A stretch of DNA of 38,541 nucleotides. Origin: a virus. The translations under genes were made by a program, and so were the position numbers. Numbering within the stretch: the first letter of the stretch is position 1; each line of letters starts with the position of its first letter. Of the stretch, positions 1 through 38,541 are shown piece after piece. The stretch spans positions 1-38,541 of IMG/VR virus record IMGVR_UViG_3300032282_001487; one strand, written 5' to 3'. The notes under the pieces were generated by a model. The model made no database searches. It saw only the letters and a list, made by a program, of their open reading frames with translations, and was not told where the DNA came from.

Positions 1-118
1 ATACTGGTTCTGTATATACTGGTTCTGTATATACTGGTTCTGTATATACTGGTTCTGTATATACTGGTTCTGTATATACTGGTTCTGTATATACTGGTTC
101 TGTATATACTGGTTCTGT
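1..118 (-). repeat. 15-bp coding tandem repeat (TEPVY), left end
   Basis: Near-perfect tandem copies of the 15-mer ATACTGGTTCTGTAT fill bases 1-118. Read on the minus strand they encode Thr-Glu-Pro-Val-Tyr. The array then changes into a Pro/Gly/Asp-coding spacer. The same unit fills the right end of the window in the same phase, so the two arrays are one tract. Confidence 0.97.
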
Positions 119-457
119 ATATATCGGATCTGGTCCTGGGCCTGGTCCCGGATCTGGTCCTGGGCCTGGGTCTATTGGTCCTGGTCCCGGATCTGGAGAT
201 GGATCATATCCTCCGCCGCCCGGATCGTAAGGATCGTAATAGTCATCAAAGCCACTACCATAGTCTTGGTTAACATTCCACCAATCTCCACCAAAGGCAA
301 ACTCTCTTAGTCCAGTCTGTGGATTGATTGTATCTCTACCACCCATACGCTTTAGCATCTCTACTTCTTCTGGATTAATGTGTGCCACAATACTATCACC
401 ATCACGCCCGAACTGAGCAAGTTGTTGTGGTGAGATCGGTTGATATTTATGTTTCAT
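1..457 (-). CDS. Thr/Pro-repeat virion protein, N-terminal part (continues across window ends)
   Basis: This is the first 152 codons of a gene that leaves the window at base 1 and resumes at 38541. The ATG at 457 follows an AAGGT-type ribosome site. The first ~75 residues hold a conserved-looking block (VAHINPEEVEMLKRMGG, then NPQTGLREFAFGG) that I recall from other aquatic-phage virion proteins. Next come an acidic Gly/Tyr patch, a Pro-Gly-Asp spacer (DPGPGPDPGPG) and the TEPVY pentapeptide array. Joining base 1 directly to base 38541 keeps the frame and gives a protein of about 652 aa ending at 37040. The function is unknown. Its position next to internal-virion genes suggests a structural or ejected protein. 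The tract was probably cut by the assembler, so its real length may differ. Confidence 0.75.
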   Translation of the reverse strand, partial: MKHKYQPISPQQLAQFGRDGDSIVAHINPEEVEMLKRMGGRDTINPQTGLREFAFGGDWWNVNQDYGSGFDDYYDPYDPGGGGYDPSPDPGPGPIDPGPGPDPGPGPGPDPIYTEPVYTEPVYTEPVYTEPVYTEPVYTEPVYTEPVYTEPV

Positions 458-474
458 CGTTTTACCTTGTTCTT

Positions 475-481
475 ATATTTA
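475..481 (-). promoter_or_regulatory. TAAATA boundary motif
   Basis: The minus strand reads GTAAATATAAG here. It overlaps the TAA stop of the gene ending at 479 and lies about 17 nt before the ATG at 457. It is a weak member of the recurring TAAATA[C/G] motif set, with T in place of the final C or G. Confidence 0.3.
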
Positions 482-1369
482 CTGTTTGATAGACTGTGCT
501 GTAAGACTACGCAATCTTGTTGTTGCTTTGCCAATCGTTACATCAATAATAGGTGCTACAAACTCTACTGTTAAAATATACCAGTAGTAACCAAAGTCTA
601 GATTAGGACCATCTAACACAGTTGTAAAGATTGCTTCTAGTTCTTGTGTGCCAGTTCCTGGTGTTACTGTTTTATAAAATGTTTTTTCGCTAACCACAAC
701 TGTATCAGCAAATAGATAATCATTGTTGCCCGGTGTTGGATCTGGAAAGCCACGCAATCTTGTAATGCTTACTACAACACTGTAATCAGTTCCAGTTGTG
801 CAATCGTATTCCCAACTTAAATCTAGTTGTGCTGATACGAACACTTGGTCTGTAGGTCCCGCAACAGTTACCCTAGCGTTACAGTCTGTGTCTTGACGAT
901 AGTTCATAAAGTTACGACCCACATCTCCACCACTTACATAAGCAGGCCAAGTGTATGAGATATCAGTTACAACTGTTACATCAGTTGTAGTGGAACTATA
1001 TACTGTCCAACTATCATTGTAAAAGTTAGGATCAACTCCACCTGCTACAATGTTTTCTGTTTCTAAACTATCACCATATTGAAATGGTGCTGTAGGCTGC
1101 GCTGAGGTAAACACAAACTTTACAAACTGACTTGTTGCTCCACCGACAGGTTGAACATCATTGATAGGTATGTTTAAGTAAAAACTGGGATTCAATGTAG
1201 ATGCAATATCTAAACTCCAGGGTTGTTTACTGCTGGGTCTAATGTATGACGGAAGATAAGCACTGAAGCCTTGAAAGTTTTGTCCTAAGCCTGCGGGGCC
1301 ACTGAGCAAATAGTTGATTGCTTCATTGATCGCCTGACTGTCATCAATCTCAATAGGAAACTGTGCCAT
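479..1369 (-). CDS. Unknown beta-rich virion protein, probably tail-associated
   Basis: The product is 296 aa, rich in Thr, Val and Tyr, with no signal peptide or membrane segment. I do not recognise a named family. Residues ~83-150 resemble residues ~178-238 of the upstream 647-aa tail protein. Both have an APF..G block, a YN.(T/S)W block and TTTDVT(I/V)V followed by GG.V. This suggests a shared beta-domain. The ATG overlaps the stop of the 647-aa gene by one base (TAATG), indicating translational coupling and a common role. The likely job is a tail or hub accessory protein. This rests on context and composition only. Confidence 0.7.
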   Translation of the reverse strand: MAQFPIEIDDSQAINEAINYLLSGPAGLGQNFQGFSAYLPSYIRPSSKQPWSLDIASTLNPSFYLNIPINDVQPVGGATSQFVKFVFTSAQPTAPFQYGDSLETENIVAGGVDPNFYNDSWTVYSSTTTDVTVVTDISYTWPAYVSGGDVGRNFMNYRQDTDCNARVTVAGPTDQVFVSAQLDLSWEYDCTTGTDYSVVVSITRLRGFPDPTPGNNDYLFADTVVVSEKTFYKTVTPGTGTQELEAIFTTVLDGPNLDFGYYWYILTVEFVAPIIDVTIGKATTRLRSLTAQSIKQ

Positions 1370-3312
1370 TATCTATCGTCCTCAACCTGTGTAACTTGCC
1401 AGGTCGTTGCACTACACATCCAAATGTCTGTGTTGCTAGTATTGCTTAGTTCCAATGTGTTGACACGAAATGCATTCTGATTAATCTGTGCCCAAGGATT
1501 CTTATTTGCAGAGCCATCAGCATCTATGGGAATAGTTACCGGTGTAATCTGTGTTGGACTAGATCCTACGCTGTTAGCACCCTCAATCGTTACTGTAATG
1601 TTGCCGGGGCTAGGATAGATTGGTATCTCATTGTTGTCATTGTGTATCGCACCTATGTTCACAGTCTCTGGCAATATACGATGAACCATAAGTTTGCCAC
1701 TGTAATCTTTTAATAGTTTAATGTTATCACGACGGAAGCGACTTGGTATTGGATCGCCATTGATAAACTCATAGCCCTGATCCTTTTGTATTAGACTACT
1801 CTCAGCAATGCCTTGAGCGTAGACAACTGTTCTGCTACTTAGTAATGGCTCCCAAGTTGCGCCATAGTCATAGATAGGTGCTTCACAACTAAATGTCGCA
1901 CTAGATACATCTCTGGGACTATTCCAACAGTCTAAGTCATAACGATAACTCAGCATCTTGTTTGGAACTCCATCTATTGCATCCATATCAGGATAATATA
2001 TTTCAACCTGACTGCGTTGACTATTCACTTCCATAAACACACGACCATAGTTCACAGGATCAAGTTGGTCAAACAACCAGTTCTTTACACGTTGATTACC
2101 TAAGCCCTGAAAGTCTTGACCATCAAAGACCCATACATCTCTAGCATCAATACCATACACTAACTTGTCGGTATTAGCCCAACAGTTGCTTGATAGTAAT
2201 CCACGACCTTGATTGAACTGACGTACGCCTAGGATTGGCGCTGAAGTTGTTGAATAGTTAATAGGACTGAATACAACTGTGTCCCAATAACTGCACAAGA
2301 AGAACTGACCATTGCAAGGGAATGCATCTAATGCGGGACCACGCAATGGAACTTCAAGTTGGTTGGCAATGTTTGTAACTGTAGGGGTCCAAGTTGTCGG
2401 TGCTTGATTAAGACCAAACGCTTGACTCCATTGCACAGTCACGGGATATAATTCTGTTGTGCTGCCTAACTCTGGTATGGTCGTTGCTGTTAAGTTTCCT
2501 GCAACTAATATACTACCCACATTAGGTGTGTTGTATAGTCTCATAAACTTTGCGTAAACCTGACTCCAGTTTGCGTTATAGTTCCAACTGTATGCTGGTG
2601 CAACTTTACCACCCGCACTATAAGCGTCTGTAACATTACAAACAATCGTTACATCAGTTGTAGTGCAGGCTGTGACTAACCAAGTGCCATTGTAGTAGCG
2701 TGGAACAACCTCAGTCAATGATACATAACTTCCCAACGCAAATGGTGCAACAGCCTGAACATCTGTAAATGTCACTAGTTTTTCGGTTGCTGACGCTGGT
2801 GCAATGTTTGACACATCTAATGGAACCTGATTACTATAACTTACTAATACAGCACCGGGCTGATCGGGCCAGAAGAATGGAGGATTGTGTTCGTCATTCA
2901 AAAAGAGAACAGTTCCATTCCACGCTTCTGTAATGTTTGTTGCTTGACCATAACCAGTACTGTCAAATGTAGCGTCTGTGGGAGTAATGTCTTCCCAGGC
3001 TTGTGCTGTAGGATCCCAAGCAAAGTATTGTCCAGGTTGTCCAACTTGTGCCACGGTGGCAACAACGAACCAGAACTCACCATCCTGTCTAAAGCCTCCA
3101 GTAACAAATGTAGGGGCGCCACTACCTGCGGGTAATGCATCTAATATTTGCTGGTCGCCAGCCATACTGCGTATACCACGAACATCAGTCTCAACATTCT
3201 GTCCATCATTGTATTCGTTAGGCTGTAAGGCGGTAGAAGGAACGTCCGGTGTGAACGTCATCTTTTGAAATGGTATGCGAACTTCGTCTAGTGGGTTTTT
3301 TATTTGAGCCAT
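1369..3312 (-). CDS. Tail hub/nozzle-like protein (P22 gp10 / T7 gp12-type role)
   Basis: The product is 647 aa. It starts with a short segment (RIPFQKMTFTPDVPSTAL, then NEYNDGQNVETDVRGIRS) and continues with repeated beta strands. These include W..T..LV.G....VWVFDG and a following block in which E..S.R..VEIYYPD precedes KMLSYRYDLDCWN. Such repeats are the style of the beta-propeller hub proteins that plug podovirus tails after packaging. This is a fold-level resemblance, not a confirmed family match. Residues ~178-238 hold a domain shared with the next gene. The start at 3312 follows GAGAG and a TAAATAC motif, so the gene probably opens a transcription unit that includes the genes at 1369 and 457. 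An alternative reading is a tail spike or stabilisation protein. Confidence 0.6.
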   Translation of the reverse strand: MAQIKNPLDEVRIPFQKMTFTPDVPSTALQPNEYNDGQNVETDVRGIRSMAGDQQILDALPAGSGAPTFVTGGFRQDGEFWFVVATVAQVGQPGQYFAWDPTAQAWEDITPTDATFDSTGYGQATNITEAWNGTVLFLNDEHNPPFFWPDQPGAVLVSYSNQVPLDVSNIAPASATEKLVTFTDVQAVAPFALGSYVSLTEVVPRYYNGTWLVTACTTTDVTIVCNVTDAYSAGGKVAPAYSWNYNANWSQVYAKFMRLYNTPNVGSILVAGNLTATTIPELGSTTELYPVTVQWSQAFGLNQAPTTWTPTVTNIANQLEVPLRGPALDAFPCNGQFFLCSYWDTVVFSPINYSTTSAPILGVRQFNQGRGLLSSNCWANTDKLVYGIDARDVWVFDGQDFQGLGNQRVKNWLFDQLDPVNYGRVFMEVNSQRSQVEIYYPDMDAIDGVPNKMLSYRYDLDCWNSPRDVSSATFSCEAPIYDYGATWEPLLSSRTVVYAQGIAESSLIQKDQGYEFINGDPIPSRFRRDNIKLLKDYSGKLMVHRILPETVNIGAIHNDNNEIPIYPSPGNITVTIEGANSVGSSPTQITPVTIPIDADGSANKNPWAQINQNAFRVNTLELSNTSNTDIWMCSATTWQVTQVEDDR

Positions 3313-3333
3313 TGTTTCTCTCGGTAATATGAT

Positions 3334-3341
3334 GTATTTAG
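3334..3341 (-). promoter_or_regulatory. CTAAATAC motif, candidate promoter
   Basis: The minus strand carries CTAAATAC, 21 nt before the ATG at 3312. The stretch before it (TTTTACAAAATA) closely matches the one before the portal gene (TTTTACAAAAGA before CTAAATAG at 24194-24187). That makes an extended shared element likely. Confidence 0.5.
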
Positions 3342-3396
3342 TATTTTGTAAAATGCATCAGCATTACTAAGAAAAATATTGAAAGAAATCAATATA

Positions 3397-3684
3397 CTAT
3401 TTACTATACTGTTCGTAGAGTGGAGACCAAAGTGTTCTATCCTTAGTCAATGTAATCTCTGGATCCTCTTTCACTCTGGTCAACACTTTGTTTAACTCTT
3501 TGCACAGTTGAGGATGCTTCTCTATGCTACTTGCGTACTTCATATTACTTCCACAGTGTATGCATTGATAACCAGTAAACTTCCAAGTCTTTATCTTAGG
3601 ATCAAACTGATGTATTAGATACAGTTTGATTGTATCGTTATACTGATTGTATTGTCTGTGTAGATCCTGCACTGTTGATTTCAT
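3397..3684 (-). CDS. Small Cys/His zinc-finger-like protein
   Basis: The product is 95 aa from the ATG at 3684. A TTG at 3705 would add seven residues. The middle contains CIHCGSNMKYASSIEKHPQLC, a C-x2-C...H...C arrangement like the short zinc fingers attached to homing endonucleases. A similar arrangement occurs at the end of the HNH protein at 8767. The gene overlaps the preceding NUMOD3-like gene by 47 nt or more in another frame. That is far more than the usual 1-11 nt overlap here, so the two may be pieces of one frameshifted gene. It is probably a DNA-binding accessory protein of a homing-type element. No nuclease motif is visible. Confidence 0.55.
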   Translation of the reverse strand: MKSTVQDLHRQYNQYNDTIKLYLIHQFDPKIKTWKFTGYQCIHCGSNMKYASSIEKHPQLCKELNKVLTRVKEDPEITLTKDRTLWSPLYEQYSK

Positions 3685-3994
3685 TTTGTAGGCGCTTTCG
3701 TTCAAAACTTTTCCTCATATTTATTTTATGTTGTTCACTCTTAGGAACACCTAACTTTGCATCACGCATTTTTTGTTTCTGTTCGTTACTCTTTGGTACG
3801 CCTTTACAAGCCTTGCGTATACCTTCACTGACTTTTTGATATGCTTCAGGGCTGTGTGGTCCAGTGCCCTTTACCCAACAAGTATATCCCTCATCTGCAA
3901 TATCAACTGGTTCAACTCCCAGTTCAAAACGTTTGATGTATTTGTTACCATTACTATCATATCTGTGATATCTATTATATTGTGTTTGTTTCAT
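3638..3994 (-). CDS. NUMOD3-like DNA-binding protein (homing-endonuclease relative)
   Basis: The product is 118 aa. Residues ~50-95 carry two tandem basic helices of the NUMOD3 style: SPEAYQKVSEGIRKACKGVPKS and then NEQKQKMRDAKLGVPKSEQH. NUMOD3 repeats are the minor-groove-binding tails of GIY-YIG and HNH homing endonucleases. No catalytic GIY-YIG or HNH domain precedes them, so this is either a freestanding DNA-binding protein or a degraded endonuclease. The reading frame runs 47-68 nt into the next gene. A TAAATAG motif lies 4 nt before the ATG. Confidence 0.6.
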   Translation of the reverse strand: MKQTQYNRYHRYDSNGNKYIKRFELGVEPVDIADEGYTCWVKGTGPHSPEAYQKVSEGIRKACKGVPKSNEQKQKMRDAKLGVPKSEQHKINMRKSFERKRLQNEINSAGSTQTIQSV

Positions 3995-3998
3995 AAAT

Positions 3999-4005
3999 CT
4001 ATTTA
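3999..4005 (-). promoter_or_regulatory. TAAATAG boundary motif
   Basis: The minus strand reads GGTAAATAG, ending 4 nt before the ATG at 3994. A transcript starting just downstream would be almost leaderless. This is a lower-confidence member of the motif set. Confidence 0.3.
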
Positions 4006-4043
4006 CCTATCGTTTTCTACTATAAAATATTTCATCTCATCCC

Positions 4044-4201
4044 CTCATCTCATACGCATAAAAAGCGAGAACACTATATAATATATTATTTTATTTTATT
4101 TTATTTTATTAAATAATGAGATGAGATAGATGAATAGATGATTTGTGTGTTCTAGACCCCTACAGGGTACTTTTGTCCCAAATAAAAATCATCTATTCAT
4201 C
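4044..4201. other. AT-rich inverted-repeat region, candidate origin or terminator
   Basis: The 215-nt gap between the helicase gene and the NUMOD3 gene is highly ordered. A perfect 16-bp inverted repeat (GATGAATAGATGATTT) has arms at 4129-4144 and 4186-4201 with a 41-nt spacer. Inside the spacer lie the smaller hairpins ACCC-CTACA-GGGT and GGGTAC-TTTT-GTCCC. A second inverted repeat (CTCATCTCAT at 4044-4053, ATGAGATGAG at 4116-4125) surrounds a nearly pure A/T tract with about five TTTTA units (4086-4112). The right arm of the 16-bp repeat lies 8 nt past the helicase stop. A transcription terminator, a replication origin with iteron-like GATGA repeats, or both would fit. The position right after the replication genes favours an origin role in part. 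Confidence 0.55.
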
Positions 4202-4209
4202 GCATAAAA

Positions 4210-5586
4210 TCACTTAAACTGGTTAAAACTAGCACCAGTCTTAAGTCTGTTCCAAGGCAATACTTTACCTGTAGTTCCATTATCAGTATATTCCATATTT
4301 TCAACGATTTGGACCACATAAAACTTGTTACTTGTCTGTTGTTCAAAGCCCTGCTCTCGTAACCAAGTGCCAGCTTTTCGTGCTTGCCATCCAGTTACAT
4401 TCAATAACCCGATTCGTTCTAATATCTGTGTTGCATTCAGTTTCTCTGCTTCATTCATATTCATCTTGTCTTTAGGCATTATCCTAACTTCAAGTTTCTG
4501 AACGATAGGATCAGTTACTTTGTGTATCTGTTGTTGTTTGTTCAATAGTTTGCGCTCGTCACTACTCAAGAACCAACCATACTCATTGTTCACTACTCTA
4601 TCTTCTGGAGTAGTAATCTTATCTTTCAATAACATATATTCGTGCTTAATCTGCATCCAAAACTGTCCCACATCAAACTTAACTTGATTAATCTTATTGA
4701 TGTGTAACACCCAAAAGCGTCTATTTTCTTCATCATTTAAGAACTCTAGTCCATTTACTGTAGCATACATAAATGTTCTGCGAGCATACTTGTTTGCTTT
4801 ACGTTCGTATGGAGGACGAATAACATCGTGCTTTTCTGTGATAAAGCCCTTTAAGTTCTCAATGTCTGCTTTTCTAAACGTAGCATCAAGTTCACCTAAC
4901 TCTACTAACCAATAGCCTAATGCTTTCATAATACTATCTTTGTTCTTAAAGTCCAATACAACTGCGTCTTTAACCCAGTTCATACAATGTTCTTTAGGAA
5001 ACAGATTATAGCCCCAAGTAGTCTTACCTTGACCCTGTGCTCCACTGAATGTTAATACACCCTCAAGACTAAATCCCTGATGATATAATGCCGCAACGCC
5101 ACTTAACACCCACTTACGCATCATAATCTCTTTTAACTTACGACTATTATCGTCATTTTCATTTATAATCTCAATCGTCTTATAGAAGTCTGGTAGTCTA
5201 TCTACCCCATCCCAAGCACCTAAACTATCTATCCAATCACGTACAGGATGATAACTGTTTTCGTTCGCAATCATAGTTACAAGACCCTCTAAGTCTTTTG
5301 TGCTTAAATCATTAGTGTTCATCAAGTCAACGATGTAAGCAAACTTACTGTTGATTTCAGTATCACTGTGAAAATGTTTGCCAGGCACTGTAATCTCAAC
5401 TTCTTTAGTCATCTCATTGTGTCTAATCGTTATGTCATAAGTGTCCATTAACAACATAAAGTTCTTTTTAGTTGGCTTTGGTTTACCTTTTACTGACACA
5501 TCAATAAATGGTAGTTGAGTTTGAGCCTTAACTATCTCTTGCTCTAACTCGTTCTTCTTCTTTAATAGTTGTTCTATATTACTCAT
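4210..5586 (-). CDS. VirE-family SF3 replicative helicase
   Basis: The product is 458 aa from the ATG at 5586, which has GAGGAA six bases upstream. A TTG at 5598 is less likely. It matches the virulence-associated E (PF05272) ATPase pattern. The DWIDSLGAWDGVDRLPDF entry motif is at ~117-134, Walker A (SGAQGQGKTT) at ~181-190 and Walker B (LVELGELD) at ~227-234. KGFITEKHDVIRPPYERKA follows at ~245-264, and the sensor segment ATVNGLEFLNDEENRRFWVL at ~274-293. The C-terminal ~60 residues look like a winged helix (ATQILERIG, then GTWLREQGF). With the overlapping primase gene upstream (8-nt overlap) it forms a two-protein primase-helicase. It would unwind phage DNA at the fork. Confidence 0.9.
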   Translation of the reverse strand: MSNIEQLLKKKNELEQEIVKAQTQLPFIDVSVKGKPKPTKKNFMLLMDTYDITIRHNEMTKEVEITVPGKHFHSDTEINSKFAYIVDLMNTNDLSTKDLEGLVTMIANENSYHPVRDWIDSLGAWDGVDRLPDFYKTIEIINENDDNSRKLKEIMMRKWVLSGVAALYHQGFSLEGVLTFSGAQGQGKTTWGYNLFPKEHCMNWVKDAVVLDFKNKDSIMKALGYWLVELGELDATFRKADIENLKGFITEKHDVIRPPYERKANKYARRTFMYATVNGLEFLNDEENRRFWVLHINKINQVKFDVGQFWMQIKHEYMLLKDKITTPEDRVVNNEYGWFLSSDERKLLNKQQQIHKVTDPIVQKLEVRIMPKDKMNMNEAEKLNATQILERIGLLNVTGWQARKAGTWLREQGFEQQTSNKFYVVQIVENMEYTDNGTTGKVLPWNRLKTGASFNQFK

Positions 5587-6535
5587 TGTATTCCTCAATC
5601 ATTCTTTGTAGTTTTCTTTTCTCTTGTAGAATACTCATCAACCTGTCATATTCAGATTGTCTGATTTCTTTTTTACTAGGTAGTTTGCCACCAACATCAC
5701 GAATCATTTTAACGATTGTAGCGATTGTTACTTTCTTACCTGTATATCTTGATTTAGTCAGTTTGTAATACTCACCTTTACTACTCTCAGGATAATGATA
5801 CTTCATTACTGCTATACCGTCGCTTACTCCAAGTTCGTGACAGAACGCCCAAGTAACACGAATCCAAGTATCATAATCTAACACTGGATAACATCGTTTA
5901 AGTTCCTCTGCCAGTTGTGCAACTTCGTCAGGAGTATTCTTACGATACTCTGTCTCTGACACAACATTAACACTAGTATCTACAATGTTGTAATCGTATA
6001 TCCATTGTAATAGTTCTATTGGTATTTCTTGCACAACTACATCACTGGGCTTTCTTAACCAGGTATAGTTGATGTTACTATCAAGTTTGTTGTCTGGATG
6101 TAAACTAGGAGGTAACACGCTTTGTGCTCCCTTCATATTTCCCCAGCGAAACTCTAGTAGTTGCGGCTTATTGTCATCGCCTATTGGTCCTTTTATTCTA
6201 AAAGTCTCAGGCATATAGTCCCAGAACTCTACAGGAACACGAAACGCCATTTGACAGCGACCTGGCTTATTGCTTGTCCAAGTTACAGTGTCAATACTTT
6301 CAAAAGGTATCTTGATGTTTTCTAGCCAATAGTCCCACGACCACGGTCCATCAAAGTCAATAGCAAGTATGCCATTACTCTGTACGCCTAAGATGACGCC
6401 AACGTTGCAATCGTCAGGGACCTGCTCTAATGTATATGGCTTGTTCTGCCAGTCTTTAGTCTTGGGACCCTTTTCACCATAGGGTATTACAACGAACCGC
6501 CAATCACTTAGTATTGATAGTTCATTGTCTTTCAA
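5579..6535 (-). CDS. PrimPol-type DNA primase/polymerase with PriCT-2 domain
   Basis: The product is 318 aa and starts at a TTG (6535) with GGAAC upstream. An in-frame stop lies close behind and no ATG is available near the N-terminus. Residues ~1-170 fit the bifunctional primase/polymerase fold (PF09250). Visible motifs are the GVILGVQSNGILAIDFDG core at ~46-63 with putative catalytic D60 and D62, then the WTSNKPGRCQMAFRVP segment, then EFRWGNMKGAQSVLPPSLHP. Residues ~205-290 fit the PriCT-2 helical domain (LDYDTWIRVTWAFCHELG, then TIATIVKMIRDVGG). It would make primers, and possibly extend them, for the adjacent SF3 helicase. No separate DNA polymerase is seen in the window, so host polymerase or this enzyme must do elongation. 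Confidence 0.88.
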   Translation of the reverse strand: MKDNELSILSDWRFVVIPYGEKGPKTKDWQNKPYTLEQVPDDCNVGVILGVQSNGILAIDFDGPWSWDYWLENIKIPFESIDTVTWTSNKPGRCQMAFRVPVEFWDYMPETFRIKGPIGDDNKPQLLEFRWGNMKGAQSVLPPSLHPDNKLDSNINYTWLRKPSDVVVQEIPIELLQWIYDYNIVDTSVNVVSETEYRKNTPDEVAQLAEELKRCYPVLDYDTWIRVTWAFCHELGVSDGIAVMKYHYPESSKGEYYKLTKSRYTGKKVTIATIVKMIRDVGGKLPSKKEIRQSEYDRLMSILQEKRKLQRMIEEYNE

Positions 6536-6747
6536 CTTCGTTCCAATGCTATTTCTTTAATCAAAGTCAAAGTATCATTAAGCTTTTCAATTTCATATGC
6601 GACCATACCTGGATCAACCATATTATCTTCACGCTCATTTAATACTTTTAACTCTTTAGTAATGCTGTATAGTCCATCATTGATACCACCAAGTTGTGAT
6701 TTAATATCTTTTAATGCCATTAGCATACATTGTTCATATTCTGTCAT
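6532..6747 (-). CDS. Small helical protein upstream of primase
   Basis: The product is 71 aa. Two heptad-like stretches (LKDIKSQLGGINDGLYSI and YEIEKLNDTLTLIKEIAL) suggest a short coiled coil. The TGA stop overlaps the TTG start of the primase by 4 nt, so translation is probably coupled and the protein may act in replication. I recognise no family. It is the first gene after the structured RNA region 6791-6949. Confidence 0.65.
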   Translation of the reverse strand: MTEYEQCMLMALKDIKSQLGGINDGLYSITKELKVLNEREDNMVDPGMVAYEIEKLNDTLTLIKEIALERS

Positions 6748-6790
6748 ATCTATTCTTTCAAAGGCACTTATGCCCGTTAGTTAATAGCCC

Positions 6791-6949
6791 AGAATAGTAT
6801 TATTCTTTTACTTCTCGCAGGGCAACCTGTCTTGCACAGGGCGGGGATATAAGTTACCACACTCTATCCAGCCGAAAGCCCCAGTGAAGGGGCATCGGTG
6901 TTTGTGGTAAGTTGCGAGAAGTTCAATGTCGGAGTTCTAAAACCGACAT
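6791..6949 (-). ncRNA. Structured RNA candidate with five nested/adjacent stems
   Basis: A 207-nt gap without a gene (6748-6954) folds into a compact set of perfect stems. The closing stem is 10 bp (6810-6819 with 6913-6922). An 8-bp stem lies inside it (6854-6861 with 6903-6910). That stem encloses a two-part hairpin (6872-6875 with 6895-6898, and 6878-6882 with 6889-6893, loop of 6). A 5-bp hairpin is at 6826-6830/6836-6840. A 7-bp hairpin (6926-6932/6943-6949, 10-nt loop) starts the unit on the minus strand. A further 6-bp hairpin (6791-6806) ends it. The TAAATAC motif directly precedes it on the minus strand, which is why I choose that strand. I do not recognise the class. It could be a trans-acting small RNA or a leader acting on the replication operon. 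Confidence 0.6.
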
Positions 6950-6950
6950 A

Positions 6951-6959
6951 GTATTTATC
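6951..6959 (-). promoter_or_regulatory. GATAAATAC motif before structured RNA
   Basis: The minus strand carries GATAAATAC, overlapping the TAA stop of the gene ending at 6955. The first RNA hairpin begins 1 nt downstream (6949). The same arrangement, motif then structured RNA, occurs at 8763-8772. Confidence 0.45.
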
Positions 6960-7140
6960 TTTTGTTTTCACCTAGTAAATTTTCTAAGTATTGTTCGTAA
7001 GCATCATTGTCGTGAAGTTCTTCACCTCTCCAGCTGGGAAAAATATCTGCTATTGCCTTGTAGAATGTGTGCTTATCAAACGTTAGTGCGTAGATACACA
7101 AGTGTCTATCCAATAGTTTTATTTCAATATTAGTCAACAT
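6955..7140 (-). CDS. Unknown 61-aa protein
   Basis: The ATG at 7140 has AAGGAG eight bases upstream. A longer reading from 7167 has no such site, so I use 7140. The product (MLTNIEIKLLDRHLCIYA..., ending LLGENKR) is a small mixed-charge protein of 61 aa with no recognised family. Its start overlaps the end of the preceding 56-aa gene by 11 nt, so the two form a coupled pair. Confidence 0.6.
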   Translation of the reverse strand: MLTNIEIKLLDRHLCIYALTFDKHTFYKAIADIFPSWRGEELHDNDAYEQYLENLLGENKR

Positions 7141-7300
7141 AGCCCTGCTCCTTTGCGAACTTAACAAGATAATCTAGTTCCTCGTCCCAGGCAGCAACCA
7201 TATTCCAGTCGCCGCCGATTAAGAAACATTCACGTGTCTCTATTGCGTGTTCAATACGCTCGTTTAAGTCAATAATGTTTTGTATAAGTTTGTTAGTCAT
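7130..7300 (-). CDS. Unknown 56-aa acidic protein
   Basis: A short gene of 56 codons starts at the ATG at 7300, with AAGGAA upstream, 24 nt after a CTAAATAC motif. The protein is helical and acidic (MTNKLIQNIIDLNERIEHA..., with GGDWNMVAAWDEELDYLV). It overlaps the next gene by 11 nt. I recognise no family. The good ribosome site, the promoter-like motif and the tight coupling support it as real. Confidence 0.6.
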   Translation of the reverse strand: MTNKLIQNIIDLNERIEHAIETRECFLIGGDWNMVAAWDEELDYLVKFAKEQGYVD

Positions 7301-7324
7301 TTTAGTTCCTTTTCTTTCTATAAT

Positions 7325-7332
7325 GTATTTAG
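7325..7332 (-). promoter_or_regulatory. CTAAATAC motif, candidate promoter
   Basis: The minus strand carries CTAAATAC, followed by ATTATAG and an AAGGAA ribosome site before the ATG at 7300 (24 nt away). It lies just after the hairpin at 7345-7369, so a new transcription unit is plausible. Confidence 0.5.
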
Positions 7333-7344
7333 TCTATTGTAACT

Positions 7345-7369
7345 AAAACTATACTTTAAGCATAGTTTT
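7345..7369 (-). terminator. Hairpin between transcription units
   Basis: A 12-bp near-perfect stem (AAAACTATGCTT with AAGTATAGTTTT on the minus strand, one G-U pair) lies 9 nt after the stop at 7379. It is flanked by A and T runs, so it could terminate in either direction. The loop as written is very tight and would open by one or two pairs. Confidence 0.5.
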
Positions 7370-7378
7370 TTGGGTAAA

Positions 7379-7798
7379 TCAGTCATCATCGTCAGGAAAG
7401 TTTTCAGCATATTCAGTTGCTAAACACATTTGATTTAGTTCCTCAAAGAAATCGTGGAACTCCATATAAACTTCATCAGTATCCATATATGTAACATCTA
7501 TCGCCATAACTCCCTGACTAACCTGCACCCATTTATTAGCACTGGGCATATCCTCTTGATAACGTGGTACAAACGCAACTACTGTTTTATCGTTTTTAAT
7601 ATCGTAATAGACCCAGATTTTAAAGAAGTGCGTTTCAACATACTTACTATCAACTGCACACTCAATAACAATAACGATCCAATCACTGCGCCAGTAACCA
7701 CTACGACTATCTTCCAAATAAATGTCAATGATACTACGAACTTTGTCTGGGAACATAGGTCCATATTTTAGTATGTCGTGTGTCGTTTTACTGTTCAC
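7379..7798 (-). CDS. Unknown 139-aa protein
   Basis: The start is a GTG at 7798 with a strong AGGAGG nine bases upstream. It overlaps the end of the previous gene by 11 nt. The product is acidic at the end (NFPDDDD) and has alternating hydrophobic strands in the middle (WIVIVIECAVDSKYVE, KIWVYYDI). It shows no membrane segment of convincing length and no recognised family. It belongs to the 8533-7379 early-type operon of three overlapping genes. Confidence 0.65.
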   Translation of the reverse strand: MNSKTTHDILKYGPMFPDKVRSIIDIYLEDSRSGYWRSDWIVIVIECAVDSKYVETHFFKIWVYYDIKNDKTVVAFVPRYQEDMPSANKWVQVSQGVMAIDVTYMDTDEVYMEFHDFFEELNQMCLATEYAENFPDDDD

Positions 7799-8219
7799 TA
7801 CACATAGCCTCCTGAATGACTTGTTCTACTGTCATACCACTTTGTCTGCGCATAGTTTCAAAGCTTCTAACCTGTTTGTTGTATAACCAACCACGTTTTA
7901 ACATTAGAAACACTGTCCAATGAGTATCATCACTTTGTCTTATCTCCCAGTCTAGTCCCATCAGTTCGCAATCTTTTACCCAATCATCTAAACTAATGCT
8001 ACGCTTAGTTCCTAATGTAATGTGAAACCAACAGACAACATCGTCCCTTGCAGTTTCTTCATACTTAGGATCAATGTCAACCATCCATCGTCTATCAGCG
8101 ACATACCGTTTATCAGTCAACCTTTTGTCCCGTAATCGTTTATTGATTAGTTTAGCACCACGCATAAACGACATAAAAATAAAGTCCTCTACAGTCATAT
8201 CACAACTATGATCCCTCAT
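7788..8219 (-). CDS. Unknown 143-aa protein
   Basis: The ATG at 8219 overlaps the stop of the preceding gene (ATGA). The N-terminal third is strongly basic (KLINKRLRDKRLTDKRYVADRR) and the rest mixed, with VVCWFHITLGTKRSISLDDW and HWTVFLMLKRGW strands. The basic patch would suit nucleic-acid binding, but I see no motif that proves it. It is the middle gene of a three-gene operon. Confidence 0.65.
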   Translation of the reverse strand: MRDHSCDMTVEDFIFMSFMRGAKLINKRLRDKRLTDKRYVADRRWMVDIDPKYEETARDDVVCWFHITLGTKRSISLDDWVKDCELMGLDWEIRQSDDTHWTVFLMLKRGWLYNKQVRSFETMRRQSGMTVEQVIQEAMCSEQ

Positions 8220-8533
8220 TGTATTGCTTCCAACAGTTGAGTTGCTGTGCCCGTAAATAATGTTTTTTTACGATTTTGTTTCATTTCTTTAAAACTAACC
8301 TGACGAAACTCATTCTCAATAAGTTTTTTATCAGATTGAAACTGTATCAGTCCCAACATCTCTAAACATAGTTCTTGTTTAGTTTTAGGTGTTTGTGTGT
8401 GAATGAAGTTGATATTAGTGAATCCGTCACGCAATAAGACCTTTAGTCGTTTGTCCAAATCGTTAGCGTATCGTACTTTTGTTTTGCCGTTTTTGTCTGT
8501 AGCGAGTCCTGCTACTGTATATGTTTTAGTCAT
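8216..8533 (-). CDS. Unknown 105-aa basic early protein
   Basis: The product is 105 aa, starting at an ATG with AAAGGAA upstream. It is Lys/Thr-rich (MTKTYTVAGLATDKNGKTKVRY), with a helical C-terminal half. It is first in the operon driven by the host-like promoter at 8563-8591, and overlaps the next gene by 4 nt. Position and promoter suggest an early host-takeover or regulatory protein. No family is recognised. Confidence 0.65.
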   Translation of the reverse strand: MTKTYTVAGLATDKNGKTKVRYANDLDKRLKVLLRDGFTNINFIHTQTPKTKQELCLEMLGLIQFQSDKKLIENEFRQVSFKEMKQNRKKTLFTGTATQLLEAIQ

Positions 8534-8562
8534 TTCTATTCCTTTTGTTAAATGATGTGTCT

Positions 8563-8591
8563 ATTATAACAGACAATCTATTTAGCATCAA
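8563..8591 (-). promoter_or_regulatory. Sigma-70-type promoter for the 8533-7379 operon
   Basis: The minus strand reads TTGATG (8591-8586), a 17-nt spacer and a perfect TATAAT (8568-8563), about 30 nt before the ATG at 8533. It is the best host-type promoter I found. The spacer contains a CTAAATAG motif (8585-8578), so the host-type and phage-type elements overlap. Confidence 0.7.
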
Positions 8592-8633
8592 GAGTTTTGT
8601 GTAAATATTTTTGTTCTATTTACCCAAAAGAAA

Positions 8634-8661
8634 GCCCCCGGAATGACTAAAAACCGGGGGC
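8634..8661 (-). terminator. Rho-independent terminator of the small RNA unit
   Basis: An 8-bp G/C stem (GCCCCCGG with CCGGGGGC, 12-nt loop) is followed on the minus strand by TTTCTTTT. It closes the RNA unit starting near 8760 and separates it from the early promoter at 8591. Confidence 0.8.
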
Positions 8662-8760
8662 AAAAGGGAACGAAAATGTAGACAGACGATAAAGGAACAA
8701 ATATCTATGGCGTAGATTTGTAGGATAACTTGAATGCAATTCAGGCCTCGTCTGCCTACA
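8634..8760 (-). ncRNA. Small structured RNA candidate with own terminator
   Basis: About 127 nt on the minus strand. A 13-bp closing stem pairs 8748-8760 with 8677-8689. Its only irregular pair is G-U if read on the minus strand but A-C on the plus strand, so the RNA is minus. Inside are a small hairpin (TGAAT-TGC-ATTCA) and a bulged one (ACAAATCTA with TAGATATTTGT). A strong terminator follows at 8661-8634, and a GTATAAATAC motif precedes it. No open reading frame of note lies in it and no tRNA cloverleaf or T-loop fits. It looks like a dedicated phage small RNA of unknown class. Confidence 0.65.
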
Positions 8761-8762
8761 TT

Positions 8763-8772
8763 GTATTTATAC
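8763..8772 (-). promoter_or_regulatory. GTATAAATAC motif, candidate promoter of the small RNA
   Basis: The minus strand carries GTATAAATAC, overlapping the TAA stop of the HNH gene. The closing stem of the RNA starts 2 nt later (8760). The core TATAAATA equals the T4 late-promoter box, although nothing else here is T4-like. Confidence 0.5.
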
Positions 8773-9222
8773 TGATTGTTTATGCTTACATTTATTTCCG
8801 TGTGCCCTACTGTATGCAGGATTACTTATTGACCGATTGCAATGAACACATATTGTGCAAGGCATTTTCTTGCCCTTCATACCACCAACGCCTGTCTTAT
8901 GCATACCAAAAGGTTTACCACGCCCTTTAGTCATCATATCGTGCGTATTATCTTTTAATGTACCCAACCATAAGTGATTAGGATTACAACAGATTGGATT
9001 ATCACAAGTATGCAACACGCACAGTTGTGCTGGTATATTACCATAGTGTTCTTCATAACTTACACGATGTGCTGTACGCATTTTTTTCTCATCACGTATC
9101 ATCCCATAACCAATATTGTTTTTGCCGCCTGTAAAGATCCAGCAATCAGTTACCTCATCTACTATAACCTTTTCCAATAATCTTTCCAGCAATGTGCCAC
9201 AATCGCCTAATCGTCTTCCCAT
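8767..9222 (-). CDS. Freestanding HNH homing-type endonuclease
   Basis: The product is 151 aa and fits the HNH_3 (PF13392) pattern. CWIFTGGKNNIGYGMI is at ~27-42 and AHRVSYEEHYGNIP at ~51-64. The nuclease core VLHTCDNPICCNPNHLWLGT is at ~69-88, with H71, N80 and H83 in catalytic or metal positions. KDNTHDMMTKGR follows at ~90-101. The last 30 residues add a C-x2-C-x12-H-x3-C zinc-finger-like tail (C125, C128, H141, C145). It would make site-specific DNA breaks that spread its own gene. It sits alone between the tail-fibre operon and the small RNA, with GGAAC and a CTAAATAG motif before its ATG. Confidence 0.88.
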   Translation of the reverse strand: MGRRLGDCGTLLERLLEKVIVDEVTDCWIFTGGKNNIGYGMIRDEKKMRTAHRVSYEEHYGNIPAQLCVLHTCDNPICCNPNHLWLGTLKDNTHDMMTKGRGKPFGMHKTGVGGMKGKKMPCTICVHCNRSISNPAYSRAHGNKCKHKQSV

Positions 9223-9247
9223 ATTCTGTTCCTATCATTTCTGTATA

Positions 9248-9255
9248 CTATTTAG
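9248..9255 (-). promoter_or_regulatory. CTAAATAG motif, candidate promoter
   Basis: The minus strand carries CTAAATAG, 25 nt before the ATG of the HNH gene at 9222, followed by an AGGAAC ribosome site. Confidence 0.4.
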
Positions 9256-9304
9256 CTTCTGCTCAATGCGCTCAAGCATTTTGTTTTGAGTATGAATTCC
9301 ATAA

Positions 9305-10585
9305 TTATAAGGCCGTAATATTATATGTAAATGCGTAGGCATTACTCGTCCAGGTTGGTGTTGTTTCAGTTAGCGTAATGTTACTTGTATTATCGCCTAG
9401 TGGTGCAAATGTAACTGATACTGTTCCTGTAGTTGTTAATGAACTATTAGCATACGTGATGTTGCCATATACTCCAGTTTCACTACCATCTGCAGGTATT
9501 TTAATAACACACATTGATTGTGTTCCTTGAACAGGTCCAGCTGTTGCTACATATCCACTGGTTGAAGGAAATGCACTTGCATAGCTTGAGCTTCCATAAC
9601 CAAGATTACCGCTTGTGGTAGATATATTTCTTTCCCAAACTTTATTTCCTGTATTATCATATTTTAAAAAGATAACATTATTGGAAGAACTGCCTATCGT
9701 AGTAAGTCCATACACATTACTACCATCACACGTTAATGAAGAAAAGCTTAAAATGTTAAGAGTATTACTTGCTTGTCTAAGTTGTTTTGTCCATTGTTGT
9801 GCCCCACTACTATCAAGCATTGTGAAAGCTGTTTCACCAGTGAAAGAAGTATCAATACTAATATATATGTTACCTCCACCATCAATAGCCATTTCGCTAC
9901 TATTGGTAACATCAGTAGTTCCTATAAACTCTCTTCTCCAAATAAAATCACCATTAGAATATAGTTTTTCTAATACAATACCATCTACGTTACCTGTAGG
10001 TTGTTGAACACCTAAAGTATAAATGTTACTTGTACTATCTACAGCAATATCAATCATTTGAGATACATTACTAAATGTTTTAGAAAATATTAATGTACCG
10101 GAACTATTATATTTTGATAAGAATGGTTTACCTACATTGCCGCCAGGAGTATCTACGTAGCCATTAATAATGATATTATCCGAACTATCAATAACTCCAC
10201 TACGAACCACATCACTATTTCCTGGACTAATATTAGGTCCTACTAAAGTTTTTTGCCAAACTATATCTAAGTTACTATCTAACTTTACAAGATAAGCATC
10301 GTTATTGCTAATATTAAATAAACCACCTACATAAACGTTACCGGTGCTATCAGGTTGAATAAAACGAACCTGTTGAGGATCTGTTTCTAATGATCTGGAT
10401 TTTGTAATATATCCAGTAAAATCAGTAGTAACTACAGGAGCTACAGCAGAACTAGTTCCACCGATATATCCATTACCATTAGTGTTCATATAGAAACTTA
10501 GTACACCTGGATCATCACCACTAGTGTAGATAGCTACATATGCAGGAGATCCAAGATAACGAAAACCATCAATTGCACTAAACAT
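9305..10585 (-). CDS. Beta-propeller-like (SBBP-style repeat) tail fibre companion
   Basis: The product is 426 aa, built of about six repeats of roughly 45-55 aa. The pattern is D...NIY..G followed by L.K....G...W.K.F, with examples such as DSTGNVYVGGLFN and DNIIINGYVDTPGG. This is typical of SBBP/beta-propeller repeats (PF06739-like). The last ~50 residues change to a Thr/Asn-rich strand region (TTTGTVSVTFAPLGDNTSN). Its ATG overlaps the stop of the giant fibre by one base (TAATG), so both are made together. A role in receptor or surface-glycan binding at the fibre is likely. I see no enzymatic motif. Confidence 0.65.
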   Translation of the reverse strand: MFSAIDGFRYLGSPAYVAIYTSGDDPGVLSFYMNTNGNGYIGGTSSAVAPVVTTDFTGYITKSRSLETDPQQVRFIQPDSTGNVYVGGLFNISNNDAYLVKLDSNLDIVWQKTLVGPNISPGNSDVVRSGVIDSSDNIIINGYVDTPGGNVGKPFLSKYNSSGTLIFSKTFSNVSQMIDIAVDSTSNIYTLGVQQPTGNVDGIVLEKLYSNGDFIWRREFIGTTDVTNSSEMAIDGGGNIYISIDTSFTGETAFTMLDSSGAQQWTKQLRQASNTLNILSFSSLTCDGSNVYGLTTIGSSSNNVIFLKYDNTGNKVWERNISTTSGNLGYGSSSYASAFPSTSGYVATAGPVQGTQSMCVIKIPADGSETGVYGNITYANSSLTTTGTVSVTFAPLGDNTSNITLTETTPTWTSNAYAFTYNITAL

Positions 10586-13500
10586 TACGCATATCCTCTA
10601 CTCAATGTCGCATAATAAGTTGAACCATCATAGAACACACTTATAATATCCGTTGCACTTGCGTTTGTGCTTAATGTTTTTAATCCACCAGCAAACTTCA
10701 TAGTGGAACTTAATATCCTGTTGCCAGTACCATCTTGTGTTAAAACGATTGTCATACTTGTGCCGGAAACTGCATTACCCAAACTATTGAGTGTAATGTT
10801 ACCATTTAATGTATAAGTGTAGATTGTTCCTGCACTACTATTTGGTGTCAATGTTCCAGATACAGTGCCACCAGATACAACGGTTTCTTGAAACTTAACA
10901 AGTTGTAAGTTAGCAATATTTGTATTACCAACTAAGTTACCACTCAAGTAGTTTGCACTTACTAAGTTACCGCCTGCAATATTACCAGATGTAATGTTAC
11001 CAGATACACTTAAACTTGATAGTGTTCCAACACTTGTAATGTTTGGCTGTGCATTTGTATAAACCGTGCCTGCTACTAACGCATTTGCTACTTGACCAGT
11101 TATATTAGCACCAGCAATGTTGCTAATGTTAGATCCATCGCCCTTTAAGTAGCTTGCTGTAAAGATGTTAGCATAAGTGTTACTTGCTGATAAGTTAATA
11201 TTACTACCAGTATTGAATGTAGTAAAGTTCATATTGCCAGTTACATTACCAACACCATCATTGCCTGTTATTACAACCTTTTGATTGAATACCTGAGAGT
11301 ATGTGTTTCCACTATCAGCATATACCAAATAACTAGTGTTAAAAACTTCATCACCACTTGCCACTGCCGATGGGCTAGCAACAGAACCTCTTGCTCTGTA
11401 CATATAGCTTGGCGGTACTTGTGTATATGCGCTATCAAAAACACTGAAAAAGAATGGACTGAATCCAGTAGTTGGATTAACACCATCCATTGTAACTTTA
11501 AATTGAGTATCATTTAAACTTACAAAACTGCTTGTAGTTTTATTACCAGTTAGATATACAATAGAACTAACTGCTCCATTACCAACAGTTAAATTAGCGT
11601 TAGCGTTAAGATTAACTGCTTGTACATATGAGTTTGCCTGTATGTATGAATTTGAAAATATTTTATCAGCTACTAGATTAGCACTAGTAGAAATATTTGC
11701 ATTACTAGTAACATTGCTTGCCTTAAGTTCAATAGCACTACCTGTATTAAATGCTCTTATCTGGTAGTTAGCAGTAACGTTACCCGCACCATCGTTACCA
11801 GTTACATAAACATACTCATTGAATGTGTCCAAATAGGTGTTGCCACTATCAGCATAAACACCATAACTTGTAGTCATTATTTGGTCATTTGTTACTACTG
11901 GTTGTGAGTTGGCTTCTGTTCCTCTTGCTCTAAAAAATCTATTACTTGGAATAGTAGCGTTAGCGTTGTTCCAAGCGCCAAAGCTTAATGGACTAAACCC
12001 TGTAAATGGATTTACGTTATCGCTGATAACTCTATATTGTCCGTCACGTATTGTTAAACCAGATGTTGTTGATTTATTACCATAAATCTCTAACTTACTT
12101 GATGTAACACTGTTACCAATCTGCATATTGCCATAGAAACGAGCAAAAGCACCTTGACCACTTAAATTATCCCATATTGAAACATTACCTAATGTTCCTA
12201 TATAAGTATTACCCACTACTGCACCATTAGCAGTAATATCTTGCGTTGCTACAACATATGTTGCATTTACGTTGCCAGTGACGCTTACATTGCCTGTACT
12301 TATATTGCCTGCATTAATATTACCTGTTGTACTAAATCCACCGTTAGCAGTAACAGTAGATGACGTAGCAAAAACAACATTGCTATTTGCATAAAAGTTA
12401 TGTGTGTAACTGTTTGTATTATCACATACAGTAAATGCTAATCCCTGTGGTATATTAGCTGTATTAGCGACATAGCTACTATCTACTACACCAGCCATTT
12501 GCGCTACTCTTGTATTAAAAGTAGTGTTAGTGTTATTAGCACCAATAAAGATAATACGACCTGTTTGGTCACCGCCCTGCAAACTTAGGTTACTATCTCT
12601 ATTACCACGATATCTGTTAAACACAATACCAGGACTAGTAGCTACATTGGGACCTGGACTTCCACCATAAACGTTCATTACAATAATACCATTAGTAACA
12701 CCTGTCGGTGCTGTACCTTGAGTCATAACTAGACGACCATATTGATCCATAGTAAATGAGTTTATTCCAGATACCGCGTTAGCATTGCCAGTGTCGCCGA
12801 ATGGATTACCAGTATCAACACGGAATGTGCCACCACCGTATATTGCGTTTGCATTAGCGTTAGTGTTACCTACAGTTGTGCGAACTACGGTATGTAACAC
12901 ATTGCTTGTTCCATTATAACTATAATGGTTTTCTCTATCAATGATATCACCAGTGCTTGCCGCTGTTGGTGTTGCACTATCGCCTCTTGCTTTTACAAAA
13001 CTTGTTGATTTCGTAAGTGCTAAGTTGCCATCACCTTGACCATTACCATAATCAGTTATAACACTCAAACTATTTGGCTGTAACAATAGATTTGCTGTAG
13101 ATCCTACAACAATACCATTAGGTTGTATTTGTGTTGTTGGCAACACAATATTACCATTGTTAATATTCAAACTAATAAGATTACCAGTACTTGTGATATT
13201 TGGTTGTGCTGATACAGTTACATTACCTGCGTAGTTGGCAAAGTTAGCAATAGCTACATTACCTATAATATTAGCACCAGTTACATTACCAGACACACTT
13301 AAACTATTACCAAATATAGCATTAGCAAAACTTACATTACCATTAGCATAAAAGTTTTGTGTTTTGTTTTCATTGTTGGTGCCGCCATTAGTATCATTGA
13401 CTAAAAACTGCCAACCAAGTGGTATGTTAGCACCATTTGCTGTATATGAACTATCAACAACAGCACGAATAACACCAACACTGTTTGTTTGTGATGCCGC

Positions 13501-16500
13501 ACCATTATGACCAAACGTTAATATTTCTGCTGTGTAGTCATTTGGTTGAACACTTAATGGGCTTGCTATTGTACCACGTGATTTACCCCAAGCTATGCGT
13601 GATGCGCCTACCGCATTTCCACCTCTACCTACGCTGTTGATACGTAATCCATTGTTTTGACTTAACATTGGATATGTGTTTATTAAAGTGCCTGCGGATT
13701 CAATACTCACTAAATTAGCATTTGCATTAACACCAAACAATATGCTACCATTTGCTGTAGGAATAGTAACGTTGCTAGTACCATTGATTAGATTGCCTGC
13801 AAAGTTTGCGTAGTTAGCTGTAATAGCACTTGTAACATTACCAGTTACATTAGCTCCCTGTATATTGCTTAAGTTATTACCACTACCAATGAAATAGTTA
13901 GCTGTTACTGCGTTGCCTAAGTTGGCATTGCCAGTTGTAATATTTCCACTTACACTTAAACTTACTAATGTACCAACACTAGTGATATTTGGTTGAGCCG
14001 CATTTGTAACATTACCCGCATATGCGGCAAAGTTAGCTATAGCCACATTACTGACATTTGCACCATTAATATTGCTTAATAATGATCCATCACCACTGAA
14101 GAAATTAGCGATAACTAAGTTACCTAAGTTGGCGTTACCTGATGTAATATTACCTGATACAGATAAGTTAGATAGTGTACCGACACTTGTAATATTTGGT
14201 TGTGCTGAGTTAGTTACATTACCTGCGTAGTTTGCAAAGTTAGATGTGATTGCACTGGTTACATTACCAGTTACATTAGCTCCCTGTATATTGCTTAAGT
14301 TATTACCACTACCAATGAAGTAGTTAGATGTTACTGCGTTGCCTAAGTTGGCATTACCTGCTTTAATATTACCTAATGTATTAAATGTAACTACATCACT
14401 TGTGACTGTTACGTTTGATCCAAAAGCGAACTCATTGCTACTATTGTCCCAACCCATAAACGCATCTATTGGCTGTGTAGTATAATAATGTAATAATGTG
14501 CCACGATCTTTACCATCATTTGTAGTTAATGGTGCACCATTTGGTCCTCCACCCAACTCAATAATAGGATCTTCAACTACTAAGTTATTAGCATTGATGT
14601 ATGTGATATTACCATCTACTGTTAAGTTACCCGCAATCAATGCATTACCGCTTACATTTAGATTGACTAAGTTACCAACTGCTGTAATGTTAGGCTGATT
14701 ACCTACAGTTACATTACCCGCATACGCCGCAAAGTTCGCATTTGCCACATTACTTACATTAGCACCGTTGATGTTTGATAGTAATGACCCGTCTCCACTA
14801 AAGAAGTTAGCAACAACAAAATTACCAAGATTAGCGTTACCTGATGTAATATTACCTGATACAGATAAGTTAGATAATGTGCCAACTGAAGTAATGTTTG
14901 GTTGAGCCGCATTTGTAACATTACCTGCGTAGTTAGCAAAGTTAGCTGTAATAGCACTTGTAACATTACCAGTTACATTACTACCTTGTATGTTAGATAG
15001 ATTGCTACCAGATCCAATAAAGTAGTTTGATGTAGTAGCGTTACCTAAGTTAGCGTTACCACTACTAATGTTGCCTGTAACATCTAAACTGATTAATGTA
15101 CCAACACTAGTGATATTTGGTTGTGCCGAATTAGTTACATTACCTGCATAGTTAGCAAAGTTAGCATTACCTACACTAGCATTACCTAAAACATCATATG
15201 TAATCTCACCAGTACTATTATCATAAAACATTACATTACCAGTAATAACGTTACGTACTGGTTTTACGACAAAACTATTTGCTGTTGTAAAATCTAAGTT
15301 AACACCAGTCGCATTCAATATAATACTGTTATTTGCTTGACTTGTATAACCTGCATTTGCACCAATCGCTATACTATTAGATCCTTGATTTAATCTGCCA
15401 GCGTATGCGCCAACAGCAACACTACTTGCCAACTGAACAGTATTACCTGCCGCAATACCAATTGCTACTGAATTGACACCTTGCTGATTACCGGCCGCAC
15501 TAAAACCAATAGCAACACTATTTGCTCCTTGAGTATTTTGTCCAGAAGCACGACCAATAGCAATAGCACTATCACCTTGACTTAAGTTGGCTGCGTTAAA
15601 ACCAATAGCGACTGTTCTTGTAGCACTGCTATTACCTGTAGCACCTGCCTGATAACCAATGTTAATGCTATTTGCGGCCGCTGTTGTTGCAGCCGCGTTT
15701 GTTCCTAAATGTATTGAGTTGTTTTCAACACGCAAATCAACTAGATTACCAACACTTGTAATATTTGGTTGACCGCCAATCGTTACGTTACCTGCATAGT
15801 TAGCATAGTTTGCATTACCACTTGTTGCAATAATGCCAGTCAATAAACTACCATTACCACTAAAATAGTTAGCAATAGCAAGATTACCAAGATTAGCATT
15901 ACCTGATGTAATGTTACCAGATACACTTAGATTTACTAATGTACCAACTGCGGTAATGTTTGATTGTGTAGCATCAACTACTTGGCCGGCAAAGTTTGCA
16001 TAGTTAGCGTTACCAGTAGTTGCAACAATACCAGTTAATAAACTACCATTACCAATGTAATAGTTGGCTGAAATATTACCTGATGCTGATACATTACCAT
16101 TGTTATCTAAAGTAACTGTTTGAAGTGTGCCTGTTGTATTGCTTTGAAATACTCCACCAGCCGGATCTAAATAGAACCAGCTTCCTACACCTATGTCATA
16201 TGGACTTACAGGAAGAGCAACACCATTGCTATATTGCATTTGTACATAGTCATAGCCTTGCATTTGCATACCTTGACTGTATACTGTAGGTGTATTTACA
16301 TTACCACTTGTGACTGTACCAGTAACACTTAATGAAGTTAATGTCCCAACGCTTGTAATATTTGGTTGTGCTGAGTTAGTTACATTACCGGCGAAGTTAG
16401 CAAAGTTACTATTGCCGCCTGTTGAAATGACACCAGTCAATAAACTACCATTACCACTAAAATAGTTAGCAAGTGCTAAATTGCCCAAGTTAGCATTACC

Positions 16501-17268
16501 TGAGGTGATATTACCAGATACAGATAAGTTAGATAGTGTACCGACACTTGTAATATTTGGTTGAGCACTTACGGTCACATTACCTGCGTAGTTCGCAAAG
16601 TTTGCTACTGCTGTATTTGGTACAGTAGCAAATACCCCATTACCATATAATATGTTGCTTGCGTTGCCATCTAAGTTCAATACAGCAATGTTACCTATAC
16701 CAACAACATTTGCTACATTTACGCTATTAGCGGTATTTGCTATGTTAGTGTAGTTTGCGTAGTTAGCAAAAAGAGCACTTGTTACATTACCATATATGTT
16801 TCCATTTACACTTAGATTGCCTGGTATCGCAACATTACCAGTTACTTCATTGAATGTAAATCCAACATTACCACCAAACAATCCATTGTCATTATATTGG
16901 ATTTGTGTGTTAGCACCACCGGGACTTCCATTACCACCGCCACCACTTTGTGCTGTCCAGTTTAGATTACCTGTACCATCTGTTTGTAATACATAGCCAT
17001 TAGTACCACCTGAAATATGTACATTGGTAACTGGACTAAGCAAGCCAAAAGCAGTTCCGGCAAAGTTTGCGTAGTTAGCAGTATTGCTATTTCCTCCACC
17101 ATTACCACTAGGAGTTGTGCCAGTAGGAACAGCTCCACTGTATAATGTAGTTAAGTTTTTGCTTGATACACTACCTTCACTAACTGGAGTTACGGTCGTA
17201 GGTAATACACTAAAACCAGTTCCCCCATATAATGATGTTAGATTGTTTGATGATACATTATTAGCCAT
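10585..17268 (-). CDS. Giant repeat-built tail fibre with YadA-like head segment
   Basis: At 2227 aa this gene takes about 17% of the window. Much of it is an Asn/Gly/Ala/Ser-rich repeat of ~60-80 aa. Its core reads AQPNITSVGTLSNLSVSGN, with ITSGNANLGN and a YF.G.GSLL or NNLSNIQGAN block after it. I count eleven copies of the NIT(S/A).G.L core. Residues ~515-650 hold at least six SVAIG..A repeats, spaced ~15 aa, as in YadA/Hia trimeric adhesin heads (PF05658). Between repeats lie at least five unique insertions, for example around RGSVASPSA and TIASPLSVQP. They may be carbohydrate-binding or shaft-interrupting domains. The C-terminus (LTQDGTGNRILSS, FYDGSTYYATLSRGYA) is a typical phage fibre end. 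It probably forms a long trimeric host-recognition fibre. Confidence 0.85.
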   Translation of the reverse strand: MANNVSSNNLTSLYGGTGFSVLPTTVTPVSEGSVSSKNLTTLYSGAVPTGTTPSGNGGGNSNTANYANFAGTAFGLLSPVTNVHISGGTNGYVLQTDGTGNLNWTAQSGGGGNGSPGGANTQIQYNDNGLFGGNVGFTFNEVTGNVAIPGNLSVNGNIYGNVTSALFANYANYTNIANTANSVNVANVVGIGNIAVLNLDGNASNILYGNGVFATVPNTAVANFANYAGNVTVSAQPNITSVGTLSNLSVSGNITSGNANLGNLALANYFSGNGSLLTGVISTGGNSNFANFAGNVTNSAQPNITSVGTLTSLSVTGTVTSGNVNTPTVYSQGMQMQGYDYVQMQYSNGVALPVSPYDIGVGSWFYLDPAGGVFQSNTTGTLQTVTLDNNGNVSASGNISANYYIGNGSLLTGIVATTGNANYANFAGQVVDATQSNITAVGTLVNLSVSGNITSGNANLGNLAIANYFSGNGSLLTGIIATSGNANYANYAGNVTIGGQPNITSVGNLVDLRVENNSIHLGTNAAATTAAANSINIGYQAGATGNSSATRTVAIGFNAANLSQGDSAIAIGRASGQNTQGANSVAIGFSAAGNQQGVNSVAIGIAAGNTVQLASSVAVGAYAGRLNQGSNSIAIGANAGYTSQANNSIILNATGVNLDFTTANSFVVKPVRNVITGNVMFYDNSTGEITYDVLGNASVGNANFANYAGNVTNSAQPNITSVGTLISLDVTGNISSGNANLGNATTSNYFIGSGSNLSNIQGSNVTGNVTSAITANFANYAGNVTNAAQPNITSVGTLSNLSVSGNITSGNANLGNFVVANFFSGDGSLLSNINGANVSNVANANFAAYAGNVTVGNQPNITAVGNLVNLNVSGNALIAGNLTVDGNITYINANNLVVEDPIIELGGGPNGAPLTTNDGKDRGTLLHYYTTQPIDAFMGWDNSSNEFAFGSNVTVTSDVVTFNTLGNIKAGNANLGNAVTSNYFIGSGNNLSNIQGANVTGNVTSAITSNFANYAGNVTNSAQPNITSVGTLSNLSVSGNITSGNANLGNLVIANFFSGDGSLLSNINGANVSNVAIANFAAYAGNVTNAAQPNITSVGTLVSLSVSGNITTGNANLGNAVTANYFIGSGNNLSNIQGANVTGNVTSAITANYANFAGNLINGTSNVTIPTANGSILFGVNANANLVSIESAGTLINTYPMLSQNNGLRINSVGRGGNAVGASRIAWGKSRGTIASPLSVQPNDYTAEILTFGHNGAASQTNSVGVIRAVVDSSYTANGANIPLGWQFLVNDTNGGTNNENKTQNFYANGNVSFANAIFGNSLSVSGNVTGANIIGNVAIANFANYAGNVTVSAQPNITSTGNLISLNINNGNIVLPTTQIQPNGIVVGSTANLLLQPNSLSVITDYGNGQGDGNLALTKSTSFVKARGDSATPTAASTGDIIDRENHYSYNGTSNVLHTVVRTTVGNTNANANAIYGGGTFRVDTGNPFGDTGNANAVSGINSFTMDQYGRLVMTQGTAPTGVTNGIIVMNVYGGSPGPNVATSPGIVFNRYRGNRDSNLSLQGGDQTGRIIFIGANNTNTTFNTRVAQMAGVVDSSYVANTANIPQGLAFTVCDNTNSYTHNFYANSNVVFATSSTVTANGGFSTTGNINAGNISTGNVSVTGNVNATYVVATQDITANGAVVGNTYIGTLGNVSIWDNLSGQGAFARFYGNMQIGNSVTSSKLEIYGNKSTTSGLTIRDGQYRVISDNVNPFTGFSPLSFGAWNNANATIPSNRFFRARGTEANSQPVVTNDQIMTTSYGVYADSGNTYLDTFNEYVYVTGNDGAGNVTANYQIRAFNTGSAIELKASNVTSNANISTSANLVADKIFSNSYIQANSYVQAVNLNANANLTVGNGAVSSIVYLTGNKTTSSFVSLNDTQFKVTMDGVNPTTGFSPFFFSVFDSAYTQVPPSYMYRARGSVASPSAVASGDEVFNTSYLVYADSGNTYSQVFNQKVVITGNDGVGNVTGNMNFTTFNTGSNINLSASNTYANIFTASYLKGDGSNISNIAGANITGQVANALVAGTVYTNAQPNITSVGTLSSLSVSGNITSGNIAGGNLVSANYLSGNLVGNTNIANLQLVKFQETVVSGGTVSGTLTPNSSAGTIYTYTLNGNITLNSLGNAVSGTSMTIVLTQDGTGNRILSSTMKFAGGLKTLSTNASATDIISVFYDGSTYYATLSRGYA
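10930..17110 (-). repeat. Coding repeats within the giant fibre gene
   Basis: Near-identical DNA blocks recur through the fibre gene. The plus-strand phrase ACACTTGTAATATTTGGTTG or a close variant appears at most copies, for example near 11030, 14180, 15750, 16350 and 16550. It marks the start of each NITSVG unit. Such identity invites recombination, copy-number change and assembly collapse. Confidence 0.85.
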
Positions 17269-17272
17269 ATTT

Positions 17273-18478
17273 TTACTTTATGTTATATTGACGATATTGT
17301 CTTGGTTGCCATACTGATGTTAGTCGTGTGTGTCCACCACTCCACTTGCCAAGATTGTTTTGGTCTTCTACAATGTTCCAAGCATTGTCATATTTTTGAG
17401 CATATACTGCGGCATCTTCTGCATTGTGGCGTTTGATGTAGTATTCACGCAATGTTGAATAAACATATCCTTCACTCCAAGTTGCTAATACTGCGTTAGT
17501 TTGAACTGTTTGGTCAATCAATGTAATATCAATAACAGCTCCGTTTAATGGTGCAGATCCGCCAGTAGCAGTAAATGTGATTTCAGTTAAACCTGTAATA
17601 CTAGCAACTGTATAAACACCACCTGTGCCTAAACTACCTACAGTACCAATAGCAGTTATTTTATCACCTACTTTTAATCCATCTGTTGTAATCATATCAG
17701 TGATTTCTGCTGTCCAAGGACCTGTACCAGTTATATTCCCAACCGTGCCTGTAGCACTAATAACAGTATCTTCAATCGGTGCGAATAGTAGTGGCCAAGC
17801 TTTGTAGTAATAAAGATTAATCAAGTTGCCCTCAGCGACATATGGTAAAAACTGATATTTGTCATAAACTTCACTAAACTTACCACGAATAACTGCTGGA
17901 ACGTTTACAGGCTGTAGATATAGTTGTGCAATCATTCCTTGTGTAATAATGTCACGATCACCAATACGATCATAAACAATCCAAGGACCTGTTTGACTAC
18001 TTTGATTAGCAATTGTAGTAAACGTAATTTGACCATTAACTGTACTTGTGTTATTCAAACTTAATGTAAGAACACTTCCAATAGTGCCACCACCCACAGC
18101 GTTTAACACACATCCAGGTGCAATGCCTGTGCCAGTAACAAACATACCAGGTTGTAAACTTTGTGAAGGAGCACTTTGTAATGTAATAGTGTTAACGCCT
18201 GATGTACCTGTACAGGTTGCTTGTGTAGTATATTGGGTACCTTGCTTAAAGAAAAGAATAGGTTTGTTCATATCACCAGGAATCGGGATACGTCCCATTG
18301 CGTCCGCTACACCAATGTTTTCTGTCGCATATGGATCACTGCGTAATGCTGGTAACTCAATGTTACGCATTGAGAGTTCTGCCATATATATACATTTTTT
18401 GATTTCTTCGTCATTGGTTGATCCTGTGAAATCTTTGATGAATGTTACTAATGCATCTGCTGTTGGAATTACAAACAT
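17273..18478 (-). CDS. Head-to-tail connector/adaptor protein with two inserted Ig-like domains
   Basis: The product is 401 aa. The N-terminus (TADALVTFIKDFTGSTNDEEIKKCIYMAELSM) and C-terminus (ATWSEGYVYSTLREYYIKRH, AEDAAVYAQKYDNAWN) are helical, as in podovirus adaptor proteins that bind under the portal. Two beta segments interrupt it. One is at ~85-155 (TSGVNTITLQSAPSQSLQPG). The other is at ~238-318 and begins SATGTVGNITGTGPWTAEIT. The second resembles residues ~36-115 of the virion protein at 29717-30541. It lies between the fibre and the capsid genes, as expected for a connector. Assignment as the adaptor is inference from helices and gene order. Confidence 0.65.
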   Translation of the reverse strand: MFVIPTADALVTFIKDFTGSTNDEEIKKCIYMAELSMRNIELPALRSDPYATENIGVADAMGRIPIPGDMNKPILFFKQGTQYTTQATCTGTSGVNTITLQSAPSQSLQPGMFVTGTGIAPGCVLNAVGGGTIGSVLTLSLNNTSTVNGQITFTTIANQSSQTGPWIVYDRIGDRDIITQGMIAQLYLQPVNVPAVIRGKFSEVYDKYQFLPYVAEGNLINLYYYKAWPLLFAPIEDTVISATGTVGNITGTGPWTAEITDMITTDGLKVGDKITAIGTVGSLGTGGVYTVASITGLTEITFTATGGSAPLNGAVIDITLIDQTVQTNAVLATWSEGYVYSTLREYYIKRHNAEDAAVYAQKYDNAWNIVEDQNNLGKWSGGHTRLTSVWQPRQYRQYNIK

Positions 18479-18481
18479 ATT

Positions 18482-19060
18482 TTAATGTCCTCTAAAGAAT
18501 TTTTGTTGTCCTACTTTTGTAGGATATGATACTTCTATTGGTATGGGTAGTTTCCCACCCGGATAGCATACGTATTGTGGGTATTCTGTCTCTACTACAC
18601 GATAAAACTGAGCCTTCAATGTTCTGTCGTTTTTAATAGCTTGCCAAGGCATTCCACCAAAATATTGGTCACTAATACGAATAGATATTACTGTTGGTAG
18701 TTCCATCCATTTCCAACCTAATGTTCCATCTGGCATTAATGGCGCCATTGGATCAGGCATACCCATTTCTGCAGCCTGACGATAATCTTTTACATCTTGT
18801 AATATGCGTTTAATGTTTAGTTGTTCACGCTTAATGTAAAACTTACCATCTTCACGACCTGTAGTTGTAATGATGTTTTTGCTTTTACTTGCTTCTGTTC
18901 TGGTCCAATTGCCCTTCATAGCATTATACAGTTCATTATTTTGTAATAACTTATCTGCTACGCCATTGTTGTTTGTAACCATTCCACCGTGGTCTTGGCG
19001 ATAATAGTTATAGTTCTTTTCAGGATCTGTGTCGTCTAAGTATTCAGGAGTGTTATTCAT
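18482..19060 (-). CDS. Unknown conserved-looking protein between capsid and connector
   Basis: The product is 192 aa, polar, with a Tyr/Asn-rich start (DPEKNYNYYRQDHGGMV) and a folded-looking rest (WKWMELPTVISIRISDQYFG, YVCYPGGKLPIPIEVSYP). I recognise no family. The place right after the capsid gene, separated by a terminator, is often taken by head-completion or connector proteins. The ATG follows a CTAAATAC motif by only 5 nt and lacks a clear ribosome site, so its mRNA may be leaderless. Confidence 0.65.
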   Translation of the reverse strand: MNNTPEYLDDTDPEKNYNYYRQDHGGMVTNNNGVADKLLQNNELYNAMKGNWTRTEASKSKNIITTTGREDGKFYIKREQLNIKRILQDVKDYRQAAEMGMPDPMAPLMPDGTLGWKWMELPTVISIRISDQYFGGMPWQAIKNDRTLKAQFYRVVETEYPQYVCYPGGKLPIPIEVSYPTKVGQQKFFRGH

Positions 19061-19065
19061 AGTAT

Positions 19066-19073
19066 GTATTTAG
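19066..19073 (-). promoter_or_regulatory. CTAAATAC motif after the capsid terminator
   Basis: The minus strand carries CTAAATAC between the capsid terminator (19125-19102) and the ATG at 19060. It is 5 nt from the ATG and is well placed to restart transcription for the connector and fibre genes. Confidence 0.5.
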
Positions 19074-19101
19074 TGTATGTAGAAAAGTGTTTTATGAATA
19101 G

Positions 19102-19125
19102 AAAAAGGCTCCGAAGAGCCTTTTT
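19102..19125 (-). terminator. Rho-independent terminator after major capsid gene
   Basis: On the minus strand this reads AAAAA-GGCTC-TTCG-GAGCC-TTTTT, a perfect stem with the extra-stable C(UUCG)G tetraloop and a T run. The loop sequence fits the minus strand. It lies 25 nt after the capsid stop and would raise capsid mRNA relative to later genes. Confidence 0.88.
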
Positions 19126-19149
19126 CTTGTTTTACACTATAATCAGTGA

Positions 19150-20322
19150 TTAAGGTGTAACGTCGCCTGCACCTTGGTTTACACGACTTACTAGAGCCGC
19201 TGGGCGTGCACCTGGTAAGCTTGATTGTGCTGTAGTACCTGCAGTGATGTTGTTTAGAACACCAACGCCTGCTGGGTTACGTACAATCAATGTACCTTCC
19301 ATAATGAACTGATCCAAACTAGCATCAGCATTACTGAATACTTCATTGTTAGGACCTAGGTCACGTAAACTACCCCACTGAACAACATCTTCATTCAAGA
19401 AGTAAATGCTGTTTGGAGATACTTGATCCATAATCCAAGAATCATAGATTTCGTATGTGTAGTTGAAGTCGCCTTCGTATGTGCTGATTGTGTCACCACG
19501 TGCTGAGTCAACACGATTGATACCACGACTTTGTGGCATATTATCGCTTAAACTAGTACGTAAACTTGTTGGAGCAACAACAGTACGAATCTTAGCATTG
19601 TAACGCTGTTCTGCAACAGTTACCAATTGCTTGTATAGTGCAGGTGAGAAATACTGGTTAGTAAATGTACCTGTGTAATACTGGCTACCTTGAGCCGCAA
19701 TGTTGAATGTGTCAGTAGCAGTAGTAGCACTGTCGCTTGACTCATTGTTAGTACTAGTGTTTAGACCAGTAGTTGTACCTGATGTTGTATTGAAACTCAT
19801 TGTACCTGCAAATGCATTTAATGAACCCATACGACGGCCTGTTTGACCTGATGGTAAACCACTTGCTGAGCCAGATTGACCTGCATATTTTGTACCGATT
19901 TGGTCTTGACGAACTAGTTGTAACTCAACGTCAAACATCAACTCAATCAACTGCTTGACTTCTTGATATGCTTGTGGGTCGCCACCAGATTGCATAACAG
20001 CACGTGCAGTGCCTGAAGCGGCAATAACTGTACTGAAAATCTGTGTGTAGTTACCTAAGTTGAAACGCTGATTTGATTCAGCTTGACTAGTGTTGACTGT
20101 AGCGCCTTCAACTTGAGCTTGCACTGCTGGAGCACGATAAATGTCGTCAGTCCATAGTGGCAATGTTGAGTTGACTTTGCGCTTTTTACTCATACACATA
20201 TTAAGTACAGGTGTATCATCTTTAACACGATTTGAAACGTCTAAATCTAAGTCTTTGACAACGATGTCTGAGCCGTATGCTGTAGTACCGTTACCAATTT
20301 GACTGGTTGTAATTTCTGCCAT
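19150..20322 (-). CDS. Major capsid protein (SU10 / DUF5309-like)
   Basis: The product is 390 aa with a strong ribosome site (AAGGAG eight bases before the ATG). The N-terminal half follows the SU10-type capsid family (PF17236). The sequence after the start, DVSNRVKDDTPVLNMCMSKK, is followed by LPLWTDDIYRAP. NYTQIFSTVIAASGTARAV is at ~92-110, then QAYQEVKQLIELMFDVELQL. A Thr/Ser/Gly-rich loop at ~150-215 would be surface-exposed. TVVAPTSLRTSL and an MDQVSPNSIYFLN segment follow. Scaffold and portal genes lie just upstream and a strong terminator follows. Together with the high-grade ribosome site this fits the most abundant virion protein. Confidence 0.9.
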   Translation of the reverse strand: MAEITTSQIGNGTTAYGSDIVVKDLDLDVSNRVKDDTPVLNMCMSKKRKVNSTLPLWTDDIYRAPAVQAQVEGATVNTSQAESNQRFNLGNYTQIFSTVIAASGTARAVMQSGGDPQAYQEVKQLIELMFDVELQLVRQDQIGTKYAGQSGSASGLPSGQTGRRMGSLNAFAGTMSFNTTSGTTTGLNTSTNNESSDSATTATDTFNIAAQGSQYYTGTFTNQYFSPALYKQLVTVAEQRYNAKIRTVVAPTSLRTSLSDNMPQSRGINRVDSARGDTISTYEGDFNYTYEIYDSWIMDQVSPNSIYFLNEDVVQWGSLRDLGPNNEVFSNADASLDQFIMEGTLIVRNPAGVGVLNNITAGTTAQSSLPGARPAALVSRVNQGAGDVTP

Positions 20323-20356
20323 TTTATTCTCCTTGAATGTATATATAGGCTATATT

Positions 20357-21508
20357 TTATCTACCACCTCTAGCACCACGAATTTGTTGCATTCGTTGTG
20401 TTAAGAGATTGTCTGCGGCTTTTTTATCACCGCCCTTGGCTTGTTCACGTAGTTTGCTGAGTTCATCACCATTACTTTTTTGAGTAGATGATCCACGGCG
20501 TTGCGTTAGCACTGCCATACTTGATCCAGCTGACTTAGTAGTTGGTTTGTCTCTATAGCGTAATCCATCACGTACTAATGAAAGTAAGTTCTCATCACTG
20601 CTGATGAGGTCAATGTTAGGAATACCAGGAATCATTTCTTGTTTGGCTTGAGGCCATAACTTAGAAACTTTTTCTCTTAACTCATTATAAACATATTCGT
20701 TTTTCAACTCTTTGTCTGTAAATGATCTACGAGCCTGATCCAATCGTTCTGCGACTTGCTGACTACGCACTTGTCTGAACTGGTCTATCTGTGGCTTCAT
20801 CTGACCTATTACAGCCTGCTGTTGCCTGATATACTGTTCATTCTGTTGCATCGCTGCCTGAATCCTTGCTATTTGTGCAGGATCCCTAGTCTGTGCCAAC
20901 TGTTGCTGAAATGTCGTTTGATAGTTTTGTGTTTTTACAATCTCATCATACGCACCTTGCAACTTCGGCTCAACGGTAAATTCCATTGCTAAAGTCAAAC
21001 CCTCTTGCTCTTGTTGTTTTCCCTTTAGGTACTCATCAAACTCAGCCTTCTGGATTTTCAATTCTCTCGCTTCTTCGTGTATTGCTGATCCTTGACCTAA
21101 TATTGCCGCGGCTTTTTTAGCATCTACTATGACTTCTTTTCCGTTTCGCATAAACTTGAACTTAGCGTTCGGGTTTGTATCTGCGAATTCAATAAAATCA
21201 ATCAGTTCATCTGCTGAACTATCATTACTATCAGTAGTTACCTCTTGAGGGCTATCTGCTTCCTGATTGTCGCTAACATTACTATCATCATTGGTATCAC
21301 CAACTTCGGCTTCAGCATTATCGCTGGGTGCCACAGGGCTTGAAGTATCTGCCGATTCTCCTTGACCTGTTGCAGGTTGTGTTGTAGCTCTTGTTTGGTT
21401 ACGCACATCTAACATTGCGGCCATCTTTTGAGCTATTGAATCATCACTTACTGCACTTTGACTTGCGGCCGCACCACTATCGGTGTTAGGACTTGTCGTT
21501 GTTTCCAT
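20357..21508 (-). CDS. Capsid scaffolding protein
   Basis: The product is 383 aa. The first ~110 residues are acidic and disordered (Asp/Ser/Glu-rich, DSSADELIDFIEF). A small folded segment (KFKFMRNGKEVIVDAKKAA) and a long Gln/Glu/Arg-rich helix at ~140-260 follow (ARIQAAMQQNEQYIRQQQAV). The end is basic (MQQIRGARGGR). This layout, and its place directly before the capsid gene, match phage scaffolds. The basic tail commonly docks the capsid subunit. No protease domain is visible. Confidence 0.82.
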   Translation of the reverse strand: METTTSPNTDSGAAASQSAVSDDSIAQKMAAMLDVRNQTRATTQPATGQGESADTSSPVAPSDNAEAEVGDTNDDSNVSDNQEADSPQEVTTDSNDSSADELIDFIEFADTNPNAKFKFMRNGKEVIVDAKKAAAILGQGSAIHEEARELKIQKAEFDEYLKGKQQEQEGLTLAMEFTVEPKLQGAYDEIVKTQNYQTTFQQQLAQTRDPAQIARIQAAMQQNEQYIRQQQAVIGQMKPQIDQFRQVRSQQVAERLDQARRSFTDKELKNEYVYNELREKVSKLWPQAKQEMIPGIPNIDLISSDENLLSLVRDGLRYRDKPTTKSAGSSMAVLTQRRGSSTQKSNGDELSKLREQAKGGDKKAADNLLTQRMQQIRGARGGR

Positions 21509-21517
21509 TTATTTTCC

Positions 21518-21862
21518 TTAGTTTAATTCATCGGGCACAACTGTGTTACCGAGTTTGCTTTTCAAGTACACTGCTCTTTTCAGAGAAGTAATAAAACTGT
21601 CTATTCCAGCAAGTTCATTACATAATGCTACTCGCTGTTTATCATCATCTACAGTATGACCTCTTAGATTCGCTAACGAGTCTGCAAGTTCAAACTTAAA
21701 ATGGTGAACAAACATTGCTAAGTCTTTACTCTTTAGCAATGCTTCTGCTTGACTTCCATAATGTCTGACCCTATCCTGTTGTGCAGGAGTAAGTTTCTTT
21801 ATATTACTTAAATCAACAGTTAATCTGTTATTGTAAAATTCAATCGTATCTTCATTAATCAT
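21518..21862 (-). CDS. Unknown helical protein between portal and scaffold
   Basis: The product is 114 aa, predicted mostly helical (IKKLTPAQQDRVRHYGSQAEALL, FKFELADSLANLRGH). It has no recognised domain. It lies between portal and scaffold genes, 9 nt before the scaffold start. A TATAAATAG motif precedes its ATG by 18 nt, so it may open the scaffold-capsid unit. A head-assembly or early-packaging helper role is inferred from position only. Confidence 0.65.
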   Translation of the reverse strand: MINEDTIEFYNNRLTVDLSNIKKLTPAQQDRVRHYGSQAEALLKSKDLAMFVHHFKFELADSLANLRGHTVDDDKQRVALCNELAGIDSFITSLKRAVYLKSKLGNTVVPDELN

Positions 21863-21880
21863 ATTCTATTCCAGTATATT

Positions 21881-21890
21881 CTATTTATAC
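21881..21890 (-). promoter_or_regulatory. GTATAAATAG motif, candidate promoter for the capsid unit
   Basis: The minus strand carries GTATAAATAG, 18 nt before the ATG at 21862, in the 37-nt gap after the portal gene. It is the nearest promoter-like element before the scaffold and capsid genes. Confidence 0.5.
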
Positions 21891-21899
21891 CTTTGTATT

Positions 21900-24161
21900 T
21901 TACGAGTAAACTTTGGGCTTTCCTTGTGCTAATGCCATATAATCAAGTTGCGACTCTGCATCTTGACCTGTCATTTCTGCTTGTATTTGAGCAGCCTTAA
22001 CGCTATCTAAGTTAGCACTTGCCAATCGCTTCTTATCTTCAGCACTTGGTTCTTTATTCTTCATTGCCTCAGCACCCTGACTAATCATCTGTTGTATTTC
22101 TTCATCACTAGGTAGATATGTATCACAATCTTTTACACCAAGCACATACAATGTATCTGCAAATGGCTTCTTAACTTTTTGATATACTTCTTTAGTCAAT
22201 GTTCCTGCTTGAACCATACCAGTAGTAGTTTGATATAAATCAGCCTGACATTTTTGAATGATTTGTAATCTGCCTAATGCATTTTCTTCACTCATCATAC
22301 CAATACTAAGTTCCATACGTATCTGTTTTCTATCACAGAAGTTCATATCGTCCCAAGACACATAATCTAAGAACTCTGCTTGCTTAGTTGGATTAAACTG
22401 TTGTGCTAGCTTACGAACACCATAATCATCACCATATTGAACTAACGTTCTCCATACTAACCATAATGCTTCTTTAAGACCTTCAGCACTATTACGAATA
22501 GTATTGTCTTGTATGATTTGGTTAGGAGTTAATGCTAGTTGTAACTTAATACCACTATTACCTGCAGCCATAACTTCTGGATTGAATACATCAGTAGGTG
22601 TAGTCATACCAACCATAGCCATTGTATCTTGTTGTATGCGATTCATAGCAACTTCCAAGAACTGTAAGTTTCCGCTTGGAGGAGGTAGTTGATAAATGTC
22701 TTTTGATGGATCAAACTTGCTGTCTAAGATAAAGATAGCACTTTCACCATCTTGTAACATCTCAAAATCTAATCTGTCTGGCTTAACACCAATACGAGGA
22801 GTTGCTGTTAATAGTCCTAGTTGTATCTCGGCACGTGCGGCTGAAGTGTTGTATTCTTGCATAGGTATCACTGATTCAGCGACACTCATACCATAGAAGT
22901 TGCCTGGCAGTGGTTTAGGACACATATTGGCGACTGGTATAAACTCAACTTCCCTCGCACTGATAATATAACTACCAGAATAAATCAACTCAACTAGTTC
23001 TAACTCACCATCACCATCAATATCATATCTGTTCCAAACAGTAACAACTGATATTTGACGACTATCTGGGTCGGCACTTGCCGCACTAGAAACAGGAATA
23101 CCCATAACTGGGACTGAATCACGTGCGTGAATAGCTAAGTTGTTTAATACTGAACCTGCTTGATATGCACCATTCATATTGTATTCGGCGTGAGTTCTAA
23201 ATTCTTCTAAGTTGATGCCTGGATATAGTTCCATTGCTTCTTGTATACTCATTGGATCGTAATAACCGCAGAATGGTTGATCCTTCATCTCAGGCACAGT
23301 AGGATCACAGATCCAATAGTGTTGTGCAATAGGATGAAATCTAATGTTGATACTGTAACCAGTTAGTTTATACTTTGCTGAATAGATTGTATTGCGTTTA
23401 ATAGCTTCATCTAATACTGACTGTTCTGCATCCAACATCATATCTGCTGGATCCATTTGCTCATCTAACTCGCTTTCACCTTGTAGTGTTGCTACAAACT
23501 CGTCAAGTTTTGCTTGACCAAGATTTGCTTTCTCTTCACCTAAGTTTTGTTGTATTTCTGCTAATGCTTTTTGTAAATCAACATTGACTCTGCGTTTAGT
23601 TTGACGCAATGCTGTTAATCCACTTTCACCAGCTTGTTGCTCAAATGCTCTTAACTGATCCAATGTACCTTGTGTTTCTACATAACGAGTGATAGGCTCA
23701 CGAATGGGCTTAATCATCATCATACCATTCTTGTGCATCATAGCATCCATAATCCAACGTTCTAAGATGAAGTGTGGATCATTCATTTGGTTGATAACTT
23801 TGCTGACCATATCAGTTGCTTGTCTTGCCGCTATCTCATCATCTTCTGTATCTGCTACAAACTCAAAGTTGATTTCTCCGTTGGGCATTAAGCCCTTAGC
23901 AACAACTGCTGTTGCATAGTCTACAACTGGTTTTACTGAGGGGTGAATGTAGTCAATGCCATTCACTGGGGCTGTTGAGTCAGTAACAGCTAGACATAGA
24001 TAGTGATAATCACTGGCACGATTGACTGCGTTTTTGGTGCCTAAATAGCGCAGATAACTTGCCATTTTGACATCCATCTGGTTTTTCATACGAACGAACC
24101 TTGCGTTCATAGTTCTATTTTGATTGATGTTTTCTACTGGGATATTCTTAATATCTAACAT
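21900..24161 (-). CDS. Portal protein (SU10-like)
   Basis: The product is 753 aa, the size of podovirus portals. Typical stretches include the helical N-terminus (MNARFVRMKNQMDVKMASYLRYLG) and the early clip or wing region (RWIMDAMMHKNGMMMIKPIR). VVTVWNRYDIDGDGELELVEL and PKPLPGNFYGMSVAESVIPM follow; the latter is a hallmark portal motif of the SPxFGxS type. The later helices carry QLGLLTATPRI, then MTTPTDVFNPEVMAAGNSG. The C-terminal ~80 residues are acidic, polar helices (barrel end). It forms the dodecameric DNA gate and docks the large terminase at 26487. A CTAAATAG motif precedes the ATG by 25 nt. Confidence 0.9.
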   Translation of the reverse strand: MLDIKNIPVENINQNRTMNARFVRMKNQMDVKMASYLRYLGTKNAVNRASDYHYLCLAVTDSTAPVNGIDYIHPSVKPVVDYATAVVAKGLMPNGEINFEFVADTEDDEIAARQATDMVSKVINQMNDPHFILERWIMDAMMHKNGMMMIKPIREPITRYVETQGTLDQLRAFEQQAGESGLTALRQTKRRVNVDLQKALAEIQQNLGEEKANLGQAKLDEFVATLQGESELDEQMDPADMMLDAEQSVLDEAIKRNTIYSAKYKLTGYSINIRFHPIAQHYWICDPTVPEMKDQPFCGYYDPMSIQEAMELYPGINLEEFRTHAEYNMNGAYQAGSVLNNLAIHARDSVPVMGIPVSSAASADPDSRQISVVTVWNRYDIDGDGELELVELIYSGSYIISAREVEFIPVANMCPKPLPGNFYGMSVAESVIPMQEYNTSAARAEIQLGLLTATPRIGVKPDRLDFEMLQDGESAIFILDSKFDPSKDIYQLPPPSGNLQFLEVAMNRIQQDTMAMVGMTTPTDVFNPEVMAAGNSGIKLQLALTPNQIIQDNTIRNSAEGLKEALWLVWRTLVQYGDDYGVRKLAQQFNPTKQAEFLDYVSWDDMNFCDRKQIRMELSIGMMSEENALGRLQIIQKCQADLYQTTTGMVQAGTLTKEVYQKVKKPFADTLYVLGVKDCDTYLPSDEEIQQMISQGAEAMKNKEPSAEDKKRLASANLDSVKAAQIQAEMTGQDAESQLDYMALAQGKPKVYS

Positions 24162-24186
24162 AATGGGGGTTTACCTTTAGTATCTA

Positions 24187-24194
24187 CTATTTAG
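24187..24194 (-). promoter_or_regulatory. CTAAATAG motif, candidate promoter for the portal
   Basis: The minus strand carries CTAAATAG, 25 nt before the portal ATG. It is preceded by TTTTACAAAAGA, nearly the same flank as the motif at 3341. Confidence 0.5.
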
Positions 24195-24209
24195 TCTTTT
24201 GTAAAACAC

Positions 24210-24422
24210 TTAGTTTGGTAATATTATACGGGGTCTATTGTCCATAATGTCGCCCACTAAGTTACAAGCGTAGCATTTCTTCTGTTCTTCATCATCATCT
24301 AACTCATAAATCGTACAGGGAATATCTGCAACCATCATCATTTTCTCAAATGTCTGTGCGTGTTTTTCACACATAATCACAGGCGGGTTATCATTTACTG
24401 TTACTAAAAATCTACTTTGCAT
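24210..24422 (-). CDS. Small Cys-rich, probably metal-binding protein
   Basis: The product is 70 aa from the ATG at 24422, which has GAGG six bases upstream. Two upstream starts (TTG at 24440, ATG at 24434) lack a good site. It has CEKHAQTFE and, after an acidic stretch, KKCYACNLVGD. These two Cys pairs fit one zinc site, as in short phage zinc-ribbon proteins. It overlaps nothing and follows the methyltransferase stop by 1 nt, so the two are co-translated. Confidence 0.6.
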   Translation of the reverse strand: MQSRFLVTVNDNPPVIMCEKHAQTFEKMMMVADIPCTIYELDDDEEQKKCYACNLVGDIMDNRPRIILPN

Positions 24423-24423
24423 A

Positions 24424-24957
24424 TTATACCTCATTTCCAAAACAATCCCATCCGGGTCGTTGTATTCTTGCGAACATTTCCATCTTCCTTTGTGTAGGGA
24501 ACATTCGCTCTATGCGAGTGTAACATTCTTGTGGTTTAGCACTATGTTGAGTTCGCATTTCTTCTATTAGTTGTCTTTCATTACGAGAGCCACGGGGCTG
24601 TGGTATCTTACCTCGTTTGAAGCAAAGAACTGGTTCTGTCTGCGTCATCGTATAAAAGCCTGGATTAACTTTCATCTTATTCCAAACAAATGGTGTATGA
24701 ACGTATTTGAATCCCCACCCCGTACCTAAACTGATTGCTTGGTCTAAATGAGGCCAAGTTGTCCACATAAACAACAAACAATCTTTTTCACACCAACTAT
24801 CAATCAGTGGTCTAAACTCAGTTATCATATCAACAGTTTTCATTGTTGGATAATGCCCTATTGCTCCACCTGTATCACTATTTTTACTGCCAGCGTGTTG
24901 TGTCTGCCCACCGTAATCCCAGGGGGGATCAGCGCATATAATGCTATACTTACTCAT
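24424..24957 (-). CDS. MT-A70-family adenine-N6 DNA methyltransferase
   Basis: The product is 177 aa from the ATG at 24957 (AAGGAA upstream); a longer TTG start is unlikely. The catalytic DPPW motif sits at residues 10-13 (IICADPPWDYGG). It is followed by the family's YPTMKTVDMI, CLLFMWTTWPHL, GFKYVHTPFVWNK and LCFKRGKIPQPR blocks. A late PTQRKMEMFARIQRPGWDCFGNE segment is typical of MT-A70 DNA enzymes, and this order matches phage-borne members (PF05063). It would methylate adenine in phage or host DNA to evade restriction or alter regulation. No partner restriction enzyme is present. Confidence 0.9.
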   Translation of the reverse strand: MSKYSIICADPPWDYGGQTQHAGSKNSDTGGAIGHYPTMKTVDMITEFRPLIDSWCEKDCLLFMWTTWPHLDQAISLGTGWGFKYVHTPFVWNKMKVNPGFYTMTQTEPVLCFKRGKIPQPRGSRNERQLIEEMRTQHSAKPQECYTRIERMFPTQRKMEMFARIQRPGWDCFGNEV

Positions 24958-24959
24958 TT

Positions 24960-25508
24960 CTATTCCTTGCAATATTCTTTTAATAGTAAATGTGCGAATT
25001 TACCATTTTTTACTATCTGTTCTATTAAATGCGGTTTAAGTGTTTGTGTAATACGATCAAATGTGCTGAACACTAAATTTTCATTTACTACCTTAAACGC
25101 AGGATTTAATCTGTAATCATTGATGATTTTGTAACCATTACCATAATCGTGTTCAAAATAGTTTAAGAACACTAACTGTGTATCTAATATTTTTATTTTA
25201 TTATTGGCGTATTCTGCTGTTTCAATTTTATTTTGCCAATGAGCATCTACTAATATTTTATGTCTAAATCCAGTGACTAAACTTTGTATTAGTAAATGTT
25301 CTATTGCTTCTGGTTTATATTCACCTAGATATACAATATCAACATCAAGTGTTTGGCTGATGTTAGTTAAACTACGACCAACTATATGTGCTTCATATCC
25401 ACTGCGCTCAATGATTAACTTCATATCATTATACCAAGACTTAATGACTGCTACAGTTGGTTTATTCATTATTAGTTCTGTAGTTATTGGACCTCGTGTA
25501 TATTTCAT
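24960..25508 (-). CDS. Possible nucleotidyltransferase-like protein
   Basis: The product is 182 aa. Its start overlaps the stop of the glycosyltransferase gene (ATGA). Residues ~40-62 (AHIVGRSLTNISQTLDVDIV) fit the nucleotidyltransferase-fold pattern of Gly-Arg/Ser-Leu followed by D-x-D. VDAHW and FLNYFEHDYGNGYKI follow. The metal-binding Asp pair would be D55 and D57. The resemblance is short, so the call is tentative. Coupling to the glycosyltransferase suggests it prepares or transfers an activated sugar, or modifies the same target. Confidence 0.5.
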   Translation of the reverse strand: MKYTRGPITTELIMNKPTVAVIKSWYNDMKLIIERSGYEAHIVGRSLTNISQTLDVDIVYLGEYKPEAIEHLLIQSLVTGFRHKILVDAHWQNKIETAEYANNKIKILDTQLVFLNYFEHDYGNGYKIINDYRLNPAFKVVNENLVFSTFDRITQTLKPHLIEQIVKNGKFAHLLLKEYCKE

Positions 25509-26464
25509 ATTGAATCCTTGTAGTTTAACTCTGGAACTTTCTTATCAGTATACACTTGATTGATGTAATCTAATCCAGAAAAATCAATATATTGCTGTAA
25601 TGTTCTTTCATTACCAAGTCCATAAATACCTAACTCTTTGCCTGTTGTAACACGATTAGCACGATTCTTGCCATTATTGCTATATTCGTGCCATTTAGTT
25701 TGCATATGTGGCTCAATCATTTTATCTGCCCAATGTTTAGTTCTATATTTGCCAACATATTGATGGTAGACAGGTAAGTCGCAAGTATGAAAAATATTGT
25801 ATCCGTGTGTCCATAATCTCAATGCATAACTACATTCTTCACCTGAAAAATACAAATGCGGATCATAGGGCACTCGCTCTACTAAATGTCCGTGACCAAA
25901 CAAACAACCGCCTGCTACTAAAAAACCGTGACAGGGTTCTTGTTTTTTACCGTAAGTTCCCTTAGCACTTGCGTGTTGTTCTTGTTTGTTCTTAAATGTA
26001 TGTTCCTGATTGACTATCAACAACATACATTCTTTATGGCGTGGTCCCTTTTTCAAGTTGGTTAAATCATTATCTATGATATCAAATGGATAGGGATATG
26101 TACTGATAATAGGCCATTTATGATATTGCTCTAAATGTCTATGTTGTTCAAGTAATATTTTGTCCCAGTCCTTATCAAAGATTGTGTGACTATCTATTTG
26201 AAAATAGTAATCTTCTTCATCATACAATGTTTGAACAAGATGCCTTGCCCAACACGCACCACGAGAATGATGTGGATCAATACGAACATATTTTATTTGT
26301 TTTTTAAAATCAAAATATCCTGGATCAAATGTTTCCATACCATAACTTTGATCCACAATACCAAATACTAAACTGTCTTTGTAATGTGCATTGTCGTATG
26401 CGTCTTTAACTGTGTTTGCCAATAATGGGTCTCTATAACTTGCTATATTAATAAAAATCTTCAT
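25505..26464 (-). CDS. GlcNAc-type glycosyltransferase (PF11397-like)
   Basis: The product is 319 aa. It matches the glycosyltransferase (GlcNAc) family, whose best-known member adds GlcNAc to hydroxyproline of Skp1. The start FINIASYRDPLLANTV is at ~4-19 and the FGIVDQS segment at ~34. RGACWARHLVQTLYDEED is at ~68-85. The metal-binding QIDSH (D91, H93) follows. CHGFLVAGGCLFG and the acceptor-side YFSGEECSYALRLWTHGY are further on. A sugar-nucleotide donor such as UDP-GlcNAc is expected. The target could be virion protein or modified DNA. A Thr/Pro-rich virion protein is encoded in the same genome. The gene follows the large terminase by 22 nt and is coupled to the next gene. Confidence 0.85.
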   Translation of the reverse strand: MKIFINIASYRDPLLANTVKDAYDNAHYKDSLVFGIVDQSYGMETFDPGYFDFKKQIKYVRIDPHHSRGACWARHLVQTLYDEEDYYFQIDSHTIFDKDWDKILLEQHRHLEQYHKWPIISTYPYPFDIIDNDLTNLKKGPRHKECMLLIVNQEHTFKNKQEQHASAKGTYGKKQEPCHGFLVAGGCLFGHGHLVERVPYDPHLYFSGEECSYALRLWTHGYNIFHTCDLPVYHQYVGKYRTKHWADKMIEPHMQTKWHEYSNNGKNRANRVTTGKELGIYGLGNERTLQQYIDFSGLDYINQVYTDKKVPELNYKDSI

Positions 26465-26486
26465 TTTATTCCTTATTCTATTCTAT

Positions 26487-28097
26487 TCAATTTGCTGAGT
26501 ATGCTTTCTTCCAAGCAGGTTTATTGCTATCATCATATTTAACATAACGATCACGCTGTGCTAACATTCTTTGTTGGGGACTACGATTATCCCAGGGTTC
26601 TGCTATTCCTTGCAAACAAGCAAGTATTCCATAACGACAACTATCAATACAGTCATCTGGATCACTGAATCTACCACGCTCATCAACGAAATAGTTTTGT
26701 GCTTCACTTAGAAAGTTAGTACAGTTTTCATTAACCATTAAACTTCCTACTTCTAACATTTGACGCATCTGATTGATACCATAACTCTTGTGATTAGTTG
26801 TGCGGCCTTCGTTATCAGGAGGATTCATTATTGCTTTCTCATATACATTCAGTTCATAACTCTCAAACAGTTCTCTAATGCTATTTGAACTCATCGTGTA
26901 TCTGCCACTAGTGTTTGCATCAGCAGGTAAAACAATAGGAGTACCAAACACTTCAGGACGAAGGAGATGATTGATATACTGAGTGGGGACTGCTTCTTCA
27001 ATACCCTGCACAATGATTTGTCTATGTAAATAAGCCATACGCTCATAAGGTTCCCAATATATTAAACTAATAACTGTCTTGTCGTTTACTAAGCCTAAGT
27101 CAAGTGATATAACTCTATGTATGTTAGGCATTCGTGTAAAGTCAATCTCACCTGTTTTATATGTAGGCCAGTTACTAAGTTGAAACACAGCACCTTTACC
27201 CATAACAGGCTTACCAGCAATACGAGCCTCTCGTTCGTGTGGTAAATAATCACGCTCAAGTTGTCTACGAGTTGCGTTTAATAAGAATGGTAGTCCCCAG
27301 GGATCATACTCAGGACAATCGTCCCAACTAACACGAATATATTCGTAGCCTTCTTCTTTGTTCCAGAACTTACTTACTAATCCATTCAATCCTTTTAATG
27401 GCGTGAATGAACATAAAACTTTGCCCTGCGTTGTTGCGGTTCGTGTAACGATTTCACTGAAGAAGTCATCTGGTGGTTGTTCATCAAATACTGCGAGATT
27501 AAGTTTGAATCCCTGTAGTTGTCTGACCTCTTGCGTATAATTGGCAAATAGCAAATAACTATTACCACCAGACTTATGCCTAATTTCCACTCCAATGCAA
27601 TTTGCCCCGTCATTACGCATAGTACTAGTAACAATACACTCACGTGGTATAGCACCAGATCCAAGATTTTCAGTGATTTTAACATCCTGTGTTCCTAACA
27701 ATTCATTTTGTAATACTAACGCTACCTGACTCCAACCCTCACCAGCAACCATTGCTGTGATAGGACCAGTAAAGCGATGACCTTCCCACCAATCAGGATA
27801 TAATCCTGTTAAGTGATATGCTGTCTCAAAACAAGTACTAACTGTTTTACCAATACGATTAGCGGCAAGTATACCTCTACGCTCACTGGCTCCTGTTTTA
27901 AAGAATTCAGTTTGATGTTTGAACGGTCTGAAATATTTAAGTTGATGATATCTCATATCATCTGCAATCTCAATACTCAAGTCCATTAGTTTACTTTTTA
28001 ATGGACCTGGTATTGTTTTGAGACTGTCAATAGTTAGATTGTTTAGATCCACACTATAGCGCAATGCTCTCGCCATTAGAACATCTTCACCTAACAT
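26487..28097 (-). CDS. Terminase large subunit (packaging ATPase-nuclease)
   Basis: The product is 536 aa. The N-terminal ATPase has Walker A in GILAANRIGKT (~75-85), preceded by FRPFKHQTEFF. HLTGLYPDWWEGHRF follows and Walker B is LAVFDEQPP (~201-209). The coupling motif is CSFTPLKGLNG. The C-terminal RNase-H-like nuclease shows ISLDLG (D333) and a late Asp pair in DPDDCIDSCRYG. Length and order are standard. It cuts and pumps DNA into the procapsid through the portal at 21900. The start overlaps the stop of the preceding gene by one base (TAATG). Some in-frame downstream Met codons exist, but the first is well coupled. Confidence 0.95.
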   Translation of the reverse strand: MLGEDVLMARALRYSVDLNNLTIDSLKTIPGPLKSKLMDLSIEIADDMRYHQLKYFRPFKHQTEFFKTGASERRGILAANRIGKTVSTCFETAYHLTGLYPDWWEGHRFTGPITAMVAGEGWSQVALVLQNELLGTQDVKITENLGSGAIPRECIVTSTMRNDGANCIGVEIRHKSGGNSYLLFANYTQEVRQLQGFKLNLAVFDEQPPDDFFSEIVTRTATTQGKVLCSFTPLKGLNGLVSKFWNKEEGYEYIRVSWDDCPEYDPWGLPFLLNATRRQLERDYLPHEREARIAGKPVMGKGAVFQLSNWPTYKTGEIDFTRMPNIHRVISLDLGLVNDKTVISLIYWEPYERMAYLHRQIIVQGIEEAVPTQYINHLLRPEVFGTPIVLPADANTSGRYTMSSNSIRELFESYELNVYEKAIMNPPDNEGRTTNHKSYGINQMRQMLEVGSLMVNENCTNFLSEAQNYFVDERGRFSDPDDCIDSCRYGILACLQGIAEPWDNRSPQQRMLAQRDRYVKYDDSNKPAWKKAYSAN

Positions 28098-28396
28098 TAA
28101 TCTGCTTTCAAATCTTTGCGAACAAAGTATACTGCTTCTAATGCTTGGCTTAAATCTTTAAGTTCTGTTGGTGATAGTTTCCAAGTGCTTACATCTTCAA
28201 TAAGTACACCATCACGCTTATCAAGACCAGCTTGTAATCGTTCTGTTAATAATCGTAGTATGTGTTCACATTGGCCAGGAAACTTCTCAGCAAAGGCAAC
28301 ACGATGACTAGCATTAATCTTTTGCATAATCAATGTGTCGCTTGTTTTTGCTTGTTGTTGTGCTTGACGAATAACACTGTCTCTTACATCGTTCAT
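28097..28396 (-). CDS. Possible small terminase or packaging accessory (99 aa)
   Basis: The product is 99 aa and predicted helical (VRDSVIRQAQQQAKTSDTL, EHILRLLTERLQAGLDK, LSQALEAVYFVRKDLK). It lies directly before the large terminase, coupled by TAATG, the usual place for the small subunit. It also overlaps the preceding gene by 4 nt. No clear DNA-binding helix-turn-helix is visible. The 115-aa gene at 31436 is the rival candidate, with a GARPGAGRK start. Confidence 0.5.
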   Translation of the reverse strand: MNDVRDSVIRQAQQQAKTSDTLIMQKINASHRVAFAEKFPGQCEHILRLLTERLQAGLDKRDGVLIEDVSTWKLSPTELKDLSQALEAVYFVRKDLKAD

Positions 28397-29199
28397 TTGG
28401 TTAAATCCCAGGGGTTGTTTTTCACTGCATCATTCAATGTAATGAACTCACGGTCTACCCATACTTCCCATTGATTACTTTTATTAACACGATATGTTTG
28501 CATAGTGCCACGTAGCTTTTTACCAGTAGGTGTTAGTGTACCATCTTCACGCTGAACTACTTGTTCACCACTACGAGGATCAAACCATTTAATAACTTCA
28601 GGGCGAGTGCGACCAAACTTGTCAATCTTTTCACCAACTGGTCGTTCTTGTAATGGACCTAATATCTCATAGCTAATCATACCATTTTTGTATTTACGGA
28701 ATACCATATGGCATTTCATATCCTTAGCACGTGCTTCTTCATCTGGATGAGGGAATGTAGGAACATAAAATGTATTTTGAACTTCAGTAGATGGTGGCAA
28801 TGTTCTATCACGTTCTGGCACAACCTTAAGTGCGTCAATAGGAACTAGTTCAGTTCTATCAATATATGGATTGTCACTACCAGTAAACTTATTATCTACT
28901 TCAACTCCATTTAATACATCCATTGCTACTTGATATTTTAGTTTGTTAGCACGACCTTTTAGATTTAATACTATACCTCTTTGGTCATACACAAAACGTT
29001 CAAGCTCAGTAGCCGTAGGGAAGTCTGTCATTAATCCATCAATATCAAACTCTGGATGAGTTAATATTGACTTATCTTCTACTATTTGTTTTTTTGACTT
29101 TAGTTTTTCCTGCTTGACTTCTTCTACTATGTCAATAGGATCTTGAGGAGTGGGAGCAATGTCCCAAGTGTTGTCGGTTGGTGTTGTTTTTCTATTCAT
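28393..29199 (-). CDS. Unknown protein upstream of the terminase genes
   Basis: The product is 268 aa from the ATG at 29199. The ATG at 29214 lies in the ribosome site itself (GAAAGGAAAA), so I use the later start. The N-terminal ~60 residues are disordered and charged. The rest is compact (DFPTATELERFVYDQRGIVL, VPIDALKVVPERDRTLP, WEVWVDREFITL). No named family is recognised. I recall similar proteins beside terminase genes in aquatic-phage contigs. It is probably virion- or packaging-related. It overlaps the next gene by 4 nt. Confidence 0.6.
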   Translation of the reverse strand: MNRKTTPTDNTWDIAPTPQDPIDIVEEVKQEKLKSKKQIVEDKSILTHPEFDIDGLMTDFPTATELERFVYDQRGIVLNLKGRANKLKYQVAMDVLNGVEVDNKFTGSDNPYIDRTELVPIDALKVVPERDRTLPPSTEVQNTFYVPTFPHPDEEARAKDMKCHMVFRKYKNGMISYEILGPLQERPVGEKIDKFGRTRPEVIKWFDPRSGEQVVQREDGTLTPTGKKLRGTMQTYRVNKSNQWEVWVDREFITLNDAVKNNPWDLTK

Positions 29200-29226
29200 A
29201 TATTTTCCTTTCATATCAAAACAATA

Positions 29227-29248
29227 AAAGAGACACGAATGTCTCTTT
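29227..29248 (-). terminator. Rho-independent terminator between small-protein unit and terminase unit
   Basis: On the minus strand a perfect 9-bp stem AAAGAGACA-TTCG-TGTCTCTTT is followed by TATTG. As with the capsid terminator, the loop reads UUCG only on the minus strand. It lies 10 nt after the 29259 stop. Confidence 0.8.
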
Positions 29249-29258
29249 CTATTTATAC
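29249..29258 (-). promoter_or_regulatory. GTATAAATAG motif beside terminator
   Basis: The minus strand carries GTATAAATAG between the stop at 29259 and the hairpin at 29248-29227. A start site just downstream would put the hairpin at the 5' end of the new transcript. The motif may instead be chance or have another role here. Confidence 0.35.
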
Positions 29259-29411
29259 TCAGTAGCCGCTAGTTGCGCCTAATGCACCTTTTTGTCCTGC
29301 TGGGCCTGACCTACCAGGATTTGGGCGATTAGGCTTTTTGAACTTACTAGGTGCAACAGTTTTAGTTGCAGATTTTTTAGTAGCTTTTGGCTTAACAGTT
29401 TTAGTCATCAT
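29259..29411 (-). CDS. Small very basic protein (50 aa)
   Basis: The product is 50 aa from the ATG at 29411, which overlaps the TGA of the previous gene (ATGATGA). It is Lys/Thr/Pro-rich at the start (MMTKTVKPKATKKSATKTV) and Gly-rich at the end (GPAGQKGALGATSGY). A basic, flexible chain like this could bind DNA in the capsid. No family is recognised. The tight coupling supports it as real. Confidence 0.6.
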   Translation of the reverse strand: MMTKTVKPKATKKSATKTVAPSKFKKPNRPNPGRSGPAGQKGALGATSGY

Positions 29412-29707
29412 TTTGGTGACTTGTATTTGCTTGGTAGTTTAGCACCATCTGCTGTAGAGTTCTTTTTAGGACCTGTATTAGTGTTACTACTAACACTTTC
29501 TAATGCTGGATTAACCGTTCCTGCTTGACCACGACCACGCATTTCAAGTGCGTCTGTAACCATTTTAGCTAGTGTTGCTTTTTCGCCTGAACTAGTAGAT
29601 TTAGCATCCATAAAATCATTACGCTTAGTTGGTGTACCAGCATTACCTGTTGTAGGACCACGCTTTTGATTGATTGGTTTGGCTTGTAAGTTTTTTGTTG
29701 ATAACAT
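29408..29707 (-). CDS. Unknown polar protein with RGPTxGN motif
   Basis: The product is 99 aa, disordered and Lys/Ser/Thr/Gly-rich, with AAGGAAA before the ATG. Residues ~16-22 read RGPTTGN. The same RGPTxGN motif occurs twice in the 118-aa protein at 30925. A central helix (GEKATLAKMVTDALEMRG) is the only ordered part. It is probably a small virion or DNA-associated protein. The function is unknown. Confidence 0.6.
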   Translation of the reverse strand: MLSTKNLQAKPINQKRGPTTGNAGTPTKRNDFMDAKSTSSGEKATLAKMVTDALEMRGRGQAGTVNPALESVSSNTNTGPKKNSTADGAKLPSKYKSPK

Positions 29708-29716
29708 TTTGTTTCC

Positions 29717-30541
29717 TTAAGGAGTTGTAATTTCTACTACATCGGTAACTGTATATTGTCCAGCATTCGCTGTATATGTAGTGAATGTAGTAGTATTAGC
29801 ACCAACTGTTAATGCATCATCTGTATACAATTCAAAAGTTGTTGGAGTTACGTTTTTGTAGTAATACTGATTAGTACCGTTCTCGCCTGCTGTTAGTAAT
29901 TGGTTCATACCTGTTACTGCTGTTGGAGTTGTAGTAGCACCACTAGAACCACCAGTAACTACGTTTGCAGTATTAAACACATTAGCAGTTGCTAGATATT
30001 CAATACTTGTTGGGAATACATTTGTAACAATACCTGTAGCTAAACTTGTAGCTTGACTGATGTTTTCACCTGCTTGGAATGTTCCAGTAGAACTTACAAA
30101 TGTTAATTTGTTGCCTGGATTAGTAAACAATATAGGCTCACCATCAACTAAGAAAGTAGGTAATGTGCTAGTTGCTGGCAATGAAATGTTAGTAACTGTT
30201 CCTGCTGTAGGAATAGTGCCACCAATTTTATTGATTGTAATACTCTTATTACCAGTAACTTCTTTAACACTTACCACACCACCTGCGGCAAATGTGCCTA
30301 CGCCTGCAGTACTAGTAATGATGCTACCTGATTTTAATCCTGTTACAGCACTCATCAATGTGATTGTAGCAGTCCAAGGAGTACCTGAAGTACCTGAACC
30401 ACTTACTGTACCAATAGTGCCTGTTGTGCTAACGATTGCGGCAACTACAGGAACTGTAACTACTGCTGGGTCGGCTTTGCTAATGCTAACGATTGGGTTA
30501 GCGTATAAATTTGGGATTAGATCCGTTCTAATGACTGTCAT
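29717..30541 (-). CDS. Beta-domain virion protein, probably head decoration or fibre
   Basis: The product is 274 aa and Thr/Val/Gly-rich. Residues ~36-115 (IVSTTGTIGTVSGSGT, then PWTATITLM and SGSIITSTAGVGTFAAGGV) resemble the second insert of the connector at 17273. Both share TGT.G...G.G..WTA.IT, a K.G..I block and G.(V/Y).V... The second half has a repeat-like GTFQAGENISQATS, then TANVVTGGSSG, and ends in TTTFTTYTANAGQYTVTDV. It is likely a surface or decoration protein carrying a swapped Ig-like domain. AAAGGAA precedes the ATG. Confidence 0.6.
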   Translation of the reverse strand: MTVIRTDLIPNLYANPIVSISKADPAVVTVPVVAAIVSTTGTIGTVSGSGTSGTPWTATITLMSAVTGLKSGSIITSTAGVGTFAAGGVVSVKEVTGNKSITINKIGGTIPTAGTVTNISLPATSTLPTFLVDGEPILFTNPGNKLTFVSSTGTFQAGENISQATSLATGIVTNVFPTSIEYLATANVFNTANVVTGGSSGATTTPTAVTGMNQLLTAGENGTNQYYYKNVTPTTFELYTDDALTVGANTTTFTTYTANAGQYTVTDVVEITTP

Positions 30542-30556
30542 AATATTTTTCCTTTA

Positions 30557-30925
30557 TTAATTTAATATTGCCACTGGTGTAATGTACACTGGGCTTGAAT
30601 TTGCCGCAATTGATGCAACATAGATTGTTACTGGTGTATTTGATTGTGCGGCAACTTGTACAATAACTTCAGCATATGCTGGTATTACACAACTGCCTGC
30701 ATTAGCGCCATCACCTGTTGGTATAGTTGCTGTTAAATTTGCTGTGCCAGTAGCAAAGTAAATGTTTTCAGTAGCACTACCATTAGTAATCTTTAAGAAG
30801 TAAGGACCACCTGCGCCACTAAAACTTGTGCCTGCTTCTGTAGGAGTAACGTTAATTGAACTGCTACTTGAAGTGGCAGTTACTTTGTGAGTTAGTCCTG
30901 TAACTTGATATGATTGAATAGCCAT
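30557..30925 (-). CDS. Small beta-rich virion protein (122 aa)
   Basis: The product is 122 aa with a run of beta-strand-like segments (SYQVTGLTHKVTATSSSSS, PYFLKITNGSATENIYFATG, AEVIVQVAAQSNTPVTIYVA). The composition suits a capsid decoration or spike-base protein. No family can be named. The start overlaps the stop of the 118-aa gene by one base (TAATG), and it leads the 274-aa beta protein. Confidence 0.6.
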   Translation of the reverse strand: MAIQSYQVTGLTHKVTATSSSSSINVTPTEAGTSFSGAGGPYFLKITNGSATENIYFATGTANLTATIPTGDGANAGSCVIPAYAEVIVQVAAQSNTPVTIYVASIAANSSPVYITPVAILN

Positions 30926-31281
30926 TATCGTTGATTCCCTTTAGTTGGACCACGACCCATATTGATACTATCGGCGTTGCCCTTATAGTTTTGACCAGCC
31001 TTTGGATCCCAAGCACGTGTGCCACCTGGAGTGCGAACTTGTGGATTAGCACCGCCCATAAACATTTCTTTACCTAAGCCTGACTTAGGCATACGAGCCG
31101 CATCAGGATATGTGCTATCGTCATCACTGTGATTACCAACAGTAGGACCACGACCTTTGTTGATTAGTTTACCATCATTCATAGTTCCAGAATGATGATT
31201 AACTAATACACTACCTGAGTTGTTACGACTGTAACCGGGGCTTGCGGCACCAGTTGCTGGGTTTACTTTTTCAAATTTCAT
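30925..31281 (-). CDS. Unknown Gly/Asn-rich protein with two RGPTxGN motifs
   Basis: The product is 118 aa, polar and apparently disordered. GRGPTVGN is at ~42-49 and GRGPTKGN at ~109-116, matching RGPTTGN in the protein at 29408. Between them lies [20 protein letters not shown]. It has no recognised domain. It overlaps the upstream 49-aa gene by 4 nt (ATGA) and the downstream gene by one. The repeated motif suggests a common binding partner in the virion. Confidence 0.6.
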
Positions 31282-31427
31282 TTAGAGTTTCCTTTTGTTT
31301 TTTTTGCTGCCTGTCTTTTAGTAGCATAGGCGATAGCTACTGCTTGCTTAGGGGGTTTCCCGGCAGCAATCTCTTTACCGATATTCTTCTTGAATGCTTG
31401 TTTACTAGTTGATTTGATTAACGGCAT
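31278..31427 (-). CDS. Small basic protein of a common phage type (49 aa)
   Basis: The product is 49 aa: [20 protein letters not shown], then [20 protein letters not shown] and a Lys-rich tail. I recall short proteins with a '[13 protein letters not shown]' core from many phages, where they may bind DNA or virion components; their function is not established. The TGA overlaps the next ATG. The gene is too short for routine gene-finding but has coupled neighbours on both sides. Confidence 0.7.
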
Positions 31428-31435
31428 AATGTTAT

Positions 31436-31783
31436 TTATTCTTTACTTAAACCAGTAAGTTTGGCTAATGCTTCTGCAAATGCAACTTTCTTAGCCTCAA
31501 TAGTATCACTGCTATCTGTTACTTCAATCTTAGCCATATTAGTCATTACTTTGTTTAATATCAGGTTATGATATTTAATGATTAATGCGCTATCATTATT
31601 CTGTCTTGCTAATAAAAAATCATTAACAAGTAGTTCCTCGTAGGGCTTTCCACCTGCTTTGATTTCAAGCATTTCTAATAGACCACCAACACTTAGTTGA
31701 TTGCGACCATCTTTCTTACGCCCGGCGCCAGGACGGGCGCCGCCCTTGCCCTTCTTCTTTTCTGTTGTAATTGTCTTTTCCAT
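31436..31783 (-). CDS. Candidate terminase small subunit (GARPGAGRK-type)
   Basis: The product is 115 aa. The N-terminus has a basic [18 protein letters not shown] sequence, often found at the start of phage small terminases and other DNA-binding phage proteins. Helices follow ([39 protein letters not shown]). No full helix-turn-helix is evident. The gene opens the run of small genes toward the large terminase. The divergent plus-strand gene starts 58 nt away. The 99-aa gene at 28097 is the alternative small subunit. Confidence 0.6.
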
Positions 31784-31786
31784 AAA

Positions 31787-31795
31787 GTATTTATC
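31787..31795 (-). promoter_or_regulatory. GATAAATAC motif (minus side of divergent region)
   Basis: The minus strand carries GATAAATAC 3 nt before the ATG at 31783, after AAGGACG. It shares the 57-nt divergent gap with the plus-oriented copy at 31815. Confidence 0.35.
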
Positions 31796-31814
31796 GTCCT
31801 TATTTTTTCTATAG

Positions 31815-31821
31815 TAAATAG
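31815..31821 (+). promoter_or_regulatory. TAAATAG motif in plus orientation, before the only plus-strand gene
   Basis: The plus strand reads TAGTAAATAGTG, with TAAATAG at 31815-31821, 19 nt before the ATG at 31841. The orientation and spacing match those on the minus strand at 3334, 21881 and 37036. This is the best evidence that the motif follows gene direction. Confidence 0.5.
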
Positions 31822-31840
31822 TGTATTGAAAGCTAATGCA

Positions 31841-32329
31841 ATGACTTATACTTGGAGACCTGCTAACGGATTAGATGTGCCACACATTGTTAAAATGGCA
31901 CAAGACCATTTTCAAACAGAGATAGACACTATCTTTACCCCAGACCCCATTGCGTATAGTCGCAACATTACCTTTGCTGTCGTCAATCAGTTCTATTGTC
32001 CTACAACTGAACTATTATCAGTTGCAACAGACAGTGAAAACAACATAGTTGCTTACACTTGGGCCAAATCAGGTGAACGAGCACCTTGGTCCGATAATGA
32101 AATGATTATCATTAAAATGGCACATCTATCATTAACGTTATCTTCCAGAGAAAGAGTAAAGTTAGTCATTGATATGTTAAACTTGTGGGAGGCCTTTGCT
32201 ACTTTGGCAAATGTTCCTATTATCTGTTCTACCACAATGCGTAAAGACCAATCATCGTTTCTAAAACTACACGAACGTCACGGTTATGATGTTCGTGGAT
32301 CCTATGCTTACAAAAAGTTAAACGCTTAA
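31841..32329 (+). CDS. Possible GNAT-like acetyltransferase, only plus-strand gene
   Basis: The product is 162 aa from the ATG at 31841. A longer frame begins at 31697 but runs through the neighbouring gene and a hydrophobic, unlikely N-terminus. The layout suits a small GNAT: a start segment YTWRPANGLDVPHIVKMAQDHF, the core strand NIVAYTWAKSGERAPWSDN, a helix around SRERVKLVIDMLNLWEAF, and a C-terminal FLKLHERHGYDVRGSYAYKK. I see no clear acetyl-CoA Q/RxxGxG/A loop, so the call is tentative. It may be an independent accessory gene inserted against the operon direction. Confidence 0.55.
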   Translation: MTYTWRPANGLDVPHIVKMAQDHFQTEIDTIFTPDPIAYSRNITFAVVNQFYCPTTELLSVATDSENNIVAYTWAKSGERAPWSDNEMIIIKMAHLSLTLSSRERVKLVIDMLNLWEAFATLANVPIICSTTMRKDQSSFLKLHERHGYDVRGSYAYKKLNA

Positions 32330-32408
32330 CAAACTCGCCTGCCTATTCGTTGATGCCCAGACTAGAAAGACACAAAATCATCTGGTTCTTGATAGCGTTT
32401 GTGGTGTC

Positions 32409-32843
32409 TTAACTAAGTGTTGAATTTAGCATCCATAAACTCTTTGCCAAATCTAATATTTGGTCCTGAGCGTAGTTTGCTATTTCTTTATGACCATCTT
32501 TTTCAGCGATAGCCATAAGTTCTTCGTATGTTCCTTTAAGTAGTTCCAAATCATCTCTTACTCCTGTTAAAAATCCATCAGCATCTTCTTCAAAGATACC
32601 TGTACCTATTTCACTTTGATTTAATACGTCTTGTATTTCACAGGGCATATAATCATCTAGTGTGCGTAGTAGTTCTGCTAGCCTATCAATCTGATCCTGG
32701 CGTCTTGTATAAATGCCTTCAAGTAACTTATGGTCACTGCGAAAGTTTCTGCCCATAATGTTTACGTGCGCTACGTGACTGCGATAGTAAGCAACAAAGT
32801 TATTGTTGAATGTTAGTGTTAGTTGTTCTGTTAGTGTATTCAT
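32409..32843 (-). CDS. Dps-like ferritin with intact ferroxidase residues
   Basis: The product is 144 aa, slightly shorter than bacterial Dps (~160-170). The diagnostic residues are at H26 (AHVNIMG), H38 (SDHKLLEGIY), D53 and E57 (IDRLAE). Their spacing of 12, 15 and 4 equals that of E. coli Dps H51, H63, D78 and E82. The two later helices (RDDLELLKGTYEELMAIAEK and ILDLAKSLWMLNSTLS) fit the last helices of the four-helix bundle. It would assemble as a 12-mer that oxidises and stores iron and detoxifies peroxide. The Lys-rich DNA-binding tail of E. coli Dps is missing. It lies between internal-virion genes and the plus-strand gene. Confidence 0.82.
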   Translation of the reverse strand: MNTLTEQLTLTFNNNFVAYYRSHVAHVNIMGRNFRSDHKLLEGIYTRRQDQIDRLAELLRTLDDYMPCEIQDVLNQSEIGTGIFEEDADGFLTGVRDDLELLKGTYEELMAIAEKDGHKEIANYAQDQILDLAKSLWMLNSTLS

Positions 32844-32847
32844 ATTA

Positions 32848-32855
32848 GTATTTAC
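32848..32855 (-). promoter_or_regulatory. GTAAATAC motif at the Dps gene
   Basis: The minus strand carries GTAAATAC, overlapping the TAA stop of the gene ending at 32852 and ending 4 nt before the Dps ATG. A start just after it would make a leaderless or near-leaderless mRNA. Confidence 0.35.
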
Positions 32856-34282
32856 TTCTTACGTTTCTGCGTTTGCTTTTCCAGTTTTAAAGCGTCCTGA
32901 TATTCTTTTTTTAGAATTTCCATTCTTCTACCCATTTGATCCATTTGATTTCTATAATCAACACTTGCAGGACTATCCGGTTTTAATCCAGAACTTAATG
33001 CATTATCACGCAAACCGGTCATTTGATCGTCTAATACGTTCATTTCTTTGTTAATAAGATTTGATGGTCTAGATGCTAATGGTTGTGCAGTAGTGGGCTG
33101 AGTTGCTACAGGTGCAGGTCGTGGAGCAGGTGCTTGTGCAGGCGGCATACTAGTTGGTGCTACAGGTTGTATTCTTGCCGCGGCTGCTTGCTGTGATACC
33201 TGTGCAGGAGTTGATGGTGCAGGCAATAATGGAGTTTGTGGTATACTTGCTTGCAATCCGGCGCGCCCTTCACGTTGTAATGCGGCTGCTCTAGCTGGAC
33301 CAAATGATGGTTCAAACTGTGTTGCACGTTGTAATAATCCACTAGCAACTGTTGGTACTGATTTAATGGCAGCTCCAATAGGGCCGATGCCAGTAGCAAT
33401 ACCTGCAATATCTGCTATACCTTGTAATGGATTAGTTCTATATCCACTACCTATTGTTTCACCGACGCCTTCCCAGAATCTTCCTTGCGATGGTACTAGT
33501 TTTTGCCCTGCCTGATTAGCAGGTGCCATACCATACGCCCATTGCGTTGCGGCATTTTTGTTTATAAGGTCGCTTGTTGGAACTTCGCTTAAACTGACAG
33601 CAGGTCTTGTTCCTGCCATAAACTCATCAACTTGTGGATGAGGAACATATGTTGGGCGAATAGGAAGCAAAGCACTATTAGTTCCAGTGCCTTCAGGATA
33701 TGCAACACCACGTAATGCACCTTTACCAACATTGTAAGGTGCCATTGCTGTACCTGCAACTGTGCTGGCAGCACTTTTTACAGCACCAGGTGTTGCTCTA
33801 ATACCTTTTTCTGCGAGATTGCCTAATCCTGAACCTATTAACATCTCAGGATCATACAATACACCTTTAGCCATTTCACCTGCAACACCTGCAGGATTAG
33901 TAGTTACAGCATTGTATGCTTGTTGTGCAGATTGTACTGGATTAGTAGCAATATTTGCAACTCCTTCAGCCAGTTGACCGCCTTTACCAACAAGATTTTG
34001 ACTTCCTTGCCTTAAATTTGTAGCGGCAATATCAGGACGCAACATACCAAATGGTGTTACACTTTGCATTGTTTGTAACATAGGTGCTAGTAATGATTTT
34101 TGTGCCCAATCGCTGACGCTAACATCTTTAAATGGTTCAGAAAACTTTTCCATAGCACTTTTTTCTTCTTTAGGCTTGTAAAGAGATTGTGCTTGTGCTA
34201 TAACAAGATTAGGATCAGCACCATCCGGTCCTTCAATGGTAATAATCTCGCCATTAGGCCCTTGAACTTTGTATATCGCCAT
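32852..34282 (-). CDS. Internal virion / ejection-type protein
   Basis: The product is 476 aa. The first ~35 residues (MAIYKVQGPNGEIITIEGPD, then LVIAQAQSLY) form a short beta-turn-helix module that I recall from the N-termini of phage internal proteins. The middle is Ala/Gly-rich with weakly hydrophobic stretches (ADIAGIATGIGPIGAAIKSV) that could cross the host membrane during injection. Next is a Pro/Ala/Gln linker (APAPRPAPVATQP), and the end is Lys/Gln/Glu-rich. The TAATG link with the 668-aa gene suggests joint function in DNA delivery. No peptidoglycan hydrolase motif was found. Confidence 0.65.
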   Translation of the reverse strand: MAIYKVQGPNGEIITIEGPDGADPNLVIAQAQSLYKPKEEKSAMEKFSEPFKDVSVSDWAQKSLLAPMLQTMQSVTPFGMLRPDIAATNLRQGSQNLVGKGGQLAEGVANIATNPVQSAQQAYNAVTTNPAGVAGEMAKGVLYDPEMLIGSGLGNLAEKGIRATPGAVKSAASTVAGTAMAPYNVGKGALRGVAYPEGTGTNSALLPIRPTYVPHPQVDEFMAGTRPAVSLSEVPTSDLINKNAATQWAYGMAPANQAGQKLVPSQGRFWEGVGETIGSGYRTNPLQGIADIAGIATGIGPIGAAIKSVPTVASGLLQRATQFEPSFGPARAAALQREGRAGLQASIPQTPLLPAPSTPAQVSQQAAAARIQPVAPTSMPPAQAPAPRPAPVATQPTTAQPLASRPSNLINKEMNVLDDQMTGLRDNALSSGLKPDSPASVDYRNQMDQMGRRMEILKKEYQDALKLEKQTQKRKK

Positions 34283-36288
34283 TATTTCTTTCCTGGTTCT
34301 ACACTTATAATCTTAAACTGACCAGCTGGAGGTACTTGTGATGTTGGTTCTGGTGTAGGAGGAACATATGTTCCGCCTGTTTCCATTTGTTTTCTTGCAA
34401 AATCTAATGTTCTACGAGTGCCTTCATTTGATTTCTTTAACCAGTCTGCTACAGCTTCTTGACTCCAAGTAATATCAGGTTTAGTTGATACAACAAACTG
34501 TAAATCTCTGTCTGTTGGATTAATACCTAACATTCTTGCATTAATGGCTGCCTGTTTATTAACTTGTTCTAACACATTCATAGTATTAATATGGTCTTGT
34601 GTCTTAAAGAACTCACCAACTGTTTGCTCACCAGGAATCATACCACTAATAATTGTACCAAAGTTATTTTTCTTAGTTAATGCATCATTTGCGGCACGAT
34701 CAATGTTAGTAATATCACTTACAATCTTAGCACTATCTGCTACAACATCTCCTGCTTTCTTCATAACTTCATCACGACCTTTTTGCTGTGCTTCACGTTG
34801 AGCTAAAGTTAATGCAGGTTGCTGAACTTGTGCTGGATTGACTGGGCCTGGAGGTAATGGAGCCGGTGCTTGTTGTTGCACTGCTGGGGCTTGTGTTTGT
34901 TGTGTAGGTACTGCACCAGTCACACTACCTAATGCTTGCTGTTTAACTGTAGGATCTAATGGTCCATACTTTGCTTCATTTTCAGCGACTATTCTTGCAC
35001 GTTCGGTAGGACCTGCAAAAGCTAGTTTATTAGTAAGTTCATTAACTTGTATTTGGTTCTTAGTTTGTATATCACTACCAATACCGAATGGTCGTAAGTT
35101 TTGACTTGCGCCTGTATAGCGTTTGCCATTGTTATCAACTAATTCAATGCCTTGTGGAGTAGTTCTTTCGTAATATACTTCTCCAGTACGCATATCTTGC
35201 ATCTTACCAGTATGTGTTTGTGCACCTTTTTGTACACTTGCATATTGTGCGGCTGCTACTAGCTCACTTGCTGATAGTTTTTTACCTGTTACTGCATTAT
35301 AGCCTTCAATAGGTGTTCCATTGTTGGCTATCTTAACTATTGCTGGTTGACCATCAATCTGCGTCATTATTTCTTTACCAACACCCAACTTAGCGGCTTC
35401 TGCCATTGCACTATTTTCCATACCTAGTATGCCAAACAATGCGGCTTTCAAATAACTACCACCAGTTGTCTTTTCACGCAATACTTTTGCAATGTCGCTT
35501 TCGCTCATTGTAGGTATTTGTTGCTTTGCTTCATCCATACCACGCTCTTGTGATATTAAACTTGCAGCCTGTTGTTTTGCTCTAACACGCAATGGTTCAG
35601 GCAAAGTTTCATCATAACCAAACTTAATAAGCTGTGGCACATTATCTTGAAGATTAATATAACTTTGAAATGGGTCTAATGGCATTTGAGTAAGTGGGTT
35701 TGGTTTTGATTCCATCCCACCAAACTCATTAGTCTGACCTTGAAATGTTGATGCTGGTGCAGGAGCAGGCTGCGGAACCTGTGCCACTTGCGTAGGTACA
35801 TTTGATTGTGGCGCAACTGGACGTGTTTGTTGTGGTACAGGTTGTGCTTGTGCTGATGGTATCATATTAGATGCCATATTACCCATAGTTTGACGAACAC
35901 TAGGAACACGCTGACCTTGACCTCTAGCCATCTCGTTTTGAAGTGCCATTTGGTCACGGCGTAATCTGTCTATTGTTGCAGGGTCTTGTGTAGATTGTAG
36001 TTGTTGTTGTATTTTAGCCTGTTCAGCCTGCAATGTTTGTGTTCGGTATTGTTCACGACTTGGTGCCTGCTGAGGTGCCGGTTGATTTGGCATACTCAAT
36101 GTAGGAGTATTAGGATTAACAGGACTTAATGCTTCTGGAGTACCTTTAATCGTCATCTCACTTGTTCCGTCAGGATTATAAGTGATTGATTGTTTTACAG
36201 GCTGGTTGGCAGCCTCACGTAAGCGTTTTTCTTCTTCACTTTCGTATTGGCCAATAACATTGCCCATTTCATCGTATTGATATGCCAT
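34282..36288 (-). CDS. Internal virion / ejection-type protein (668 aa)
   Basis: The product is 668 aa and Gln/Pro/Ala-rich. The first ~190 residues are low-complexity (PVPQQTRPVAPQ, APAPASTF) with a coiled-coil section (AEQAKIQQQLQSTQDPATID). A more ordered middle follows (DPFQSYINLQDNVPQLIKFG, TGGSYLKAALFGILGM), then another Pro/Gln linker. The helical C-terminal block has NARMLGINPTDRDLQFVVST and SQEAVADWLKKSNEGTRRTL. The latter block looks like one shared by phage internal proteins. A role in the ejected core or channel is likely. The gene starts 3 nt after the stop of the 241-aa gene. Confidence 0.65.
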   Translation of the reverse strand: MAYQYDEMGNVIGQYESEEEKRLREAANQPVKQSITYNPDGTSEMTIKGTPEALSPVNPNTPTLSMPNQPAPQQAPSREQYRTQTLQAEQAKIQQQLQSTQDPATIDRLRRDQMALQNEMARGQGQRVPSVRQTMGNMASNMIPSAQAQPVPQQTRPVAPQSNVPTQVAQVPQPAPAPASTFQGQTNEFGGMESKPNPLTQMPLDPFQSYINLQDNVPQLIKFGYDETLPEPLRVRAKQQAASLISQERGMDEAKQQIPTMSESDIAKVLREKTTGGSYLKAALFGILGMENSAMAEAAKLGVGKEIMTQIDGQPAIVKIANNGTPIEGYNAVTGKKLSASELVAAAQYASVQKGAQTHTGKMQDMRTGEVYYERTTPQGIELVDNNGKRYTGASQNLRPFGIGSDIQTKNQIQVNELTNKLAFAGPTERARIVAENEAKYGPLDPTVKQQALGSVTGAVPTQQTQAPAVQQQAPAPLPPGPVNPAQVQQPALTLAQREAQQKGRDEVMKKAGDVVADSAKIVSDITNIDRAANDALTKKNNFGTIISGMIPGEQTVGEFFKTQDHINTMNVLEQVNKQAAINARMLGINPTDRDLQFVVSTKPDITWSQEAVADWLKKSNEGTRRTLDFARKQMETGGTYVPPTPEPTSQVPPAGQFKIISVEPGKK

Positions 36289-36290
36289 TT

Positions 36291-37016
36291 TTATAGTCCT
36301 GGTATTTTTAATGAGCCACTAACATTTGTACCGCCTGACTGAGTTCCAATAGTGCCTCTAAAGTCAGGGTTGTAGCTTGTTGATGGTGTACCAAAGATAA
36401 CGCTAGCGTATTGATTATATAACTGTTGTGGTGTCATAGCGGCAGACACTTGTTGTCCGGCTGCACCTAATGCTTGACCAATACCACCTTGACCTAACTG
36501 TGCTAAGGTAGATCCTGCGCCCATTCTTTGAGATGCAATCTGTGCTTGTATATCTGCCGCAGTCTTTGATTGTAGTGCTTGATTCTGTCCTGCAAGTTGT
36601 TGACCTGCTAATGCTTGACGAGCACTACCTAAGTTGCCTGCTCCACCAAACTGTGCTTGTTGACCAGCTAAGTTTTGTTGATACTGTGCTTGTGCTGGTG
36701 CTAATGCTGATTGTATTTGATTCTTCTCATAATCAGGACTAAACAAGCTTTCTAATCCACTAATACCTGTGCGTAATGCACTTTCACCTGTACTACCTAA
36801 TGCTTGTTGTGCTTGATTTGCTGTGCCACCTAGATTCTGTGCGGCATTTAATACACCACCAGCATTTTGATTGTATATGTTTGTAGCACCTTTAACAGCT
36901 TCTTGATATGTAGGGATAACAGTCCCTGTCATAAAGCCAGTTTGAGCACTGATAGCGTCTTTCTGCTCTTGTGTCAGTTGAGGTGTTGTGTATGAACTTG
37001 ATTTTCCGAAACTCAT
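36291..37016 (-). CDS. Ala/Gln-rich internal or tail-associated protein
   Basis: The product is 241 aa. It starts MSFGKSSSYTTPQLTQEQKD and is dominated by Ala, Gln and Gly in helical stretches (AGQQAQFGGAGNLGSARQAL, AGQNQALQSKTAADI). Proteins of this type sit beside internal-virion genes in several aquatic phages and are possible DNA-transfer or tail-needle proteins. No exact family is named. It has AAGGAAA before the ATG and a CTAAATAC motif 19 nt upstream. Confidence 0.6.
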   Translation of the reverse strand: MSFGKSSSYTTPQLTQEQKDAISAQTGFMTGTVIPTYQEAVKGATNIYNQNAGGVLNAAQNLGGTANQAQQALGSTGESALRTGISGLESLFSPDYEKNQIQSALAPAQAQYQQNLAGQQAQFGGAGNLGSARQALAGQQLAGQNQALQSKTAADIQAQIASQRMGAGSTLAQLGQGGIGQALGAAGQQVSAAMTPQQLYNQYASVIFGTPSTSYNPDFRGTIGTQSGGTNVSGSLKIPGL

Positions 37017-37035
37017 TGTATGTTTCCTTATTATT

Positions 37036-37043
37036 GTATTTAG
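37036..37043 (-). promoter_or_regulatory. CTAAATAC motif, candidate promoter for internal-protein unit
   Basis: The minus strand carries CTAAATAC, overlapping the TAA stop of the repeat protein and lying 19 nt before the ATG at 37016, with AAGGAAA between. Confidence 0.45.
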
Positions 37044-38541
37044 TATATCTGTTGAGAGGGGTACAATATGGTATTCACTTCTTGTTGAATCCTATTATAC
37101 TCTGCCCAATCACCATTGGTAGCGGCTTTTTGCATATCGCTCGCCCAGTTAGGTCCTAACTTGTCTGCAATCTGTTTGAACTGTGCATCAGTTGTTCCAC
37201 CACTTGTAGTTGCGCCTGGAGCTACTGCTGTTCCTTTATACGCAGGATTTAGTTGTACCTGACCATATGTAGGTACTACAGGTCCTTGTGCGTATGCTTC
37301 TTTTCGTGTAGCATTTGCAACTGTAGGTGTAGTTATTTGTTTGCCTGCAATCATATCTTGTATCTGCTGACCTGTTAATGGTTTAGCAATCTGTTGTAAG
37401 CCCCAAGGAGTTTCGGGCGCGGCTGCTTGGTTATACAATGTGTCGTTAAACTTAGGTCCAGGCTGATAACCGTGCTGTCCCCAGAAGAACTTACTTTGTG
37501 CAGGATCGTTTGTATTGTAAAACGCTGTAGGGCTAATCCAGCCTGGATTCAATCCATTACCAAACACTGGTGGCATTGTAGGTGGTATGTTTGTAATAGT
37601 GGGTGTTGGCGTAAGCGTTATTGGTGGTAACGTTGGTGGTATGTTTGTAATAGTCTCAGTCACCGTTTCAGTCTCAGTCACCGTTTCCGTTTCAGTCTCA
37701 GTCTCAGTTTCGGTTTCAGTCTCAGTAACTGTTGGTGTAAAACTAAATGTTAGTGACTCAGTAGGTGTTTGTGTAGGCCTATCTGTTGTAATAATAATCT
37801 CTGGTATTGATTCCGTTTCAGTCTCGGTTTCAGTTTCAGTCACCGTTGGTGTAAAACTAAATGTTAATGACTCAGTAGGTGTTTGTGTAGGCCTATCTGT
37901 TGTAATAATAATCTCTGGTATTGATTCAGTTTCAGTTTCACTTGGTATAGGAGGTAAAGTCATCTCCGTGAAACTAAATGTTAATGTTTCTCTAGGTGTT
38001 CCTGTAGGTCTATCAGTAGTAATAATGATTTCGCTGACTTCCTCTGTTTCACTTGGTATAGGAGGTAAAGTCATCTCCGTGAAACTAAATGTTAATGTTT
38101 CTCTAGGTGTTCCTGTAGGTCTATCAGTAGTAATAATGATTTCACTGATTTCTTCTGTTTCAGGAGGGAAAGTTATTGGAGGTAAAGTCATCTCCGTAAA
38201 ACTAAATGTTAGTGTTTCCCTAGGTGTCCCTGTAGGTCTATCAGTAGTAATAATGATTTCACTGATTTCTTCCGTAGGTGTTTCCGTTGGTATAACATTG
38301 GTAATAGTTTCAGTTGGCACTTCCGTAGGTGGCTCAGTTGGTATAACATTAGTAATAGTTTCCGTTTCTATTTCCGTAGGTGTAGGAATTGTATATACTG
38401 GTTCTGTATAAGGTGGTTCTGTATAAGGTGGTTCTGTATATACTGGTTCTGTATATACTGGTTCTGTATATACTGGTTCTGTATATACTGGTTCTGTATA
38501 TACTGGTTCTGTATATACTGGTTCTGTATATACTGGTTCTG
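37040..38541 (-). CDS. Thr/Pro-repeat virion protein, main part (continues from window start)
   Basis: This is the C-terminal ~500 codons of the gene that starts at 457. A GTG at 38320 could be mistaken for a start, but the frame is open up to 38541 and joins in frame to base 1. From the N-terminal side it has the TEPVY/TEPPY array, then five copies of a 37-39 aa repeat (EIIITTDRPTGTPRETLTFS type), then TETETE runs. A short Pro/Thr linker (TNIPPTLPPITLTPTPT) leads to a folded-looking end. That end has NPGWISPTAFYNTNDPAQSK, FFWGQHGYQPGPKF, TPWGLQQIAKP and a helical tail (ADKLGPNWASDMQKAA). The conserved-looking N- and C-terminal blocks, separated by an expandable spacer, suggest a long extended virion protein. 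Dense Thr makes O-glycosylation conceivable. Confidence 0.75.
   Translation of the reverse strand, partial: EPVYTEPVYTEPVYTEPVYTEPVYTEPVYTEPVYTEPPYTEPPYTEPVYTIPTPTEIETETITNVIPTEPPTEVPTETITNVIPTETPTEEISEIIITTDRPTGTPRETLTFSFTEMTLPPITFPPETEEISEIIITTDRPTGTPRETLTFSFTEMTLPPIPSETEEVSEIIITTDRPTGTPRETLTFSFTEMTLPPIPSETETESIPEIIITTDRPTQTPTESLTFSFTPTVTETETETETESIPEIIITTDRPTQTPTESLTFSFTPTVTETETETETETETETVTETETVTETITNIPPTLPPITLTPTPTITNIPPTMPPVFGNGLNPGWISPTAFYNTNDPAQSKFFWGQHGYQPGPKFNDTLYNQAAAPETPWGLQQIAKPLTGQQIQDMIAGKQITTPTVANATRKEAYAQGPVVPTYGQVQLNPAYKGTAVAPGATTSGGTTDAQFKQIADKLGPNWASDMQKAATNGDWAEYNRIQQEVNTILYPSQQIY
37700..38285 (-). repeat. Five ~111-117-bp coding repeats in the Thr/Pro-rich protein
   Basis: Five tandem copies occur, counted by their shared core at 37781, 37895, 38012, 38123 and 38240 (spacings 114, 117, 111 and 117 bp). 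The two copies nearer 37.8 kb are more alike (RPTQTPTESL), as are the three nearer 38.1 kb (RPTGTPRETL), suggesting two rounds of duplication. All spacings are multiples of three. Confidence 0.9.
38393..38541 (-). repeat. 15-bp coding tandem repeat (TEPVY/TEPPY), right end
   Basis: Nine full copies and a partial one, in the same phase as the copies at 1-118. Two copies (38408-38422 and 38423-38437) carry AGG in place of TAC on the plus strand and code TEPPY. The array ends abruptly at the window end. Confidence 0.97.

Follow-up and report, generated by a model that had tools for sequence, protein, structure and literature searches.

A conserved structured RNA upstream of a phage primase operon, a candidate leader for translational control

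To our knowledge, detailed understanding of leader structures governing phage replication genes comes mainly from T4-like phages. In T4 and RB69, gp32 is a repressor of its own mRNA, acting on a folded leader whose structure varies or is absent among relatives (PMC535899). The T4 gene 32 operator bound by gp32 comprises a pseudoknot of ~28 nt together with UUAAA/UAAA repeats. Other phage leaders include the manA and wcaG motifs of cyanophages: covariation-supported structures, found mainly in marine metagenomes and phages, that are proposed riboswitches (PMC2864571). The STAXI motif is built from tandem repeated pseudoknots. The purine riboswitch is a three-way junction with two arms whose loops meet.

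The RNA described here lies in a virus record of 38,541 bases (the window), every long gene of which is on the minus strand. Judged by terminase (51%) and capsid (61%), the sequenced phage closest to it is MW202484, which is uncultured; isolated phages are much more distant. Like the T4 gene 32 operator, the window RNA appears to be a folded leader of a phage replication gene, 5' of the ribosome site. Unlike the operator, it spans about 165 nt and combines a three-way junction with a hairpin on its 5' side and another on its 3' side; region 6790-6748 contains no UUAAA/UAAA repeat array of the gp32 type. Whereas manA and wcaG precede metabolism genes, the window RNA precedes replication genes and has no Rfam match. 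The three-way junction is common to the purine riboswitch and the window RNA, but there is no sequence or Rfam match, and loop contact is supported only in a sister module (see below), whose complementary loops form 6-7 Watson-Crick pairs of free sequence. STAXI matched neither the window nor its homologues in the Rfam scan.

The RNA extends on the minus strand from 6949 to about 6787 (6949-6786). A first-pass annotation had placed a fold at 6791-6959, directly after a TAAATAC box and in the gap before the primase operon. The promoter-like box is indeed just 5' of the RNA (6951-6957, minus, identified by sequence), and the first helix begins at 6949, 2 nt past it. The fold lies where it was annotated, but the lower edge was drawn too short: the residues GGGC (6790-6787) form part of it, as does everything as far as codon 5 in the first gene (about 6737). 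The primase does lie downstream, but the gene directly next is a 71-aa ORF (6532-6747, minus), whose start codon is 40 nt downstream of the RNA. This ORF is conserved in one relative (L098) and has no PHROG or Pfam match. It is followed by a PrimPol-type primase (5579-6535, minus; PF09250, E = 3.1e-12) and a VapE-like helicase (4210-5598, minus; PF05272, E = 1.9e-45). The 71-aa ORF and the primase overlap by 4 nt, an arrangement that suggests coupled translation.

The layout is a 5' hairpin, a closed three-way domain and a 3' hairpin, all on the minus strand. The 5'-terminal hairpin P0 (ATGTCGG..CCGACAT, 6926-6949) is seen in the fold and in the alignment, with a C-G to U-A change in L014 and L016. 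The P1-closed domain (6810-6922; fold and covariation) is sealed by a perfect 10-bp pairing, ACTTCTCGCA/TGCGAGAAGT, of 6922-6913 with 6819-6810. Within it, the inner 8-bp stem P3 (TTACCACA/TGTGGTAA; 6910-6903 with 6861-6854, hence 6854-6910; from the fold) surrounds the P2 hairpin (GCCCC-UUCACU-GGGGC, 6878-6893), whose loop is nearly invariant in the alignment. The second hairpin, P4 (CCUGU-GCAAG-ACAGG, 6826-6840), has a conserved CAAG loop and is supported by covariation, as is the 3' hairpin P5 (AGAATA-ATAC-TATTCT, 6791-6806). Thus both long-range perfect pairings reported in the first pass, of 10 and 8 bp, are present. A candidate pseudoknot, PK2 (6787-6823), would join GCCC at 6823-6820 to GGGC at 6790-6787. 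Another possible pairing, GGATA (6869-6865) with TATCC (6849-6845), would cross around the inner stem, and has no covariation support. The translation start region (GAAAGAATAG, 6737-6790, minus) includes the ATG at 6747 and codons 2-5, CAGAATA, at 6743-6737.

The early impression that this layout is too ordered for chance is borne out by its folding energy. For 6780-6959 on the minus strand the predicted energy is -59.9 kcal/mol, whereas shuffled versions average -39.3 (z = -5.46; none of 200 shuffles as good); the P1-P5 core by itself gives z = -4.7. Folding energy is almost equal on the plus strand; the G-U pairs of relatives, together with the positions of the box and the start codon, assign the RNA to the minus strand. 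Read on the opposite strand, the G-U pairs that homologues have in P0, P5 and PK2 become A-C mismatches.

The same RNA occurs in four further phage contigs (L098, L014, L016 and L159), making five members with the window. A scan of IMG/VR with the primase, widened stepwise, gave about 20 distinct loci, three of which (L098, L014 and L016) carry the RNA just 5' of the primase operon, likewise with a start codon downstream. Scanning IMG/VR for the P2 hairpin gave the fourth, L159. DNA patterns for P5 and P2 returned about 70 matches each from IMG/VR, mostly chance or ordinary GCCCC-UUCACU-GGGGC terminator hairpins, and L159 was the sole new member among them. In L159 the RNA precedes a primase-related gene (8519-9460 of that contig, minus) whose product shares only the primase C-terminal region (28% over 105 aa); it has no Pfam match, and the PrimPol domain of the window primase is not retained. 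A covariance model built without L159, the most distant member, recovers its RNA at 81.9 bits (E = 1e-18); the next match, 21.9 bits, marks the best score among the decoys, about 70 contigs sharing only the P2 hairpin (all <= 21.9 bits). Across 24 whole records, a covariance-model search returned a single copy per genome for the five members and nothing for the rest. (A sixth, shortened member was considered in L101 from resemblance by eye; the model gives it only E = 0.8-1.9, and it is not counted.)

Outside these five the RNA was not found. Primase relatives L002, L011, L012/L015, L013 and L105 have no leader RNA of either type described here, so the leader is dispensable. Blastn of the region against INPHARED phages gave only chance or hairpin-only matches, and the genome contigs searched held only distant cyanobacterial PrimPols (27-36%) and no RNA homologue. 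MW202484 has no annotated primase or polymerase and no match to the RNA. Two Prochloraceae contigs show a TAAATA box with a moderate fold.

The first-pass annotation had proposed that the structure should be abandoned if homologous intervals lacked compensatory changes. They have them. In a MAFFT alignment of the five members, not fitted to any structure and poor at P0, 93.8% of the cells in the six helices are paired, a figure that falls to 37-45% when partners are slid by 1-3 columns. Both sides have changed at eight pairs (15 cells), compared with 0-2 pairs in the slid control, and none of 500 shuffles reaches this level. RNAalifold, with the alignment as its sole input, returns P1, P2, P4 and P5. 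All ten P1 pairs are retained in all five members, with C-G, A-U and G-C alternating at one pair and C-G and U-A at another. P4 retains its five pairs, three of them changed on both sides, along with CAAG in the loop. In P5, a G-C pair becomes A-U in L098, and there are also changes from U-A to A-U or U-G. The P2 stem is identical throughout. P3 is replaced, by ATCTCAC/GTGAGAT in L159 and by a short CACC/GGTG stem in L014 and L016; a 5' hairpin of other sequence stands in the place of P0 in every leader. The PK2 partners read GCCC/GGGC in the window, GCCC/GGGU in L014 and CCCC/GGGG in L159, weak covariation support because these bases are mostly invariant. At the level of sequence comparison, the RNA is a conserved structure, present in single copy upstream of the primase operon.

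The fold had been said to match no familiar class, and the Rfam scan of window and homologues agrees: with Rfam 15 (4227 families), the region has no match at E up to 5 in the window or up to 1 in the homologues. ARAGORN finds no tRNA or tmRNA, and a literature search of partial coverage turned up no description of the RNA. We regard it as a new RNA family within an established type, that of structured regulatory leaders.

The flanking box recurs. Eight of the ten coding-strand TAAATAC copies in the window are at least partly intergenic (non-coding sequence makes up 8.4% of the window), and three of these eight, including the copy before the RNA, overlap a TAA stop. TAAATA lies within about 10 nt of the 5' hairpin in every leader of both types, a count that is not independent, as leaders were partly found by looking after TAAATA boxes. 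In L201, TAAATA directly follows a TTGACA-N16-TATACT promoter match, which predicts a start at the 5' hairpin. The window box has no sigma-70 match there; a T4-late-like TATAAATA element is one possible analogy for its promoter. Another TAAATAC box in the window precedes a small ORF (7301-7134, minus; MTNKLIQNIIDLNERIEHAIETRECFLIGGDWNMVAAWDEEL..), and short ORFs with a central tryptophan, like this one, were noted by eye before the primase in L012, L098 and L107.

Is the RNA a leader or a separate molecule? Both had been left open, and the evidence favours the leader: a single copy per genome, no terminator, the primase context, and complementarity to the translation start. The RNA and the 71-aa ORF are on the same strand, the start codon is directly downstream, and the terminator scan finds no terminator-like site between P5 and the ORF. 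Membership in an mRNA leader is strongly indicated, and a cis-acting leader is, from these sequence features, most likely. The 14 nt across the start codon (GATATGACAGAATA) are identical in the window, L014 and L016, even though the first ORFs of the window and of L014/L016 share no BLASTP similarity. Moreover, codons 2-5, CAGAAUA(C), are the complement of the 3' arm of P5, which reads UAUUCUG in the window and GUGUUCUG in L014/L016. When codons 2-5 are included, the predicted fold swaps P5 for the start pairing in all three, which would look like an expression platform. L159 lacks the pairing and L098 has a weaker form of it (6 bp, one G-U), which is why the expression-platform step is one that we infer. 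The ribosome site is predicted to be of intermediate accessibility rather than firmly shut.

This suggests a model in which the RNA is the structured 5' leader of the replication-operon mRNA and a cis-acting translational control element, to which we would give a probability of roughly 0.6. Transcription would start just past the TAAATA box, placing the first hairpin as a cap at the mRNA's 5' end. Downstream RNA would then fold into the three-way-junction domain (P1, P2/P3 and P4) and P5, folds that covariation supports. In one state, P5 would be formed, perhaps locked by PK2 to the P1 domain, and the 71-aa gene would have an accessible start; in the alternative state, the released 3' arm of P5 is predicted to pair with codons 2-5 (CAGAAUA) and to enclose the start codon. 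The balance between the states would depend on how the P1 domain folds or on something that binds it, and would in turn set output of the small protein and, via coupled translation, of the primase. By analogy, the likeliest effectors would be a replication protein of the phage that regulates its own mRNA, as T4 gp32 and gp43 do, or a small molecule. Translational control of the replication operon appears the best reading: the leader would gate the first gene's translation and hence the primase's, and is probably a built-in switch on primase amount.

The same spot can hold a second module, absent from the window: a 5' hairpin, a three-way junction, two kissing loops and a closing stem. It occurs at L089, L090 and L199, whose primases are 56-62% identical to the window's (62%, 57%, and 60% over the first 182 residues, respectively), and at the more distant L003/L004, L005, L008/L010/L093, L106, L107 and L200/L201. 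Its stems are the closing stem, a long, mostly G+C-rich hairpin and a short hairpin. In every case one loop is the complement of the other over 6-7 bases, and the loop pairs are of seven kinds with unrelated sequences: TTAGCGT/ACGCTAA, CTGAACC/GGTTCAG, CTCGCCT/AGGCGAG, TTGTCAG/CTGACAA, GTGAGAA/TTCTCAC, TTTGAG/CTCAAA and TGGTAG/CTACCA. The true loop pairing is the sole one of 5040 between-leader assignments that reaches the observed sum. The 3' strand of the closing stem contains or adjoins the Shine-Dalgarno sequence, which the stem can cover; often, a second Shine-Dalgarno copy upstream offers an alternative partner (L003, L107 and L201, by eye). Rfam has no match in L199 or L200.

Closely related primases are thus preceded by different leaders: the window type in L098, the kissing type in L089, L090 and L199. 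This would be expected if both modules were exchangeable parts for one job. That two structurally different, interchangeable modules, placed alike before primase operons, act as switches that sense the same signal is a tentative proposal. If true, it would define a new riboswitch or autoregulatory class, tying phage DNA replication to metabolite or replisome supply. What is new is a covariation-supported RNA family without an Rfam entry, in several environmental phages with PrimPol replication, at a slot that also holds a second module. Both modules are short, have defined start codons and are testable by simple reporters, which opens the dosing and timing of phage replication to experiment.

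Other roles can be imagined. Structure at the 5' terminus impedes RppH and RNase E and stabilises mRNAs (PMC3997798), and every leader opens with a hairpin beside a promoter-like box. The hairpin and folded domain might accordingly shield the transcript from 5'-end-dependent decay, with no switching. This seems unlikely as a full account: a hairpin alone would suffice for it, leaving the conserved loops, long domain, kissing loops and start pairing unexplained. A protective role of the 5' hairpin could nonetheless coexist with gating.

A trans-acting small RNA, processed or terminated at P5, would suit the compact closed fold with its own promoter-like box, and a neighbouring RNA of the same phage (about 8763-8600) resembles a stand-alone RNA with a terminator-like hairpin. 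However, P5 is A/U-rich and lacks a U-run, no terminator-like site precedes the gene, conservation runs through the start codon, and the relatives' leaders at the same position end in a Shine-Dalgarno sequence; we judge this account improbable. An origin-linked transcript, priming or marking a replication origin beside the primase gene, is more doubtful again. R-loop-forming or kissing-loop RNAs occur at origins in some phages and plasmids (T4 origins, ColE1 RNA I/II), and the RNA is always beside replication genes, with kissing loops in the sister module. Yet no turning point in GC skew falls at 6.9 kb, the 20 largest repeat families include no iterons or direct repeats there, and the leaders end in ribosome sites. 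That the 5' hairpin and T-rich complement of the box are mainly an opposite-strand terminator, and the rest decoration, is scarcely credible: such a site is called on that strand in L014 and L201, but not in the window, where all long genes are on one strand, and the covarying stems reach far past the hairpin.

The preferred reading, a cis-acting leader, concerns only one of two structured RNAs noted in the first-pass annotation. The other, listed there first (8600-8769, minus), begins with a TAAATACA box and has a long stem that closes it (ATGTAGGCAGACGA..TCGTCTGTCTACAT), together with a G+C hairpin followed by a T-rich tail, features that probably mark a stand-alone RNA of about 150 nt. Similar structures follow the same kind of box in L089 (1460), L098 (154), L005 (698), L105 (1901), L107 (2336) and L101 (1128), most with an unpaired UUAUUCCU-like stretch. 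In the window, an HNH endonuclease gene (8767-9222, minus; PF13392) is directly upstream. Finally, both ends of the record (1-123 and 38390-38541) are made up of the same 15-bp tandem repeat (ATACTGGTTCTGTAT), a sign that the cut probably fell within a single array.
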